From positions 124,001 through 188,000 of the forward strand of contig NZ_JAGPXY010000002.1 in the NCBI RefSeq assembly GCF_018070325.1: a stretch of DNA of 64,000 nucleotides, in the 5' to 3' direction. The first letter of the stretch is position 1; each line of letters begins with the position of its first letter. Under the pieces are notes generated by a model that saw nothing but the letters and a program-made list of their open reading frames with translations, was not told the origin of the DNA and searched no databases. A program made the translations under genes and the position numbers. Origin of the DNA: Micromonospora sp. H61. GTDB lineage: Bacteria > Actinomycetota > Actinomycetes > Mycobacteriales > Micromonosporaceae. Positions 1-64,000 of the stretch are shown here, in pieces.

Positions 1-48
1 GGTCACGCACCAACTGATGTCGTTAGCGTTATTTGCCCGGAAAATCCT

Positions 49-82
49 CGGCGGGACCGCGCCAAAAGGTGCGGCCCCGCCG
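49..82 (+). terminator. Hairpin upstream of hpt, possible terminator of the preceding gene
   Basis: Two 15-nt arms (49-63 and 68-82) pair at 13 of 15 positions around an AAAA loop. No T-tract follows, as is usual in high-GC actinobacteria. The first 117 nt hold no gene I can support; bases 1-50 are noticeably less GC-rich than the rest. Confidence 0.4.
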
Positions 83-117
83 ACGGGGGCCATCCGACGT
101 ACGGCAGGCTAGGAGTC

Positions 118-693
118 ATGGCTGACGGCTCCTGGTACGACGCCGACATCGACCACGTGATCATTTCCGAGGCGCAGATCCGCGAGAAGACGGCGGAGCT
201 GGCCAAGCAGGTTTCCGCCGACTACTCCCACGTGGGTGACGGGCTGCTGCTGGTGTGCGTACTCAAGGGCGCGGTGATGTTCATGGCGGACTTCGCCCGG
301 GCGCTGGGCCGCAACGGCCCGCCGGCGGAGCTCGACTTCATGGCCATCTCGTCCTACGGCCAGGGCACCACATCCTCCGGGGTGGTCCGCATCCTCAAGG
401 ATCTGGACCGGGACATCGCCGGTCGGCACGTGGTCGTCGTCGAGGACATCGTCGACTCCGGGCTCACGCTCTCCTGGCTGCTGCGCTACCTCGAGTCGCG
501 CTCGGCGGCCAGCGTCGAGGTGGTCGCCCTGTTCCGCAAGCCGGACGCGGTGAAGGTGCCGGTCCCGGTGAAGTACGTCGGCTTCGACATCCCCACCGAG
601 TTCGTGGTCGGGTACGGCCTCGACTTCGCCGAGCGCTACCGGGAGCTGCCGTACGTCGGGGTGCTCAAGCCCGAGGTCTACGCCCGCTCCTGA
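118..693 (+). CDS. hpt: Hypoxanthine phosphoribosyltransferase
   Basis: Purine salvage enzyme that transfers phosphoribosyl from PRPP to hypoxanthine or guanine in the cytosol. The 191-residue protein has the type I phosphoribosyltransferase PRPP loop VVVVEDIVDSGLTLSWLL near residues 101-118, and the early LVCVLKGAVMF strand typical of Hpt. Length is normal for the family. The ATG lies 7 nt after CAGGCT (105-110), a near match to the leaderless -10 boxes seen elsewhere here; the AGGAG just before the ATG is too close (2 nt) to act as a good ribosome binding site. ftsH follows about 425 nt downstream, a common actinobacterial order. Confidence 0.95.
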   Translation: MADGSWYDADIDHVIISEAQIREKTAELAKQVSADYSHVGDGLLLVCVLKGAVMFMADFARALGRNGPPAELDFMAISSYGQGTTSSGVVRILKDLDRDIAGRHVVVVEDIVDSGLTLSWLLRYLESRSAASVEVVALFRKPDAVKVPVPVKYVGFDIPTEFVVGYGLDFAERYRELPYVGVLKPEVYARS

Positions 694-1118
694 CGTCGGG
701 CCCGACCCGGCACGGTGGCCCACCGGTCGACATGAGCCCTACTTGCATCGGCATCCATCAAGCCGACGTTCAGCGCGCTCTCAGCTGATGCGGTTACCGT
801 GTAGCACGGTGGCCCGGAGGTTTCTCCGCGCTCGACCCTCTCGATCGCGTGACCGGGCGCTCGGGTGGCCGAGCCGGACTCCCCGCCACGCCGGCTTCCA
901 CCCGTACGCGGTCTTTGATGGTGCACGACTGCGGGGCTCGCAAGCTCACTCCTCGCGTGCACGGTGTACCGTCGAATGACCGCGGCGCGGTAGTTTTCGC
1001 GCCTCGGGGTCGAGGCTGGCCCGCACGGCGGCCCCGGCCGCCGCTCAACGCGGCGACACCATCAGACGGTCAGGACGTCGATCAGGAGGATGCGGGCGCC
1101 CCGGCGCTCGACAACAGT
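694..1118. other. Intergenic region upstream of ftsH
   Basis: About 425 nt without a convincing gene. Open frames run through it because of the GC content, including an in-frame extension of ftsH, but the translated sequence is Arg/Pro-rich and lacks family character. It presumably carries the ftsH promoter; I cannot place it with confidence. An AGGAGG at 1085-1090 is 28 nt from the chosen ftsH start. Confidence 0.5.
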
Positions 1119-3137
1119 ATGGAACGTACGCGTTTCTTCCGCCGACCGGTGGTCTGGATCATCCTGGTCATCCTCGGCGCCGTTGTGCTCAGTCAGCTGT
1201 TCACCAGTGGTCCCAGCTACCACCGCGTGGACACTTCCGTTGCGCTCGATCAACTGCACACCGCCAAGATCAACAAGGTGGTCTTCCAGGACAAGGAGCA
1301 GACGCTCCAGCTGGACCTGGCCCAGAAGACCAAGTTCGGCAAGACCGAGACCAACAAGATCGAGGCCCAGTTCCCGTACCAGGTCGGCGACGAGATCTGG
1401 AACGAGGTGCTGGACGCCAAGGCGAACAACCGGGTCACCGGCCCGGCCGACGCCAAGGTCTCCTCGGACAGCATCTGGGTGAGCCTGCTGGTCAACCTGC
1501 TGCCGATCGCGCTGCTCGTGCTCCTGCTGCTGTTCTTCATGTCGCAGATGCAGGGCGGCGGCTCCCGGGTGCTCAACTTCGGCAAGTCCAAGGCCAAGAT
1601 GATCACCAAGGACACTCCGAAGACGACCTTCGCGGACGTCGCGGGTGCCGAGGAGGCCGTCGAAGAGCTGTACGAGATCAAGGACTTCCTGCAGAACCCG
1701 GCCAAGTACCAGGCCCTGGGCGCCAAGATCCCGAAGGGCGTGCTGCTGTTCGGCCCGCCCGGCACCGGCAAGACGCTGCTGGCCCGCGCGGTCGCCGGCG
1801 AGGCCGGCGTGCCCTTCTACTCCATCTCCGGCTCCGACTTCGTGGAGATGTTCGTCGGCGTCGGCGCCAGCCGGGTCCGTGACCTGTTCGAGCAGGCCAA
1901 GACCAACGCCCCGGCGATCGTCTTCGTCGACGAGATCGACGCCGTCGGCCGGCACCGTGGCGCCGGCATGGGCGGCGGCCACGACGAGCGGGAGCAGACG
2001 CTCAACCAGCTGCTCGTCGAGATGGACGGCTTCGACACCAAGGGCGGAGTCATCCTGATCGCGGCCACCAACCGGCCGGACATCCTCGACCCGGCGCTGC
2101 TGCGCCCGGGCCGGTTCGACCGGCAGATCCCGGTGGACGCCCCCGACATGGAGGGCCGCAAGGCCATCCTGCGGGTGCACGCCAAGGGCAAGCCGTTCAC
2201 GCCCGACGTCGACCTCGACGCGGTGGCCCGCCGTACGCCGGGCTTCAGCGGCGCCGACCTGGCCAATGTGATCAACGAGTCGGCCCTGCTCACCGCTCGC
2301 AAGGAGCAGCGGGCGATCAGCAACGACTCGCTGGAAGAGTCGATCGACCGGGTGGTCGCCGGTCCGCAGCGGCGGACCCGCGTCATGAGCGACAACGAAA
2401 AGAAGATCACCGCGTACCACGAGGGTGGTCACGCTCTGGTCGCCTGGGCGCTGCCGCACGCCGCGCCGGTGCACAAGGTGACGATCCTGTCCCGTGGCCG
2501 CTCGCTGGGCCACACCCTGGTGCTCCCGACCGAAGACAAGTACACCCAGACCCGCGCCGAAATGATCGACACCCTGGCGTACGCGCTGGGCGGTCGCGCC
2601 GCCGAGGAACTGGTCTTCCACGAGCCGACCACCGGCGCCGGCAACGACATCGAGAAGGCCACCCAACTGGCCCGCGCGATGATCACCCAGTACGGCATGA
2701 GCTCCAAGCTCGGCGCGATCAAGTACGGCACCAGCGGGGACGAGCCGTTCCTCGGCCGCAACATGGGCCACGAGCGGGACTACTCGGACTCGGTGGCCGC
2801 CGAGATCGACGGCGAGATGCGGGCACTGGTCGAGCTGGCGCACGACGAGGCCTGGGAGATCCTGGTGGAATACCGGGACGTCCTGGACAACATCGTGCTC
2901 GAGCTGATGGAGAAGGAAACCCTCTCCACGGCCGACATGGCGCGGATCTGCTCCCGGGTGGTCAAGCGCCCGCCGCTGGCGCCGTACAACGGCTTCGGCA
3001 AGCGCCAGCCCTCCACCGAGCCGCCCGTGCTCACCCCTGCGGAGAAGGACAAGCTCAAGGCGCAGGCCCAGGCCGACGGCGCGCAGGCGTCGGTCGGCGG
3101 CGTCGCGCCGTCCAACAACTCGGACGGCACGCACTGA
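1119..3137 (+). CDS. ftsH: ATP-dependent zinc metalloprotease FtsH
   Basis: Membrane-anchored AAA+ protease that extracts and degrades membrane and short-lived cytosolic proteins. The ATG at 1119 gives 672 residues starting [17 protein letters not shown], the family's usual N-terminal membrane anchor; a second membrane segment lies near residues 125-147. The AAA domain has Walker A GPPGTGKT (212-219), Walker B with VFVDEID (268-274) and the SRH region ending LRPGRFDRQ. The zinc-binding HEGGH is at 434-438. The frame stays open about 90 codons upstream, but that stretch does not resemble FtsH. folE starts 34 nt after the stop, so co-transcription is likely. All catalytic residues are present. 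Confidence 0.97.
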
Positions 3138-3171
3138 GCAACGACCCGACGGCGACGACGAGCTGGACTAC

Positions 3172-3789
3172 GTGGCCGCGCGGCTGATCAGCGGCAAACT
3201 GACCGGCCGCCCCGTCGAGGACGCGGTCGACCTCGGCCGGATCGAGAAAGCCGTCCGCGAGATCCTGATCGCGGTCGGCGAGGACCCGGACCGCGACGGA
3301 CTCCAGCAGACCCCGGCCCGGGTCGCCCGTGCGTACGCCGAACTCTTCGCCGGCCTGCGGGTCGACCCGGCCCAGGTGCTCAGTACCACCTTCGAGGCCA
3401 ACCACGAAGAGCTGGTCATCGTCCGGGACATCGACGTGATGAGCCTCTGTGAGCACCACCTGCTGCCCTTCCGGGGCAGCGCGCACATCGGCTACATCCC
3501 GGGCCCCGACGGGCGGATCACCGGCCTGTCCAAGTTGGCCCGACTCGTCGAGGTCTTCGCCCGTCGTCCGCAGGTGCAGGAACGGCTCACGTCGCAGGTC
3601 GCCGACCTGCTGATGAGCAAACTCGCACCACGCGGCGTCGTCGTCGTGCTCGAATGCGAACACATGTGCATGGCGATGCGCGGCATCCAGAAATCCGGTG
3701 CCAAGACCATCACGTCGGCCGTACGCGGCATCCTGCAGTCGGACTCCAAGTCGCGGGCCGAGGCGATGGCGCTGATCATCCCCCGCTGA
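3172..3789 (+). CDS. folE: GTP cyclohydrolase I
   Basis: First enzyme of tetrahydrofolate synthesis; converts GTP to dihydroneopterin triphosphate. The 205 residues hold the zinc-binding CEHHLLPF block and the later [14 protein letters not shown] block, which together supply the Cys/His ligands and active site, with [12 protein letters not shown] near the C-terminus. The GTG at 3172 is the only ATG or GTG between the ftsH stop and the conserved domain, although its ribosome binding site is weak. In many actinobacteria folE is followed directly by folP-folB-folK; here those genes lie 13 kb away beyond an inserted block. Confidence 0.96.
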
Positions 3790-3853
3790 CACCCCGACGC
3801 ACCACGGTCGGCCGACACCCATCCGGGACGGCCGGCCGTTGCGTTTCCCCCAC

Positions 3854-3880
3854 CCGCCCGGCGTCGTTCCGGCCGGGCGG
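3854..3880. terminator. Stem-loop between convergent folE and the 3898 gene
   Basis: Perfect 9-bp arms CCGCCCGGC / GCCGGGCGG (3854-3862 and 3872-3880) with a 9-nt loop, between two genes whose 3' ends face each other. It could act in both directions. No T-tract. Confidence 0.5.
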
Positions 3881-3897
3881 CCTTCCGGCCCGACGGG

Positions 3898-4617
3898 TCA
3901 GCCGGCGAGCAGCGCCAACAGCAGGCCGGCCGTGGCCAGCACCGCCGGCACCAGGCACACCAGCGCGCCGAAACGCACCGTACGGTCGAGCCGCTCGGTG
4001 GGGCTGACCCGGAACAACCGGCCAATGCCGATCCAACCGGCGACGAACGCGACCGCCGGCATCGGCAGCCCGCAGATCAACGCCGCCACAGTGGCCGGTC
4101 CCACCCCCGTCGTCGCCAGAACCACGACCTGGATCAGTGGCACCAGCAGCGCGAACGGCCCGTACACCAGGAGGTTGCGCGCCCGCGCGGGCCAGGACCC
4201 GGGCCGGAACCGGCGGCGCGCGGCCAGCGCAGCGTCCGCCGCCTCGGCCCAACCACGCGCCGTCCGCAGCGCCGCCAAAACGGCCGCCGGGCCACCCGCC
4301 ATCGACCGGGCCGCCTCGGTCAGCTCCGGCGGCGACGGCACCAGGGAGATCGCCGGTACGGCCAACTCGCGCAGCCGTTCCTGCTGACTCGCCAGCCCGG
4401 TACGGACCACCGTCAACTCCTCCCGGGCGGCCTCCGCCGACCGGGCCTGCTCACCGGCAGCTGTAGCCGCGCCCCGGCGTACCCCGTCCAACTGGCGGGC
4501 GGCCGCAAGATACTCCGTCCAGGCAGCGCTGGGCTCGACCGCCCGCGGCGTCGCGTCCCCGGTCGCCGCAGCTGCCCGCTGCCGCCCCGGCCCGGTCACC
4601 GTCGCGATCGGATCCAC
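3898..4617 (-). CDS. Coiled-coil membrane protein of unknown function
   Basis: I do not recognise this protein. From the GTG at 4617 it has about 239 residues: an Ala/Glu/Arg-rich helical stretch (about 15-75) that could form a coiled coil, then at the C-terminal end three or four hydrophobic segments, ending TAGLLLALLAG. The start is chosen because GGAGG lies 8 nt upstream; GTG codons at 4641 and 4632 are alternatives. It begins shortly after the stop of the FtsK-like gene, so the two are very probably one operon, and it may be that protein's membrane partner. Confidence 0.75.
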   Translation of the reverse strand: MDPIATVTGPGRQRAAAATGDATPRAVEPSAAWTEYLAAARQLDGVRRGAATAAGEQARSAEAAREELTVVRTGLASQQERLRELAVPAISLVPSPPELTEAARSMAGGPAAVLAALRTARGWAEAADAALAARRRFRPGSWPARARNLLVYGPFALLVPLIQVVVLATTGVGPATVAALICGLPMPAVAFVAGWIGIGRLFRVSPTERLDRTVRFGALVCLVPAVLATAGLLLALLAG

Positions 4618-4645
4618 CCCGACACCCTCCACCCGCGCCACCCGA

Positions 4646-7207
4646 TCAGCCGGCCTCGTCGGCGAACGGCACCAGGACGGTGCCCCGCTCGTCCGGGCCG
4701 TCCCAGAGCACCGCCCGGTCGGAGCGCACCTGCCACTCGACCTGCCGACCGAAGACCGCAGTGAGCTGCGCGACCGGCACGTCCAGCACGGCCACCGCCG
4801 CCAGCTTGTCGACCTCGCCCGCCGGCTCGAACAACGCGGCGAAGGGCGGCACCGCACGCCACCAGCCCAACAGATGCCGCCCCGCCGGCGGCCCGTCCCG
4901 CAGGATCGACCGCAGCCGGTCCACCGGAAGCTCCCGAGGACCCGGCCGGTCCAACCCGAAGACCACAAGGTACGTCGGCAGGTCCTCGGCCGCGTCCGCG
5001 AGCAGCCTCGGCAGATCCACCAACTCGGCCGAATGCCGGGTCGCCAGATCGGCCGTCAACGCCTCCGCCAAGGCCCGGGCGCCCGGATCCGGTGCCGACA
5101 CCAGGAAGCGGGCACTGCCCGGAGTGTGGTGAGCCGACGTGCTCCGCGCCGCCGTCGCCAACAGCCCGCCCGCCGCGGCGCCCGACCCCAGCACCGCGAG
5201 GTTGCGCCCGGCCGCCGGCCCCAACGGCACGGCCACCGTCGAGCGGGCCACATCCACCGCCCGGCCCAACAGGGCGGCCGGTCCGTGCGCCTGTCCCGCC
5301 AGGGCCGCCCGGTGGCGCGGATCGTTGGCCAGCATCGGCCGGGCGTAACCCGCGAAGACCACCGGCGGCACCGACCCGGCCGGACGGGCTTCCCACAACT
5401 CGTGCCGCAGCTTCTCCACGACCTCCGGATGATCCTGCGGGTCCGGGTGACGAATCAACCGTTCGTGACCCCGGATCGCACCCCGTGGGCCGCCGAGCCC
5501 GCCGGCCGTGTTCACCACCGCACTGCCCACCGGTAGACCGGCGGCCGAGTCGTTCGTCGGCTCCAACACCGGACTGCCACCCGGCAGCGCCACCCGTACC
5601 GGAAACTGCCCAAGCACCGAATCCCGATGACCAGCATCCGCGCGCGCACTCAGCCCCAACTCGCCCGCCCCCGCCAGGACCAGGTGCACGCCGTACGCCC
5701 GACCCGCCCGGGCCAGCCCGTCCAACTGCGCGGCCACCTCGGCGGCCAGCCGGTCCCGCTCGGCGAAGAGCAGCGGCACATTGTCCACCACACAGACGAT
5801 CCGGGGCAGCGGCTGGTGCTGACGCAGCTCCGCGAAGCGTTGCCCCCCGGCCCGAACGCCCGCCTCCGTGCGGCGCTGGACCTCGGCCGTCAACTCGTCC
5901 AGCAGATCCCGGACGTACTCCCGGTCGGCGGCCATCGCTGCCGCGCGCACCTGCGGAACCCACGACCGGTCCCGCTCGGTCTGCAAGAACTCCACGAAGG
6001 ACTCGCCGTCGCCGAGATCCGCCAGGTAGAACGCCAGGTCGTCCGGGCCGTACCGGGCGGCCAGGCCGAGTAGCGCGGTGGTCAGGAACGCCGCCCGGCC
6101 GGCCGCAGACCGGCCACTCACCAGCCAGTGCGGGGTCAACTCGGTGAAGCCCAGCGGCACCGACCGGCCCCCGGCGTCGCCGACGGTAGTGGTCAGCCCG
6201 TCGGCCGAATCCGATTCCCACAGTCGCTCGCCCGTCGGCGGCAGCAGAGCACCCAACGCCAACCGGGAACCCGCCTCCACCTGCTCGGCGAGCCGCCGAC
6301 AGACCGCGTCGACCAGCTCGGCCGGCGGGTCCGACTCGACGAAGACCGGCGAGTTCAACCCGCCCGGCGGATCGGCACCCGGCCCCGCGAACGACGCCCC
6401 CGGCGGATCGCCGAGCAGCGCGTACGCATTCCGCAGCGCCAGCGAAGTGGTGTGCGGCAGTGGTGCGCGGGCCGAGTACGGGCCGGCGGGCGGCCAACCC
6501 GCCACCACCAGGTGCAGCCCAGCGGCCGGCCCCTGCTCGGCCAACGTCTCGATGCGCGCCAGATCGGTCGGGCCGGTCGACTCCGGCAGCGCGGCCACCA
6601 CCAGCAGCAGCGTCCGATCGTGACGGCGTCGCCCACTCGCCCCCGGCGTCACCCACTGCTCCGCCTCGGTCAGCACCGCGCGCAGACCCGCCACGTCCAC
6701 CGCCGGCGGCGGCAACAGGCCAGCATCCGCCAGCGCCCCGAACGGCGTCAGCACCGCGCCGGTGGCATCCACCGCGCGAATCAGCAGGGCACCCGCCGGT
6801 GCCGCACCCAACAACCGCAAAAGTACGGCCCGGAGCAAACCCGCCACCCGCGGCTCCCGCGCGTCAGCGTCCACGCTCAGGTGACCGGTGCCGACAAGTG
6901 GCACCAACGCGGGGAAACGAGCGTCGTCCAACGGCGCCGCAGTACCGACCCGAACGAACGGCGGCGGACCATCACCCGCCGGCGAGTCCACGGTGAGCGA
7001 GTCCAGTGCCGCGCCCGACCAGCCCGGTGCCAGCAGGGCCGCAGCCGTCCGTAACCGATCGGCCACCTCGTACTGGCGGCGCTGATCGGCCGGAGCCGGC
7101 CGCGTCTCGTCCAGGATGCCGGCAGCCGCTGTCGCGACGGCCGCCGCCCGACGGTGCAGGGCTGCGGCGCGGTTCGTGCGAGCCTTCGGACCGGCCACCG
7201 CGTCCAC
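4646..7207 (-). CDS. FtsK/SpoIIIE (EccC-like) protein with degenerate ATPase motifs
   Basis: About 853 residues that look like a chain of FtsK/SpoIIIE-type domains as in EccC coupling ATPases: one near 95-240, a clearer one near 350-530, and a C-terminal one. In the middle domain the expected GxxGxGKS reads SGRSAAGRA (about 365-373), without the Walker A lysine. The Walker B strand reads IVCVVDN (about 470-476), with Asn where the catalytic acid is expected. The C-terminal domain has GSGAAAGGL, again without lysine. ATP hydrolysis is therefore doubtful and a structural or recruiting role is more likely. The GTG at 7207 is preferred; the region upstream is not family-like. The membrane protein gene 3898-4617 follows. 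Confidence 0.75.
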   Translation of the reverse strand: MDAVAGPKARTNRAAALHRRAAAVATAAAGILDETRPAPADQRRQYEVADRLRTAAALLAPGWSGAALDSLTVDSPAGDGPPPFVRVGTAAPLDDARFPALVPLVGTGHLSVDADAREPRVAGLLRAVLLRLLGAAPAGALLIRAVDATGAVLTPFGALADAGLLPPPAVDVAGLRAVLTEAEQWVTPGASGRRRHDRTLLLVVAALPESTGPTDLARIETLAEQGPAAGLHLVVAGWPPAGPYSARAPLPHTTSLALRNAYALLGDPPGASFAGPGADPPGGLNSPVFVESDPPAELVDAVCRRLAEQVEAGSRLALGALLPPTGERLWESDSADGLTTTVGDAGGRSVPLGFTELTPHWLVSGRSAAGRAAFLTTALLGLAARYGPDDLAFYLADLGDGESFVEFLQTERDRSWVPQVRAAAMAADREYVRDLLDELTAEVQRRTEAGVRAGGQRFAELRQHQPLPRIVCVVDNVPLLFAERDRLAAEVAAQLDGLARAGRAYGVHLVLAGAGELGLSARADAGHRDSVLGQFPVRVALPGGSPVLEPTNDSAAGLPVGSAVVNTAGGLGGPRGAIRGHERLIRHPDPQDHPEVVEKLRHELWEARPAGSVPPVVFAGYARPMLANDPRHRAALAGQAHGPAALLGRAVDVARSTVAVPLGPAAGRNLAVLGSGAAAGGLLATAARSTSAHHTPGSARFLVSAPDPGARALAEALTADLATRHSAELVDLPRLLADAAEDLPTYLVVFGLDRPGPRELPVDRLRSILRDGPPAGRHLLGWWRAVPPFAALFEPAGEVDKLAAVAVLDVPVAQLTAVFGRQVEWQVRSDRAVLWDGPDERGTVLVPFADEAG

Positions 7208-7403
7208 CCCCTCTACCCGAGGTTGGCAACCCCTCCCCAAGCAGAGACGGTATCCCAGCCGACGGTCCTCCTCCGGGAGGTGCCTCGGCGCTGCGACGGT
7301 GTTGTCGTGGATCTCACCGGTGGGGAAGGGGTCCGTCACGATCCGCTGGATCTGAGGCATTGGCTCCGGAGCGTCCAGCCGATAACTTCAGGAGGTGGAA
7401 TCA

Positions 7404-7961
7404 GTGCAGCCCCCCGCCGGTTCCCAGGTCTCCCGCGTACCGGCCCAGCGGACACCGTCGGAGCAGCTGCCGCCCGCCCCGGCACCGCCGGCACCGCAGC
7501 CGCCACGCCGTCGAATGCGGACGGTGCTCACCGTCGTCGCGGGCGTGCTCGCGCTGCTCTGCCTCGGCGGGGTCGCCACCGCCCTGGTTTGGTACAACCG
7601 CGCCTCAACGCCCGACCGCAGCACGCCAGACGTGGTGGTGGACAACTATCTGCGCGCGTTCCTCGTGGATCGCAATGACGTAAGAGCAGACCTCTTCACT
7701 TGCGAGAGCGGGTCGCAGTTGGAGGCGTTACACGCTCTGCGAACCGATCTACTCGAACGGGAGCAAGAACTCAGCGTCACCATTCTCGTTAGCTGGGGCA
7801 GCCTTGACGTTGAATCCCATGGTGATACCGCCTCCGTTGAGACGGCAATCCGGCGCAGTGCCACTGTGGATGGCGTACCGCAAAGCCTGACGGATAACTG
7901 GCGGTTCGACGTTGTAAAGCAGGAGGGCTGGCGCGTTTGTGGCGGCCTGAAGCTAGGCTGA
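7404..7961 (+). CDS. Single-pass membrane protein with extracytoplasmic domain
   Basis: Unknown protein of 185 residues and the only plus-strand gene in the accessory block. It has a Pro-rich cytosolic N-terminus (about 1-35), one membrane segment (about 37-62, LTVVAGVLALLCLGGVATAL) and an outer domain whose opening TPDVVVDNYLRAFL resembles NTF2-like VirB8/TcpC-type domains. That assignment is inference. Two Cys (in LFTCES and WRVCGG) could form a disulfide. AGGAGG at 7390-7395 overlaps the first GTG (7395) but sits 8 nt from the GTG at 7404, which decides the start. The 3' half is visibly less GC-rich than its neighbours, a sign of foreign origin. Confidence 0.75.
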   Translation: MQPPAGSQVSRVPAQRTPSEQLPPAPAPPAPQPPRRRMRTVLTVVAGVLALLCLGGVATALVWYNRASTPDRSTPDVVVDNYLRAFLVDRNDVRADLFTCESGSQLEALHALRTDLLEREQELSVTILVSWGSLDVESHGDTASVETAIRRSATVDGVPQSLTDNWRFDVVKQEGWRVCGGLKLG

Positions 7962-7964
7962 TTT

Positions 7965-8564
7965 TCACTCAATCCATAAAAGGTGAACCGGAACTTCCAA
8001 GGTGGTGGGCGACTGGCCGCGCCAGGCCCAGCGGTACCACTCCACCTCGGGTGTGACTCGCACGCAGATGTCGCCTTCGGCGCCCGAGTAGGTCTCGGTG
8101 ACCGCTCGAAGGTCACGGTGCTCCAGGCCACCCTCGACGTGCACCACCCGCCGACCGGTGACCGCGTCCGCTTCGAAGACCGGTGTGGGGGTCCGGTGTG
8201 CCGGGCCGTCCAGCGAGACCAAGCGGATGCCCGTGTCCCGGGCGTCGTCCACTCCCGGACGGCTGCCGACCGTCTCCACCCAGACCCGCTCCACCGGCAC
8301 CAACGGCGCGAACACCTCGACCTGGTCGGCTTCGGCCCGGTACCACTCGTGCTCGGGGATCACCGGCACGTAGGTCCGGGCACTCTGCACCACCCGGTCG
8401 TCCGCGCGCAGGTCCCCGCGCCAACCCATCCCGGGCAGCCCGACCAGCACCCGTCGACCGCGTAGCTCGATCCGCTCCGTCGCGGGGACGATGGTCAGCG
8501 GTCTCGGCGGCTGCGGTGCCCAGTCCGGCTGGTCGGCGAACGGGTCGGGTAACGGTCCGGTCAT
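7965..8564 (-). CDS. Conserved-looking hypothetical protein, last gene of the secretion-like operon
   Basis: 199 residues, no signal peptide or membrane segment, Pro/Trp/Val-rich, many short beta-like stretches (RVLVGLPGMGWRGDLR, VHVEGGLEHRDL). I do not recognise a family. The ATG at 8564 lies 14 nt after the stop of the wall-hydrolase gene, whose TGAGG doubles as a possible ribosome binding site; an upstream in-frame start (8603) would overlap that gene. Its stop is 3 nt from the end of the convergent 7404-7961 gene. Position suggests an accessory of the secretion-like operon. Confidence 0.65.
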   Translation of the reverse strand: MTGPLPDPFADQPDWAPQPPRPLTIVPATERIELRGRRVLVGLPGMGWRGDLRADDRVVQSARTYVPVIPEHEWYRAEADQVEVFAPLVPVERVWVETVGSRPGVDDARDTGIRLVSLDGPAHRTPTPVFEADAVTGRRVVHVEGGLEHRDLRAVTETYSGAEGDICVRVTPEVEWYRWAWRGQSPTTLEVPVHLLWIE

Positions 8565-8577
8565 ACCCGTGGTGGCC

Positions 8578-9756
8578 TCACTCAGCGGCGCGCAGCGGGG
8601 CACCCCGCTCGCGCATGAACGGGACCGGGTTCACCGCGCCGGAGGCGTTGCGGTCGTTGCGCAGGTGCACCTCGAAATGCAGGTGCGGACCGGAGGAGTT
8701 GCCACTGCTGCCGACCTTGCCGATCACCTGACCGGCCGTCACGACCTGATCTTTCTTGACGAAGGGCTGAACCACCATGTGGCAGTACCGGGTGATGTAG
8801 CCACCGGCGTGCAGCAGGTCGACGAACCAGCCGCAGCCACCCTTGCCGGGGAAGCCGTCCACGTTGCAGTCCTGTCGGCCGCGGCGGTCCTCGTCGCAGG
8901 TGGAGACCAGCACCCGGCCGGTCGCTGCCGCACGGATCTCGGTGCCCTTGGCCGCGCCGATGTCGACTCCGTTGTGGCTGGGTCGGCTGGCGGTGCGGAA
9001 ACCGGAGCCGACTCCGCCGGGGATCGGTGCGGTCCAGCCGGAGGCAGCGATCTGGCCGCGCTCGGCCGCGTTGCACACCGCCTTGCCGTTGATCTCGACG
9101 GTGCGGGCCGCGCCGCCGGCCAGCGCGTCCACGATCCGGCTGGCCACCTCTTCGTGCTTGGCGTACGCGTCCGGGTATGCGCTGACCTGGACCCGCTGCG
9201 CGACCACGGTCAGCGGTCGTTGCTGCCAACTCCCGACCTTGACGAGCTTCTCGTAGAACTTGCGGGCCGCGTACGCGGGGTTCAACCGCTCGGCGACGGT
9301 GCCCCACCCCGGCCGCTGCTGGAACAGGCCCAGCGAGTCGTGGTCCGCGCCAACGCCCTCGTGCGGCAGAGCCAGGGACTCGGGTACGCCGCTGTTGGCC
9401 AGGTTGCGTAGGGCGGACTCCTGCATCGCGGTGGCGAGGGCGACCACCCAACCTCGCGAAGGTACGCCCATGTCCTGGCCGACCTTGATGATGATCGCGG
9501 CATTGCGGACCTGGGTGTCGCCGTACTGGGCGAATCGCGGCAGCTTGCCGGCGATGTTTACCGCTCGGACCGGCCCGCACTCCATGCCTGCCATGGTGTC
9601 GCCGTTCTCGGCGTCGTCGCCTCCGAGCCCGGTGAGGAAGAACGCCGCGGTGCCGCCGGTGCAGCAGAGCAAAAGCAGCATCCCGGTGAGGACCGAGGCG
9701 ACCACACCGAGCCGGAGCGGACCCCGGCGGGTTTTGGCGCTACCAACGTCGCTCAT
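8578..9756 (-). CDS. Membrane-anchored lytic transglycosylase-like / M23 peptidoglycan hydrolase (VirB1-like role)
   Basis: 392 residues: short cytosolic N-terminus, one membrane anchor (about 15-42), a lysozyme-like segment with AMQESALRN and DSLGLFQQRPGWG (about 105-150), then an M23 (LytM) metallopeptidase domain. The zinc motifs are intact: HNGVDIG (HxxxD) and GPHLHFEVH (HxH). A dual wall hydrolase is the usual partner that opens a path through peptidoglycan for type IV secretion machines. The ATG at 9756 overlaps the upstream stop by 4 nt (ATGA), which favours it over the start 33 nt further up. Cell-wall location is inferred from the anchor. Confidence 0.88.
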   Translation of the reverse strand: MSDVGSAKTRRGPLRLGVVASVLTGMLLLLCCTGGTAAFFLTGLGGDDAENGDTMAGMECGPVRAVNIAGKLPRFAQYGDTQVRNAAIIIKVGQDMGVPSRGWVVALATAMQESALRNLANSGVPESLALPHEGVGADHDSLGLFQQRPGWGTVAERLNPAYAARKFYEKLVKVGSWQQRPLTVVAQRVQVSAYPDAYAKHEEVASRIVDALAGGAARTVEINGKAVCNAAERGQIAASGWTAPIPGGVGSGFRTASRPSHNGVDIGAAKGTEIRAAATGRVLVSTCDEDRRGRQDCNVDGFPGKGGCGWFVDLLHAGGYITRYCHMVVQPFVKKDQVVTAGQVIGKVGSSGNSSGPHLHFEVHLRNDRNASGAVNPVPFMRERGAPLRAAE

Positions 9757-10310
9757 GGCCGCTCCCAGTCCAGAACGTCGACCAGCCAACCGTCATCGGA
9801 GGTGACCAGCTCCAACCGGAGCCCGCCGGCATCAAGGGGAAGCAGCAACTCGACGAACGTCTCGGTCCGCCCTCGCATGGTTGGAGGACCGGTGACCCTC
9901 TCGGCCGGCACGCTCTCGGGTTCGACGCCGGTCAACTTCTCTCTCAGCGTCGGCGTGGAAAGTGGCCGCAGACCAGCCTGCCACTCTTCGGTGGTCATCC
10001 CGGGACGGCCCAGCCATGCCTTGGCGAAGCGGTCGGCGGTCTGTTCGGGCGTGCGGGCGCCGGGCGACGTCACGGGTGACGGCGGAGCCGCGCTGTTGAG
10101 CAGGCCGTCATCGCCGGCCGTCGGGTCCACGGTGATGATCGGCCCATCCGGACGGCTACTCAACCCATCGGCTGAATCGCCCGGGTTGGAGATCAGCCTG
10201 GCCGCCCCGAGTACACCAACGACCACCACCCCGATCACCAGCGCAACGCCCAACCGGGACCGCAGCGCCCGGGTGAAGAGGAATTCCAGCGCCCGTCGCA
10301 TGACCGTCAC
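9753..10310 (-). CDS. VirB8/TcpC-like single-pass membrane protein
   Basis: 185 residues: a membrane segment near 20-42 (LGVALVIGVVVVGVLGAARL), a disordered linker, and a 100-residue C-terminal domain (TPEQTADRFAKAWLG onward) that fits an NTF2-like fold. This is the architecture of VirB8 and TcpC, scaffold proteins of conjugation machines. Similarity is by architecture and position, not by a diagnostic motif. Starts with ATGA overlap to the VirB6-like gene and ends with ATGA overlap to the wall hydrolase. A second in-frame ATG lies 9 nt later. Confidence 0.72.
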   Translation of the reverse strand: MTVMRRALEFLFTRALRSRLGVALVIGVVVVGVLGAARLISNPGDSADGLSSRPDGPIITVDPTAGDDGLLNSAAPPSPVTSPGARTPEQTADRFAKAWLGRPGMTTEEWQAGLRPLSTPTLREKLTGVEPESVPAERVTGPPTMRGRTETFVELLLPLDAGGLRLELVTSDDGWLVDVLDWERP

Positions 10311-12256
10311 CTCGCCTCTGATCGCACCCGAGGTCCGGTGCGATCCGGTACACGCTCGGTTGAGCCCGGGCGGTAGACCACGAACGACGGATTCTCAGCC
10401 GGAACATCCGGCTCGGTCCAGGTCGCTGGCTGTCGGCGTCGAGGCTGCGGAGCGGTTGGGCGGCTCCGACCTCTGTCCTCCTCCGCCAGCGCCTCGTCGG
10501 GCCGCTCTCGACCGTCGGGGCGCACCGCGTCTGCGCGCCGGCCCTCGGCCCTAGCGGTCGGAACCGGAGCCGGGTCCTCCCGCCGCGCCTCGGGACGTAG
10601 CCGGGTCTGCGTTGCTTCGGGCGACCGTCGACGTCCGCCCACCGGTTCGGCGGTGCCGCCCGGCTCGGCTACGTCCAGCCGTGCGGCGGTCCGCATGTCG
10701 CGGAAGAACCGGCGGTGCCAGGACCCGGCCGAACTGACCGCTTCGCTGCTGTCCTTGCCGCCGAGTTGGGTGATCCGCCGGTACGGCCGCAGCAGCAGCC
10801 ATCCGACCACCCCGCAGAGCCACACCAGCACCACCTGAAGCCAACCCGGCATGGTGGGGGTACCCATGATCAGATCGACGGCGAACAGGTAGATGGCTGC
10901 CCCGGTGCCGAAGATGGCGATGTTGAACAGCGCGGCGACCACAGCGTTCGCCAACCGCCGCAGACCGGCGCTGGCCGGCCGCAGTAGACCGATGGTGCCC
11001 AGGATGGGTGCCGCGATCACCGCCCACCGGAAGATCAGGAAACCCAGCAGGACCAGTAGCGACGCGGTCAGGTCGAACATCGCAAATAGTAGGGCCGCGA
11101 GCACGGCGATGAACCCTGCGCCGACCCGATCCATATCGCGTATGCCCTGGAGATATTCGTACGCCTCTGGATCCTCGGCCTTGATCTGCTGGGCCACCCG
11201 CGCCCACTGCTGCTGCTTTGCCTTGATCGTCGCTGGCCGAGTGGCCGGGTTGGCGCGTAGCTTCTCGGCCTCCTCCCAGGAAAGTGCCTTCGCGTCGTAG
11301 AGTGCCGGACCGTACTTACGGGCGGTCTCACTGTCGGCCGAGCCGAGCACTCCCCGGAGCCAGTTCCGGTACAGCATTGTCTCGGTAGCGGTGTCGCTTG
11401 CTCGGACGGCAGGGGCTCGTAGGTCCTTGCAGCGGTCAGGATCGATGCACCGCCCCGGGTCCGGCTCCTTAGCCTGCGGCCCAACGGCGTCATGCACCAC
11501 TCCGAGGCTGGTGACAAGTGCCCCGTCGGCGATGTTTGCTGACTTGACCGGCCAAGCGGCCAGTGCCGTGACCGCGACCATCACCAGCAGCGCCCAGCCC
11601 GCGGTGGTCATCGCATTGCTCATGTCTGACTGGCGGGACCGCCAGAGTAGGTAGAGCCCCACCACACACAGGGTGACGATGCCGAAGACGCTGAACACCT
11701 TCTGGTACACGGCCTTGGTCGCCTGCTCGACAAGCGGGTCAGCCCATCCCCACATCGAACCGGGGTCCCAGGCGCGCTCTCGGAGCGCATTTGATGCGCC
11801 GATGATCGCCGTGGCGGCCATGAACTCGCCATTGGCGATCGTCGTGGTGAACTTGTAGTCCGGATGAAGCACGCTTGAGGCGCAGCCACCGTCGACATCA
11901 TAGGTGTTATAGCTGTAGCCACCGTAGCCATAGAGGCTGTACCGACCAGCTACTCCATTCGCAGCCTCCGTCGGCGGCGCGGCGGCGAACCAGCCGGCGA
12001 GCCCGGAGTCAGGCGTACCCGGGGTTGGTGCGTTGCGGCAGGTGACCTGGTCGTCGGCGACCGCTTCTAGCTTCGCTACGCAGGCGCGGAAGTCGGCCTG
12101 CCATTCGGCGGTCGTGCAGAGGTCGGCGCGGGCCTGGGCGGCGGGCGGTGCGGCGGCTGCGGCCTCTGCACCGATCAGCGGCCAGGTGAGGGTGGCCCCG
12201 GCCAGTACGCCAAGGGCGAGCAGGAACGACGCAGTCCTTGCCCAGGCCCTAGCCAT
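10307..12256 (-). CDS. Polytopic VirB6/TrbL-like membrane protein
   Basis: 649 residues: an N-terminal signal-like segment, an exported Tyr/Gly-rich stretch (SLYGYGGYSYNTYDVDGG near 110-127), then a membrane segment near 190-212, another near 225-245, a long exported loop, and a cluster of four or five segments (about 380-510) followed by a Pro/Arg-rich cytosolic tail. This is the VirB6/TrbL plan: an exported N-terminal part and a membrane channel core. Four Cys in the exported parts may pair. It starts 4 nt after the VirB4-like stop and overlaps the next gene by ATGA. GC is lower around 11700-11940. Function is inferred from architecture and context. Confidence 0.75.
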   Translation of the reverse strand: MARAWARTASFLLALGVLAGATLTWPLIGAEAAAAAPPAAQARADLCTTAEWQADFRACVAKLEAVADDQVTCRNAPTPGTPDSGLAGWFAAAPPTEAANGVAGRYSLYGYGGYSYNTYDVDGGCASSVLHPDYKFTTTIANGEFMAATAIIGASNALRERAWDPGSMWGWADPLVEQATKAVYQKVFSVFGIVTLCVVGLYLLWRSRQSDMSNAMTTAGWALLVMVAVTALAAWPVKSANIADGALVTSLGVVHDAVGPQAKEPDPGRCIDPDRCKDLRAPAVRASDTATETMLYRNWLRGVLGSADSETARKYGPALYDAKALSWEEAEKLRANPATRPATIKAKQQQWARVAQQIKAEDPEAYEYLQGIRDMDRVGAGFIAVLAALLFAMFDLTASLLVLLGFLIFRWAVIAAPILGTIGLLRPASAGLRRLANAVVAALFNIAIFGTGAAIYLFAVDLIMGTPTMPGWLQVVLVWLCGVVGWLLLRPYRRITQLGGKDSSEAVSSAGSWHRRFFRDMRTAARLDVAEPGGTAEPVGGRRRSPEATQTRLRPEARREDPAPVPTARAEGRRADAVRPDGRERPDEALAEEDRGRSRPTAPQPRRRQPATWTEPDVPAENPSFVVYRPGSTERVPDRTGPRVRSEAR

Positions 12257-12257
12257 G

Positions 12258-15200
12258 TCACGCCTCCAGATCCGGCAGGGGGATGCTCGGCAGGACTCCG
12301 GCCGCCGCGGCGATCGCGGCGGGCGTCGTGTCGAGGTGGTCCAGCAGCCCTTCGACGTACGAGACGTCGACGCGAACCTTCTGCACCCGGCCGTCGACGT
12401 CGCGCATCACGAACTCGCGGAAGCCGAGCCGGCTGGACGAGCTGGTGTCGGCGGCGGAGAGCGAGGCGAGGGTGGCTTCGTACCCGTCGTTCACCGGCAC
12501 CCGCAGCAGCCGTAGCGCTTCGGAGGCGATCTCGGCGTCCTCGGCGATGCGACCGACGAAGACGGTGGAGACGAGGTTCTGCACGTCGAGGCCGAGGATG
12601 TCTTTGGGGTTCTGGGAGGCGACCAGTGCGGCCAGGTTCCACTTGCGGGAGTCGCGGGCGAGTCGGACCAGGAAGGAGCGCCCGGACCGCCAGCCTTCCA
12701 TGAAGTGCGCTTCGTCGAGGCCGACGAGTTTGCGGGACGACATCGAGCCGCCGTAGCAGCGCCGGACGGCGAGCCGGTGCGCGGTGTGCAGCATCGGCAG
12801 GGCCAGTGCTTCCTCGGCCGACCAGTACTCGCGTTCGATCTTGAGGTCGGGCAACCGTAGCCCGGCCATGGTGATCACGGTGAGTGCCGCGTCGGCACCG
12901 AGCAGCCCTTCCGGCGGTCGGCCGAAGAAGAGCATGGCCAGTGGCATCTCGGCGGTGTCCAGCAGGAGGTTGGCCAGTTCCTTGCCGGCGTCGTCGTCGA
13001 GCCGCCCGAGGCAGCTCACCACGTCGTCAAGGGTGGAGGTCTCCTCGGCGGGGACCTGGCGGACCGCGTGCCGGAAAAGGGTGGCGGTCGACGCCTCCCT
13101 GGCGACCTGCGGCGGAACGAGCATCATGCAGATGTCCTGGACCAGCATCCGCCGCTCGGCTCGGGCGTTGGAGACCGCGATCTCGAATTCCCGGTCGCCG
13201 GCGGCCCCGGTGCCGAACTCGGAGCGCAGCGGCGTCGGGATGAGCGAGTAGGGCGCCAGGGTGCCGTGCTCCGAGCCGGTCAGGTTCAACACCCGGGAGT
13301 ACGGCCGCAGCTCGGGCATCGCGCAGAGGCGGGCCAACGGGCCGGATGGGTCGAGCAGGGTCACCTGGACACCTCGGCGGGCGGCCAGGTAGCCCAGGGC
13401 GCCGAGCAGTGTGGACTTGCCACCGCCCGGTTCGGCGACGAAGACCGCGAGCCCGGAGCGTTCCCGGACCTCCATGGGGAAGTGCAGATCGAGGAAGACC
13501 GGGCGGCGGCAGGTGCCGGCGGTTCGGCCGATCAGGTCGCCCCGCCGGTCGCCGACGTTGGATGCGGCCTGGGGGAGCGCGGCGGCGAGCAACGGCACCG
13601 GCATGCGGCGCACGTAGCCGGTGTTGGCGATCGGCTCGCCGGGGATGAACTCGCGGGCCAGCCAGTCCTGGTTCTTCGGGTGCTGCAGCGAGATGCGTAG
13701 CTCTCGGGAGTAGAGCTGGATGAGCCGGCGGGCCCGCTCCAGGCATTCCTCCCTGGTCCGGCCGCCGACCGCGATCCGGTGCCAGCCGTGCGCACGGGCC
13801 GAGTCGACCGGCAGGCCGGTGGTCATCTCGTCGCCGATCACCAGGGCGCGCTTGGCCAGTCGCTCCAGCTCCGGGGGCGCGTCGATGCCGTGTTCGGCGT
13901 AGTCGAGCTGTTGCGAGCGGATCATCCGCAGCCGGTGTTCGAGATTGCGGAAGGAGTCGCCGGAGCCGAGGATGTCGACGCGGGTGGAGATTTCCATCGG
14001 CCACGGCAGTCGCTCGTGGAAGTGCAGCCAGGGCTCGTGTCGTTCCGGGATCTCCAGCGGCTCCATCCGGCCGACCGCGAGCACTGCCACGTGCCGCTCC
14101 TCGCCGGTCATCCGGTTGACCAGCTTGACCGTCGAGCCGTACGGGGTGCGGTAGCGCTCGACCTGCTCGGTCATGGCGAGCAGGTCGCCGCGCTCCCAGC
14201 GCCCGTCGGTGACGGGGGAGAGGGTGCTCGGCGGCGACATGCACAGCGCCACCGAGCGGTAGAGCAGCCATTCCAGTTCCTGGGCGGTGACCCGCCGGCC
14301 GCGCATGCCGAACGCCCCGAGCACCTCGTCGAACTGTTCCACGGTGCGGCCCAGCTTGCGGCGTTCCCCATCGGCGGTGCCCCGGCCGAAGGTGCGCAGC
14401 AGCCGCTCGGTGAGGGAGTCGCCGAGGGAACGCCGGGCGAAGGTGACACCCAGGTAGGTCTGGCCCTCGGCGTGGTTGACCGCCATCAGGTGGCGTTGGG
14501 CGGCGACCAGGTGGTCGGCCCAGCCGGTGGTGCCGGGGACATCGGGCAGTGGCGCCGAGGTGTGCGTGTCGATGGTGCGCGCCCACTCGTCGGCGGGGAA
14601 CGGCCGGGTGGTGCGGCGCAGGTGCAGTCGGAAGCCGGCCAGGCCGGCGTACTGCTCGGAGATCGCCGACAGCAGCGCCTCGCGCTCGGCGTCCGGCCGG
14701 AACGCCCAGCGGACCTCGGGCAGCCAGTACCAGGCGGTGACGGTGTTCGGCGTGAAGGTCAGGTGGCCGGCGATCTCGGTGATGGCCAGCTCGACAGACG
14801 GATCTCGATCCCCGAATTTGATCTTCGGAGCGCGAACCCGGGTCGGCTTGATCGGTCGGTCCGGTCGGCTCGCCGTGCGCTGTCGGGGTGCGGCGATCTC
14901 CTTGCCGGTGGCCGCGGTGCCGGTGCTCCTGGGCCGATCCGCTTCGGTGGCCCGGCGCGCCGTACGTTCGAGAGCTGGCCGATCCGCAGCCGTGATCATG
15001 GCCGGCTGCTCCGACGGAGCCGTGGACCGGCCGGCAGCGGCCGCCGGCTGGGGCGGCGCCTGAGCCGCCGGTCGGGCCGGCGACGTCGCTGTGGGGCGGC
15101 TGCCCGGCACGGTGTTGGCGGGTCGGCGGACGGAACCGGTGGTCGCCGACGGCGACCCGCCGCCGGTGGCCGGGTAGGGCTCGTCCGGCGGACGCAGCAT

Positions 15201-15710
15201 CGGTCGTCGATCGCCGGCCTGGTGCGGCACCCGGGACTCGCTGGCCGGGTGGCCGCCACCGTGTCGTGGCTCGACGGGTCGGCCACCGTTGCCGGGCGGG
15301 TCGGCCGGCGTCCACGGTGGCTCGAGCTCGGGAACCGCGCGGGGTGGTGCCGGGCTGGCGGTGGGTGGCGGCTGATGCGGGATCGCCGGCTGCTCGCGGG
15401 TGCTGGGGCCGGCGGTGACGGCTCGTGGCGAGGTGGGTCGCCCCCCGCCGCCGAAGAGGTCCAGGAAGGGGGAGTCGATGTCGGCGTTCTCGCCGGCCGA
15501 CACGGCGGTGGGCTCGGCCGGTGGCGTCCGGCGAGGGACCGGCCGGGGTGCCTGGAAGACGCCGACGGCACCATGGCCGGGCGACGTCACCAGCGCGGGG
15601 TCGAGGGCAACCTCGTCCTCGCCCTCGGTGTAGTCGAACGAGTGCGCACGGTGACCTGCCGGCGCGCCCGGGCGGCCGGCCGGGGAGCCCGGCGTGGAGG
15701 AGCGGCTCAT
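12258..15710 (-). CDS. VirB4/TraC-like secretion ATPase
   Basis: 1150 residues. The first 290 are a Pro/Arg-rich disordered extension; a VirB4-like N-terminal domain follows, then the ATPase. Walker A EPGGGKST is at 760-767 and Walker B KLVGLDEAHF near 994-1003, followed by SQNPKDILGLD, the usual VirB4 segment after Walker B. Unlike the FtsK-like protein nearby, its nucleotide site is intact, so it is the likely motor of the system, acting at the inner face of the membrane. ATG at 15710 overlaps the micro-ORF stop (ATGA) and has GAGG 7 nt upstream. The long disordered N-terminus is unusual. Confidence 0.88.
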   Translation of the reverse strand: MSRSSTPGSPAGRPGAPAGHRAHSFDYTEGEDEVALDPALVTSPGHGAVGVFQAPRPVPRRTPPAEPTAVSAGENADIDSPFLDLFGGGGRPTSPRAVTAGPSTREQPAIPHQPPPTASPAPPRAVPELEPPWTPADPPGNGGRPVEPRHGGGHPASESRVPHQAGDRRPMLRPPDEPYPATGGGSPSATTGSVRRPANTVPGSRPTATSPARPAAQAPPQPAAAAGRSTAPSEQPAMITAADRPALERTARRATEADRPRSTGTAATGKEIAAPRQRTASRPDRPIKPTRVRAPKIKFGDRDPSVELAITEIAGHLTFTPNTVTAWYWLPEVRWAFRPDAEREALLSAISEQYAGLAGFRLHLRRTTRPFPADEWARTIDTHTSAPLPDVPGTTGWADHLVAAQRHLMAVNHAEGQTYLGVTFARRSLGDSLTERLLRTFGRGTADGERRKLGRTVEQFDEVLGAFGMRGRRVTAQELEWLLYRSVALCMSPPSTLSPVTDGRWERGDLLAMTEQVERYRTPYGSTVKLVNRMTGEERHVAVLAVGRMEPLEIPERHEPWLHFHERLPWPMEISTRVDILGSGDSFRNLEHRLRMIRSQQLDYAEHGIDAPPELERLAKRALVIGDEMTTGLPVDSARAHGWHRIAVGGRTREECLERARRLIQLYSRELRISLQHPKNQDWLAREFIPGEPIANTGYVRRMPVPLLAAALPQAASNVGDRRGDLIGRTAGTCRRPVFLDLHFPMEVRERSGLAVFVAEPGGGKSTLLGALGYLAARRGVQVTLLDPSGPLARLCAMPELRPYSRVLNLTGSEHGTLAPYSLIPTPLRSEFGTGAAGDREFEIAVSNARAERRMLVQDICMMLVPPQVAREASTATLFRHAVRQVPAEETSTLDDVVSCLGRLDDDAGKELANLLLDTAEMPLAMLFFGRPPEGLLGADAALTVITMAGLRLPDLKIEREYWSAEEALALPMLHTAHRLAVRRCYGGSMSSRKLVGLDEAHFMEGWRSGRSFLVRLARDSRKWNLAALVASQNPKDILGLDVQNLVSTVFVGRIAEDAEIASEALRLLRVPVNDGYEATLASLSAADTSSSSRLGFREFVMRDVDGRVQKVRVDVSYVEGLLDHLDTTPAAIAAAAGVLPSIPLPDLEA

Positions 15711-15784
15711 GCGACCGCCTCGGCGAGTGTCGGCAAACCCCTGCCCGCGTCCTGCGAAGGACCGTTCGACGTACGTCCGGTCAT
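15707..15784 (-). CDS. 25-codon micro-ORF coupled at both ends
   Basis: Encodes 25 residues beginning MTGRTSNGPSQD and ending LPTLAEAVA. Its ATG overlaps the stop of the PrgI-like gene (ATGA, 15784-15781) and its stop overlaps the VirB4-like start (ATGA, 15710-15707). A GGGAGGAG element lies 5 nt before its ATG. Both junctions match real coupled genes in this operon, so translation is plausible. No membrane segment. It may simply relay ribosomes to the VirB4-like gene, or encode a small component. Confidence 0.55.
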   Translation of the reverse strand: MTGRTSNGPSQDAGRGLPTLAEAVA

Positions 15785-16143
15785 GCCAGCTCCTCCCTAA
15801 TCCTGATCCGGCTGCCGACCAGGCGCGGATCGCGCTGCTCGACCGCCGGCTCCCGGGTGCGTCGCCAGTCGGTCAGCGCGGTGCGGATGACCACCCGCGC
15901 CGGCCGATCGGGGTCGACGTGCCGGAAGATGAACGACGTGGTCACGATGGCGAGCGCGATCTCCCAGGCTGGGAAGAGCTCGACCGTCAACGTGAACAGC
16001 CAGTGGATGAACATGTAGAGGGGGACCAGCAGCATGAAGAGCCCGTACTGGGCGTAGGGCAGGTGGACCGGAAGGGTGTAACCGGGCGGCCCGAGGTAGA
16101 CCAGGCGGGCCCGGTAGATGTCGTCGTCGGTGCGCAGCCGCAT
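15781..16143 (-). CDS. PrgI/VirB3-like small membrane protein
   Basis: 120 residues: short N-terminal region (RARLVYLGPPGYTLPVHLPY), then two close membrane segments (about 33-50 and 55-78) and a basic cytosolic tail (TALTDWRRTREPAVEQRD). A two-segment protein directly before the VirB4-like ATPase gene matches PrgI/TcpE/VirB3 proteins, which bind VirB4. Assignment rests on size, topology and position. It starts 12 nt after the pilin-like gene. Confidence 0.72.
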   Translation of the reverse strand: MRLRTDDDIYRARLVYLGPPGYTLPVHLPYAQYGLFMLLVPLYMFIHWLFTLTVELFPAWEIALAIVTTSFIFRHVDPDRPARVVIRTALTDWRRTREPAVEQRDPRLVGSRIRIREELA

Positions 16144-16155
16144 CTGGTGAAGCGC

Positions 16156-16470
16156 CTATTCGAAGATCAGGTCGATCAGGTAATCGCCGACGAAGAAGAG
16201 TGTTGCCGCGCCCGCGATGAAGGCAAGCCCGACGATGGCGATCGCGGAGCTGGTCAGCACCTTGGAGATCTCGCCTCGGCTGGCACGGCCGATGAAGATG
16301 ACGCCCAGGACGGCGAGCAGGATCGGCGCGATCTTGCTGGCGAAGAAGGTGACGACACTGTTGGTGTCGATCCCCTTCGGTGCCGGCTCCGCGAGTGGAG
16401 CCGACGCCAGGGTGGAGAGCGCGTGGGCGACGCCGGACGACGCCGTCTCCATGAGCTCGAAGGCGATCAC
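16156..16470 (-). CDS. VirB2-like (pilin-like) small membrane protein
   Basis: 104 residues from the GTG at 16470, with GGAGG 5 nt upstream; longer in-frame extensions lack such a site. After a short N-terminal region come two hydrophobic segments (about 45-65, APILLAVLGVIFIGRA, and 75-100, AIAIVGLAFIAGAATLFFVG) separated by a short polar turn, as in VirB2/TrbC pilins. No clear signal peptidase site is visible, so it may be a membrane component rather than a processed pilin. It is the first gene of the minus-strand operon. Confidence 0.7.
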   Translation of the reverse strand: MIAFELMETASSGVAHALSTLASAPLAEPAPKGIDTNSVVTFFASKIAPILLAVLGVIFIGRASRGEISKVLTSSAIAIVGLAFIAGAATLFFVGDYLIDLIFE

Positions 16471-16826
16471 TGGAACCTCCCCATAGCGCGGCCGGCGGTG
16501 CCGCGGCGGTGCAATAGGCAAGCCTGGCGGGAAAAGTGCTCCACAGGGCATGGCGTTCTTGACCCTGTGTTCGTTACTCACCACGGAGGGTGGCGAGGTT
16601 TGGGCGGTTTTCCCCCGCTTCGGCCCTCCCTCCAAGCTTCGCCATCTCGATGCTGGCCAATTCCAAAGCGTACGGGCCGCCCCGGATTGCGACAAGCCGC
16701 GAAGGGGCTGCCCGATACTGCCCGGATGACCGATCGTACACCTGTTCTAATCGGCACGTCAGGGGCAGTGGTGCGGGGCCTACCCGGGTCGCTGGGCGCC
16801 GCCGCCGCGACCGGTACCGTCTAGTC
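16471..16826. other. Divergent intergenic region between the secretion-like operon and folP
   Basis: About 356 nt. It must hold the promoter of the minus-strand operon and that of folP. Open frames cross it (a folP extension could reach 16590) but the sequence is not family-like. No tRNA or attachment-site repeat is visible at this boundary of the accessory block. The only box I can place is TACCGT before folP. Confidence 0.5.
16815..16820 (+). promoter_or_regulatory. Leaderless -10 box of folP
   Basis: TACCGT, 6 nt before the folP GTG (16827). No ribosome binding site lies between, which fits transcription starting at or beside the start codon. Confidence 0.5.
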
Positions 16827-17723
16827 GTGACCGATCTGGTGCGGGCTTCGGGCCCGGTGGTGATGGGCGTCCTCAACGTCACACCGGACTCCTTCTCCGA
16901 CGGCGGACGGTACGCCGACCTGGACGCCGCCGTCGGACACGGCGTCCGTCTACGCGACGCCGGTGCGCACCTGGTCGACATCGGTGGCGAGTCGACCCGT
17001 CCGGGCGCCGAGCGGATCGACGCCGCGACCGAGGCCGAGCGGGTGTTGCCGGTCATCCGCGAGCTGACCGCCGCCGGCGTGGCGGTCAGCGTCGACACCA
17101 GCCGCGCGCGGGTCGCGGAGGCCGCCCTGGCCGCCGGCGCGGCGGTGGTCAACGACGTCTCCGGTGGCCTGGCCGACCCGGACATGGCCCGGGTGGTCCG
17201 CGACGTGAACTGCCCCTGGGTGCTGATGCACTGGCGTGGGCACTCCCGTGCCATGCGCGAGTTGGCCACCTACACCGACGTGGTGGCCGACGTCCGGGCC
17301 GAGTTGGCCCAACGGATCGACACTGCGCTGGCCGCCGGGGTGGCGGCCGACCGCCTCATCGTCGACCCCGGGCTCGGCTTCGCCAAGACGGCCGCGCACA
17401 ACTGGGAACTCAGCGCCCGCCTGCCGGAGTTGCTGGATCTCGGCTACCCGCTGCTCTTCGGCGCGAGCCGCAAGTCGTACCTCGGTGGGTTGCTCGCCGC
17501 CGCGGACGGCACGCCGCGACCGACCGCCCAGCGGGAGGCGGCCACAGTGGCCACCAGTGTGCTGGCGGTCGCCGCGGGCGCCTGGGGCGTACGCGTGCAC
17601 GACGTGCAGGCCACCGCCGACGCGCTCGCCGTCTGGGCGGCGACCGGCAGCCCCCGCCTGGCCGTGCCGCCGCACGACAGCAAGCGGACGCAAGACGATC
17701 ACGAGCAGGGGGTACGGCGATGA
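16827..17723 (+). CDS. folP: Dihydropteroate synthase
   Basis: Condenses p-aminobenzoate with hydroxymethyldihydropterin pyrophosphate in folate synthesis; sulfonamide target. 298 residues with the family blocks GVLNVTPDSFSDGG, DIGGESTRPGA, NDVSGG and the C-terminal VRVHDVQ. The GTG at 16827 is preferred because it directly precedes the first conserved strand and follows a leaderless-type box. Ends in an ATGA overlap with folB. First gene of the operon folP-folB-folK. Confidence 0.95.
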   Translation: MTDLVRASGPVVMGVLNVTPDSFSDGGRYADLDAAVGHGVRLRDAGAHLVDIGGESTRPGAERIDAATEAERVLPVIRELTAAGVAVSVDTSRARVAEAALAAGAAVVNDVSGGLADPDMARVVRDVNCPWVLMHWRGHSRAMRELATYTDVVADVRAELAQRIDTALAAGVAADRLIVDPGLGFAKTAAHNWELSARLPELLDLGYPLLFGASRKSYLGGLLAAADGTPRPTAQREAATVATSVLAVAAGAWGVRVHDVQATADALAVWAATGSPRLAVPPHDSKRTQDDHEQGVRR

Positions 17724-18088
17724 CGGCGGACCGGATCCAGCTGACCGGCCTGCGGGCGCGCGGTCGGCACGGGGTGTACGACTTCGAGCGCGAACAGGGG
17801 CAGGACTTCGTGGTCGACGCCGTCCTGGAGTTGGACCTCGGCCCGGCCGCGGCCAGCGACGACGTCACCGCAACGGTGCACTACGGCGAGCTGGCCGAAC
17901 GCCTGGTGGCGGTGGTGACCGGCGAGCCGGTCAACCTGATCGAGACCCTCGCGGACCGGCTCCTCGCGGTCTGCCTGGCAGACGTTCGGGTCGACGCGGC
18001 GACGATCACCGTGCACAAGCCGGAGGCTCCGGTGCCGCACACCTTCACCGACGTGGCCGTCACCATGACCCGGGCGCGTACCCGGTGA
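17720..18088 (+). CDS. folB: Dihydroneopterin aldolase
   Basis: Cleaves dihydroneopterin to hydroxymethyldihydropterin and glycolaldehyde. 122 residues with the expected start ITLTGLRARG-like strand (IQLTGLRARGRHGVYDFE), the LIETLADRL helix and the C-terminal VTVHKPEAP-like strand (ITVHKPEAPVPHTF). Overlaps folP by ATGA and folK by GTGA, so the three are translationally coupled. Confidence 0.95.
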   Translation: MTADRIQLTGLRARGRHGVYDFEREQGQDFVVDAVLELDLGPAAASDDVTATVHYGELAERLVAVVTGEPVNLIETLADRLLAVCLADVRVDAATITVHKPEAPVPHTFTDVAVTMTRARTR

Positions 18089-18612
18089 CCCGGGCGGTCC
18101 TCTCGCTCGGCAGCAACCTGGGCGACCGCCTGGAGCACCTGCGCACGGCCGTCGCCACCCTCGGCGACGCGGTGCTCGTGCTCTCCGGGGTGTACGAGAC
18201 TCCACCGTGGGGCGACACCGATCAGCCCGCGTACCTCAACGCGGTGGTCCTCGTGCAGGACGAGAGCGCGACCCCGCGCGACTGGCTGGAGCGGGCCCGC
18301 GACGCGGAGCGCGCGGCCGGCCGGGTCCGCGACCCGCAGCGGCGGTTCGGGCCGCGCACCCTCGACGTGGACGTGATCGCGGTCTGGGGCGACGACGACG
18401 AGCCGGTGTTCAGCGACGAGGAGGAGCTGACCCTGCCGCACCCCCGGGCGCACCTGCGCGCCTTCGTGCTGCGTCCGTGGATCGACATCCAGCCGTACGG
18501 TCGGCTGCCCGGTCACGGCTGGCTGACCGACCTGCTGACCACCGGCCCGGCGGCGGACGACGCGTTGGAACTGCGTCCCCGGCCGGAGTTGGCGTTAGAG
18601 TCGACGGCATGA
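18085..18612 (+). CDS. folK: 2-amino-4-hydroxy-6-hydroxymethyldihydropteridine pyrophosphokinase
   Basis: Activates hydroxymethyldihydropterin with ATP before the FolP step. 175 residues from the GTG at 18085 (GTGA overlap with folB). Shows LSLGSNLGDR at the N-terminus, SGVYETPPWG, the FGPRTLDVDVI metal/ATP motif and LPHPRAHLRAFVLRPW near the end. All match HPPK. The stop overlaps an 8-codon micro-ORF. Confidence 0.95.
   Translation: MTRAVLSLGSNLGDRLEHLRTAVATLGDAVLVLSGVYETPPWGDTDQPAYLNAVVLVQDESATPRDWLERARDAERAAGRVRDPQRRFGPRTLDVDVIAVWGDDDEPVFSDEEELTLPHPRAHLRAFVLRPWIDIQPYGRLPGHGWLTDLLTTGPAADDALELRPRPELALESTA
18596..18601 (+). promoter_or_regulatory. Leaderless -10 box before the 8-codon ORF
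   Basis: TAGAGT, 7 nt before the ATG at 18609, inside the 3' end of folK. It suggests an internal promoter giving a transcript that begins at the micro-ORF and runs into the DUF3180 gene. Confidence 0.4.
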
Positions 18613-18635
18613 CCGAGCGGAACCGGCCGGCATGA
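18609..18635 (+). CDS. 8-codon micro-ORF coupling folK to the DUF3180 gene
   Basis: Reads MTERNRPA then stop. Its ATG overlaps the folK stop (ATGA) and its stop overlaps the next ATG at 18632 (ATGA). A TANNNT box lies 7 nt upstream, so it could be the leaderless first ORF of an internal transcript that hands ribosomes to the DUF3180 gene. No function can be assigned to so short a peptide. Confidence 0.4.
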   Translation: MTERNRPA

Positions 18636-19168
18636 CGCAGGCGAAGCCCCCACCCCGCGGGTCGGGCCCGGACGGGTCGCGGATGGGCCCCACCCGGATC
18701 TCGACCCTGGTCGTGGCCGGCCTGGCTGCGGCGGCGGTGGCCTGGCTGCTGATCAGCACCCTCTACTACAGCGGCATTCCCCGGCTGCCCTGGCTGCCGG
18801 TGGTGACGCTGGCCGGGCTCGCCGTGCTGGAGGCGTACGCCGCCGTCAACACCCGGGGCCGGATCGAGCGCAAGCCGGGTCGGGAGCCGGTCAATCCGCT
18901 GTTGGTCGCCCGCTTCGTGGTGTTGGCCAAGGCGTCGGCGCTGGCCGCCGCGATCTTCGCGGGCTTCTACGCGGGGCTCACCGGCTGGCTCTTCGTGGAG
19001 ACCACCCGTGCCGCCCTGGACGATCGACCGGCCGCCGGCGGGGGCCTGCTCGCCTCGCTGGCGCTGGTCGGCGCCGCGCTCTGGTTGGAGCGCTCCTGCC
19101 GGGTGCCGGAACGCCCCGACGACGAGCGCGAGCAGGACCCTCGGGAGAACCGCCCCGGCCAGCGCTGA
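18632..19168 (+). CDS. DUF3180 family membrane protein
   Basis: 178 residues, four hydrophobic segments in two pairs (about 26-46, 52-72, 92-115, 128-150). DUF3180 proteins sit directly after folK in many actinobacteria; function unknown. The ATG at 18632 overlaps the micro-ORF stop. The C-terminal tail is acidic and basic, cytosolic by prediction (DDEREQDPRENRPGQR). Confidence 0.88.
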   Translation: MTQAKPPPRGSGPDGSRMGPTRISTLVVAGLAAAAVAWLLISTLYYSGIPRLPWLPVVTLAGLAVLEAYAAVNTRGRIERKPGREPVNPLLVARFVVLAKASALAAAIFAGFYAGLTGWLFVETTRAALDDRPAAGGGLLASLALVGAALWLERSCRVPERPDDEREQDPRENRPGQR

Positions 19169-19287
19169 GCAGGGGGTTACGCCCGGCTGCGGTCGCGGGT
19201 ACGGTGCCTGCGATCGGAGAGCAAGGGCCACCCAGGGTCCGTCCGTGCGCCGGACTGGGGACGGTCGGCCACTGGGGAGGCGGCGTC

Positions 19288-20502
19288 ATGGGGTACGAAG
19301 AAGCGGGCCGGGACCGGTCGGCCGAACCCTCGTCGGGGGTGCCGGCCGCTGTCCTGGACAACGTCTTCGACGATCCCACCCACGGTGAGCCCGGCCGGGA
19401 TCGGATCGGCGTACACCTGGGGTGGGAGCTGCTGCTGCTGGCCGGGCTGGCCGCCGTGAGCTGGCTGCTCTGGCGGGAGGATCCGGCCGCGGTGCGCGAC
19501 GGCAACCTGCGCACGCTGCTGATCGACGCGGTCGGGCTGGGGTTGCTCGCCCTGGCCGCCGGGCTGAGCCTGCGGACGGCCGCGCCGAACCTGGCAGTCG
19601 GCCCGATCGCGGTAGCGGCAGCCCTGCACTACGCCGAGCAGGGTGACCGGGGCCTGCCGGCGTCCCTCGGCCCGGCTGTGGCGGTCGCCGCGGTGGGGGG
19701 ACTGGCGCTGGCGCTGGCCGTGGTGGTGCTGCACGTGCCGGGCTGGGCCGCCAGCCTGGCCGGCGCCGCCGCCGTGGTGGTGTACATCGAACGTCGATCG
19801 GCGCCCGTGCTGGTGCAGGGCGACTACGACCCCACCGGCAGCGCCGGTTACCTCTTCGCCGGCTTCGCCGCGGTGGCCGTCCTGGGTGGGCTGTTCGGCG
19901 CGATCCGGGCGATCCGCCGGCTCGTCGGCCGGTACCGACCGATCGCCGACCCGGCCCGTCGGCGGGGCGCGGTGGCCGCCGTGGTGACCGCCGTCGCGTT
20001 GGTCGTCTCCACGGTGTTGGCCGCTCTGGCCGGCATCCTGCTCGCCGCCAACGACCCCGGGCCGGTGGCGCCCACCTCGGGGCTGGACTGGACGGTGCTG
20101 GCCATCGGCGTGGCAGTGCTCGCCGGCACCAGCGCGTACGGCCGCCGGGGCGGTGTGTTCGGCACGCTGTTGGCGGTCGGCCTGGTCACGGTCTTTCAGG
20201 TGTACGCGCCGGAGCGCGGCTGGACGCTGAGCAACTGGGTGGTCGGCGGGGCGGCGCTCGGCGTCGGCCTGCTGGCCACCCGGCTGGTCGAGACGCTCGG
20301 GCGGCCCCGAGCGGGCAGCCCTGAGCGGGTCGAGCCGGTCGGCGACGGCACGATCAGCTCGGGCTGGACCACGCCGCAGCCGCAGTCCGTCGACAACTGG
20401 CCTCCCACGCTGCCGACGCAGGCCGCGCCGCAACCGATCGACCCGTGGCGGGATCCGCGGTGGGAGGACAGCCCGCGACGGTGGGACACCGACGAGCGGT
20501 GA
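19288..20502 (+). CDS. Polytopic membrane protein, distant RbsC-like (sugar ABC permease family) homologue
   Basis: 404 residues: about nine or ten membrane segments from residue 48 to 330, then a Trp/Pro-rich cytosolic tail. The stretch LAIGVAVLAGTSAYGRRGG followed by VFGTLLAVG resembles the conserved GGTS...G..GTLLGA region of RbsC-type permeases, and LAVGPIAVAAAL resembles their LSVG segment. No ATPase or binding protein is nearby, so transport is uncertain. The ATG at 19288 has GGAGG 8 nt upstream; an earlier in-frame start (19204) lacks this. I infer a distant relative rather than a working sugar permease. Confidence 0.7.
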   Translation: MGYEEAGRDRSAEPSSGVPAAVLDNVFDDPTHGEPGRDRIGVHLGWELLLLAGLAAVSWLLWREDPAAVRDGNLRTLLIDAVGLGLLALAAGLSLRTAAPNLAVGPIAVAAALHYAEQGDRGLPASLGPAVAVAAVGGLALALAVVVLHVPGWAASLAGAAAVVVYIERRSAPVLVQGDYDPTGSAGYLFAGFAAVAVLGGLFGAIRAIRRLVGRYRPIADPARRRGAVAAVVTAVALVVSTVLAALAGILLAANDPGPVAPTSGLDWTVLAIGVAVLAGTSAYGRRGGVFGTLLAVGLVTVFQVYAPERGWTLSNWVVGGAALGVGLLATRLVETLGRPRAGSPERVEPVGDGTISSGWTTPQPQSVDNWPPTLPTQAAPQPIDPWRDPRWEDSPRRWDTDER

Positions 20503-20542
20503 GCCGCGTCGCGTCCGCCGAGCCGGAGCTGATCTCGACCGT

Positions 20543-20548
20543 TAGGCT
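20543..20548 (+). promoter_or_regulatory. Leaderless -10 box
   Basis: TAGGCT, 7 nt before the ATG at 20556, with no ribosome binding site between. Confidence 0.5.
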
Positions 20549-20555
20549 CGGCGAC

Positions 20556-20864
20556 ATGACCGACTCACCTGCCGCCACCCCGGGCGGAACCTCGTTCGAG
20601 GAGCTTGACGCGCTGTCCACCGAGGAGCTGCGGGAGCGGGCGTTCGCCCGGGCCCGGGAGCATCGGGACGTGGGCTTCTTCTGGTCGGTGCTGCGCCACC
20701 TGCCGAACGCGGACGAGGCCACGGTGCTGGATGGCGCCCCGAACTCGATCGGCCCGACGATCGACGAGGCCAACGCGCTGTGGCGGGAGCTGACCGGTCA
20801 CGGCTACGAGGAGTCGGCGCCGCTGCTGCGGGCCGCCTTCATCGACTACCTGATGAAGCACTGA
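20556..20864 (+). CDS. Small conserved-type actinobacterial protein of unknown function
   Basis: 102 residues, acidic, mostly helical, soluble, no export signal. The core FEELDALSTEELRERAF and FFWSVLRHLPNADEAT read like a genuine protein. No family recognised. The start follows a leaderless-type box. The reading frame of the next gene overlaps its 3' end. Confidence 0.75.
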   Translation: MTDSPAATPGGTSFEELDALSTEELRERAFARAREHRDVGFFWSVLRHLPNADEATVLDGAPNSIGPTIDEANALWRELTGHGYEESAPLLRAAFIDYLMKH

Positions 20865-21421
20865 GCCGCTCGGGGCAGCCCAGGTCCGTCCGAGCCACCG
20901 GTTCGGGGCCTGGGCGGATCGCGTCGCTCATCCACCGTTCCGGCCCGGTCAGCCGCTACGGCACGGCCGCCGGCACCGGCGCGCTCGCCGTGTTGCTGTT
21001 GGTCGGGATCTGCGGCAGTCCGGCGTACACCGGCTGGGCCGTCACACTGACCGACCCGGAGTCGGGCGGGGCGTTCTACGCGCGCCTGCTCGCCTGGCCA
21101 GCCTGGCGGCTCGACGCGGACGGGCAGGCCGGCGGGTTGTTCGCCGCCGACCTGCGAGCCGTGCTGCTGGTGGTCCTCGCGGTGGCGCTGCTCTACCTGT
21201 TGCCCGCCGCTCAGGTCGCCCGGGTGCCCGGCCCGGTCAGCCAGTTCTTCTCCGGCTGGGCCGCGTACGTGCTGGCTGGCGGGCTGGCCGCCGTGTTGGC
21301 GGCGCTGCTCGGCCCGGCACCGTCACTGCTGGGGGCCCTACAGGACGCCAGCACCGGTGCCGGTTACGGCTTCCTCACCGGGTGGATCATCGGCATCGCC
21401 AGCCTCGGCGGTCGCGCCTGA
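20780..21421 (+). CDS. Membrane protein of unknown function, start unresolved
   Basis: Four to five membrane segments from about residue 62 of the longest frame, ending TGWIIGIASLGGRA. The only ATG, GTG or TTG in frame before the first membrane segment is the GTG at 20780, which would overlap the previous gene by 85 nt and give an Arg-rich lead not typical of protein. A CTG at 20861, overlapping the previous stop (CTGA), is the other option and would give a 186-residue protein. Convergent with the ABC ATPase gene. Confidence 0.65.
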   Translation: MAGADRSRLRGVGAAAAGRLHRLPDEALSRSGQPRSVRATGSGPGRIASLIHRSGPVSRYGTAAGTGALAVLLLVGICGSPAYTGWAVTLTDPESGGAFYARLLAWPAWRLDADGQAGGLFAADLRAVLLVVLAVALLYLLPAAQVARVPGPVSQFFSGWAAYVLAGGLAAVLAALLGPAPSLLGALQDASTGAGYGFLTGWIIGIASLGGRA

Positions 21422-21462
21422 CCCGGCCGGGCGCGACGGTCGTACCTGCCCCGGCCAGGGGG

Positions 21463-22467
21463 TCAGCTGGTCGGGCGGCCGAGGTCGAGGAGGCGCTGTC
21501 GGCTGAGCGCGCCCACCGGCTGGCCGGCGTCGGTCACGAGGAGCCGGTCCCGGCCCGAGGTGAGCAGGACCGCCAACGCGTCGTACGCCGAGCCGTCGAC
21601 AGCGACGGTGGGCAGGTCCGGTGCGGCGTCCTCGGGCACCGGCTCCAGCGCCTCCCGGTCGAGCGGGGTGACCGCCAACCGGCGGATGCCCCGGTCGGCG
21701 CCGACGAACTCGCGTACGAACGCAGTGGCGGGTGCGCCGAGCAGTGCGGCCGGAGTGTCGTACTGCTCCAGGTGCCCGCCCTCGGAGAGGACCGCGATCC
21801 GGTCACCGAGCCGAACGGCCTCGTCGAGGTCGTGGGTGACCAGCACGATCGTCTTGCGCACCTCGGCCTGGAGGCGCAGGAACTCCTCCTGCAGGCGGGC
21901 CCGGACGATCGGGTCGACGGCCGAGAACGGCTCGTCCATCAACAGCACCACCGGGTCGGCGGCGAGCGCGCGAGCCACCCCGACCCGCTGCCGCTGGCCA
22001 CCCGACAGCTCGTGCGGGTAGCGCCCGCCGAACTCCGCCGGGTCCAGCCCGACCAGGTCGAGCAGCTCGTCGACCCGGGCCCGGGTCTGGCCCTTGGGCC
22101 AGCGGAGCAGGCCCGGCACGGTGGCCACGTTGGCTCGCACGGTCTGGTGTGGAAAGAGACCGACGTTCTGGATCACGTATCCGATTCGACGGCGCAGTCG
22201 CACCGGGTCGACGTTCGTGACGTCCTCGTCGCCGAGCGTGATGCGACCGGCGGTCGGTTCGATCAGGCGATTGATCATCCGCAGCACCGTCGACTTGCCG
22301 CAGCCGGACGGGCCGATCAGCACCACCAGCTCGCCGGCCCGGACCTCCAGGCTGAGGTCCCGGACAGCTTCGGTGCCGTTCGGGTAGCGCTTCTGGATGC
22401 CCTCCAGGGAGATCGACGCCGCGCGAGGGGACTGGGCCACGCTGGCAGCCTCCGGGGTAACGTCCAC
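21463..22467 (-). CDS. Osmolyte (betaine/choline-type) ABC transporter ATPase, OpuCA/ProV-like
   Basis: 334 residues. Walker A GPSGCGKST (about 53-61), signature LSGGQRQRVGVARAL, Walker B VVLLMDEPFSAVD and the switch VTHD. The C-terminal 80 residues hold one CBS-like unit (TVAVDGSAYDALAVL then RLLVTDAGQPVGALSR), as in OpuCA/ProV ATPases where CBS modules sense ionic strength. GTG start at 22467 with GGAAGGA 5 nt upstream. Divergent from the two permease genes; the start codons are only 2 nt apart. Substrate is inferred from the family. Confidence 0.92.
   Translation of the reverse strand: MDVTPEAASVAQSPRAASISLEGIQKRYPNGTEAVRDLSLEVRAGELVVLIGPSGCGKSTVLRMINRLIEPTAGRITLGDEDVTNVDPVRLRRRIGYVIQNVGLFPHQTVRANVATVPGLLRWPKGQTRARVDELLDLVGLDPAEFGGRYPHELSGGQRQRVGVARALAADPVVLLMDEPFSAVDPIVRARLQEEFLRLQAEVRKTIVLVTHDLDEAVRLGDRIAVLSEGGHLEQYDTPAALLGAPATAFVREFVGADRGIRRLAVTPLDREALEPVPEDAAPDLPTVAVDGSAYDALAVLLTSGRDRLLVTDAGQPVGALSRQRLLDLGRPTS
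22458..22463 (+). promoter_or_regulatory. Leaderless -10 box of the permease operon
   Basis: TAACGT, 6 nt before the ATG at 22470. It lies inside the first codons of the divergent ATPase gene (GTG at 22467, opposite strand), so the permease promoter is within the other gene's coding start. Confidence 0.5.
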
Positions 22468-22469
22468 GT

Positions 22470-23156
22470 ATGTCCTTCCGCCTGAGCTACCGGGCCGACC
22501 CGGGTAACCCCTGGTTCTCCTGGCAGTACGTGCGGGACAACTCTGACACGATCCTCGCCGCGGTGCGCGAACACGCCTCCCTCACCGGCCGAGCGGTGTT
22601 GATAGCGGTGCTGATCGCCCTGCCGTTGTCAGTGCTGGCGTACTGGGTCCGTCCGCTCGCCGGTCCGATCCTCGCTGTCAGCGGGGTGGTCTACACCATC
22701 CCGTCGTTGGCGCTCTTCGCGTTCATCGCCCCCTACCTGGGCACCGGGGCGACCACGGTGCTGGTCGGGCTGGTCCTCTACGCGCTGCTGCTGATCGTGC
22801 GCAACGTGGTGGCCGGTCTCAATCAGGTGCCTCCGGAGGTTCGCGAGGCCGCCGAGGGCATGGGTTACGGCCGCTGGAGGCGGCTGTTCCGGATCGACCT
22901 GCCGCTGGCGCTGCCGGGCATCGTCACCGGCGTACGGCTGGCGACGGTCTCGACTGTGGCGTTGGTCACGGTCGGGGTGCTGGTCGGGCACGGCGGGCTC
23001 GGGCAGTTGATCTTCGCGGGCTTCCAGAACAACCTCTACAAGGCCGAGATCATGACGGCCGCCCTGCTCTGCGTGGCGCTCGCTGTCGTGCTCGACCTGT
23101 TGCTCATCCTGGTCGCCCGACTGGTGACTCCCTGGTCCACCCGGAGGGCACGGTGA
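22470..23156 (+). CDS. Osmolyte ABC transporter permease, OpuCB/ProW-like
   Basis: 228 residues with about six membrane segments and the permease EAA loop (EVREAAEGMGYGRWRRLFRIDLPLALPGI region, 126-154), which docks on the ATPase. Typical short OpuCB/OpuCD-type length. The following permease overlaps by GTGA. Together with the divergent ATPase and the binding protein downstream it forms a complete importer. Confidence 0.93.
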   Translation: MSFRLSYRADPGNPWFSWQYVRDNSDTILAAVREHASLTGRAVLIAVLIALPLSVLAYWVRPLAGPILAVSGVVYTIPSLALFAFIAPYLGTGATTVLVGLVLYALLLIVRNVVAGLNQVPPEVREAAEGMGYGRWRRLFRIDLPLALPGIVTGVRLATVSTVALVTVGVLVGHGGLGQLIFAGFQNNLYKAEIMTAALLCVALAVVLDLLLILVARLVTPWSTRRAR

Positions 23157-23893
23157 CCGTCGCGGAAAACCCGATCGGGCAGGCCATCACCTGGATCAAC
23201 GACCCACTGAACTGGACGAACCCCGGCGGCATGCTGGACCGACTCGGCGAGCACCTGACGATCTCCGCCCTGGCGGTGGCGCTCGGCTGCCTGGTGGCCT
23301 GGCCGCTCGGGCTCTGGTTGGGGCACCTCGGTCGAGGTGGCGGCCTCGTGGTGCTGATCTCCAACGCGACCCTGGCCATCCCCACCCTGGCGCTGCTGAC
23401 CATCCTCCCGGTCGTCTTCGCCAGCGGCTTCGGGAAGACACCGGTCGTGGTGGCACTGGCTGTCTTCGCCGTGCCGCCGCTGCTGGCCAACGCGTACACC
23501 GGGGTGCGGCAGGTGGACCCGGAGGCCCGCGACGCGGCCCGGGGGATGGGTCTGTCCGGCGGGCAGCTGCTGCGCCGGGTGGAGTTGCCGCTCGCGGTGC
23601 CCTACCTGGCGGCCGGCTTCCGCACCGCGGCGGTCCAGGTGATCGCGACCGCGGCGCTGGCCTCCTTCGTCAACGGCGGCGGCCTGGGCCAGATCATCCG
23701 GACCGGCTTCGGTATCGGTATCGCGGCCGGCGGCGGGCAGATCGTCGCCGGCGGTGTGCTGGTGGCCGGGCTCGCGTTGCTGGCCGAGGTGGTCCTCGGC
23801 GGCGTCGAACGGCTGGTCACCCCCAAGCCGCTGCGGCGCGGGCGGCAGCGCCTCGGGCGGCCCCGGGCCGCCGACGCCACCGGGAGCGCCTGA
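23153..23893 (+). CDS. Osmolyte ABC transporter permease, OpuCD-like
   Basis: 246 residues from the GTG at 23153 (GTGA overlap with the first permease). Six membrane segments; EAA loop with ARDAARGMGLSGGQLLRRVE (about 124-143). The second half of a heterodimeric permease. The basic C-terminal tail (LRRGRQRLGRPR) is cytosolic. A 200-nt gap separates it from the binding-protein gene, leaving room for a separate promoter. Confidence 0.93.
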   Translation: MTVAENPIGQAITWINDPLNWTNPGGMLDRLGEHLTISALAVALGCLVAWPLGLWLGHLGRGGGLVVLISNATLAIPTLALLTILPVVFASGFGKTPVVVALAVFAVPPLLANAYTGVRQVDPEARDAARGMGLSGGQLLRRVELPLAVPYLAAGFRTAAVQVIATAALASFVNGGGLGQIIRTGFGIGIAAGGGQIVAGGVLVAGLALLAEVVLGGVERLVTPKPLRRGRQRLGRPRAADATGSA

Positions 23894-24093
23894 CCCGTCC
23901 GGGTGAGAGCGCGGCGAGCTGACGACCCACGCCCGTCAAATCGGTGACGATGGGGTGACGAAGTCCATCCCAAGTTGTCGGTCGGTTCCGGAGCATGTTG
24001 GGTGGACATTCGCGGGCGGCCGACAGTCAGGATCGCCCGTCGGACACGCGGCCGGCCCGGAACGGGCCGCGCCGGGACACGGAAGGCGGGCAC

Positions 24094-25098
24094 ATGCGCG
24101 CACGTACACGTCTGGCGATCGGGGCGGTCAGCGCCGTCGCCGGGGCAGCACTCCTCACCGGCTGCGGTGACGCCGGCTCGTCCGGCACCGACGCACCCCA
24201 GACGAGCGCCTCCGGCGCCGGGTGCGCCCCGGTCGCCGGCCAGCAGCTCATCGCTCTGCAGGACGACAAGAAGCTCCAGAACTCCGACAACGTCATTCCC
24301 GCTGTCAACAGCAAGGCGGCGAATCCGCAGCTGATCGCCGCACTGGACAAGGTCTCCGCCGCGCTCGACACCCCGAAGCTGATCCAGCTCAACAAGGCCG
24401 TCAACGAGGACCGCAAGACCCCCAAGGTGGCGGCCGAGGAGTTCGCCAGCGCGAACAACCTCACCGCGGGCATCGCCAAGGGGCCGGGCGGTGACATCAC
24501 TGTGGGCGCTGGCAACTTCGCCGAGAGTCAGATCCTGGGCGAGCTGTACCGGATCGCGCTCACCGCCGCCGGCTACCAGGTCAAGGTGCAGCAGATCGGC
24601 AACCGGGAGCTCTACGCGCCGGCCCTGGAGAAGGGCGAGATCCAGGTCGTCCCGGAGTACGCGGCGACCATGGCCGAGTTCCTCAACACCAAGGCCAACG
24701 GCCAGAACGCCCAGCCGATCTCCTCGCCGGACGTCAACACGACGGTGACCGCGCTGAAGGCCGAGGGCGACAAGGCCGGCCTCACCTTCGGCACCCCGGC
24801 CGCCGCGCAGGACCAGAACGCCTTCGCGGTGACCCAGGCATTCGCCGACAAGTACGGCGTGCGGACCCTCTCCGAGCTGGCCGCGAAGTGCTCCGGTAGC
24901 GCGACAGTGCTGGGTGGCCCGCCGGAGTGCGAGCAGCGTCCGTTCTGCAAGCCGGGCCTGGAGAAGACCTACGGGCTGTCGGTCGGCAAGTTCTCCTCCC
25001 TGGACCAGGGCGGGCCGCTGACCAAGAGCGGGCTGCGCGACGGCTCGATCAGCGTGGGTCTGATCTTCTCCTCGGATGGCGCCTTCGCCACCAGCTGA
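24094..25098 (+). CDS. Lipoprotein substrate-binding protein of the OpuC/ProX family with circularly permuted domain order
   Basis: 334 residues, lipoprotein signal with lipobox LLTGC, GGAAGG 7 nt before the ATG. The segment that normally ends OpuAC-type binding proteins (LxDDK, then PAV/PVV, a helix pair, LNKxV, and VAxEF) is here near residues 47-120: LIALQDDKKLQNSDNVIP then VAAEEFASANNL. The segment that normally begins the domain follows at about 131-155: ITVGAGNFAESQILGELYRI. The protein ends with VGLIFSSDGAFATS, which in canonical relatives runs straight into the LxDDK strand. All parts are present but the order is rotated. It should still bind an osmolyte such as glycine betaine; the ligand is not proven. 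Confidence 0.9.
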   Translation: MRARTRLAIGAVSAVAGAALLTGCGDAGSSGTDAPQTSASGAGCAPVAGQQLIALQDDKKLQNSDNVIPAVNSKAANPQLIAALDKVSAALDTPKLIQLNKAVNEDRKTPKVAAEEFASANNLTAGIAKGPGGDITVGAGNFAESQILGELYRIALTAAGYQVKVQQIGNRELYAPALEKGEIQVVPEYAATMAEFLNTKANGQNAQPISSPDVNTTVTALKAEGDKAGLTFGTPAAAQDQNAFAVTQAFADKYGVRTLSELAAKCSGSATVLGGPPECEQRPFCKPGLEKTYGLSVGKFSSLDQGGPLTKSGLRDGSISVGLIFSSDGAFATS

Positions 25099-25118
25099 GC
25101 CCTTTCCGCACGTGCTGA

Positions 25119-25152
25119 GGACGCCCCCGCCCCCGACCGGGCGGGGGCGTCC
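25119..25152 (+). terminator. Strong hairpin after the binding-protein gene
   Basis: Perfect 14-bp arms (25119-25132 and 25139-25152, GGACGCCCCCGCCC and its complement) with a 6-nt loop, 20 nt after the stop. Factor-independent type stem without a T-tract. Confidence 0.75.
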
Positions 25153-25194
25153 GCACGTCCCGGGGACCCCGTTCCCTCCGGTGGATATCGTGGG

Positions 25195-25200
25195 TAGGCT
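25195..25200 (+). promoter_or_regulatory. Leaderless -10 box
   Basis: TAGGCT, 8 nt before the ATG at 25209. Confidence 0.45.
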
Positions 25201-25208
25201 GCACATCC

Positions 25209-26894
25209 ATGCCAGCCCCGGCCACCTCTGACGCCCGGCGTCAACCACTGCTGCTGACCATGCTCTTCTGGGCGGGCGTCGCGCTCGCGCCGGTGGCGGC
25301 GCTGATCCTGCTGGTGGCCGACGGCAATGGCCCGCTGCGTTTCGCCGCGGTGCTCGCCATCCTCGCGGTGGTGCTGATCGGCCTCTCCATCGCGTTGCGG
25401 CCCGACGGCGAGGGCGCCTCGGCGCGGACCGACGAATTGCTGGACGAGATCGAGGAACTGCGTCGGGAGCTGCGCGGCGAGATCGTGGCCGCCGCCCAGC
25501 GCGGTAACCAGGCCCTCGACCAGGCGCAACGGGCCCACGAGGGGATCGCCGCGGTGCGCCGCCGTCTCGACGCCAGCGGTGCCGCCCTCGCCGGTGCCGC
25601 CCCCACTGTCGAGCCGGCGGGCGCCGGACGGGCGCGGGTGGCTGCCGTCGAGCCGCCGGTGGACGACACGCCGGTGGCCCGTAACCGTGGCGACGCGCCG
25701 GCCGGCCGAGCCCGGGTGTCCGGCCCCGACGACGCGCCCCGGTGGGGGCGCCCCGAGCACGCGGACGACGACGAGCCGGCGTACGCCCGGGAGGCCCCCG
25801 AGCCGCCGGCCGCCGCCGGGATGTACGGCGGGGAACGGCCGGCCGCCACCGCGTACGGCTCGGCCCGTCCCCGGGAGCACGACCGCCCCGAGGCCGCGCA
25901 CCGGCCGGGTGGCGTGGTCCGACACACCGAGACCGTGCACGTCACCACCCGGCACACGGTGGTGGACGGTGGCCCGGCCGAGCCGGCCGGGCGCTACGGC
26001 GGCGGGTACGCCGGTCAGTGGACCGCACCCGCGCAGGAGTGGACCCGCGGCGACGCCGATCAGCCCCCGCGGCCGTCCGGCCGGGCGAGGAGCGAGCCGG
26101 AGCAGCACCCCAGGGCCGGGTACGGCGACGAGCCGGGCTGGACGGGCCGCCGCGACGAACCGGAGTGGACCGATCGGCGTGACGCCTACGCCCAGCCCGA
26201 CGAGCCCGCCCCGGCGGCCCGGTCACACCGCACCCCGGAGAGACCGGCGGCGGAATCCTGGGACAGCCCTGACGACCGGGGCTGGTCGGAGCAGCGCGAC
26301 CGGACGGGGGCCGCCGCACCGCAGCCCGGGCCGCCGCTGCGGGCCGACGACACCGGCGAGTACTGGTCGCAGTTGCGGGCCGGTGACCGGTGGGCCGCCG
26401 TCCGCGACGTCGAGAACGGTCGCGAGTTGCGGGTCGGCGAACGTCGGGCCGAGGTGCACGCCGACGCCACCGGCACCGAGTACCGGGTGGCCGACCGCTG
26501 GGCCGCCGTCCGTCACGAGGAGCCGCGCCGTGACGAGGACGCCGCCCGCTACGAGGAACCGCGCCGTCACGAGGAACCGCGCCGTCACGAGGAACCGCGC
26601 CGCCACGAGGACGCCGGCCGCTACGAGGAGCCGCGCCGCCACGAGGCCGCCGGCCGGTATGAAGAACCCCGCCGCCACGACGGTGGTCGACGGGTCGAGC
26701 CGGGAAGGCCCGCGCTGCCGGTGGGCGGTGTGCCGGTGCCGGACGAGTGGCGCCCACCGCGCCAACGCGGCCACCAGGCGGAACCCGCGCCGGAACGGAC
26801 CGGCCGGCGGCGGGTCGACGAGCGCTACGGCTACCCGCCGCAGGACGACGTGCCGCGTGCCGGCGGCGCGCCACCCACCGACCGCTGGCGGTGA
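25209..26894 (+). CDS. Membrane protein with coiled coil and long disordered charged tail
   Basis: 561 residues, no recognised family. Two membrane segments near the N-terminus (about 15-38 and 43-62), a coiled-coil-like helix (about 75-125, DELLDEIEELRRELRGE), then some 430 residues rich in Arg, Glu, Pro, Gly and Asp that look disordered. The tail holds DRWAAVR twice (26386 and 26491) and a tandem block of the hexapeptide RRHEEP (26511-26681). Such proteins often act as cytosolic scaffolds tethered to the membrane; that is inference only. Confidence 0.8.
   Translation: MPAPATSDARRQPLLLTMLFWAGVALAPVAALILLVADGNGPLRFAAVLAILAVVLIGLSIALRPDGEGASARTDELLDEIEELRRELRGEIVAAAQRGNQALDQAQRAHEGIAAVRRRLDASGAALAGAAPTVEPAGAGRARVAAVEPPVDDTPVARNRGDAPAGRARVSGPDDAPRWGRPEHADDDEPAYAREAPEPPAAAGMYGGERPAATAYGSARPREHDRPEAAHRPGGVVRHTETVHVTTRHTVVDGGPAEPAGRYGGGYAGQWTAPAQEWTRGDADQPPRPSGRARSEPEQHPRAGYGDEPGWTGRRDEPEWTDRRDAYAQPDEPAPAARSHRTPERPAAESWDSPDDRGWSEQRDRTGAAAPQPGPPLRADDTGEYWSQLRAGDRWAAVRDVENGRELRVGERRAEVHADATGTEYRVADRWAAVRHEEPRRDEDAARYEEPRRHEEPRRHEEPRRHEDAGRYEEPRRHEAAGRYEEPRRHDGGRRVEPGRPALPVGGVPVPDEWRPPRQRGHQAEPAPERTGRRRVDERYGYPPQDDVPRAGGAPPTDRWR
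26511..26681 (+). repeat. Tandem 18-bp coding repeats (hexapeptide RRHEEP and variants)
   Basis: Perfect and near-perfect 18-bp units such as CGTCACGAGGAACCGCGC encode RHEEPR; three identical peptide units are followed by variants with HEDAGRYEEP and HEAAGRYEEP. The near-identity at DNA level points to recent slippage or duplication, so copy number probably varies between strains. Confidence 0.8.
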
Positions 26895-26912
26895 CCGGTC
26901 AGGCGGCTCGGG

Positions 26913-28100
26913 TCACTTGTCGATGTCGCCGACCACGAAGAACATCGAACCGAGGATCGCGATCAGATCCGGGACCAGGCAGCCGGGGAGCAGGGTGGCC
27001 AACGCCTGCACGTTCGCGTACGAGGCGGTGCGCAGCTTTAACCGCCACGGCGTCTTCTCGCCCCGCGACACCAGGTAGTAGCCGTTGATGCCGAGCGGGT
27101 TCTCCGTCCAGGCGTACGTGTGCCCCTCCGGCGCCTTGAGCACCTTCGGCAGCCGGGTGTTGATCGGCCCGGTCAGCCGGTCCACCCGGTCGAGGCACTG
27201 CTCGGCGAGGTCCAGTGACGCGTACACCTGGTCGAGCAGCACCTCGAAACGGGCGTGGCAGTCGCCGGCGGTCTTGGTGACCACCGGCACGTCCAGCTCG
27301 TCGTAGGCCAGGTAGGGGTCGTCGCGGCGCAGGTCCAGGTCGAGCCCGGACGCGCGGGCCACCGGGCCGGACGCGCCGAACGCGGCGGCGTCCGCGGCGG
27401 ACAGCACACCCACGCCGACGGTACGGGCCAGGAAGATCTCGTTACGCCGGATCAGGTGGTCCAGGTCGGGCAACCGGCGGCGTACCTCGCCGATCGCCGC
27501 GCGGGCCCGTCCGGTCCACCCGTACGGCACCTCTTCCTTGAGGCCACCCACCCGGTTGAACATGTAGTGGATCCGACCGCCGGAGACCTCCTCCATCACC
27601 GCCTGGATGGTCTCGCGTTCCCGGAAGGCGTAGAAGATCGGCGTGATCGCCCCGATCTCCAACGGGTACGAGCCGAGGAACATCAGGTGGTTCAGCACCC
27701 GGTTCAGCTCCGCGAGGGCCATCCGCAGCCAGGTGGCCCGCTCCGGCACCTCCATGCCCATCAGGCGTTCCACAGCGAGCACCACACCCAGCTCGTTGGA
27801 GAACGCCGAGAGCCAGTCGTGCCGGTTGGCCAGCACGATGATCTGCCGGTAGTCACGCACCTCGAAGAGCTTCTCCGCGCCCCGGTGCATGTAACCGACA
27901 ATCGGTTCACAGGCGACCACGCGCTCGCCGTCGAGCACCAGCTTCAACCGCAGCACACCATGGGTGGAGGGGTGCTGCGGGCCGATGTTCAGCACCATGT
28001 CGGTGCCGAGCTGCTGATCACCGGTGCCGGCGATCAGCCCGGCCCCGGTGCCGACGGTCAGTTCACGGAGGTCCCCGGCGTCGGTGGTCATGCCCGTCAT
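26913..28100 (-). CDS. Orphan NuoD-like (49 kDa) NADH dehydrogenase subunit
   Basis: 395 residues related to complex I subunit D. Shows [15 protein letters not shown] (39-53), [12 protein letters not shown] (69-80), the LNHLMFLG region, [14 protein letters not shown] and the C-terminal [20 protein letters not shown]. No other nuo gene is in the window, so this is a stand-alone copy. The ATG at 28100 overlaps the methyltransferase stop by ATGA, which fixes the start and couples the two. Arg73 in HRGAEK corresponds to the arginine of human NDUFS2 that NDUFAF7 dimethylates. It may serve an alternative complex I or hydrogenase-like assembly. Confidence 0.92.
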
Positions 28101-29263
28101 CGTGCCACGGCCGGCCCGAGCGGGATGCCGACCGGCTGGCGCAACCACCAGTGCCCGCCGAGCCCGGCCGGGTCGGTCAGTTCGGCCACCGCCGACGCGG
28201 CGGCCAGCGCCCGCACGTAGCCGACCGGGTCGGTGCCGGCCAGGCTGAGCGGTGGTCGCCCGCCGTCGGCCCCGAGCGCCCGCAGCGCCTCCCGCTGCAA
28301 GACCAGGGAGTACGCGCACCGGGCGACCGCCGCACCAGCGGAGGCCACCGAATCCATTGCCACGTGCGCGGTGACATCACTCGACCCGTCGGGAACCGGA
28401 GGCACCTGCCGTCCACCCCGGTACCCGGTCAACGTCCCGTTCACCGGCCTGCTCTCCCGCAGGTGCCCGTAGTCGACTGCCACTGCCAGCCCTCGGCTGA
28501 TCTTCCTCACCGCGTCGGCCCAAGCTTCGTCCCTGGTCCGGCCGATCTCGGCTCGTCTGTGGTTGCTGTGGGGGGTTTCGGGGCCGGGCCACCAGGTGGT
28601 GAGCCAGTCGAGATCATCGGGGCTGACCAGCTCGCCAACTGATTCGGCACCGCTCTTGGAATCGACGAGCAGGTATCGCCAGCCGTCCTCGGTGTGTGCT
28701 GCGACGTCCAGCGGGACGTTGTCCAACCATTCGGTGGCGAGTAGCACTCCGGTGATCCTGTCGGGGATCTCGGCTGTCCAGTTGATCTCCTCGGGCAGGT
28801 TCTCGGGGCGGTCCGCGTACTCGACGGCTGTGAAGCGCACGCGGTCCGCGAGTGGCGGGCGGGCGGCGACCGACGACGGCTCGTCGGGCGACCGACGGAC
28901 GGAGGCCGTGGGAGTCAGGGTTTCCGGGGAGCCCGCCCGCGCAGGGATCAAGCCTGACCGCCCGGAGCGGGTGGGCTCCCCGGAAACCCCCACCGCAACC
29001 CCGACGGCGGGTGCGGAAGCGACGAGCCCCAGCAGGCTTTGCAGCAGTTCCCCACGCCCAGCGCCCACGTCGACCACGTCAAGTCGCGAGGGGTGGCCGA
29101 GGGCGGCGTCCACCTCAGTGACGAGGCGCAGCAGGGCGGTGGCGAAGGCCGGGGACGCGTGCACGCTGGTGCGGAAGTGGTCGGCCGGCCCGGTGTCGGC
29201 GACGAAGAAGCCGCCCGGCCCGTAGAGGGCCCGGCTCATCGCGTCTCGCCAGGCGATCGACAT
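28097..29263 (-). CDS. MidA/NDUFAF7-family SAM-dependent methyltransferase
   Basis: 388 residues of the DUF185 family. Evidence: [20 protein letters not shown] at 13-32, SAM motif [13 protein letters not shown] (63-74), [10 protein letters not shown], the ATEWLDNVP block, VAVDYGHL and [13 protein letters not shown]. Human NDUFAF7 dimethylates an arginine of NDUFS2, the NuoD homologue, and here the gene overlaps a nuoD-like gene by ATGA, so that protein is the obvious candidate substrate. Residues about 92-115 come from a 72-bp palindrome inserted in a loop after motif I. GGAG lies 7 nt before the ATG. Protein-arginine methylation is inferred from the family. Confidence 0.88.
28918..28989. repeat. 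72-bp palindromic element in frame inside the methyltransferase gene
   Basis: Arms 28918-28940 and 28967-28989 are complementary at 22 of 23 positions; the loop is 26 nt. Total length is 72 bp, exactly 24 codons, so the frame is kept. It encodes a Gly/Ser/Arg/Pro-rich loop. Looks like a MITE/REP-type unit; I see no flanking target duplication. Confidence 0.75.
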
Positions 29264-29297
29264 CAGGTCACTCCAGGTCCAGGGTGCGGCATGCGGT

Positions 29298-29357
29298 GAT
29301 CAGGTGATGAAAAGTAGGTCAGAAACGATCCGGGTGCCTATTTTTCATCACTTGATC
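29298..29357. repeat. Imperfect palindrome between divergent genes
   Basis: Arms 29298-29318 and 29337-29357 (21 nt) match at 19 positions, loop 18 nt. Much more AT-rich than its surroundings (GTGATGAAAA in one arm, TTTTTCATCAC in the other). It lies between the methyltransferase and DUF2520 genes, in a 265-nt gap. It may be a dispersed repeat or a regulatory hairpin. Confidence 0.7.
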
Positions 29358-29455
29358 AAGCTGGTCGCGGGAACGCGCTGGTGGGGGCGCTTCTGCGGTG
29401 GTCGGGGACGGTGGCGGAGGGCACTTCCGGGGGTGGTGAAGGTTTTCACACATGC

Positions 29456-29486
29456 TTGTCCGGGTTCGGTAGGCCGGGCGCATACT
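29456..29486 (+). promoter_or_regulatory. Possible promoter of the DUF2520-panC-panD operon
   Basis: TTGTCC (29456-29461) and CATACT (29481-29486) separated by 19 nt, about 43 nt before the ATG. The spacing is long, so this is tentative. Confidence 0.3.
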
Positions 29487-29528
29487 TGCGATCGACCGGT
29501 ACCCCTTCTCGAGGACTGGATCGTCGTC

Positions 29529-30503
29529 ATGAGCGCACCGTTGCGCCCGCGTCCGGCCGGCCCAACCGGGCCCGTCGTCTCGTGGGATAGCGCCGTTCCC
29601 GGCGCCCGCGCCACCTCCCGTCTGCTCACCGTCGGTGTCGTTGGCGCCGGTCGGGTTGGCGCCGTGCTGGGCGCCGCGCTCGCCGCCGCCGGGCACCGGG
29701 TGGTTGCCGTCTCCGGCAGCTCCGGAGCCAGCCGCGCCCGCCTCGCCCTGCTGTTGCCCGAGGTGCCTCGCCGCCCGGTCACCGCCGTGGCCCACGCCGC
29801 CGCCGACCTGCTGCTGATCGCGGTGCCGGACGACAAACTGGCCGGTGTGGTGACCGACCTCGCGGAGCGGGATGCGCTGCACCCGGGCCAGATCGTCGCG
29901 CACACCTCGGGAGCGCACGGCCTGACCGTGCTGGGGCCGGCCGTCGCGGCCGGCGCCCGGCCGCTCGCCCTGCACCCCGCGATGACCTTCACCGGTACGC
30001 CGGACGACCTGGCCCGGCTGGACGGCATCTCGTACGGGGTGACCGCCCCGGCGGAGTTGCGTCCGCTGGCTGCCCGGCTGGTCGCCGACCTCGGTGGCGT
30101 GCCCGAGTGGGTGGCCGAGGCGGATCGTCCGCTCTACCACGCCGCGTTGGCTCACGGCGCGAACCACCTGGTGACTCTGGTCAACGAGGCGACCGACCGG
30201 TTGCGGGACGCCGGGGTGTCCCGGCCGGAGAAGGTGCTCGCCCCGCTGCTGCGGACCGCCCTGGAGAACGCGCTGCGGCTCGGCGACGACGCGTTGACCG
30301 GCCCGGTCTCCCGCGGCGACGCGGGCACCGTGCAGCGGCACCTGGCCCGGTTGACGGCCACCGCACCGGAGTCCGTTCCCGCGTACCTGGCGTTGGCCCG
30401 TCGTACCGCCGACCGGGCGATCGCCGCCGGCCGGCTGCGGCCGGTGGACGCACAGTCGCTGCTCGGCGTGTTGGCCGACAGCGGTCGGGAGGTGGCGGCA
30501 TGA
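29529..30503 (+). CDS. Rossmann-fold and DUF2520 domain oxidoreductase-like protein
   Basis: 324 residues. N-terminal NAD(P)-binding fold with [20 protein letters not shown] (about 38-57), then [10 protein letters not shown] and a C-terminal DUF2520 helical domain ([16 protein letters not shown]). The family resembles ketopantoate reductase PanE and F420-dependent reductases. Directly upstream of panC (ATGA overlap), so it may provide the ketopantoate reductase step or a related one; that is unproven. A ribosome binding site is not obvious at the ATG. Confidence 0.88.
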
Positions 30504-31348
30504 CCCAGGTGGTGCACACGCGCGCCGAGTTGGCCGAGGCCCGGGCCGGGCTGAAGGGCACCGTCGGGGTGGTGATGACCATGGGCGCGCTGCACTCCGG
30601 GCACGAGACGTTGCTGCGCGCGGCCCGGGAACAGGCCGACCACGTGCTGGTTACGGTCTTCGTGAACCCGTTGCAGTTCGGGCCGAACGAGGACTTCGAC
30701 CGCTACCCGCGCACCCTCGACGCCGACCTGGAGGTGTGCCGGCGGGCGGGCGCCGATCTGGTCTTCGCCCCGTCGGTGGCGGACATGTACCCGGACGGTC
30801 AGCCCCGCGTACGCCTCGATCCGGGCCCGCTCGGCGCCGAGCTGGAGGGGGCCAGCCGCCCCGGCTTCTTCCACGGCGTGCTCACTGTGGTGCTGAAGCT
30901 GCTCCAGCTCACCCGGCCGGACCTGGCATTCTTCGGCGAGAAGGACTACCAGCAGCTCACCCTGGTCCGGCGGATGACCCGCGACCTGGACGTGCCGGTC
31001 GAGGTGGTCGGCGTGCCGACCGTTCGGGAGCCGGACGGGCTGGCGCTCTCCAGCCGCAACCGTTACCTGAGCGAGCCGGAGCGGGCCGCCGCGCTGAGTC
31101 TGTCCGCCGCGCTGCGGGCCGGCGCGCAAGCCGCCGACGACGGCCTGGACGCGGGGGCGGTGCTGACCGCCGCGCACGCCGCGTTCGGCGCCGGTACGCC
31201 CGGTGCCCGCCTCGACTACCTGGTGCTCACCGATCCCGAGTTGGAACCGGGGCCGGTGACCGGGCCGGCCCGGCTGGTGATCGCCGCCTGGGTGGGCGCC
31301 ACCCGGTTGATCGACAACGCGGCGATCCGCCTTGCCCCGCGTCCCTGA
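30500..31348 (+). CDS. panC: Pantothenate synthetase (pantoate-beta-alanine ligase)
   Basis: Joins pantoate and beta-alanine with ATP. 282 residues with [15 protein letters not shown] (ATP-binding HxGH), [29 protein letters not shown] and the [13 protein letters not shown]-like loop. GGAGG lies 7 nt before the ATG, which overlaps the previous stop (ATGA). Works with the panD product 45 nt downstream. Confidence 0.97.
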
Positions 31349-31392
31349 CCCGGCCGTACCACCCTCCACCGATACCGCGAAAGGCCACTCCG

Positions 31393-31821
31393 ATGTTGCG
31401 GACCATGCTCAAGTCGAAGATCCACCGAGCCACTGTGACCCAGGCCGACCTGCACTACGTCGGTTCGGTGACTGTGGACGAGGATCTGCTCGACGCCGCC
31501 GACCTGCTCCCCGGCGAGCAGGTGGCGATCGTGGACATCACCAATGGCGCCCGGCTGGAGACGTACGTGATCCCGGGCGAGCGGGGCAGCGGCGTGATCG
31601 GCATCAACGGTGCCGCCGCGCACCTGGTGCACCCCGGCGACCTGGTCATCCTGATCTCGTACGGGCAGATGGACGATGCCGAGGCCCGGTCCTACCGGCC
31701 ACGGGTCGTGCACGTCGACGCCGACAACCGCGTGATCGAGTTGGGTACCGATCCGGCTGCGGCGGCGCCTGGCACGGCCGGTAGCCCGGTGCCCAGCCCG
31801 TTGGCCGTGTCCGGAGTCTGA
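31393..31821 (+). CDS. panD: Aspartate 1-decarboxylase precursor
   Basis: Makes beta-alanine for PanC from aspartate. The 142-residue proenzyme has [10 protein letters not shown] with the Gly24-Ser25 self-cleavage site that generates the pyruvoyl group, plus [13 protein letters not shown] and GAAAHL blocks. GAAAGG lies 8 nt before the ATG. The C-terminus is slightly longer than the E. coli enzyme. Confidence 0.97.
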
Positions 31822-31917
31822 TCCCGCGTACCGCGATTCCGGTCTGTCACCAGAAGGTCATTTCCGGTTACCCTGGGCACGCTGGCGGAAGCCGGTCGGT
31901 GGCTGGGGGAGGCCGCG

Positions 31918-32814
31918 ATGCGCCGTGCCATGACGACCCTGTTCGCCGCTGCCGTGACGGCAGTGCTGCTGGTGGGCTGTGCCGGGTCCGGCGGCCTGGA
32001 CGGTGATCTGACCGACGACTGGGCGGCGTTGCCGGCACCGTCGGCGTTCACCCCGGCCGCCGGTGTGTGTCACACCGCCGACTTCACCGATCTGGTCAGC
32101 CTGGCCAGCTATGAGCCGGTGGACTGCGCCGGGCCGCACCGCCTGGAGACCGTGCACGTCGGGGCGTTCCCGGCCGAGCGGACGGCCGCTCCGGCGGGTG
32201 GTTCGGTCGAGTTGCGGGGTGCGTTCGCCGAGTGCGACACCCGGGCGACCGGCTACGTGGGTGACGACTGGCGGTCCGGCCGGCTGCGGCTGTCAGTGGC
32301 GCTGCCCAACGGGCCGGGGTGGGCGGCGGGTTCCCGGTGGTTCCGCTGCGACCTCACAGAGCTGACCACTGTCGAGGCGGCAGCCACGGTGGTGGTCCGG
32401 TCGGGCAGTCTGCGGGACGCGTTGAAGGGCCCCACCGGGCTGCGCCTCGGTTGCCAGCAGACCCGCGGTGGCGCCGGCCGGGGTGTGCAGACGCTGACCC
32501 CGGTGGAGTGCGGCACACAGCACGACGCCGAGTTCGTCGGGGTGTGGCGCGCACCGGACCTGGCGTACCCGACCCGGGACGCCGACTGGCTGCCGCTCTA
32601 CACGGGTTGTCGTAGCGTCCTGGCCCGGTACGCGGGCGTACCGGACGACACCAAGCTGCGCTTCCGCAGCGGTGTGGTGGTCCGCCCGCCGGGGGCGGGG
32701 CGCTGGAAGGTCGGTGATCGCGGCGTCCGCTGCTACCTGTGGCTCAGCGACCGTACGGTTGCCGCCTCGCTGAAGGGCGCGGGCCCGGCTGGTCTGCCGG
32801 TCCGGACGAAGTGA
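31918..32814 (+). CDS. Septum-formation family lipoprotein
   Basis: 298 residues: lipobox LLVGC near residue 20, then two copies of a Cys-containing domain (GVCHTADF...YEPVDCAGPHRLETVHVG and, later, LTPVECGTQHDAEFVGVW) typical of the actinobacterial septum-formation family. Likely anchored on the outer face of the membrane. Eight or more Cys suggest disulfides. GGGAGG precedes the ATG by 6 nt. Role in division is only a family label. Confidence 0.82.
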   Translation: MRRAMTTLFAAAVTAVLLVGCAGSGGLDGDLTDDWAALPAPSAFTPAAGVCHTADFTDLVSLASYEPVDCAGPHRLETVHVGAFPAERTAAPAGGSVELRGAFAECDTRATGYVGDDWRSGRLRLSVALPNGPGWAAGSRWFRCDLTELTTVEAAATVVVRSGSLRDALKGPTGLRLGCQQTRGGAGRGVQTLTPVECGTQHDAEFVGVWRAPDLAYPTRDADWLPLYTGCRSVLARYAGVPDDTKLRFRSGVVVRPPGAGRWKVGDRGVRCYLWLSDRTVAASLKGAGPAGLPVRTK

Positions 32815-32922
32815 CCACGGCCTGACGGTCGGCGCGGCGTGGCGCGCGCCGGACGGGGTCGCCCAAAACACTCGTCCCGCCCCCGCAGCCCCGGGCGAGG
32901 ATGGTTCGGGTTGACTGGGGGG

Positions 32923-34620
32923 ATGGACCTCCCGACCGTCGACCTGCCTGCCCTACCCGCGCTGCTGGCCGCGCCCGCGCCCGGCTGGGTGGAGACCACC
33001 GACGTGATCGTGGTGGGTTCCGGCGTGGCCGGGTTGACCGCAGCGCTGCACCTGCGTGAGGCCGGTCTGCACGTCACTGTGGTCACCAAGGTCAACATTG
33101 ACGACGGCTCGACCCGGTGGGCGCAGGGCGGCATCGCCGCCGTGCTCGACCCGGCCGACACCCCGGCGGCGCATGCCCGGGACACCGAGGTCGCCGGGGT
33201 CGGGCTGTGCGACCCGGCGGCGGTCCGGGTGCTGGTCGAGGAGGGTCCGACCCGGCTCCGTGAGCTGATGCGGATCGGCGCCGAGTTCGATCGGCACCCG
33301 GACGGCTCGCTGATGCTGACCCGTGAGGGCGGGCACCGGGCGGACCGGATCGTGCACGCCGGCGGCGACGCCACCGGCGCGGAGGTGCAGCGGGCCCTGC
33401 ACGCCGCTGTGCAGCGCGACCCGTGGATCCGGCTGGTCGAGCACGCCCTCGTGCTGGATCTCCTGCGCGCGCCCGGCGACGGTCCGGACGGGCTCGGCCC
33501 GGCCTGCGGGATCACCCTGCACGTGTTGGGTGAGGGCAGCGAGGACGGCGTCGGCGCGCTGCTGGCCCGTGCCGTGGTGCTCGCCACCGGCGGCATGGGG
33601 CAGATCTTCTCGGCCACCACCAACCCGGCGGTCTCCACCGGGGACGGGGTGGCGCTGGCGCTGCGGGCCGGCGCGGCCGTGACCGACGTGGAGTTCGTCC
33701 AGTTCCACCCGACTGCCCTGATCACCCCGTCCGGCGCGGGGGTGCCCGGGGCGGGGCACGCGCAGCAGCCGCTGGTCTCGGAGGCGTTGCGCGGCGAGGG
33801 CGCGTACCTGGTGGACGCGGACGGCAAGAGGTTCATGGTGGGCCAGCACGAGTTGGCTGAGCTGGCACCCCGGGACGTGGTGGCCAAGGGCATCCACCGG
33901 GTGCTGCTGGCCACCGGCGCGGACCACGTCTTCCTCGACGCGCGGCACCTGGGCGGCGACTTCCTGGCCGGCCGGTTCCCCACCATCGTGGCGTCCTGCC
34001 TGGCGATCGGCGTGGACCCGGCGACCGATCTGATCCCGGTGGCGCCGGCCGCCCACTACGCCTCCGGCGGGGTCCGCACCGATCTGCGCGGCCGTACCTC
34101 CATTCCCGGCCTGTACGCCTGCGGCGAGGTCGCCTGCACCGGCGTGCACGGCGCGAACCGGCTGGCCAGCAACTCGCTGCTGGAGGGTCTGGTCTTCTCC
34201 CGGCGGATCGCCGAGGACATCGCGGCCGGCCTGCCCGAGCAGGCCCAGCCGGCGGGGACCGGTGCCTGGCGTGGCGGGACGGGCTGGGTGCTGCCCGCGG
34301 AGGTGACACCGACCCTGCAACGGGCGATGACCCGGGGGGCCGGGGTGCTCCGATCCGCGGCGACGCTGGCCGGAACGGCCGGGACGTTGACCGAGCTGGG
34401 CGTTGCCCGGGGCCGGCCGAGGACCGCCGACTGGGAGGCGACGAACCTGCTCACCGTGGCGTCGACGCTGGTTGCCGCCGCGTACGCCCGTGGTGAGACC
34501 CGGGGCTGCCACTGGCGGGAGGACTTCCCGACGGCCGACGAACGGTGGCTGGGCCATCTGGTCGGGGCGGTCGGGGCGCAGGGCCGGGTGACGCAACAGT
34601 GGGAGGGGACATCGTCATGA
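32923..34620 (+). CDS. nadB: L-aspartate oxidase
   Basis: FAD enzyme that oxidises aspartate to iminoaspartate, the first step of de novo NAD synthesis. 565 residues: VIVVGSGVAGLTAALHLREAG dinucleotide fold (about 28-48), STRWAQGGIAAV, LATGGMGQIF, FVQFHPTAL, and the FAD block GLYACGEVACTGVHGANRLA (about 396-415). nadC overlaps by ATGA. The quinolinate synthase gene nadA is not in the window. The start is the ATG at 32923; earlier in-frame sequence is Arg/Pro-rich. Confidence 0.96.
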   Translation: MDLPTVDLPALPALLAAPAPGWVETTDVIVVGSGVAGLTAALHLREAGLHVTVVTKVNIDDGSTRWAQGGIAAVLDPADTPAAHARDTEVAGVGLCDPAAVRVLVEEGPTRLRELMRIGAEFDRHPDGSLMLTREGGHRADRIVHAGGDATGAEVQRALHAAVQRDPWIRLVEHALVLDLLRAPGDGPDGLGPACGITLHVLGEGSEDGVGALLARAVVLATGGMGQIFSATTNPAVSTGDGVALALRAGAAVTDVEFVQFHPTALITPSGAGVPGAGHAQQPLVSEALRGEGAYLVDADGKRFMVGQHELAELAPRDVVAKGIHRVLLATGADHVFLDARHLGGDFLAGRFPTIVASCLAIGVDPATDLIPVAPAAHYASGGVRTDLRGRTSIPGLYACGEVACTGVHGANRLASNSLLEGLVFSRRIAEDIAAGLPEQAQPAGTGAWRGGTGWVLPAEVTPTLQRAMTRGAGVLRSAATLAGTAGTLTELGVARGRPRTADWEATNLLTVASTLVAAAYARGETRGCHWREDFPTADERWLGHLVGAVGAQGRVTQQWEGTSS

Positions 34621-35513
34621 CGGAGTCGACGGAGACGGCGTTGCGGGCGGCCGGGTTGGATCCGGCGCACGTACGGCAGGTGATCGAGGGCGCGCTGGTC
34701 GAGGATCTGGGCCCGGATTTCCTGGACGTCACGAGCGTGGCCACCATTCCGGCGGAACAGACCGACACCGCCGACCTGGTGGCCCGCGCGGACGGGGTGT
34801 TGGCCGGGATGGCGGTGGCCGCCGCCGTGTTCGAGCTGGTGGGCGAGGTGACTGGCTTCGGTCGTACCGTCGAGGTGTCGGTGCTGGCCCACGACGGTGA
34901 GCGGGTGGCCCGCGGCGACGTGCTGGCGACGGTGACCGGCCCGACCCGGCTGCTGTTGACGGCCGAGCGGACGGCACTCAACCTGCTCTGCCGGATGTCC
35001 GGGGTGGCCACCCACACCCGCGCGTGGGCGGACGCGCTGGCCGGCTCGAAGGCGATGGTGCTGGACACCCGCAAGACGACGCCGGGCCTGCGGGCGCTGG
35101 AGAAGTACGCGGTGCGGGCCGGCGGTGGCACCAACAAGCGGATGGGCCTCTACGACGTGGCCATGATCAAGGACAACCACAAGCTGGCGGCCGGGGGGAT
35201 CACTGCTGCCTACCGGCGGGTCCGGGAGGCGTTCCCGGAGGTGCCGGTGCAGGTCGAGGTGACCACCGTCGACGAGGCGGTGGAGGCGGTGGAGGCCGGT
35301 GCGGACTTCCTGCTCTGCGACAACATGACGCCGGAGGTGCTGGCCGGGGCGGTGGCCGCGGTGGGTGACCGGGCGGAGTTGGAGGCGACCGGCGGGCTGA
35401 CCCTGGAGGTGGCCGGCCGGTACGCGGCCACCGGCGTGGACTTCCTCTCGGTGGGCGCGCTGACGCACTCGTCGCCGATCCTGGACATCGCGCTGGACCT
35501 GCGCACCGACTAG
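34617..35513 (+). CDS. nadC: Nicotinate-nucleotide pyrophosphorylase (quinolinate phosphoribosyltransferase)
   Basis: Converts quinolinate and PRPP to nicotinate mononucleotide. 298 residues with EDLGPDFLDVTS, ERTALNLLCRMSGVAT, the substrate motif LDTRKTTPGLRALEKYAV, IKDNHKL, and the phosphate-binding end EATGGLTLE...VDFLSVGALTHS. Overlaps nadB by ATGA; coaX follows by 17 nt. Confidence 0.97.
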   Translation: MTESTETALRAAGLDPAHVRQVIEGALVEDLGPDFLDVTSVATIPAEQTDTADLVARADGVLAGMAVAAAVFELVGEVTGFGRTVEVSVLAHDGERVARGDVLATVTGPTRLLLTAERTALNLLCRMSGVATHTRAWADALAGSKAMVLDTRKTTPGLRALEKYAVRAGGGTNKRMGLYDVAMIKDNHKLAAGGITAAYRRVREAFPEVPVQVEVTTVDEAVEAVEAGADFLLCDNMTPEVLAGAVAAVGDRAELEATGGLTLEVAGRYAATGVDFLSVGALTHSSPILDIALDLRTD

Positions 35514-35518
35514 TTGTC

Positions 35519-35524
35519 TAGGCT
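35519..35524 (+). promoter_or_regulatory. Leaderless -10 box of coaX
   Basis: TAGGCT, 6 nt before the coaX GTG (35531), just after the nadC stop. Confidence 0.5.
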
Positions 35525-35530
35525 GCGTGC

Positions 35531-36289
35531 GTGCTGCTCTGCATCGACATCGGAAACACCAACACCGTGCTGGCGACCTTCGACGGCGACAAGCTGGTGC
35601 ACTCCTGGCGGATCAAGACCGATGCCCGCTCGACGGCGGACGAGCTGGGCCTGATGTTCCGGGGTCTGCTCGCCGGGGACAACGTCGAGATCACCGGTGT
35701 GGCCGCCTGCTCCACGGTGCCGGCCGCGCTGCGGTCGCTGCGCACCATGCTCAGTCGTTACTACGCCGACCTGCCGAGCGTCGTGGTCGAGCCGGGCGTG
35801 CGGACCGGGGTGCAGTTGGCGATCGACAACCCGAAGGAGGTCGGCGCCGACCGGGTGGTGAACACCCTGGCCGCGTACACCCTCTACGGCGGCCCGTCGA
35901 TCGTGGTGGACTTCGGCACCACCACCAACTTCGACGTGATCAGCGAGCGCGGTGAGTTCCTCGGCGGCGCGTTCGCCCCGGGCATCGAGATCTCCTTCGA
36001 CGCGCTGGCCGCCCGGGCCGCGCAGCTGCGCAAGGTCGAGGCCACCAAGCCCCGCTCGGTGATCGGCAAGAACACGGTGGAGTGCCTCCAGGCCGGCCTG
36101 TACTTCGGCTTCGCCGGGCAGGTGGACCGGATCGTCGAGCGGATGACCGAGGAGTTGGGCGAGGTGCGGGCGGTGATCGCCACCGGCGGCCTCGCCTCCC
36201 TGGTGATCAACGAGTGTCGCAGCATCACCCACCACGAGCCGATGATCACGCTGATCGGTCTGCGGATGGTCTACGACCGCAACCTGTGA
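35531..36289 (+). CDS. coaX: Type III pantothenate kinase
   Basis: Phosphorylates pantothenate, the first step of coenzyme A synthesis. 252 residues of the ASKHA type: LLCIDIGNTNTVLATFDG at the start, PKEVGADRVVNTLAAY, IVVDFGTTTNFDVI and VIATGGLASLV. Fits the pantothenate genes upstream. GTG start preceded by a TANNNT box 6 nt away, so probably leaderless. Confidence 0.96.
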   Translation: MLLCIDIGNTNTVLATFDGDKLVHSWRIKTDARSTADELGLMFRGLLAGDNVEITGVAACSTVPAALRSLRTMLSRYYADLPSVVVEPGVRTGVQLAIDNPKEVGADRVVNTLAAYTLYGGPSIVVDFGTTTNFDVISERGEFLGGAFAPGIEISFDALAARAAQLRKVEATKPRSVIGKNTVECLQAGLYFGFAGQVDRIVERMTEELGEVRAVIATGGLASLVINECRSITHHEPMITLIGLRMVYDRNL

Positions 36290-36293
36290 CCCC

Positions 36294-36312
36294 GGCCGCC
36301 GTCGGGGCGGCC
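36294..36312. terminator. Stem-loop between convergent coaX and methyltransferase genes
   Basis: GGCCGCC / GGCGGCC perfect 7-bp arms with a 5-nt loop, followed by TTCGT. Could serve both strands. Confidence 0.5.
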
Positions 36313-36324
36313 TTCGTGCGGGCG

Positions 36325-37065
36325 TCAGTGCCGTCGGGCGCGCAGCACCAGCGTCCGGTACGGCAGTTCGATGGTGTCTCGGCCAGCCAGGGCAGGGTGG
36401 GTGTTCAGGAGTGCTGTCAGTTCGCGCTCGACCCGCCGCTGATCGTCGGTGGAGGCGGTGAGCCAGTACGAGCGGGTGCGGACCATGCCGAGCACCTCGT
36501 CCGGCGTGAGCGTGGTGCGGTGCGTGAACTCGCGCTTCTCGACGGCGTCGAACGCGGGGCCGAAGTCGGGGCGCTCGCCGAAGACCTGGCTGGTCGACTT
36601 GTCCCCGAAGTGGGCGATGCGACCCAGCTCGGTCACCCAGTCGACGCTGCCGTCCCGGATGTTCCAGATGGGGGCGAAGGTGCCGCCGGGGCGGAGCACC
36701 CGGGCGATCTCGGCGTGCGCGGGCTCCCGGTCGAACCAGTGGTACGCCGTCCCGACCAGCACCGTGTCCACCGCCGAGTCGGGCAGCGGCATGGCCTCGG
36801 CGCTGCCCGCCAGGGCCGTCGTGCCCGGGGTGCTGGCGGCGAGCTGCGCCCGCATCCCCGGATCGGGCTCGACCGGTACGACAGTGTGACCCAGTGCCAG
36901 CACAGCGCGGGTCAGGATGCCGGTGCCCGCCGCGAGGTCGACCACCCGGGCTTCGCTCAGCCCGTCGAGTGCCCAACGGACCGCAGCCTCGGGATAACGT
37001 GGCCGAAACCGGTCGTAATCACTCGCGGCGGCACCGAACGACAGGGCGTGAGTGTGATCGGCCAT
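36325..37065 (-). CDS. Class I SAM-dependent methyltransferase
   Basis: 246 residues. Motif I VVDLAAGTGILTRAV (about 40-54), then VEPDPGMRAQLA, AEAMPLPDSAVDTVLVG (motif II) and VLRPGGTFAPIWN (motif III). N-terminal lead FGAAASDYDRFRPRYPEAAV is typical of small UbiE-like methyltransferases of unknown substrate. Convergent with coaX; divergent from lysS. Confidence 0.85.
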   Translation of the reverse strand: MADHTHALSFGAAASDYDRFRPRYPEAAVRWALDGLSEARVVDLAAGTGILTRAVLALGHTVVPVEPDPGMRAQLAASTPGTTALAGSAEAMPLPDSAVDTVLVGTAYHWFDREPAHAEIARVLRPGGTFAPIWNIRDGSVDWVTELGRIAHFGDKSTSQVFGERPDFGPAFDAVEKREFTHRTTLTPDEVLGMVRTRSYWLTASTDDQRRVERELTALLNTHPALAGRDTIELPYRTLVLRARRH

Positions 37066-37153
37066 GACGGGCAGGTTATCCCGTAACGACCTCCGGACCG
37101 CTTGAGTACGCTCGGGCCTGACCCCCTGTATCTCCGTGACGAGGAAGCGTGCC

Positions 37154-38662
37154 GTGACCGAGCAGAACCCCGTGCCAGTGGACCCCGCCGATGACCTTCC
37201 CGAGCAGATGAAGGTCCGCCGGGAGAAGCGGGACCGGATGCTCGCCGAGGGCGTCGAGCCCTACCCGGTCGGCTTTCCCCGCACCACCACCCTGGCGCAG
37301 GTCCGGGCGGCCTACGCCGACCTGCCGACCGACACCGCGACCGGCGACCAGGTAGCGGTCACCGGCCGGGTGATCTTCGTACGCAACACGGGCAAGCTCT
37401 GCTTCGCCACCCTCCGGGACGGTGACGGCACCGAGTTGCAGGCGATGCTCTCCCTGGACCGGGTCGGGCCGGAGCGGCTGGAGGCGTGGAAGCGCCTCGT
37501 CGACCTCGGCGACCACGTCGGCGTGACCGGTGAGGTGATCACCAGCCGCCGGGGTGAGCTGTCGGTGTTGGCCCAGCAGTGGGAGATGACCGCCAAGGCG
37601 CTACGGCCATTGCCGGTGGCCCACAAGCCCCTCTCCGAGGAGGCACGCGTCCGGCAGCGTTACGTCGACCTGATTGTCCGGCCGCAGGCACGGGAGATGG
37701 TGCGCACCCGGGCCGCCGCGGTACGCAGTCTGCGCGATTCACTGCACGGGCAGGGCTTCATCGAGGTGGAAACGCCGATGTTGCAACTGCTGCATGGCGG
37801 CGCGGCGGCCCGACCGTTCGTGACCCACAGCAATGCGTTGAACACCGATCTGTATCTGCGAATCGCTCCGGAACTGTTTCTCAAGCGCGCTGTGGTCGGC
37901 GGCGTCGACCGCGTCTTCGAGATCAACCGCAACTTCCGTAATGAGGGTGTCGACTCTTCGCACTCGCCGGAGTTCGCGATGCTGGAGACGTACCAGGCGT
38001 ACGGCGACTACGACACGATGGCCGAGATGACCCGCAATCTCGTGCAACAGGCGGCGATCGCGGTGAGCGGCTCGACGGTGGTGACCCACGCCGACGGGCG
38101 CGAGTTCGACCTGGGCGGCGAGTGGCGGTCCGTGACGTTGTTCGGTGTGCTTTCCGAGGCGCTGGGCGAAGAGGTCACCGTCCGCACCGAACGCTCCCGC
38201 CTGGTGGAGTACGCGGACAAGGTGGGATTGGCCGTGGACCCGAAGTGGGGCCCGGGCAAGCTGGCCGAGGAGTTGTTCGAGGAACTGGTCGTTCCCGGCC
38301 TGCAGGCGCCCACCTTCGTACGGGACTACCCGGAGGAGACGAGCCCGCTCACCCGGGCGCACCGCAGCGAGCCGGGGCTGGCCGAGAAGTGGGACCTCTA
38401 CGTGCTCGGCTTCGAGCTGGGCACCGCGTACTCCGAGCTTGTCGACCCGATCGTGCAGCGGGAACGGCTGGTCGCCCAGGCGCAGTTGGCCGCCCGTGGC
38501 GACGACGAGGCGATGCGTCTCGACGAGGACTTTCTTCGGGCGATGGAGTATGGAATGCCGCCGGCCGGCGGTATGGGAATGGGAATCGACCGGCTCTTGA
38601 TGGCCCTGACCGGCCTCGGAATTCGGGAAACGATCCTCTTCCCGTTGGTCCGCCAGGAGTAG
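37154..38662 (+). CDS. lysS: Lysyl-tRNA synthetase, class II
   Basis: Charges tRNA-Lys. 502 residues: N-terminal OB-fold anticodon domain (about 57-160), class II catalytic core with motif 2 [20 protein letters not shown] and motif 3 [15 protein letters not shown] near the end. The GTG at 37154 has GAGGAAG 6 nt upstream, whereas the GTG at 37136 has none, so the later start is chosen. Followed by lsr2 and clpC, an order known in other actinobacteria. Confidence 0.96.
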
Positions 38663-38700
38663 TCCCGTCCGGGCGTACGCCGAGCCGTAACCGGGTCCTA

Positions 38701-38731
38701 TTGACGCGACGAGCGGCGCGCGGGTTATTGT
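38701..38731 (+). promoter_or_regulatory. Sigma-70-type promoter of lsr2
   Basis: TTGACG (38701-38706) and TATTGT (38726-38731) with a 19-nt spacer (18 if the box is read as TTATTG), just after the lysS stop. Gives a leader of about 35-40 nt before the GTG. Confidence 0.55.
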
Positions 38732-38774
38732 GCTCTCGTTAGCAGGAGCACCCTGCTCGAAAGGAATGTGGGAC

Positions 38775-39119
38775 GTGGCCAAGCAGATCATTCACAAGCT
38801 GGTCGATGACCTGGACGGCGGGGACGCGGACGAGACCGTCAAGTTCGCCCTCGACGGCGTTCAGTACGAGATCGACCTGTCGAGCGCCAACGCCGCGAAA
38901 TTGCGCGATGCATTTGCGTCGTACGTGGGCGCCGGCACCAAGGTTGGCCGGGGCGGTGTCGTGATCGGTGGGCGGGCTGCCCGCGGTCGGGGTGGCGCGA
39001 CAGCCGATCGGGAACAGAACAAGGCGATCCGGGAGTGGGCCAAGAAGGCCGGCAAGGACATCTCGGACCGGGGTCGTATCCCGCAGGAGATCGTGGACGA
39101 GTTCCACGCGAAGCGCTGA
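38775..39119 (+). CDS. lsr2: Lsr2 nucleoid-associated protein
   Basis: H-NS-like DNA-bridging protein that silences AT-rich DNA. 114 residues starting AKQIIHKLVDDLDGG, with an N-terminal dimerisation region (to about 60), a Gly/Arg-rich linker and a C-terminal DNA-binding domain with the AT-hook-like RGR in DISDRGRIPQEI. GTG at 38775; AAGGA lies 9 nt upstream. It could repress low-GC parts of the accessory block; that is inference. Confidence 0.96.
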   Translation: MAKQIIHKLVDDLDGGDADETVKFALDGVQYEIDLSSANAAKLRDAFASYVGAGTKVGRGGVVIGGRAARGRGGATADREQNKAIREWAKKAGKDISDRGRIPQEIVDEFHAKR

Positions 39120-39260
39120 TCCGTCAGCAGCCTGGTGGTCAGCCGCCACCGCAGGCGACACCGACGCCGGGCCGGAGGAGTTCTCCGGGCCGGCGTCGCC
39201 ATATCCGGGTGGCGTCGCCGTGCCCGTTCATGGCCGGGAAGCATTCCGGGCCGACCGACG

Positions 39261-39303
39261 TTGTCCACAACCAGTGGAACAGCTATCCACAGCCTGTGGA
39301 CAA
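39261..39303. promoter_or_regulatory. Cluster of three DnaA-box-like 9-mers
   Basis: TTGTCCACA at 39261-39269 (exact actinobacterial DnaA box), CTATCCACA at 39283-39291 (one change from TTATCCACA) and TGTGGACAA at 39295-39303 (exact box on the other strand). The outer two also form a perfect 10-bp inverted repeat with the flanking G/C (39260-39269 and 39295-39304). Confidence 0.55.
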
Positions 39304-39413
39304 CCTTCCCCAGGGGCCGGGCGCGGCACTCGTCGCGACCGCCGGTCCGCCCTCCGGGGCTTCCCGGAGCGCTCCCGGACCCCGGATCGGGCTTCCGTCG
39401 AGCCAGTCGGATT

Positions 39414-39431
39414 TCGCTCTGCGCGTAGCGA
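39414..39431. promoter_or_regulatory. Inverted repeat, possible regulator site upstream of clpC
   Basis: TCGCT-N8-AGCGA. ClgR controls clp genes in other actinobacteria through CGC-N5-GCG type sites, and CGCTCTGCGCG occurs here, but the inner bases do not match well and the site is about 200 nt from the start codon. Confidence 0.2.
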
Positions 39432-39633
39432 CAGGGCTACCGGAACACCTCCTGAGCGCGGACGGTTGTTCAAAACGACGTGGAACCGACCCAGAGCAGA
39501 GACACACGACCTCAGCTGAGTCGGTCAACGACGATAGAGTAAGGAGGCACGGACGCCCGTCCTGGACGTTCGTGCACCGGCCCCGCCAAGATCTTGACCA
39601 TCAAGGCGCACGGCACGTGAGGAGCACGAGGGC

Positions 39634-42177
39634 ATGTTCGAGCGGTTCACCGACCGAGCGCGACGGGTTGTCGTCCTGGCCCAAGAAGAGGCCCGGATGC
39701 TCAACCACAACTACATCGGTACGGAACACATCCTGCTGGGCCTGATCCACGAAGGTGAAGGCGTCGCGGCAAAGGCCCTGGAGAGCCTCGGCATCTCCCT
39801 GGAGGGCGTCCGCCAGCAGGTCGAGGAGATCATCGGCCAGGGCCAGCAGGCGCCGAGCGGGCACATCCCGTTCACGCCGCGGGCCAAGAAGGTGCTGGAG
39901 CTGTCGCTGCGCGAGGCGCTGCAGCTCGGCCACAACTACATCGGCACGGAGCACATCCTGCTCGGGCTGATCCGTGAGGGCGAGGGCGTCGCCGCCCAGG
40001 TGCTGGTCAAGCTCGGCGCCGACCTCAACCGGGTCCGCCAGCAGGTGATCCAGCTGCTCTCCGGCTACCAGGGCAAGGAGCCTGCCGCGGCGGGCGCCGC
40101 GCCGGGTGAGGCCGCGCCGTCGACCAGCCTGGTGCTGGACCAGTTCGGCCGCAACCTGACTCAGGCCGCCCGCGAGGGCAAGCTCGACCCGGTCATCGGG
40201 CGCGAGAAGGAAATCGAGCGGGTCATGCAGGTGCTCTCCCGCCGTACCAAGAACAACCCGGTCCTGATCGGTGAGCCCGGCGTCGGCAAGACCGCCGTGG
40301 TGGAGGGCCTGTCCCAGAAGATCATCAAGGGCGAGGTGCCCGAGACCCTCAAGGACAAGCAGCTCTACACGCTCGACCTGGGCGCGCTCGTCGCCGGTTC
40401 CCGCTACCGCGGCGACTTCGAGGAGCGCCTCAAGAAGGTGCTCAAGGAGATCCGCACCCGCGGCGACATCATCCTGTTCATCGACGAGATCCACACCCTG
40501 GTGGGTGCGGGTGCCGCCGAGGGCGCGATCGACGCCGCGAGCATCCTCAAGCCGATGCTGGCCCGTGGTGAGCTGCAGACCATCGGTGCCACCACGCTCG
40601 ACGAGTACCGCAAGCACCTGGAGAAGGACGCCGCTCTCGAGCGCCGCTTCCAGCCGATCCAGGTGGGTGAGCCGTCGCTGGCCCACACCATCGAGATCCT
40701 CAAGGGCCTGCGGGACCGCTACGAGGCTCACCACCGCGTCTCGATCACGGATGCCGCTCTCGTGGCTGCCGCGACCCTGGCCGACCGGTACATCTCCGAC
40801 CGCTTCCTCCCGGACAAGGCGATCGACCTGATCGACGAGGCCGGTGCCCGGATGCGGATCCGTCGGATGACCGCGCCGCCAGACCTGCGTGACTTCGACG
40901 AGCGCATCGCCCAGGTGCGTCGCGACAAGGAGTCCGCGATCGACGCGCAGGACTTCGAGCGCGCCGCCCAGCTGCGCGACAAGGAGAAGCAGCTCCTCGG
41001 CCAGAAGGCTCAGCGGGAGAAGGAGTGGAAGGCCGGTGACCTGGACGTCGTCAGCGAGGTTGACGACGAGCAGATCGCCGAGGTGCTCGGCAACTGGACC
41101 GGCATCCCGGTCTACAAGCTGACCGAGGAGGAGACCTCGCGCCTGCTGCGCATGGAGGACGAGCTGCACAAGCGCGTCATCGGCCAGGAGGACGCGGTCA
41201 AGGCGGTCTCGAAGGCGATCCGGCGTACCCGGGCCGGCCTGAAGGACCCGAAGCGCCCGTCGGGCTCGTTCATCTTCGCCGGGCCGTCCGGTGTCGGTAA
41301 GACCGAGCTGTCCAAGGCGCTCGCCGAGTTCCTCTTCGGCAGCGAGGACTCCCTCATCCAGCTGGACATGTCCGAGTTCCACGACCGTTACACGGTCTCC
41401 CGGCTCGTGGGTGCCCCTCCCGGCTACGTCGGCTACGACGAGGGCGGGCAGCTGACCGAGAAGGTGCGGCGGCGGCCGTTCTCGGTGGTCCTCTTCGACG
41501 AGATCGAGAAGGCCCACCCGGACGTGTTCAACACGCTCCTGCAGATCCTCGAAGACGGTCGGCTCACCGACGGTCAGGGTCGGATCGTGGACTTCAAGAA
41601 CACGGTCATCATCCTGACCACCAACCTGGGCACCCGTGACGTCGCCAAGGCGGTGTCGCTGGGCTTCCAGCAGTCGGAGGACTCCGAGTCCAACTATGAC
41701 CGGATGAAGCAGAAGGTCAACGACGAGCTCAAGCAGCACTTCCGGCCTGAGTTCCTCAACCGGATCGACGACACCATCGTCTTCCACCAGCTGCGCCAGA
41801 CCGAGATCCTCTCGATCGTGGACATCATGATCCAGCGGATCGAGGGCCAGCTGCGGAACAAGGACATGGGTCTGGAGCTGACCGACAACGCCAAGAAGTA
41901 CCTGGCCGCGAAGGGCTTCGATCCGGTGCTCGGTGCCCGTCCGCTTCGTCGCACGATCCAGCGCGACATCGAGGACAACCTCTCCGAGCGGATCCTGTTC
42001 AACGAGCTGACCCCGGGTCAGATCGTCGTGGTGGACTGCGAGGGCGACCCGGACGACATCGACAAGTCCAAGCTCGTCTTCCGGGGCTCGGACAAGCCGG
42101 TCGAAGTTCCGGACGCCGTCCCGGCCGATCTCGGTGGCACTGCCGCTGGCACCGCCGCCGCAGGCGTGGACGAGTAA
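39634..42177 (+). CDS. clpC: ATP-dependent Clp protease ATP-binding subunit ClpC
   Basis: Hsp100 unfoldase that feeds ClpP. 847 residues: two N-terminal Clp repeats (to about 145, each with the [13 protein letters not shown] signature), AAA-1 with Walker A GEPGVGKT, a UVR-containing middle domain (about 420-460), AAA-2 with Walker [10 protein letters not shown] and a C-terminal D2-small domain. The LGF ClpP-docking loop is visible as [14 protein letters not shown] lies close to the ATG. Followed by a strong terminator. Confidence 0.97.
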
Positions 42178-42185
42178 CACAACCA

Positions 42186-42234
42186 GCAAGGGGCGGGGCC
42201 CCGGTGGCGCAAGCCACCGGGGCCCCGCCTTGTT
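42186..42234 (+). terminator. Strong terminator after clpC
   Basis: About 20-bp GC-rich stem (right arm 42213-42232) with a GCAA-type loop and one or two bulged bases, followed by TTG. Lies 9 nt after the clpC stop, facing mutY from the other side. Confidence 0.8.
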
Positions 42235-42287
42235 GCGTCCCTCTCACATCACCCCGCCGCCGCCGCCCGCGCTCGCCCGCCCACTCG

Positions 42288-42365
42288 CAAGATCGCGCAA
42301 CATCCTGGTTGTAGTGGCATCCGGCGCGGCCGACACCACTACATCCAGGATCGAGCACGATCTTG
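42288..42365. repeat. 78-bp imperfect palindrome, MITE/REP-like
   Basis: Arms 42288-42317 and 42336-42365 (30 nt each) match at 25 positions around an 18-nt loop. It starts with CAAGATCG and ends with CGATCTTG. It lies between the clpC terminator and the end of mutY, where no gene exists. The loop length equals that of the 29298-29357 palindrome, though the arms differ. Confidence 0.75.
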
Positions 42366-42427
42366 AGGTGGAAGGCGCCGATTGCCGGCCCACGGGGCCG
42401 GCGCGCAGGATGCGCCGGGTGGGCGGG

Positions 42428-43339
42428 TCAGGTGGTGAGATCCGCGGTTGGCAGGGACGGGCCGTCACCGACCAGGCGGAACGATTCGTCGCCGGCGGGT
42501 TCGACCAGCCCGTCCTGCACCAGCCCGGCGAGAGCGCGGGCGCGCTGCACGTCGTCGGTCCAGACCTGGTCCAACCGCTGGTGTGGGACCGGGCCGGTGC
42601 TGTCCCGGAGCACTCCGAGCAACAGACCGCGGACCTGTCGGTCGGTGCCCGCGTACCGCTGGGGTCGGCGGGTCGGCCCGGCCGGCGCCTCCTGGCCGGA
42701 CGCCCGCCAGGCGCAGACCGACTCGACGGGGCAGGCGGTGCAGCGCGGCGACCGGGCTGTGCAGATCACCGCGCCCAGTTCCATGAACGCGGCGCTGGCC
42801 AGTGCCGCTGCGGCCGGTTCGGTCGGAAGCAGTTCCTCGGTGGCGACCAGGTCCGCTGGTCGGGTGACGGGCCCCGCGTCCGGTTCGCCGGCCACCGCCC
42901 GGCACACGACTCTGCGTACGTTGGTGTCGACGACCGGGTGCCGCTGCCCGTACGCGAAGGCGGCAACCGCCCGCGCGGTGTACGTGCCGACGCCGGGCAG
43001 AGCGAGCAGTTGCTCCAGCCGGTCCGGCACCTGGCCGCCGTGCCGGTCCACGATCGCGACAGCGCACTCACGCAGGCGGACCGCCCGACGGGGGTAGCCG
43101 AGGCGTCCCCACATCCGGATCGCCTCGGCTGGCGTGTCCGCCGCCAAGGCGGCCGGCTCCGGCCAGCGGGCCAGCCACGCCTGCCAGGCCGGCACCACCC
43201 GGACCACTGGTGTCTGCTGGAGCATGACCTCGCTGACCAGGATGGCCCACGGGGTGACGCCGGGCTCGCGCCACGGCAGGTCACGGGCGTGCTGCTGGAA
43301 CCAGCGGCTGACCACTGTGGCGAAGTCGGGTTGAGTCAT
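42428..43339 (-). CDS. mutY: A/G-specific adenine glycosylase
   Basis: Removes adenine mispaired with 8-oxoguanine. 303 residues: EVMLQQTPVVRV with the catalytic Glu, helix-hairpin-helix LALPGVGTYTARAVAAFAYG followed by VDTNVRR (catalytic Asp), and the iron-sulfur cluster Cys pattern C-x6-C-x2-C-x5-C (CTARSPRCTACPVESVC). The C-terminal part is shorter than in E. coli MutY, as usual in actinobacteria. ATG at 43339. Confidence 0.93.
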   Translation of the reverse strand: MTQPDFATVVSRWFQQHARDLPWREPGVTPWAILVSEVMLQQTPVVRVVPAWQAWLARWPEPAALAADTPAEAIRMWGRLGYPRRAVRLRECAVAIVDRHGGQVPDRLEQLLALPGVGTYTARAVAAFAYGQRHPVVDTNVRRVVCRAVAGEPDAGPVTRPADLVATEELLPTEPAAAALASAAFMELGAVICTARSPRCTACPVESVCAWRASGQEAPAGPTRRPQRYAGTDRQVRGLLLGVLRDSTGPVPHQRLDQVWTDDVQRARALAGLVQDGLVEPAGDESFRLVGDGPSLPTADLTT

Positions 43340-43435
43340 GGCGTCGTCGATGATGTCACGCCCGGCGTTCCCGTTGGGTGGGCGGCTCGGGCGGGGTGCC
43401 ACGTCCTCGTTCGGTGGACGGGGGAGAATGCGCGG

Positions 43436-43948
43436 ATGAACGAGCTCGCGATCACCGTCATCGGTCGGGACCGGCCGGGCATCGTTGCCGACGTCGCGGA
43501 GGTGCTGGCCCGACTGGGCGCGAACCTCACCGACAGCACGATGACGCGGCTGCGGGGGCATTTCGCGATGACCCTCATCTGCACCGGCCCGGCCGCCGCC
43601 GAGGTCGAGGCCGCACTGGCGTCGCTGGCCGCCGAGGGCCAGCTGCTGGCGACGGTACGCGCGGTCACCCCGGACGGTGATGTTCCTCCGGCTGGTGAGC
43701 CGTACGTGATGGCGGTGCACGGTTCGGACCGGATGGGCATCGTCGCGGCGATGACGCGGGTGCTGGTGGACGCCGGAGGGAATGTCACCGACCTGAGTAC
43801 CCGGTTGACCGGTGCGCTCTACGTGGTCCTGGCGGAGGTCGAGTTGCCGGCCGGTGTTGCGGACGCTGTGCTCGACCGGCTGCACCGGACGGCTGCCGAG
43901 CTGGGCGTGGAGGTCACCCTCCGGCCGGCGGATCCGGATCTGTTGTGA
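43436..43948 (+). CDS. Two-ACT-domain regulatory protein (GcvR-like)
   Basis: 170 residues made of two ACT domains: ELAITVIGRDRPGIVADVAE (about 3-22) and YVMAVHGSDRMGIVAAMTRV (about 88-107). Such proteins sense amino acids and act by protein contact; GcvR of E. coli is the closest known plan. GAGAAT sits 6 nt before the ATG and there is no ribosome binding site, so it may be leaderless. Overlaps def by GTGA. Confidence 0.88.
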   Translation: MNELAITVIGRDRPGIVADVAEVLARLGANLTDSTMTRLRGHFAMTLICTGPAAAEVEAALASLAAEGQLLATVRAVTPDGDVPPAGEPYVMAVHGSDRMGIVAAMTRVLVDAGGNVTDLSTRLTGALYVVLAEVELPAGVADAVLDRLHRTAAELGVEVTLRPADPDLL

Positions 43949-44517
43949 CCGGCGAGGAGCGCGAGCCGGACGTCGGCCTGGGTGACTGGACACCGGAGTC
44001 GCTGGACGTGCCGGGCGAGGTGCGGGCGGTGGTGTCCGCCCCGCATCCGGTGCTGAGTCGGGGCGCGGACGAGGTCGACCCCACGGCAAAGGAGACGGTC
44101 CAGCTCGCGGCCGACCTGATAGCCACGATGAAGGTCTCGCCGGGCTGCGTCGGGTTGGCCGCGCCGCAGGTCGGGGTGGGCGCCCGGGTCTTCGCCGTCG
44201 ACGTGACCGGGCACCCGAAGGCGGTGACGACGCACGGCACCTTCGTGTTGTGCAACGCGCGCGTGGTGGAGGCGACGCGGTGGAAGCCGGGCCGGGAGGG
44301 CTGCATGTCGGTGCCGGACCTGACCGGGGACGTGAAGCGGGCCAGCCGGCTGGTGGTGGAGGGTGACCTGCCGGGCAGCGGCGTGCCGGTCCGGCTGGTG
44401 ACCGACGGCTTCGAGGCTCGGGCGTTGCAGCACGAGATCGACCACTGTGCGGGGCTACTCTTCCTGGACCGGGTGGCCGGTGCGCACGCGGTCTATCAGC
44501 GCAAGGTCTACCTGTGA
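43945..44517 (+). CDS. def: Peptide deformylase
   Basis: Removes the N-formyl group from new proteins. 190 residues with the three family motifs: GLAAPQVG (motif 1), EGCMSVP (motif 2, metal Cys) and HEIDHCAG (motif 3, two metal His). The GTG at 43945 overlaps the ACT gene stop. The N-terminal 25 residues are an extension compared with E. coli Def. Confidence 0.95.
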   Translation: MTGEEREPDVGLGDWTPESLDVPGEVRAVVSAPHPVLSRGADEVDPTAKETVQLAADLIATMKVSPGCVGLAAPQVGVGARVFAVDVTGHPKAVTTHGTFVLCNARVVEATRWKPGREGCMSVPDLTGDVKRASRLVVEGDLPGSGVPVRLVTDGFEARALQHEIDHCAGLLFLDRVAGAHAVYQRKVYL

Positions 44518-44623
44518 TCGGGTGCCTGACCGTCCTTGATGGAGGGTCGTGCGGGCGCCCCGCAGTGGCTCCGGCGCGTCGCGCCGCACTGCCGGGTACG
44601 GCGCGGCTACGGTGGAGGGCATC

Positions 44624-45328
44624 ATGCGTCTGACGGTCGGCCCCCTGCCACCCGCCGTGTACTGGCGGCGTCGCGCCGTCGTACTCGGAGCGGGGTTCCT
44701 GTTCCTGATTGTCCTGCTCTACTCCTGCACCGGTTCGGGTCGCTCCGGCGACAAGGAGCCCAAGGCGGGAGGTTCGCCGTCGGCGACGTCCGGTCCCGCT
44801 GGGCCGGTGCTGACGCCGCAGACCGGCGGTCCGTCGTCGTCCGCGTCCGCTGATTCGGGTGCGACGAGTCCGAGCCCGGCGATCACCAGCAACACACCGC
44901 CGCTGGGCGCGGCGGCCGGTTCGGAGGACGACGGCACCTGCACCAACGAGGAGATCAGCGTGGTCTCGTCGGCGAGCCCGACCTCGGTGCAGCGGGGCGC
45001 GGTGGTCGAGCTGCAGCTGAGGATCAAGAACACGTCGGACCGGACGTGCAGCCGCAACGTCGGCGCCGACCTTCAGGAGATCTTCATCAAGTCCGGGGCC
45101 GAGAAGGTCTGGTCGTCGGACACCTGCGGCAAGGTCGAGGGCTCGGACGTGCAGTCATTCACGCCGAACTTCGAGCGCTCCTACCAGGTGCCGTGGAACG
45201 GGCGGGACACCAGCCGCTGTGACGGCGCGCTGGCCGCCGGGCCGTTCCCGCCGGTCGGGTCGTACCAGGTGTTCGCTCGGGTCGGCACGAAGCTCAGCGA
45301 CCCGGTGAAGCTCACCGTCACCGGCTGA
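44624..45328 (+). CDS. Membrane-anchored exported protein with Ig-like domain
   Basis: 234 residues: short basic start, one hydrophobic segment (about 18-38, VVLGAGFLFLIVLLYSC), a Ser/Pro/Gly-rich linker (about 40-100) and a beta-rich domain with four Cys (CTNEEISV, TCSRNVG, DTCGKVE, SRCDG). The Cys after LLYS could be a lipobox, but Tyr at -2 is unusual, so a plain anchor is also possible. GGAGG lies 5 nt before the ATG. Ends 6 nt from the convergent disA. Function unknown. Confidence 0.75.
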   Translation: MRLTVGPLPPAVYWRRRAVVLGAGFLFLIVLLYSCTGSGRSGDKEPKAGGSPSATSGPAGPVLTPQTGGPSSSASADSGATSPSPAITSNTPPLGAAAGSEDDGTCTNEEISVVSSASPTSVQRGAVVELQLRIKNTSDRTCSRNVGADLQEIFIKSGAEKVWSSDTCGKVEGSDVQSFTPNFERSYQVPWNGRDTSRCDGALAAGPFPPVGSYQVFARVGTKLSDPVKLTVTG

Positions 45329-45334
45329 GCCGGA

Positions 45335-46519
45335 TCAGACGTAGCGTTCCAGAATGGATGCCTCGGCGAGCCGGGACAGCCCCTCACGGACGCCACGGGC
45401 CCGGGCGTCGCCGACCCCTTCCACGGCTTGCAGGTCCTCCACTGTCGCGCCGAGCAGACGCTGGAGGCTGCCGAAGTGCAGCACCAGGCGATCGACCACC
45501 GCCACCGGCAGCCGGGGCACCTTGGCCAGCAGTCGGAAGCCGCGCGGGCTGACCGCGGCGTCGAGCGCGTCGGACGCGGCCGGGTAGCCGATCGCCTTGG
45601 CCACCGACACCAGGTCGATCAGCTCGGTGGCACCGAGCAGGTCCAGCTCGACGAGAGCCTCGTCCAGCGTGCGTGACTTACGGCCGACGGGGAGGTAGTC
45701 CCGGATGACCAGCGTGCGGTCGGCGTCCACGCCGGCCATCAGCTCGTCGAGTTGCAGGGCGAGCAGGCGGCCGTCGGTGCCAAGCTCCACCACGTAGCCG
45801 GCGATCTCGTCGGCGATCCGGCGAACCATCTCCAGTCGCTGCACCACGGCCACCGCGTCCCGCACGGTGACCAGATCCTCGATCTCCAGGGCGGAGAGCG
45901 TGCCGGAGACCTCGTCCAACCGGAGCTTGTAGCGCTCCAGGGTGGCGAGCGCCTGGTTGGCGCGGGAGAGGATGGCCGCCGAGTCGTCGAGCACGTGCCG
46001 TTGGCCGTTGACGTAAAGGCTGATGATCCGCATCGACTGGCTGACCGAGATGACCGGATAGCCGGTCTGGCGGGCCACCCGCTCGGCGGTGCGGTGCCGG
46101 GTGCCGGACTCTTCGGTCGGGATGGACGGGTCGGGCATCAGGTGCACTGCCGCCCGGACGATCCTGGTGCCGTCGCTGGAGAGCACGACAGCGCCGTCCA
46201 TCTTGCACAGCTCGCGCACGCGCGTCGCGGAGAACTCCACGTCCAGCGGGAAGCCGCCGGTGCAGAGGCCCTCGACCACCTTGTCGTAGCCGAGCACGAT
46301 GAGCGCGCCCGTGCGGCCCCGCAGGATGCGCTCCAGGCCGTCGCGCAAGGCGGTGCCCGGGGCCATCAGGGCGAGATTGGCCCGTAGCGGATCTCCGGCG
46401 CTCCCGGCGGCTCCCGCAGTCACGCTCACGCTGATCGGGCGGGCGGGCGAGCCCACGGCGCCGGTGCGGGCCTGGGGCGGCGCGCCGGCTGGCTTGGTGG
46501 TATCGCGGTCGATCGGCAC
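45335..46519 (-). CDS. disA: DNA integrity scanning diadenylate cyclase DisA
   Basis: Makes c-di-AMP and scans DNA for lesions. 394 residues: N-terminal DAC domain with [10 protein letters not shown] and GTRHRTAER (catalytic DGA and RHR), a helical middle, and a C-terminal helix-hairpin-helix region ([21 protein letters not shown]). Two GTG codons compete (46525, 46519); TAGACT lies exactly 6 nt before 46519 and abuts 46525, so 46519 is chosen as a leaderless start. radA lies directly upstream on the same strand, a common and functionally linked pair. Confidence 0.96.
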
Positions 46520-46525
46520 GGGCAC

Positions 46526-46531
46526 AGTCTA
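46526..46531 (-). promoter_or_regulatory. Leaderless -10 box of disA
   Basis: TAGACT on the minus strand, 6 nt before the GTG at 46519. Decides the disA start. Confidence 0.5.
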
Positions 46532-46650
46532 CGGACTGCCGTGCGGTGGGTGCTGTCGTGGTTACTGTGATGTGTCACGATGCCGCCCTTTCCACCGTTT
46601 CCCGCTTGCGACGTGCTGTCCGGTTTCGCCGCCCTCGTCGGCACGGTGGG

Positions 46651-48108
46651 TCACTCGGCGGACGCGCGGGCCGCATGGTGCAGGGCCGAACGGACGTCGG
46701 TGACCTCGGTCACCCGCATCTGCTCGGGGCCTGCGCCGGTGCTGGCCGGGCCGCAGCCGGGCGGCACCAGGGCCACCTTGAACCCCAGCCGGGCGGCCTC
46801 GGCCAGCCGGCGCGGCACCGCCCCGACCCGGCGCACCTCGCCGGTCAGCCCCACCTCACCGATCGCCACCAGGTGCGGCGCGATCGCCAGGTTGAGCCCG
46901 CCGGAGGCGACCGCCAAGGCCACCGCCAGGTCGGCGGCCGGCTCCACCACCCGGATCCCGCCCACTGTGGCGGCGAAGACCTCCCGGTCGTGCAACGTCA
47001 GCCGCTCGGTGCGCCGTTGCAGCACCGCGAGCACCATCGCCAGTCGCGCCGAGTCGAGGCCGGAGACGGTGCGTCGGGGAGAACCCGCCACTGTCGCGCC
47101 GATCAGCGCCTGCACCTCGGTGACCAGGGCACGACGCCCCTCCATGGCCACCGTCACGCAGGTGCCCGGGACCGGTTCCGCGTAGCGGGTCAGGAACAGC
47201 CCGGACGGGTCGGCCAGGCTGCTGATGCCGCCCTCGTGCATCTCGAAGCAGCCGACCTCGTCGGCCGCGCCGAACCTGTTCTTCACGCCGCGCACCAGGC
47301 GCAGCGACGAGTGCTTGTCGCCCTCGAAGTGCAGCACCACGTCGACCAGGTGCTCCAGCACCCGAGGCCCGGCCACCTGGCCGTCCTTGGTGACGTGCCC
47401 GACCAGCACTGTGGCGATGCCCCGCTCCTTGGCCACCGAGACCAGCGCGGCGGTGACCGCGCGGACCTGGGTCACCCCACCGGGCACCCCCTCGGTGCCG
47501 GTGGTCGAGATGGTCTGTACCGAGTCGAGCACCAACAGGCCCGGCTTGACCGCGTCCAGGTGACCGAGCACCGAGGCGAGGTCGCTCTCCGCGGCGAGGT
47601 AGAGCTGCTCGTGCAGGGTGCCCATCCGCTCGGCGCGCAGGCGCACCTGACTGACCGACTCTTCGCCGCTGACCACCAGCGAGGGGGTGCCGGCGCCGAC
47701 AGCCCACTGCTGCGCCACATCCAGCAGGAGGGTCGACTTGCCCACGCCGGGCTCGCCGGCGAGCAACACCACGCCACCCGGGACCAGGCCCCCGCCGAGC
47801 ACCCGGTCGAGCTCGCTCACCCCGGTGGGCACGGCGCGGGCCGGAGCGGCGCTGATGGTGGCGATCGGTCGGGCCGGCTCGGACGGCATCCGGGAGCTGA
47901 CCACCCGACCGGAGACGGTCGGGCCGGTCACCGTGTGCTCGACCACCGCCCCCCACTCGCCGCACTCCGGGCAGCGCCCCACCCACTTGGGCGGCTGGTG
48001 CCCGCAGGCGTCGCACTGGTAGGCCGGACGCGGCTCGCGGGCGGCGGACCGACCACGGGCGGCACCGGCCGTGCCGCCACGCGGAGGGGTCGATCGGGAG
48101 GTGGTCAC
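46651..48108 (-). CDS. radA: DNA repair protein RadA (Sms)
   Basis: RecA-like branch-migration helicase in recombination. 485 residues: zinc finger CDACGHQPPKWVGRCPECG (about 34-52), Walker A GEPGVGKST, the RadA-specific KNRFG motif (KNRFGAADE) and a C-terminal Lon-like domain (VGGIRVVEPAADLAVALAV). GTG start with TAGCGT 6 nt upstream, so probably leaderless. RadA modulates DisA in other bacteria, and here they are neighbours. Confidence 0.96.
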   Translation of the reverse strand: MTTSRSTPPRGGTAGAARGRSAAREPRPAYQCDACGHQPPKWVGRCPECGEWGAVVEHTVTGPTVSGRVVSSRMPSEPARPIATISAAPARAVPTGVSELDRVLGGGLVPGGVVLLAGEPGVGKSTLLLDVAQQWAVGAGTPSLVVSGEESVSQVRLRAERMGTLHEQLYLAAESDLASVLGHLDAVKPGLLVLDSVQTISTTGTEGVPGGVTQVRAVTAALVSVAKERGIATVLVGHVTKDGQVAGPRVLEHLVDVVLHFEGDKHSSLRLVRGVKNRFGAADEVGCFEMHEGGISSLADPSGLFLTRYAEPVPGTCVTVAMEGRRALVTEVQALIGATVAGSPRRTVSGLDSARLAMVLAVLQRRTERLTLHDREVFAATVGGIRVVEPAADLAVALAVASGGLNLAIAPHLVAIGEVGLTGEVRRVGAVPRRLAEAARLGFKVALVPPGCGPASTGAGPEQMRVTEVTDVRSALHHAARASAE

Positions 48109-48114
48109 ATCAGG

Positions 48115-48120
48115 ACGCTA
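48115..48120 (-). promoter_or_regulatory. Leaderless -10 box of radA
   Basis: TAGCGT on the minus strand, 6 nt before the GTG at 48108. Confidence 0.5.
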
Positions 48121-48142
48121 GCCCTCGCGTACGACGAAAACA

Positions 48143-48170
48143 CCCCGGCGTGGTGGTCACCACGCCGGGG
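48143..48170 (-). terminator. Strong hairpin between the lipoprotein gene and radA
   Basis: Perfect 13-bp arms CCCCGGCGTGGTG / CACCACGCCGGGG around GT, flanked by AAAAC and GTTT runs that can extend the stem. It should end transcription of the 48194-48973 gene before radA. Confidence 0.8.
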
Positions 48171-48193
48171 CGTTTGTCGATGTGCGGGTCGGG

Positions 48194-48973
48194 TCACTCG
48201 TGGGTGGTGCCGCCCTCGTTGCCCTCGTAGCCACCCTCGCGCTCGATGATCGGCGACGGAGGGGCCGCCGGGGTGAGCGGAACCGCGACCGGCGCCTGCC
48301 CGGTGACCGTGTTGCCGTTGCCGAAGTCGAAGGTCACGACGACGTTCTGGCCGGAGCGCAGCGCCTCGGTCAGGCCGATCAGCCGGAGCTGCGTGGTGGC
48401 CTCGGAGTTGAACTGGATGTAGCTCAGCGGCGCCAGCTCGATCCGGGCCGGCTGGCCCGGGGCGGAGGGGCTGGCCGAACCGGACGCCCGCGCCGACTCC
48501 GGGGCGGACGGGGTGGCCGAGGACGATCCGGTCTCGGAGGGCGTCACGGACGGGCTCGGCGAGCCGGACGTCGAGTTCGACGGGCTGGCCGAACCGGACG
48601 GCGACGGGCTCATGGAGGCGGACTCCGAGGCGGACGGCGACGGGCTCGCCGAGCCGCCGCTGATCACCACCTCGCGGGCGCTCTCCGTGGTGACGGTGAC
48701 AGTCACCGTCTCCTTGGAGTCGTTGTAGATCACGGCGCCGAGCCCCGCGTCCTGGCCGGCCTGGTAGCCCTCGGTGCCCGGGAAGTCCACGAGCAGGCCC
48801 CGCACCGAGAAGGAACCGTTGCTGGTGGTGAGGCTGACGCCCTGGACCGACGGCTCCTTCAACGCGGTCTCGGCGATCTGACCGGTGCCGCATCCGGAAG
48901 CCAGCAGACTGGCCGCCGCAATCCCGGACAGCAACAGGGCCGCCCGCCCGGATCCCCTGATCGAGCGCGTCAC
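48194..48973 (-). CDS. Lipoprotein with Ser/Pro-rich linker
   Basis: 259 residues: lipobox LLASGC near residue 25, an outer beta-rich domain (NGSFSVRGLLVDFPGTEGY), a low-complexity stretch of Ser, Pro, Glu, Ala (about 120-180), then a second beta-rich part (LSYIQFNSEATTQLRLIGL) that resembles DUF461-like copper-chaperone folds. GAGGAGG lies 6 nt before the GTG at 48973, which decides it over two upstream GTGs. Function not assigned. Confidence 0.8.
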   Translation of the reverse strand: MTRSIRGSGRAALLLSGIAAASLLASGCGTGQIAETALKEPSVQGVSLTTSNGSFSVRGLLVDFPGTEGYQAGQDAGLGAVIYNDSKETVTVTVTTESAREVVISGGSASPSPSASESASMSPSPSGSASPSNSTSGSPSPSVTPSETGSSSATPSAPESARASGSASPSAPGQPARIELAPLSYIQFNSEATTQLRLIGLTEALRSGQNVVVTFDFGNGNTVTGQAPVAVPLTPAAPPSPIIEREGGYEGNEGGTTHE

Positions 48974-49112
48974 GTCGGTCCTCCTCGTCACAATCCCACC
49001 CGGGCCGTACGCCGGGCACGGTGGCCATACCCGCGCAGACCGCGCTCCAGGGTAGTTGGGACTGATCGAGGCCCGCACGCGGACCCGGCAATGCCACCTG
49101 CCCGGGTGGCGT

Positions 49113-49952
49113 TCACACCACCCGACCGCTCGCCACCAGCAGAACCACGTCGATGAGGGCCACCAGCATCACCGCCCGGAAGGCCGCCACCGGCCGCCGG
49201 CCGGCCCGGATCGCCGAGCGCCCGGCGTACCAGCTCAGCGGCGGCACCACGGCGGCCGTGCCGACCGCCGCCCAGCCGACCGCCGACGGCGGCCCGGGTG
49301 GTCCGAGGACCAGTGTCGCGGTCGCCGCGAGGAGGAGACCCGCCGCGGCCACCCGGCTGCCGGCGGCGCCCAGCCGGTGGGGCAGGCCGCGCACGCCGGT
49401 GCGGGCGTCGTCGGCCAGGTCGGGCAGCACGTTGGCGAAGTGCGCGCCGGCGCCCAGACAGGCTGCCGCCGCCACCAGCCAGACCGGCGGGGCCGGCTGA
49501 CCGGGCAGCGCCAGCACCACGAAGGCGGGCAACGCGCCGAACGACACGGCGTAGGGCAGCACCGAGAACGCGGTGGCCTTGAGCGGCCAGTCGTAGAGCA
49601 GGGCGGAGACCAGGGCGAGCGTCAGCCAGAACGCCGCCACCGGGTTCGTGGTCAGCGCCAGCAGCGGGCAGGCCACCGCGGCCGCCGCGGCGGCCCAGGC
49701 CGTGACGCGTCGACCGACCGCGCCACTGGCGACCGGTTTGTCGGTACGCCCCACAGTGGCGTCCCGCTCGGCGTCCAGCGCGTCGTTGGTCCAGCCGACG
49801 GCGAGCTGGCTGGCCAGCACGGCGAGCACCACCGAGACGATTCCGGCCGGCCGGTGGCCCACTCCCCAGGCCAGCAGACCGGCCACCGTGGTCACCGCCG
49901 CGGCCGGTTCCGGATGGCTTGCTCTGACCAGCCCTAACACCCTCGACGACAT
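49113..49952 (-). CDS. UbiA-family prenyltransferase
   Basis: 279 residues, eight or nine membrane segments. First Asp-rich motif NDALDAERD (NDxxDxxxD) and second motif DLADDARTG are in place, so magnesium-prenyl-diphosphate binding should work. It prenylates an aromatic or similar acceptor; which one is unknown. Divergent from the methyltransferase gene, and near a type III PKS whose product is a possible acceptor. ATG at 49952; an extension to 50030 would overlap the divergent gene. Confidence 0.88.
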   Translation of the reverse strand: MSSRVLGLVRASHPEPAAAVTTVAGLLAWGVGHRPAGIVSVVLAVLASQLAVGWTNDALDAERDATVGRTDKPVASGAVGRRVTAWAAAAAAVACPLLALTTNPVAAFWLTLALVSALLYDWPLKATAFSVLPYAVSFGALPAFVVLALPGQPAPPVWLVAAAACLGAGAHFANVLPDLADDARTGVRGLPHRLGAAGSRVAAAGLLLAATATLVLGPPGPPSAVGWAAVGTAAVVPPLSWYAGRSAIRAGRRPVAAFRAVMLVALIDVVLLVASGRVV

Positions 49953-49998
49953 AACGGAAGTCTGGTCGTTACCGAGCAGTCGTGCCACGCTCGGTTCC

Positions 49999-50772
49999 AT
50001 GCGAGACGTGGCTGCGGCCGGGGCGCCCACCGGTCCGAGGGTGCTGCCGCGAAACGATCCGCGTCAGTACGACGATCTGGCCGGTGAGTGGTGGCGGCCG
50101 GATGGAGCGTTCGCGATGCTGCACTGGCTGGCCGAGGCCCGGGCCGCGCTGGTGCCGCCGGCCACCCGTCCGGGCGCGGTGCTTGTCGATCTGGGTTGCG
50201 GCGCCGGCCTGCTCGCGCCGCACCTCGCCGGCAAGGGCTACCGCCACGTCGGGGTGGATCTGACCCGCTCGGCGCTCGTCCAGGCGGCCGAGCACGGGGT
50301 GCGGGTGGTCCAGGGTGATGCCACAGCGGTGCCGCTGCCCGACGGCTGCGCCGACGTGGTCTCGGCGGGTGAGTTGCTGGAGCACGTGCCGGCCTGGCCG
50401 CGCGCCGTGGCCGAGGCGTGTCGGCTGCTGCGCCCGGGTGGCGTGCTGGTGCTGGACACCCTCAACGACACGGCGCTGGCCCGGCTCGTCGCGGTCCGGA
50501 TCGCCGAGCGGCTGCCGACGGTGCCCCGAGGCATCCACGATCCGCGGTTGTTCGTGGACTCCCGGGCGCTGGTCGCCGAGTGTGCCCGACACGGTGTCGA
50601 TCTGAGCCTGCGGGGCATCCGTCCGCAGTTCGGCGGCATGCTCGCCTGGCTGCTGCGCCGCGTCCGCGCGAGCCGAACGGCCGGTGCGGTGCCCGCCGGC
50701 CGCGCCCCGCGCATCGTGCCGACCCGGTCCACCGCCGTGCTGTACCAGGGCCGGGGGGTCCGCAAAGGATAG
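49999..50772 (+). CDS. UbiG-like SAM-dependent methyltransferase
   Basis: 257 residues. Motif I VLVDLGCGAGLLAPHLAGKG (about 57-76), then VGVDLTRSAL, GDATAVPLPDGCADVV and LLRPGGVLVLDTLN. The lead RQYDDLAGEWWRPDGAFAML closely follows UbiG O-methyltransferases. Likely methylates a phenol or resorcinol made by the PKS in the same cluster; inferred. The gene starts 46 nt from the divergent UbiA-like gene. Confidence 0.87.
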   Translation: MRDVAAAGAPTGPRVLPRNDPRQYDDLAGEWWRPDGAFAMLHWLAEARAALVPPATRPGAVLVDLGCGAGLLAPHLAGKGYRHVGVDLTRSALVQAAEHGVRVVQGDATAVPLPDGCADVVSAGELLEHVPAWPRAVAEACRLLRPGGVLVLDTLNDTALARLVAVRIAERLPTVPRGIHDPRLFVDSRALVAECARHGVDLSLRGIRPQFGGMLAWLLRRVRASRTAGAVPAGRAPRIVPTRSTAVLYQGRGVRKG

Positions 50773-50812
50773 TCGGGCCGTGGCGGGGTATGGAACGCCG
50801 AGGAGGAACGAG

Positions 50813-51979
50813 ATGACGGTGCACGCGCTTGAGGCAGCACGCCGGTTGGCGCCGCGGTTCGCCGCGCGGGCGGCCGAGCACGACCGGGACGGTTCCTTCC
50901 CCGTGGACGACTTCGCCGACCTGCGCGAGGCCGGCCTGTTCGGGCTGATGGTGCCCCGGGCGCTCGGCGGTCTGGGCGCCACCTTCGCCGAGTACGCAGC
51001 GGTGGCCACTGAGCTTGCCCGGGGCAACGGTGCGACAGCCCTGGTGTTCAACATGCACGCCTCCGTGACCGGCGCGCTGGGCGCGGTCACCGAGGAGTTG
51101 GCCGAGGCGCTTGGCGTACCCGACGAGGCGCTGGCCGCCCGCGACCGGCTGCTCAGCGCGGCGGCGCAGGGCTCCTGGTACGCGGTCGCGATGAGCGAGC
51201 GTGGCGCGGGCGCGCGGCTGTCCCAGCTGACCACGGCGTACGAGCCGACCGACGGGGGCTGGCATCTCAAGGGCAGCAAGACCTTCTGCTCCGGCGCCGG
51301 GCACGCGGACGGTTACCTGGTGGCGGCGCGCAGCTCGGCCGACCAGTCGGTGGTCTCACAGTTCCTGGTGCCGGCCGGCGACGGGCTGACAGTGGAGCCG
51401 ACCTGGGACTCGCTCGGCATGCGCGCCACCTCCTCCCACGACCTGCACCTGGACGTCACAGTGCCCGCCGATCGGCTGCTCGGTGGGGTGGAGGGGCTCG
51501 CGCTGGTGGTCGCCCAGTTGATGCCGCACTGGTTGGTGGCCAGCTACGCGGCCGTCTACGTGGGGGTCGCCCGTGCGGCGATCGACGCGGCGGCCGAGCA
51601 CCTCAACGCCCGCAACCTGTCCGGTCTGCCGGCGGTGCGGGCCCGGCTGGGTCGGGCGGACGCGGCGACGGCCGCCGCGCAGTTGGTGGTGGCCGAGGCG
51701 GCCCGCCGGGTGGACGAGGCGCCCGGTGACGAGGAGACCAACCGTTGGGTGTGGCGGGCGAAGCTGCTCGCCGGCACCACTGCCGCCGAGGTGGCGGCGT
51801 CGGTGCTGGAGGCGGCGGGCACCTCGGCGACCCGCCGTGGACATCCGCTGGAGCGGCTCTACCGCGACGCCCGCTGCGGCTCGCTGCACCCGGCCACGTC
51901 GGACGTCTGCGCCGACTGGCTCGGCATCGCCGCGCTGGGCGGCGACCCGGATCGTGACGGATCGGCACCGCGTTGGTGA
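50813..51979 (+). CDS. Acyl-CoA dehydrogenase-family flavoprotein
   Basis: 388 residues with the acyl-CoA dehydrogenase plan: helical N-terminal domain (FADLREAGLFGLMVPRALGG), a beta middle domain (WYAVAMSERGAGARLS, then KGSKTFCSGAGHADGYLVAA) and a C-terminal helical domain. The catalytic Glu position is not obvious, so it could be a DszC/hydroxylase-like member that oxygenates rather than dehydrogenates. AGGAGG lies 7 nt before the ATG. Sits between the methyltransferase and the PKS. Confidence 0.85.
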   Translation: MTVHALEAARRLAPRFAARAAEHDRDGSFPVDDFADLREAGLFGLMVPRALGGLGATFAEYAAVATELARGNGATALVFNMHASVTGALGAVTEELAEALGVPDEALAARDRLLSAAAQGSWYAVAMSERGAGARLSQLTTAYEPTDGGWHLKGSKTFCSGAGHADGYLVAARSSADQSVVSQFLVPAGDGLTVEPTWDSLGMRATSSHDLHLDVTVPADRLLGGVEGLALVVAQLMPHWLVASYAAVYVGVARAAIDAAAEHLNARNLSGLPAVRARLGRADAATAAAQLVVAEAARRVDEAPGDEETNRWVWRAKLLAGTTAAEVAASVLEAAGTSATRRGHPLERLYRDARCGSLHPATSDVCADWLGIAALGGDPDRDGSAPRW

Positions 51980-52073
51980 GCCCGCCGCACCGGGCTCGCA
52001 CGGAGGAACGACCAGCCGAGGTGGCTGGTGGGACGGCCAGGGGGAGGACAGCATCTGACGAGAGGTGGGGATC

Positions 52074-53123
52074 GTGTTCGTACCAGTGATCGCGGGGCTC
52101 GGGACAGCGCAGCCGCCGTCCGCTTCGCAGGACGAGTTGTGGGAGGGTTTCTTCTCCCGGCACTTCTCCGGCACCACCCGGTCGTTGGCCCAGCGAATCT
52201 TCGCCAACTCGGGGGTGACCCGGCGGCAGGCCGCTGTCAATCCGCTGCTGGAGGACGTCTCGGACTGGCCGACCGAGCGTCGGATGCGCCGCTACCAGGT
52301 GGAGGCGCTGCCGCTGGGCAAGGAGGCGGTGGGTAGGGCGTTGACTGCCGCCGGACTGAGCGCCGGCGACATCGGGCTGTTCATCGTCTGCTCCTGCACC
52401 GGGTACGCCACCCCGGGGCTGGACATCCTGCTCGCCCGGGACCTGGGCATGGCCGCGGACACCCAGCGGATGTTCATCGGCCACATGGGCTGTTACGCGG
52501 CGTTGCCGGGGCTCGGCGCGGCGAGTGACTTCGTCACCGCGCGGGGGCGACCGGCGCTGCTGCTCTGCGCGGAGCTGACCAGCCTGCACATCCAGCCGTC
52601 CAGCGCCCGGGTGGACACCCAGCAGATCGTCTCCCACGCGCTCTTCTCGGACGCCGCGGTCGCCGCCGTGGTCGTGCCGGGCGGCTCGGGGTACGCGGTG
52701 CGCGAGGTCACCGCCGTCACCGACACCTCGACCGCCGACCACATGACCTGGGACGTCACCGACGCCGGGTTCCGGATGGGGTTGTCGCCCAAGGTGCCGC
52801 AGGTGCTGTCGAGGCACGTCCGGGGGCTGGTCGACGATCTGTTGGCCCGGCACGGCGTCACCAGCTCCGAGGTGGACGGTTGGGCGGTGCACCCGGGCGG
52901 GCCGCGGATCCTCAACGTGGTGGAGCGGGAGTTGGCGCTGCCCCCGCTGGGGCTGGCGGCGTCCCGGGCGACGCTGGACGAGCACGGCAACTGCTCGTCG
53001 CCGACCGTGTTGCTGATCCTGGACCGGTTGGGTCGGGCGACACCGGCGGCTCGGCGCATCGTCATGCTGGCCTTCGGCCCCGGCCTCACCCTGTACGCCG
53101 CCCTGCTCGATCGACAGGACTGA
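52074..53123 (+). CDS. Type III polyketide synthase
   Basis: 349 residues of the chalcone-synthase superfamily. Catalytic triad regions: GHMGCYAALPG (Cys), WAVHPGGPRIL (His) and DEHGNCSSPT (Asn), plus the C-terminal AFGPG loop. It should extend an acyl-CoA starter with malonyl-CoA and release a pyrone, resorcinol or phloroglucinol; the starter cannot be read from sequence. Of two GTG codons, 52074 is preferred because GAGAGG lies 8 nt upstream; the GTG at 52065 overlaps that site. Confidence 0.92.
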   Translation: MFVPVIAGLGTAQPPSASQDELWEGFFSRHFSGTTRSLAQRIFANSGVTRRQAAVNPLLEDVSDWPTERRMRRYQVEALPLGKEAVGRALTAAGLSAGDIGLFIVCSCTGYATPGLDILLARDLGMAADTQRMFIGHMGCYAALPGLGAASDFVTARGRPALLLCAELTSLHIQPSSARVDTQQIVSHALFSDAAVAAVVVPGGSGYAVREVTAVTDTSTADHMTWDVTDAGFRMGLSPKVPQVLSRHVRGLVDDLLARHGVTSSEVDGWAVHPGGPRILNVVERELALPPLGLAASRATLDEHGNCSSPTVLLILDRLGRATPAARRIVMLAFGPGLTLYAALLDRQD

Positions 53124-53135
53124 GGCTCCGGCCGG

Positions 53136-53141
53136 TACGCT
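53136..53141 (+). promoter_or_regulatory. Leaderless -10 box
   Basis: TACGCT, 6 nt before the GTG at 53148. Confidence 0.45.
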
Positions 53142-53147
53142 CACGGG

Positions 53148-53798
53148 GTGGATGCGACGGCGGACGATCGGCTGCGCTCGGTGGTGCTGTTCGGCGCGGC
53201 GGTGGCCGTCCTGGTCGTCGGCGGCTGGTGGTGGCGTGCCGCCGCGCCCACGTCGACGGCAGGGACGGCTGTCCCTTCGGCGGCGGCGGTGCCATCCGTC
53301 GGGCCGAGCGTCAGCACCCCGCTGGAACGTCTCCTCGCGGCTGAGGAGCCCGATGAGCGGTTGACGGTGCGGATGGACCCGAACACCGGCGAGGTCCTCC
53401 GGGTGCGACGCGGCCCGCTGGCCGTGGTCGACCCGGCGACGGGCTCGATCACCGACATCGAGGGCGACCCCGGGGTGCTCTTCTCCGGGGGTGACCTGCC
53501 CCCGTTCCAGGAGACGATCTGGCGGGAGCAGCGGGACCTCGCCCCTGGCCAGGAAGTGACCCGGCAGGCCGGCAACCACGGTGCGCGCTACCTGCTCCAG
53601 TACCGGTGCACGCGCCCGGGCACGATGGTCGTGACGAGCACCGGGGCCGGAATCGTCGGCCGGCCGCGCATCGACTGCGACGGCATGATCGCCAATGCCG
53701 AGGTGCTGCCCGGTGGCGGGCCGTTCCAGGTGTCGCTGTCGGCCGTCGACCGGCCCATCGACATCGAGGCGCAGCTCGTCGCCCTGCCCCCTCGCTAG
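53148..53798 (+). CDS. Single-pass exported protein of unknown function
   Basis: 216 residues: short acidic start, one membrane segment (about 9-28, VVLFGAAVAVLVVGGWWW), an Ala/Pro/Ser linker, then a beta-rich outer domain (about 60-216) with two Cys (YRCTRPG, RIDCDG) that may pair. No family recognised. GTG start follows a leaderless-type box. Its end is 9 nt from the convergent next gene. Confidence 0.75.
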   Translation: MDATADDRLRSVVLFGAAVAVLVVGGWWWRAAAPTSTAGTAVPSAAAVPSVGPSVSTPLERLLAAEEPDERLTVRMDPNTGEVLRVRRGPLAVVDPATGSITDIEGDPGVLFSGGDLPPFQETIWREQRDLAPGQEVTRQAGNHGARYLLQYRCTRPGTMVVTSTGAGIVGRPRIDCDGMIANAEVLPGGGPFQVSLSAVDRPIDIEAQLVALPPR

Positions 53799-53807
53799 CA
53801 GGGCCGC

Positions 53808-54500
53808 TCAGGCGGCAAGGGCGCTCAGGTCGCTCCGGTAGGACTCGATCGTGCCCAGGTCGGGTAGCACCCGGGTCACCGTGCCGGCCCGGTCGACCAG
53901 CAGGGCTGTCGCGGTGCCGGGGCGGGCCGGCTGGCCCAGGAACGAACGCAGGCCTCCGGCGGGGTCGGCCAGGGCGCGAGGCTGCCGCTCGATGGTGGGC
54001 CCGGCTGGGGCCATCCGCCCGCCGGTGACGGTGACCACGGAGACGCCGGCGGGCGCGACCGCCAGGGCATCGGTGACCCGGTCCGGGCAGGGGCAGCCGT
54101 CCAACAGAATGATCATGGCGGGTAGCAGGCCGCGCAGTGGCACGGGTGCGTCGTCCGCGTCGACCAGGTCCAGTGCGGGCAGCGGCCGGCCGACGAGGGT
54201 CGCGGGTGGCGCGTAGGGGGCCGGGGTGGGCCGGTCGGCACCGCGGTTGGCGCGGGGCCAGGTGACCACCAGCAGGCCGGCCAGCGTGGTGAGGACCGCC
54301 ACCAGCAGGACCGCCAGTGGCAGACCCAGGGCCCGGTGACCGCCCGGGAGGTCACTGGCCCGGCGCAGCTCACGGCGGACCTGAGCGGCCTCGGCGGCCA
54401 GCGCGGAGGCGTCGTCGGGAACCACCACGCGGCCCCATTCGGGCGGTAGGCCGGGCAGGCCGTCGGCTGGCCCGTGACCCTCTGCGTCCGGCTTGCCCAT
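53808..54500 (-). CDS. Membrane-anchored thioredoxin-like protein
   Basis: 230 residues: cytosolic N-terminus, one membrane segment (about 58-82), then an outer domain starting VGRPLPALDLVDADDAPVPL and continuing MIILLDGCPCPDRVTD. The layout matches thioredoxin-like folds, but the redox motif is CPC rather than CxxC, so thiol chemistry is doubtful. AGGAGG lies 4 nt before the ATG at 54500, which excludes the longer frame. Confidence 0.72.
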   Translation of the reverse strand: MGKPDAEGHGPADGLPGLPPEWGRVVVPDDASALAAEAAQVRRELRRASDLPGGHRALGLPLAVLLVAVLTTLAGLLVVTWPRANRGADRPTPAPYAPPATLVGRPLPALDLVDADDAPVPLRGLLPAMIILLDGCPCPDRVTDALAVAPAGVSVVTVTGGRMAPAGPTIERQPRALADPAGGLRSFLGQPARPGTATALLVDRAGTVTRVLPDLGTIESYRSDLSALAA

Positions 54501-54828
54501 CGGACCTCCTGGAAGCGTCTCGAGAGCGGAGTGCGGCTCGGTCTCCAGGGTCCCGCACCAGGGGCTCCTCCCGCTACATCTGGGCGCGGTCCTGCTGGCC
54601 GGGCTACCATGGGAGGAGCGCATAGCCCTTGATCTCGACGTTCTGTTCACCCGTACCGGGCAGTCATTTGCGCGTTACGGAGCGTGTTCGAACCATCGGT
54701 TTGACCGCCTGTCAAGCTGAAGCAAGACCTCTCACAGGGCCCCTGAGCTGCGCCAACGGTCAGGACATCGGTGAGACATCGGTGCCTGAGCGTGTTACCC
54801 TAGACACAGCGAAAGGGGTTTCGAACCT
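54501..54828. other. Divergent intergenic region upstream of carD
   Basis: About 328 nt without a gene. A short inverted repeat TTGAC-N5-GTCAA lies near 54702-54716. The carD promoter probably uses TACCCT at 54795-54800 with TGAGAC 17 nt upstream (54772-54777), a weak -35. Confidence 0.5.
54772..54800 (+). promoter_or_regulatory. Likely carD promoter
   Basis: TACCCT (54795-54800) with TGAGAC 17 nt before it; leader about 22 nt with GAAAGGGG as ribosome binding site. Confidence 0.4.
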
Positions 54829-55314
54829 ATGGTTTTCAGTGTCGGCGAGACCGTTGTTTACCCCCACCACGGGGCCGCACTCATCGAGGCAATCGAGACT
54901 CGGGTCATCAAGGGCGAGCCTAAGCAATACCTCGTCCTGAGGGTCGCGCAGGGTGACCTGACGGTCCGGGTGCCGGCCGAGAACGCCGAGATCGTGGGCG
55001 TCCGCGAGGTGGTCGGCGAAGAGGGCCTCGGGAAGGTCTTCGACGTTCTGCGGGCTCCGCACACCGAGGAGCCGACCAACTGGTCGCGGCGTTACAAGGC
55101 CAATCTGGAAAAGCTGGCTTCCGGCAACCCGCTGAAGGTCGCCGAGGTCGTGCGTGACCTGTGGCGCCGGGAGCGGGAGCGGGGCCTCTCTGCGGGCGAG
55201 AAGCGGATGCTCGCCAAGGCCCGCGACATTCTCGTCGGCGAGGTCGCGCTGGCCGAGAAGAGCACCAAGGATGAGGCGGAGACGCTGCTCGACAAGGTCC
55301 TCACCGAGGCCTAG
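54829..55314 (+). CDS. carD: CarD/CdnL-family transcriptional regulator
   Basis: Binds the RNA polymerase beta subunit and stabilises the open promoter complex, notably at rRNA promoters. 161 residues: N-terminal Tudor-like RNAP-interaction domain ([20 protein letters not shown]) and a helical C-terminal DNA-binding domain ([20 protein letters not shown], with the conserved Trp). Followed by ispD and ispF, the standard actinobacterial order. Confidence 0.97.
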
Positions 55315-55370
55315 TCCGCACAGCATCGTCGTACCCACTTCGTAGTGAAGAAACCACCGAGGACCGCGAC

Positions 55371-56066
55371 GTGACCGCGCAGCTCAATCCGCGCGGTGAC
55401 GTCGCGGTCCTCGTGCCTGCGGCGGGTGCCGGCGTACGACTCGGCCCCGGCCGACCCAAGGCGCTGCGCCTGCTCGCCGGTGAGCCGCTGTTGGTGCACG
55501 CCGTGCGTCGACTGGCCGCCGCACCGTCGGTGCACACCATCGTGGTGGCCGCGCCGGCCACCGAGGTGCAGGCCGTCCGCGAGTTGTTGGCCCCGGTCGC
55601 CCCGGTGATCGTGGTGCCCGGCGGTGCCGAACGGCAGGCGTCGGTGGCCGCCGCGCTGGCCGCGGTGCCCGCCGGCCCGACGATCGTCCTGGTGCACGAT
55701 GCCGCCCGAGCGCTCACCCCACCTGAGCTGGTCGAATCCGTTGCGGCGGCGGTGCGTGGCGGGCGTGACGCGGTGATCCCGGTCCTGCCGGTCGTCGACA
55801 CGATCAAGGAAGTCGACGCCGACGAGGTGGTGCTCGGCACCGTCGACCGTTCCGCCCTGCGTGCGGTGCAGACCCCGCAGGGTTTCCGTCGGGCCGTGCT
55901 CAGCGCCGCCCACGCCGCCGCCGGTGACTCCCTCACCGACGACGCCGGGCTGGTCGAGAAGCAGGGCGTCGCGGTGAGCTGCGTGCCCGGCTCGGAGTAC
56001 GCACTCAAAATCACCCGACCGTTCGACCTGGCTCTGGCCGAGCACCTGCTTGCCGCAGCCGGTTGA
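55371..56066 (+). CDS. ispD: 2-C-methyl-D-erythritol 4-phosphate cytidylyltransferase
   Basis: Third step of the MEP isoprenoid pathway; makes CDP-methylerythritol. 231 residues with [20 protein letters not shown] (CTP-binding loop), [24 protein letters not shown] and TPQGFRR. GTG at 55371 with GAGG 8 nt upstream. ispF follows by 16 nt. Confidence 0.95.
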
Positions 56067-56070
56067 CGCG

Positions 56071-56076
56071 TACCCT
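56071..56076 (+). promoter_or_regulatory. Leaderless -10 box of ispF
   Basis: TACCCT, 6 nt before the ATG at 56083, in the gap after ispD. Confidence 0.45.
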
Positions 56077-56082
56077 CTGATC

Positions 56083-56565
56083 ATGATCGTTCCCCGGGTG
56101 GCCATCGGCACCGACGTGCACGCGTTCGAGCCGGGTCGGCCCTGCTGGGTGGCCGGGCTGCTCTGGCCCGACCAGGACGGCCTCGCCGGGCACTCGGACG
56201 CCGACGTGGCAGCGCACGCCGCCTGCAACGCGTTGCTCTCCGCCGCCGGTCTCGGTGATCTCGGTTCCGCCTTCGGGGTGGGCCAGCCGGAGTGGGCCGG
56301 CGCGTCCGGGGTGGCTCTGCTGACCGAGACCGCCCGTCGGGTGCGCGCCTCCGGCCTGGAGATCGGCAACGTGTCCGTGCAGGTCATCGGCAACCGCCCC
56401 AAGATCGGCCGCCGCCGCGCGGAGGCGCAGGAGGTCCTCTCCGCTGCTGTCGGCGCCCCGGTCACCGTCTCGGCGGCGACCACCGACGGGCTCGGCTTCG
56501 CCGGCCGTGAAGAAGGCTTGGCCGGGGTCGCTGTGGCCCTGGTGTACGACGCGCCGGCCGCCTAA
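56083..56565 (+). CDS. ispF: 2-C-methyl-D-erythritol 2,4-cyclodiphosphate synthase
   Basis: Fifth step of the MEP pathway. 160 residues with the metal-binding [10 protein letters not shown] (DxH), [28 protein letters not shown] and the end [21 protein letters not shown]. The ATG at 56083 matches the domain start and has a leaderless-type box. Its TAA lies inside the -10 box of the next gene. Confidence 0.95.
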
Positions 56566-56568
56566 GCT
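56563..56568 (+). promoter_or_regulatory. Leaderless -10 box sharing the ispF stop codon
   Basis: TAAGCT, 7 nt before the ATG at 56576. Its TAA is also the ispF stop codon. Confidence 0.45.
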
Positions 56569-56575
56569 CGCCGCG

Positions 56576-57604
56576 ATGTCCAGCGACCCCGCCCCCGACC
56601 AGTTCGCCGCCGACGGCTACGTCCAGCGGGCCCAACTCCTCGCCGAACTCGGCCGCTACGACGAGGCGGCCGGGGAGTTGGCCTACGGGTTGGCCCTCCA
56701 ACCGGATGACGTCGACGCGCTCACCATGCTGGCCCGGGTGCACCTGGCCGCCGCCCGCCCGGCCGAGGCGCTCACCGCCGCCGACACGGCCGTGGCCGCC
56801 GCACCGGAGGCCCTGCCGCCGCTGGTCGCCAGGGGCATGGCCCTGGCCGACCTGGAGCGCTACGGCGAGTCGGCGGCCACCGCCGATCGGATCCTCACCC
56901 TCGGCCCGGCCGACGCGTACGCCCAGCGGAGCGCCGCGGCGATCCTGGCCGGCGCCCGCAACGGTCAGCCGGCGCTGAACGCGGCCTGGCGCGGTGTCGA
57001 GTTGGCCCCGCAGGAGCCCCAGGCGCACCTGGTGCTCAGCCTGGTCGCCGCCCGCCTGGACCTGTTCGACCTGGCCGAGCGGGCCTACCGGGAGGCGCTG
57101 CGGCTCGACCCGCGGATCGGCGAGGCCGGCCACGACGTGGGTGTCATGCGGCTGGAGGAGCGCCGCTGGTCGGAGGCGTTGGAGCACGTCGCCGAGGCGG
57201 TGACGGTCAGCCCGAGCCGGATCGACTCGCGCCGAACCCTCGCGTACGGGCTGCACCGCCTGGTGCTCTACGGCGCGGGCTGGTCGTTGGTGGCGGCGGT
57301 GCTTGTCGCGTTCGCGGCGTCGGCGGGTGACGGGTTCTCCCGCGTCCTGGCGGTGCTCGCCGCCCTGACCGGCGGGATCATCGTCTGGCAGCTCGCGGCC
57401 CGGCTGCCCGGGCTGACCCGAACCGTCCTGCCCGCCCTGCTGCACTCGGACCGGGCGATGGCCCTGGCCGTCTACGCTGTGGCCGCCGCGCCGCTGCTGC
57501 TGCTGGTGTACGCCATGGTCGGCTCCCCGTGGCCCCTGGTGCTGGCCATCGCCACCACGGCGGTAGCCGAGTTCGCGGTATTCACCAGAACCGCCATCCG
57601 CTAG
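56576..57604 (+). CDS. TPR-repeat membrane protein
   Basis: 342 residues: about six TPR-like helix pairs (YVQRAQLLAELGRYDEAAGE, then LTMLARVHLAAARPAEAL and so on, to about residue 210), then four hydrophobic segments (about 225-340) as two pairs. The TPR part is probably cytosolic and mediates protein contacts. No partner is evident nearby. Its stop codon overlaps that of the convergent hmgA. Confidence 0.85.
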   Translation: MSSDPAPDQFAADGYVQRAQLLAELGRYDEAAGELAYGLALQPDDVDALTMLARVHLAAARPAEALTAADTAVAAAPEALPPLVARGMALADLERYGESAATADRILTLGPADAYAQRSAAAILAGARNGQPALNAAWRGVELAPQEPQAHLVLSLVAARLDLFDLAERAYREALRLDPRIGEAGHDVGVMRLEERRWSEALEHVAEAVTVSPSRIDSRRTLAYGLHRLVLYGAGWSLVAAVLVAFAASAGDGFSRVLAVLAALTGGIIVWQLAARLPGLTRTVLPALLHSDRAMALAVYAVAAAPLLLLVYAMVGSPWPLVLAIATTAVAEFAVFTRTAIR

Positions 57605-58767
57605 CCGCGACGCGCCCAGGTCCAGGCGTACCCCTCGTCTTCGCAGGAGCTGGCGGCGTCGCAGAGATCCAGCGGGCGGAAGGTGTCGACCATGACGGCC
57701 AGCTCGTCGAAGTAGTCCGCGCCGATGGAACGCTCGGCGGCACCCGGCTGGGGGCCGTGGGTGAAACCGGACGGGTGCAGGGAGATCGAACCCTGCTCGA
57801 TGCCGGAGCCGCGCCGCGCCTCGTAGTTGCCCCCGGTGTAGAAGAGCATCTCGTCGGAGTCGACGTTGTGGTGGTTGTACGGCACCGGGATCGACTGCGG
57901 GTGGTAGTCCACCTTGCGCGGCACGAACGAGCAGATGACGAAGTTGGGCCCCTGGAAGGTCTGGTGCACCGGCGGGGGCTGGTGGATGCGGCCGGTGATC
58001 GGCTCGAAGTCGTGGATGGAGAACGCCCACGGGTAGAGGTGCCCGTCCCAGCCGACCACGTCGAACGGGTGGTGGGCGTAGACGTAGCGCGTCCAGCCGC
58101 GCCGGTGCCGCACCAGCACCTCGACCTCCTCGCCGTCGACGAGCAGCGGGGCGTCGGGGCCGCGGACGTCCCGCTCGCAGTACGGCGAGTGCTCCAGGAA
58201 CTGGCCGCGTACGGAGAGGTAGCGCTTGGGTGGGCCGATGTGCCCGGACGCCTCGACGGCGAGCAACCGGACGGGCTGGTCGCCGGTGGGCACCAGCCGG
58301 TGGATGGTCGAGGTGGGGATGACGACGTAGTCGCCGGCGACCGCGTCCAGCACCCCGAACGGGGACTCGACCCGCAGGGTGCCCGACTCGACGTAGAGGC
58401 AGTGGTCGCCGGTGGCGTCGCGGAACAGCGGTGAGGGTCGGTCGGCGAGGACGTAACCGATCCGTACGTCGTCGTTGGCGAGCAGGTACTGCCGGCCGAG
58501 GATGGGGTCGGAACCGCCGGTGCCCAGTTTGTGGGTGCGCAGGTGGCGGGGCTTGAGCGGCAGGTTCGGTGCCCGGGTGAACGCGGGCGGGGTGAACTCG
58601 TCGGCGGCCAGGATCGCGGTGGGCGCGTGCCGGTGGTAGAGCAGGGACGAGTCGGAGGAGAAGCCCTCCTGGCCCATCAGCTCCTCGGCGTAGAGACTGC
58701 CGTCGGGCTGCCGGAACTGGGTGTGGCGCTTGCGCGGCACCTCGCCGACGCTGCGGTAGTACGGCAT
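57601..58767 (-). CDS. hmgA: Homogentisate 1,2-dioxygenase
   Basis: Opens the ring of homogentisate to maleylacetoacetate in tyrosine breakdown. 388 residues of the cupin type: PYYRSVGEVPRKRHTQFRQP at the start, GDYVVIPTSTIHRL, the iron-ligand region VPYNHHNVDSDEMLFY and HPSGFTHGPQPGA. GGGAGG precedes the ATG at 58767 by 4 nt. Divergent from the unknown-fahA operon; a perfect palindrome lies between. Confidence 0.95.
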   Translation of the reverse strand: MPYYRSVGEVPRKRHTQFRQPDGSLYAEELMGQEGFSSDSSLLYHRHAPTAILAADEFTPPAFTRAPNLPLKPRHLRTHKLGTGGSDPILGRQYLLANDDVRIGYVLADRPSPLFRDATGDHCLYVESGTLRVESPFGVLDAVAGDYVVIPTSTIHRLVPTGDQPVRLLAVEASGHIGPPKRYLSVRGQFLEHSPYCERDVRGPDAPLLVDGEEVEVLVRHRRGWTRYVYAHHPFDVVGWDGHLYPWAFSIHDFEPITGRIHQPPPVHQTFQGPNFVICSFVPRKVDYHPQSIPVPYNHHNVDSDEMLFYTGGNYEARRGSGIEQGSISLHPSGFTHGPQPGAAERSIGADYFDELAVMVDTFRPLDLCDAASSCEDEGYAWTWARRG

Positions 58768-58802
58768 CTCGCCTCCCGATATGTCCCGTTCACCGGCCGA
58801 AG

Positions 58803-58821
58803 GCGTCCGATAGTCGGACGC
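58803..58821. promoter_or_regulatory. Perfect palindrome, likely operator of the homogentisate genes
   Basis: GCGTCCGA-TAG-TCGGACGC, 8-bp arms around 3 nt, located in the 94-nt divergent gap and ending 3 nt before the -35 box of the rightward promoter. Classic size and place for a dimeric repressor or activator. The regulator is not in the window. Confidence 0.6.
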
Positions 58822-58823
58822 TG

Positions 58824-58853
58824 TTGTCCGTTCCTCGTAGCGTCCCGTACATT
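58824..58853 (+). promoter_or_regulatory. Promoter of the unknown-fahA operon
   Basis: TTGTCC (58824-58829), 18-nt spacer, TACATT (58848-58853), then 8 nt to the GTG at 58862; transcript probably leaderless or nearly so. Confidence 0.6.
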
Positions 58854-58861
58854 CTTGTTCC

Positions 58862-59731
58862 GTGTCAACGCAGGTGCCAGCACTCCTCCACGGCCTGGTG
58901 GACGACGCCGCCGTCTTCCCGCCGGGCAGCGCAGTGCTGCACGACGCCCTGGTCGCCCACCGCCAACACCGTTCCGCCTGGTACGCCGACCTGGTCGGCC
59001 CGCTGCTGATCCCCGCCTCGGACGTGGCCGCCGGTGAGCTGAGCGGTCTCGTCGACCCGGGTGAGGGCCTGGTGGTCGGCGTGATCGGTGACACCGGGAT
59101 CGGGAACCTGCCGTTCGCGCTGTCGTTTCTCGCCCCCGACGGCGTCACCGCGCGTCAGATAGAGGTGGCGGTCGCCAAACGCGGCGAGGACCCGCTGCCC
59201 GGCATCGCCGAGTTGCTGCGGCTGACCGACGCGCTACCGGGCGTGGAGGCCATCTACGCCGAGCTGCCGCTGACCTTCGGGCTGATGGGCGCACTGGACG
59301 CGCTCGTCGTCGCGCGGGCCGGCGGGATGCCGATCGCTGCCAAGTTCCGCACCGGCGGCCTGGCCGCCGAACTCTTCCCCACCCCGACCGAACTGGCCAC
59401 TGTGATCTGCGCCTGCCGGGACCGGGGCCTGCCGTTCAAGCTCACCGCCGGGCTGCACCAGGCGATCCGACACCTGGACCCGGAGACCGGGTTCACCCAC
59501 CACGGCTACGCCAACGTGCTGGCCGCGACCCTGGCCGCCGCCGACGGTGACGGTGTGCGCTCCGTCGCCGAGCTGCTGACCGTGGTCGACCCGCGCCCCC
59601 TGGTGGAGCGCACGACTGCGCGGCTGGACGGGCCTCGTCCCCTGTGGGTGGGCTTCGGCTCGTGCAGCATCCTGGAACCACTGACCGATCTGATCCGGCT
59701 TGGGCTGGTGAACGGGGGCTACGACGCATGA
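58862..59731 (+). CDS. Unknown protein in the homogentisate/fumarylacetoacetate operon
   Basis: 289 residues, soluble, no signal. Alternating hydrophobic strands and helices (GPLLIPASD, VVGVIGDTGI, AIYAELPL, PIAAKFRTGG, PFKLTAGLH) read like a TIM-barrel protein, and KFRTGG ... FKLTAGLHQAIRH could be its active-site face. I do not recognise a family. It overlaps fahA by ATGA and shares the hmgA divergent promoter region, so it very probably acts in this pathway. The step between HmgA and FahA, maleylacetoacetate isomerisation, has no other gene here. Confidence 0.8.
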   Translation: MSTQVPALLHGLVDDAAVFPPGSAVLHDALVAHRQHRSAWYADLVGPLLIPASDVAAGELSGLVDPGEGLVVGVIGDTGIGNLPFALSFLAPDGVTARQIEVAVAKRGEDPLPGIAELLRLTDALPGVEAIYAELPLTFGLMGALDALVVARAGGMPIAAKFRTGGLAAELFPTPTELATVICACRDRGLPFKLTAGLHQAIRHLDPETGFTHHGYANVLAATLAAADGDGVRSVAELLTVVDPRPLVERTTARLDGPRPLWVGFGSCSILEPLTDLIRLGLVNGGYDA

Positions 59732-60924
59732 CCTGGGTGACCGGCGCCGACGGTTCGCCGTACGGGGTGACGAACCTGCCGTACGGGGTGTTCCGGCAGA
59801 ACGGGGGTCCGTCGCGGATCGGCGTACGGATCGGGTCCTGGGTCTTCGACCTCGCGGCGGCCGAGGTCGCCGAGCTGGTGCTGGCCGCCGGCACGCTGTG
59901 CCGGCCCGTGCTCAACGACTTCATGGCCCTGGGTCGTCCGCAGTGGACGGCGGTACGGCAGCGGATCAGCGAGCTGCTCACCGACCCGGCGCACCGGGAC
60001 GCGGTGGAGCCGCTGCTGGTGCCCCTCGACGAGGTGGAGCTGCTGCTCCCCATCGAGGTGGCCGACTACGTCGACTTCTACTCATCCGTTCACCACGCGT
60101 CGAACGTCGGGCAGATCTTCCGCCCCGGCCAGCCGCCGCTGCTGCCCAACTGGAAACACCTGCCGATCGGCTACCACGGGCGGGCCGGCACCGTGGTCGT
60201 CTCCGGCACGCCGGTGACCCGGCCGACCGGGCAACGGGCCTCCGCCGAGGGCCCGGTCACCGGCCCATCGGTACGCCTCGACATCGAGGCCGAGGTGGGC
60301 TTCGTGGTGGGCGTACCCAGCGCGTTGGGCGATCGGGTGTCCGTGGACGACTTCGCCGAGCACGTCTTCGGGGTGGTGCTGGTCAACGACTGGTCGGCCC
60401 GGGACATCCAGGCCTGGGAGTATCAGCCGCTCGGCCCGTTCCTCGGCAAGTCGTTCGCCACCTCGGTCTCGGCCTGGGTGACGCCGCTGGACGCCCTCGC
60501 CGACGCCTTTGTGCCGGCCCCCGACCAGGACCCGCCGGTGGTGGACTACCTGCGGGACGTGCCGCACCTGGGCCTTGACCTGCGCCTGGCGGTCGAGTGG
60601 AACGGCGACCAGGTCAGCGAGCCTCCGTTCGCCACCATGTACTGGACCCCCGCCCAGCAGTTGGCGCACCTCACCGTGAACGGGGCTTCGCTGCGGACCG
60701 GTGACCTGTACGCCTCGGGCACCGTCTCCGGCCCGGACCGAGGACAGGTCGGCTCCTTCCTGGAACTGACCTGGGGCGGGGCCGAGCCGGTCACTGTGGG
60801 CGGCGAGAGCCGTACCTTCCTCAGCGACGGCGACACGGTGACCATCACGGCCACCGCGCCCGGCCCGGACGGCACCACCATCGCCCTCGGTGAGGTATCC
60901 GGCACGGTTCGTCCGGCCCGCTGA
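59728..60924 (+). CDS. fahA: Fumarylacetoacetase
   Basis: Last step of the homogentisate pathway; hydrolyses fumarylacetoacetate to fumarate and acetoacetate. 398 residues with DYVDFYSSVHHASNVG, PIGYHGRAGTVVVSG, EAEVGFVVG, VLVNDWSARDIQAWEYQPLG (metal Asp region) and TMYWTPAQQLAHLTVNG. The ATG at 59728 overlaps the previous stop (ATGA). Confidence 0.96.
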   Translation: MTWVTGADGSPYGVTNLPYGVFRQNGGPSRIGVRIGSWVFDLAAAEVAELVLAAGTLCRPVLNDFMALGRPQWTAVRQRISELLTDPAHRDAVEPLLVPLDEVELLLPIEVADYVDFYSSVHHASNVGQIFRPGQPPLLPNWKHLPIGYHGRAGTVVVSGTPVTRPTGQRASAEGPVTGPSVRLDIEAEVGFVVGVPSALGDRVSVDDFAEHVFGVVLVNDWSARDIQAWEYQPLGPFLGKSFATSVSAWVTPLDALADAFVPAPDQDPPVVDYLRDVPHLGLDLRLAVEWNGDQVSEPPFATMYWTPAQQLAHLTVNGASLRTGDLYASGTVSGPDRGQVGSFLELTWGGAEPVTVGGESRTFLSDGDTVTITATAPGPDGTTIALGEVSGTVRPAR

Positions 60925-60959
60925 GCGGGCACCCGCCATCCGTCTCGTGCACGGGACCC

Positions 60960-60984
60960 GTGATCGCACCGGCTGTGCGATCAC
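60960..60984 (+). terminator. Hairpin after fahA
   Basis: Perfect 10-bp arms GTGATCGCAC / GTGCGATCAC with a 5-nt loop, 36 nt after the fahA stop. Could be a terminator or a binding site. Confidence 0.6.
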
Positions 60985-61099
60985 CGGCCCTGGTTGATCC
61001 GTTGATCGTCCGGATTCCGTTGCTACACCGCGCAATCCGAGCCGGGCTCTGCCCGGCCACAGCGGTGGGGCAATCCCGACGCACACGGAGGTAACGACG

Positions 61100-61309
61100 A
61101 TGCACGATCTTGCGGGCGCGGTCTGGCGTACCAGCAGCCGCTCAAACGACCAGGGGCTCTGCGTGGAAGTGGCGGACAACCTGGTCGACGTCCATGGTCT
61201 GGTCGGAGTCCGCGACTCCAAGGACCAGGCCGGTCCCACACTCGCGGTCAGCCCGCCGGGGTGGACAGCGTTCATCGGCGCGATTCGGGCCGGCCGCTTC
61301 GAGCGCTGA
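61100..61309 (+). CDS. DUF397 protein
   Basis: 69 residues with the family pattern: VWRTSSRSNDQGLCVEVA at 8-25, VGVRDSKDQAGPTLAV and WTAFIGAIRAGRFE at the end. DUF397 proteins in actinobacteria usually sit next to an Xre-type helix-turn-helix gene with which they form a toxin/antitoxin-like or developmental pair; none is adjacent here. GGAGG lies 8 nt before the ATG. Confidence 0.92.
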   Translation: MHDLAGAVWRTSSRSNDQGLCVEVADNLVDVHGLVGVRDSKDQAGPTLAVSPPGWTAFIGAIRAGRFER

Positions 61310-61453
61310 CCGGCGCTTCGGCGCCGGTCGACGACGACCGGTGCCGAAGCGACCGCCCAATCGGACAGCGTGGCCCCCGGGTGGCGGAAATTCCGCTCCG
61401 GGGGCCCCGTCCGGCCCTTACTCCGCGTACCGTCGGGGACACGGGAGGGTGGC

Positions 61454-61936
61454 ATGTCGACGGTGGCGATTACCGGGATCATCGAGGCGCACGCTGTCGA
61501 CGTCTGGCGTCTGCTGACAGACCTGCCGGGCCGCGCGGCCCGGATGACCGCAGCCGGCCCGATCGAGGTGCTCACCCCGGGTTCGTTCGGGCCGGGCACC
61601 TCCTGGCGCGAGGAACGGGTCCAGCCGGGCGGCGGCACGCTGACCGAGGAGTTCCTGGTGGTCGAGGTGCTCGCACCGCAGCGACTGGTGCTGTGTTCGT
61701 CCGGCACCGGCGCGGACTACCGGATCACCTGGAGCCTGCGGCCGGTCCGCCGCCGCCGTCGGGGTTGCACGGCGGTCACCGTCACTCACGAGGCGGTGCC
61801 GACCGCCCCGTACGGTCGGGTGGTGGCGCTGCTGCTCGGCGGGCTGGCCGCACGGGCGGTCGAGGCGGCGCTCTGGCGTGATCTCGCCGACCTCGCCGTC
61901 GCGGCCGGTGCCACCGGCTCCGTCGAAGCCGCCTGA
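61454..61936 (+). CDS. SRPBCC (START-like) family protein
   Basis: 160 residues with the hydrophobic-pocket fold of polyketide cyclase/dehydrase-like proteins: an N-terminal strand-helix (AITGIIEAHAVDVWRLLTDL), alternating strands, and a long C-terminal helix (LLGGLAARAVEAALWRDL). It binds a small lipid or aromatic ligand in relatives; ligand unknown. GGAGG precedes the ATG by 5 nt. Confidence 0.82.
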   Translation: MSTVAITGIIEAHAVDVWRLLTDLPGRAARMTAAGPIEVLTPGSFGPGTSWREERVQPGGGTLTEEFLVVEVLAPQRLVLCSSGTGADYRITWSLRPVRRRRRGCTAVTVTHEAVPTAPYGRVVALLLGGLAARAVEAALWRDLADLAVAAGATGSVEAA

Positions 61937-62017
61937 GCGCCAAGCGGGCAGCCCTCGCCGTGACCTGAACGGGGTCCGGCCTCCTCCGCTGGGTAGGGTG
62001 CCGGGCGGAGGTGCGGC

Positions 62018-63274
62018 ATGAGGTTCCCGAGAGGCCGGCGACGGCTCGCGATCGTGGTCGCGGCGCTGCTCGCGACGGCGGCCGTCGTGGTCATCGTCCA
62101 CCGGGTCCTCGCACCGGCAGAGGTGAGCACTGTGGCGCGGGCCGACTATCCGACCCCGGCCCGACCGGCTGCCGGAGTGATCGGTCGGTTGCCGGTCGCC
62201 CCGTTGATCGTCGACGGGAGACTGCGGGTGTACGCCGCACATCGCCAGGTCTATGCCGACCGGCCGGTCGACGGCCGGTACCGGACCAGCCCGTACTGGT
62301 CGTACCGGCGGTGGCCGGCGGAGCTGACCGGGGTGGTGGCCAGCGGCAGCACTGTCGTCAGCCGCTGGTCCGACGGGAAGCTCGTCGCGCTCGACGCCCG
62401 GACCGGCGCGGTGCTCTGGCGAACCGACGGCCCGGAGCCGGTCGAGAGCACGGCACCGGTGCGTCGTACCTGGGCGGCGACCGTCTGGGATGCGCCAGGG
62501 CTCCAGCTCACCGACCTTCCCGACGGGCGGATCGTGCTGGTGGTGACCGGGGATGCCCAGGCGCGCGGGGTCGAGCTGCCCGGCGGCCGGGAGTTGTGGC
62601 GGGTCGAGCTGCCCGGCAGGTGCCGCAGCGATGTCGGCACCAGCGCCACCGGGCAGTTGATCGGTCTGGACACCTGCGCCGGGCCGGCCACTGTCGAGTT
62701 CCGGGACGCGGCGACGGGCGAGGTACGGGAGCGTTGGCGACCGCCGGGCGGCCCTGACGGGTTTGTGGTGACGCCGCTCGGCTGTCGTACCGGCGGGTCG
62801 GGCTGTCTGGGGCTGCGGACCGCCGGGCCGGGTGACGAGGGCGGTCGGGGTTGGTTGTTGACTGCAGGCTCGCCGGTCGCCGCCCCCGCGTTGGACCCGG
62901 CCGGCGCGGCGCTGGTGGGTGAGCAGTCCGTCGCCGTGCTCGACGGCGTCGTGGTGGGTCGATCGGCGCGTACGGGCACCGAGTTGTGGCGGTCCACGGG
63001 CCTGGGCTCGGCCCGGGTGCTGGCCGGGCAACCTGGCCGGGTGCACCTGCTGACCGAGACGAACGACCTGGTGACGCTTGATCCGGTGACCGGGCGGCAG
63101 TTGTCCCGCTTCGCGCTCAACGTCGGCTCGGATGGGACCGGCTGGGCGCCGGGGGCGGTGACCGCCGAGGACGGGTTCGTCGCGGTCGAGCGGCTCCGCA
63201 AGCCGGTCGACCCGGCTGGCGACGACAGGCGCTATTACTACACCGGCGAGGCGGTGATCCTGGCCGCCACCTGA
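62018..63274 (+). CDS. Membrane-anchored PQQ-like beta-propeller protein
   Basis: 418 residues: basic N-terminus and one membrane segment (about 9-32), then an outer beta-propeller with repeated PQQ-like blades (KLVALDARTGAVLWRTDGPE, RELWRVELPG, RTGTELWRSTGLG, DLVTLDPVTGRQLSRFAL). No catalytic residues of PQQ dehydrogenases are visible, so a binding or scaffold role is likelier. GGAGG lies 6 nt before the ATG. Confidence 0.85.
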   Translation: MRFPRGRRRLAIVVAALLATAAVVVIVHRVLAPAEVSTVARADYPTPARPAAGVIGRLPVAPLIVDGRLRVYAAHRQVYADRPVDGRYRTSPYWSYRRWPAELTGVVASGSTVVSRWSDGKLVALDARTGAVLWRTDGPEPVESTAPVRRTWAATVWDAPGLQLTDLPDGRIVLVVTGDAQARGVELPGGRELWRVELPGRCRSDVGTSATGQLIGLDTCAGPATVEFRDAATGEVRERWRPPGGPDGFVVTPLGCRTGGSGCLGLRTAGPGDEGGRGWLLTAGSPVAAPALDPAGAALVGEQSVAVLDGVVVGRSARTGTELWRSTGLGSARVLAGQPGRVHLLTETNDLVTLDPVTGRQLSRFALNVGSDGTGWAPGAVTAEDGFVAVERLRKPVDPAGDDRRYYYTGEAVILAAT

Positions 63275-63314
63275 TCGTGGCGTCTTCGACAGCGGAACGC
63301 CGAACCATTCCAAT

Positions 63315-63341
63315 CCCTTTGTCGCAAAAGGGTATGTTTTT
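63315..63341 (+). terminator. Hairpin with T-run after the propeller gene
   Basis: CCCTTT / AAAGGG with a 6-nt loop (63315-63332), followed by TATGTTTTT. Weak stem but with a real T-run, rare in this genome. Confidence 0.45.
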
Positions 63342-63375
63342 CATGGTTCAGGTTTCCGGTGGAAGGGGTCGGCGC

Positions 63376-63732
63376 ATGGCCAGGACGGCAGCCAACTACC
63401 TCGTGGGCGGCGCACTCGCCGCCGCCGCGAGCCTGACGTTGGCGGTGTCGCCGGTGCTGGCCGCCGCGGACCCTGCCCCGGCGCGCGGGTTCGGCGCCGT
63501 CCGGGCCGAGCCGTCGGCGGGCGGCGTGACGTTCGAGATCCTCCCGGCGACGCCGACCCCGACCCAGCCGCCGCCCACGTCCACACCGACGGCACCGCCC
63601 CAACCCACACCCAGTCATGGCGGTGAGTTGCCGGTCACCGGGTCGGGCGGGTCGGCGCTGCTTCTCGCGATGCTGGGCGCAGCCCTGATCGTCGCCGGGT
63701 GGTTCGCCGTCCGCCGCCGCCGGCTGAGCTGA
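63376..63732 (+). CDS. Small LPxTG-type cell-wall protein
   Basis: 118 residues: signal peptide (to about residue 31, ending VLAAAD), a Pro/Thr-rich spacer, then the sorting signal LPVTG, a membrane segment (LLLAMLGAALIVAGWFAV) and RRRRLS. It should be linked to the wall by a sortase, not present in the window. GGAAGGGG lies 7 nt before the ATG at 63376, which is preferred over ATGs at 63334 and 63343. Confidence 0.85.
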   Translation: MARTAANYLVGGALAAAASLTLAVSPVLAAADPAPARGFGAVRAEPSAGGVTFEILPATPTPTQPPPTSTPTAPPQPTPSHGGELPVTGSGGSALLLAMLGAALIVAGWFAVRRRRLS

Positions 63733-63801
63733 CGGGCCCGGCCGGAGTCGGCCGGACTGACGGGCCCGGCCCGAGCCGGCGGTCGGACTGCCCCGCCCGA
63801 A

Positions 63802-64000
63802 TCAATGCCCGGCCGGGGTGCGCTCCCTCGGGCGGCCGGCGGGAGGTCGACCGGACCGGCGGGAACGACGGCCCAGGATGGCGAGGCCGACCACCAGCAG
63901 CAGGCCCGCGACGGCCGCCGCCGCAGTCCACCCGGAGAAGATCCGGGAGACGACACTGCCCCGTTTCCCGACCTGACCAGCGTCTGGGAACGTGATCTGC
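63802..64000 (-). CDS. C-terminal part of a membrane-anchored protein (cut by the window edge)
   Basis: Reading leftwards from the window end, a frame open from base 63999 to a TGA at 63804-63802 encodes 65 residues beginning QITFPDAGQVGKRGSVVSRI, followed by one membrane segment (AAAAVAGLLLVVGLAILG) and a basic tail RRSRRSGRPP. This is the C-terminal anchor of an exported enzyme or protein whose main part lies outside. The family cannot be told. The 69-nt gap to the LPxTG gene holds a direct repeat of CTGACGGGCCCGGCC. Confidence 0.6.
   Translation of the reverse strand, partial: QITFPDAGQVGKRGSVVSRIFSGWTAAAAVAGLLLVVGLAILGRRSRRSGRPPAGRPRERTPAGH

Follow-up and report, generated by a model that had tools for sequence, protein, structure and literature searches.

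The window, the whole stretch of 64,000 nucleotides that was analysed, comes from Micromonospora sp. H61 and carries a gene for a predicted binding lipoprotein beside the genes of an ABC importer (Table 1). The open reading frame at 24094-25098 on the forward strand, delimited in the same way by the initial annotation, translates to a lipoprotein of 334 amino acids, and Cys24, the expected lipid carrier, is invariant in alignments A1 and A2. OpuAC (PF04069) is the only Pfam family found in the protein, where it is split into two stretches. The match to the OsmF equivalog NF049931 scores 62.8 bits against an NCBI cut-off of 400 bits, which places the protein outside that equivalog. The sequence GGGACACGGAAGGCGG at 24074-24089, immediately ahead of the start codon, is most simply read as an extended ribosome-binding site; it is kept in 6 of 36 C-A-B rows of the tree described below, all from Micromonosporaceae. 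The listed start codons of the divergent ATPase and permease 1 frames are separated by two bases (22460-22475), and the ATPase has a weak CBS match under Pfam's cut-off. The next open reading frame downstream (25209-26894) encodes 561 residues, the C-terminal half of which is of low complexity with repeated EEPRRHEE-like units. The lipoprotein signal and the adjoining permease and ATPase genes are those of a binding lipoprotein of a type I ABC importer. The product would thus be the substrate-binding lipoprotein of the importer encoded by these genes, and the C-A-B protein is very likely a working subunit of it, a role that is well supported computationally.

Table 1. Features of the importer locus and of the binding lipoprotein gene (positions in the window).
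Feature	Position	Strand	Basis
ABC ATPase, divergent from the permease genes	21463..22467	-	Pfam ABC_tran 1.6e-36
ABC permease 1	22470..23156	+	Pfam BPD_transp_1 2.3e-20
ABC permease 2	23153..23893	+	Pfam BPD_transp_1 1.7e-20
Signal peptide and lipobox LLTGC; Cys24 expected lipid carrier	24094..24165	+	sequence
Cys44, in the new N-terminal tail just ahead of block C	24223..24225	+	codon tgc
Block C, residues 50-128; canonical C-terminal part, here first	24241..24477	+	profiles, rotation
Block A, residues 131-267; canonical N-terminal part	24484..24894	+	Pfam, segment profiles, VIA-align
Cys266, end of helix 259-266 in the model; putative partner of Cys44 in a disulfide	24889..24891	+	pairing inferred
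Block B, residues 268-334; lobe 2, ends VGLIFSSDGAFATS	24895..25095	+	Pfam, segment profiles, alignment

For the segment profiles the OpuAC domain was cut into three blocks by the numbering of the window protein (C, 49-123; A, 131-267; B, 268-332), canonical proteins having the order A-B-C. Every part of the domain is present once in the window protein, in the order C-A-B and neither A-B-C nor B-C-A. Block C carries the motif series LxDDK...PAV...LNKAV...VAAEEF, and block A runs from ITVGAGNFAES to the end of the first helix of lobe 2. The swapped order had been noticed in the initial annotation, the details of which hold: L55-Q-D57-D58-K59, IPAV (68-71), LNKAV (99-103) and VAAEEF (112-117) all precede ITVGAGNFAESQILGELYRI (from 135), and the chain ends with VGLIFSSDGAFATS at 321-334. 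The two stretches matched by the OpuAC HMM, as had been foreseen, fuse on re-ordering into one match covering positions 2-255 of the 257-position profile, with a rise from 129.4 to 142 bits (gathering score, 21.2 bits). In a rotation scan the start of the mature chain was slid in steps of three residues, and each version was scored with a profile built from 18 canonical relatives. The highest single-match score of the window protein was 251.3 bits with the native start, rose to 322.9 bits for starts at 122-131 and fell to about 152 bits at bad cuts. The canonical control L185, one of the 18, peaked at its own native start; the B-C-A protein L030 went from 183.7 to 332.0 bits. The best match among PDB sequences, OsmF (4wep), improved from 41.0 to 52.8 bits on re-ordering, as a single alignment over 7-277. 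None of the 27 PDB sequences matching up to E 1 aligned in a single stretch from block C through block B.

It could be argued that the first 120 residues belong to some unrelated domain or linker, with the OpuAC domain simply missing its last part, as the second OpuAC stretch is weaker than the first in native order. This reading is very improbable and was rejected on the VIA-align results, the rotation scan and the re-ordered Pfam match: block C is 35-42% identical to the C-terminal parts of the five canonical proteins with a BLAST-reported match, restores the full-length profile match once moved, is modelled with high confidence, and falls inside the stretch aligned to OpuAC 2b4l. A canonical C-terminal part was absent from the three forward frames after the stop codon of the window gene. 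When the 500 bases following each of 198 permuted genes (C-A-B and B-C-A taken together) were scanned with the block C profile, matches were confined to three loci with a tandem copy of the gene. Leftover pieces of A or B ahead of the permuted genes, or of C behind them, were likewise not found outside the tandem-copy loci in 199 upstream and 198 downstream flanks; the single other flank match was of block B behind L171 (E 0.83).

The AlphaFold2 model, built from a 48-row alignment, has a mean pLDDT of 84.9 and a pTM of 0.77; 23 of 30 ten-residue blocks from residue 41 onward are at pLDDT 90 or higher, and residues 1-36 are below 50. VIA-align places residues 131-334 (A-B) on residues 1-199 of 7s7w (Z 14.7, rmsd 2.5 Å) and on 3o66 (Z 14.5, rmsd 2.2 Å), and residues 38-264 (C-A) on residues 5-272 of Bacillus subtilis OpuAC 2b4l (Z 16.0, rmsd 4.4 Å over 193 residues, about 14% identity). 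Since a sequential aligner can trace no more than two of the three blocks, this pair of results is as expected for a C-A-B chain. Target-normalised Foldseek TM-scores to single PDB chains were at most 0.55 among the 50 matches listed, which is expected for a permuted chain but is not positive proof of one. The model has the OpuAC fold, as the initial annotation had proposed should be checked by structure prediction and alignment; the N-terminal part is not unrelated, and there is no second canonical C-terminus. The structural marks of a circular permutation are found: parts present once, order rotated, the old place free of remnants, and the fold kept in the model. With the rotation tests, the model and its structural matches, and the tree (below) in agreement, the window gene is almost certainly a circular permutant of order C-A-B with the fold kept.

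The full-length gene was found in 25 of 25 genomes of a genus sample, the window's own included. Another genome of the genus, G167, was without a match in the family and order searches, in which 14 and 10 of its 19 candidates were scored. Counting rows with a match from residue 24 or earlier to residue 330 or later, the C-A-B form occurs in 113 of 150 genomes sampled from the family, 61 of 200 from the order (plus one split and one contig-end copy) and 15 of 345 from the class; absences are soft, as genome searches often scored part of each genome's candidates. Within the 113 genomes, the copy of G063 has an internal stop and G048 has two copies; G102 of the same sample carries a contig-end piece of the gene, and genera such as g27 and g55 gave no C-A-B match. 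Carriers in the order sample belong to groups f1, f5, f7, f10, f13 and f16, to which the class sample adds f23, f43 and f54, giving nine actinobacterial family groups in total. At E 1e-70 the phylum sample gave matches in 2 of 296 genomes, and these two belong to the genus of the window. Named records with the C-A-B order include many of Micromonospora, Salinispora, Actinoplanes-like genera, Asanoa and Phytohabitans; the closest are those of M. arida and M. saelicesensis at 99% identity (the records of the own genome were possibly excluded). The C-A-B form is old, widespread and conserved, and the spread within Micromonosporaceae, which had been listed as a point to check, extends to those 113 genomes. 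Three loci of group f16 (L186, L187 and L188, from G313, G269 and G239) carry two C-A-B genes in tandem. At L205 (G200), about 3300-4290, the C-A-B gene is split over two frames, by a real frameshift or an assembly error.

The same counts bear on whether a frameshift, a misassembly or a wrong start mimics the permutation of a canonical gene. For it speak the reading frame, which can be extended by 33 codons upstream of 24094, and the split gene of G200. This explanation is nevertheless extremely improbable: whole-chain C-A-B matches recur across the family (113 of 150 genomes, the copy of G063 having an internal stop) and the order (61 of 200), and a canonical C-terminus was found downstream neither in the frames after the window gene nor with the block C profile. 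It was rejected on the conservation of the C-A-B order across genomes.

Among the loci gathered, segment profiles assigned 189 proteins to C-A-B, 29 to A-B-C and 11 to B-C-A (143, 29 and 11 distinct ones), beside three partial proteins; these counts and the cysteine counts below, over 229 proteins, include some genes fetched twice. The eleven B-C-A proteins (L030 of G040, and L166-L175) are actinobacterial OpuAC lipoproteins. Three blocks allow three circular orders, and all three are found, so that C-A-B is the third and last. A first tree used 53 of 206 rows, after near-identical ones had been dropped; two changes are needed for C-A-B in it, and a single clade is not rejected (AU p 0.356). 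A second tree, made from re-ordered blocks with 70 rows (36 C-A-B, 27 A-B-C, 7 B-C-A), left out further near-copies, the long-branch rows L026 and L183, and L206-L208 (copies of L209-L211). Here the 36 C-A-B rows form a single clade (99/95) nested among canonical rows, which emerged only with canonical relatives added and the two long rows dropped. The seven B-C-A rows form a clade with 79/88 (98/97 in the first tree), which lies inside a distant canonical clade, across a 100/100 branch from C-A-B. The two permutations are therefore best read as independent, since they fall in distant canonical clades.

Gene order was compared along with the tree. An ATPase is visible in 107 C-A-B loci, and in 101 of these it is reversed and followed by permease, permease and binding protein (98 plain and three with a tandem second copy of the binding protein); another 79 C-A-B loci are too short for the ATPase or have none visible. 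The divergent-ATPase order also occurs in 13 of 29 A-B-C loci (e.g., L025, L176, L177 and L178). The ATPase is in line in 9 of 11 B-C-A loci and in seven A-B-C loci. Gene order agrees with the tree, and each permutation therefore seems to have arisen in situ, without a change of operon type. Fusion of tandem copies followed by trimming is the textbook route to a circular permutation and a possible one here, as the initial annotation had proposed beside a rearrangement. Duplication intermediates such as C-A-B-C were not seen among the gathered proteins, which were fetched by family similarity.

The position of the new ends was mapped through EgtUC, in which, according to the accessible part of the EgtUC paper, lobe 1 comprises residues 233-331 and 445-506 and lobe 2 residues 341-432, with linkers between. 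Residues 242, 65 and 325 of the window protein align with EgtUC residues 341, 443 and 419. In this mapping the C-terminus (334) and block C residues 50-54 meet within the last loop of lobe 2, and the cut would thus lie in that loop, about five residues ahead of the second hinge linker. The initial annotation had put the new ends at one hinge of the lobes; by the EgtUC alignment they lie beside the hinge, in the last lobe-2 loop, and not in the hinge itself. The cut of the B-C-A proteins would be near EgtUC residue 365, likewise in lobe 2. Lobe 1 of the window protein would be one continuous piece, at about residues 67-232. The chain would begin with the last strand of lobe 2 and cross the hinge, the whole of lobe 1 would form as a single continuous piece before the chain crosses back, and the rest of lobe 2 would be formed last, after the second crossing. 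The lipid anchor, which in canonical proteins precedes lobe 1 and leaves from it, would here precede a strand of lobe 2 and emerge from that lobe, close to the hinge.

Cys44 and Cys266 were sought in the two joint regions of the 229 proteins. Of the 189 C-A-B proteins, 184 have the two residues and the remaining five have neither, with no protein having one alone; they are absent from all 29 A-B-C and all 11 B-C-A proteins. The 70 rows of the tree give the same picture (C-A-B: both in 31, neither in 5, single in 0; neither in the 27 A-B-C and 7 B-C-A rows). The five C-A-B proteins lacking both show that the pair is not required for the permuted order; they are rows of group f10 and the first to branch inside the C-A-B clade. 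From this branching the simplest reading is that the permutation came first and was followed by one joint gain of the disulfide, and one gain on one branch could account for the whole pattern. A Cys44-Cys266 disulfide probably forms, as the co-occurrence of the two residues suggests, and would hold the new tail at the N-terminus to lobe 2, next to the cut. A less probable alternative is that the two are not paired with each other, but serve the lipid-proximal tail or pair with Cys279 or Cys285, which occur throughout (36/36 C-A-B and 19/19 near A-B-C rows). However, near relatives that lack 44 and 266 already have Cys279 and Cys285 as an even pair, and 44 and 266 are found only together, never singly, which favours the Cys44-Cys266 bridge.

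Pocket residues were compared in 36 C-A-B and 19 near A-B-C rows with those of EgtUC and AfProX, the latter as tabulated in the accessible part of PMC10087775. The equivalents of the EgtUC cage residues are Y189 (F293), N242 (Y341), F325 (Y419) and D65 (Y443), and further pocket equivalents are D240 (N339), E278 (E375) and R282 (R379). Y189 and E278 are present in all rows of both sets, N242 and R282 in 36/36 C-A-B and 18/19 near A-B-C rows, D65 in 34/36 and 19/19, and D240 in 33/36 and 15/19; F325 is less steady (F in 29/36 and 9/19). The permutation has thus left the pocket largely unchanged, these residues being common to both forms. The four-aromatic cage of cluster F-III quaternary-ammonium binders is incomplete, with aromatic residues at two positions (Y189, F325) and non-aromatic ones at the other two (N242, D65). 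Of the carboxylate contacts K242, T296 and R379 named for EgtUC, the last two are kept as T192 and R282; K242 lies outside the aligned fragment, and by position G140 would stand at its place. OpuBC and OpuCC have no lysine of the EgtUC K242 type.

With two of the four betaine-cage aromatics absent, the label 'osmolyte-binding' of the initial annotation is unproven in its first half; the assignment to the OpuAC-family solute-binding type stands. A small polar solute is the probable ligand. Quaternary ammonium osmolytes are possible candidates but not the favoured ones, and a betaine-like ligand is rather unlikely on the pocket residues. The replacements N242 and D65 might also suggest a genuine C-A-B variant that no longer binds a solute and acts in some other way, such as sensing or serving as a decoy lipoprotein. 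This is quite improbable, because the same replacements occur in near canonical relatives and the transporter genes remain adjacent to the C-A-B gene. A binding lipoprotein of an ABC importer, with its OpuAC domain permuted to C-A-B, is the preferred explanation of the whole, with a probability of roughly 0.85.

Glycine betaine-binding proteins, namely 2B4L, 1R9L and 1SW1, were reported in 2008 to show circular permutation relative to one another (PMC2395249, in a section that gives neither the permuted pair nor the cut points). The arrangement had initially been taken as undescribed for the family, which does not apply to permutation as such in view of that report; it does apply to the C-A-B order as far as was searched, and no description of a C-A-B OpuAC protein was found among the best 10 to 20 papers listed per search, in a literature largely without subscription journals. 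A profile of ten B-C-A proteins matched canonical chains in two stretches each and gave no match to B. subtilis OpuAC up to E 10. On the VIA-align match, the published relation (from its accessible part) and its sequence, which we take to be consistent with this order, B. subtilis OpuAC appears to be B-C-A.

B. subtilis OpuAC (2B4L, 2B4M, 3CHG, 5NXX) shares the OpuAC fold with the window protein and is the best structural match of the model, with C-A in one run, but differs in its apparent B-C-A order and in sequence, at the low identity given above. The canonical proteins ProX, OpuCC, OpuBC, EgtUC and OsmF (1SW1, 3PPN, 3R6U, 7TXL, 4WEP) consist of the same blocks and are matched over about 131-334, but in the order A-B-C; EgtUC and AfProX have four cage aromatics in the accessible descriptions, the window protein two. 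Canonical actinobacterial relatives (L218-L221, L176, L177, L025) have a largely equal pocket and share Cys279 and Cys285, but are A-B-C and lack Cys44 and Cys266. The B-C-A clade likewise consists of permuted OpuAC lipoproteins beside ABC genes, with a different cut, a separate origin, and ATPase, two permeases and binding protein in line (in the 9 of 11 loci noted). TpMglB-2 (Tp0684) of Treponema pallidum is described in the accessible part of PMC4990184 as a naturally permuted, tethered glucose-binding ABC protein that still binds its ligand, the permutation being suggested to be linked to membrane tethering. It resembles the window protein as predicted here in being a naturally permuted, tethered ABC binding protein, but has, in the same source, a cluster B sugar-binding fold in which the permutation adds a fourth lobe crossing.

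A broader history, to which we give about even odds, is that one family realised all three circular orders, with two independent permutations in actinobacteria, the Cys44-Cys266 disulfide being gained jointly after the C-A-B permutation and replacing the lost backbone link near the hinge, while the anchor moved from lobe 1 to lobe 2 with the same transporter and pocket retained. Where annotation relies on the best domain hit, such differences in chain order stay hidden. The tandem C-A-B genes of f16 are a natural substrate for further fusion or permutation. In the C-A-B protein of these soil actinobacteria the same clam-shell fold is apparently kept, as modelled, despite the chain being cut elsewhere. 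Engineered sensors are often built on binding proteins, and the sites at which these may be cut are of practical interest. The canonical, B-C-A and C-A-B forms coexist in related actinobacteria with comparable gene neighbourhoods, and two independent permutations with a staged history, first the permutation and then the cysteine pair, make up a natural test system for the effects of new chain ends. It would be testable how ends near the hinge affect opening, closing and affinity, whether the disulfide compensates for them, and whether it matters for docking on the permeases which lobe carries the lipid anchor.
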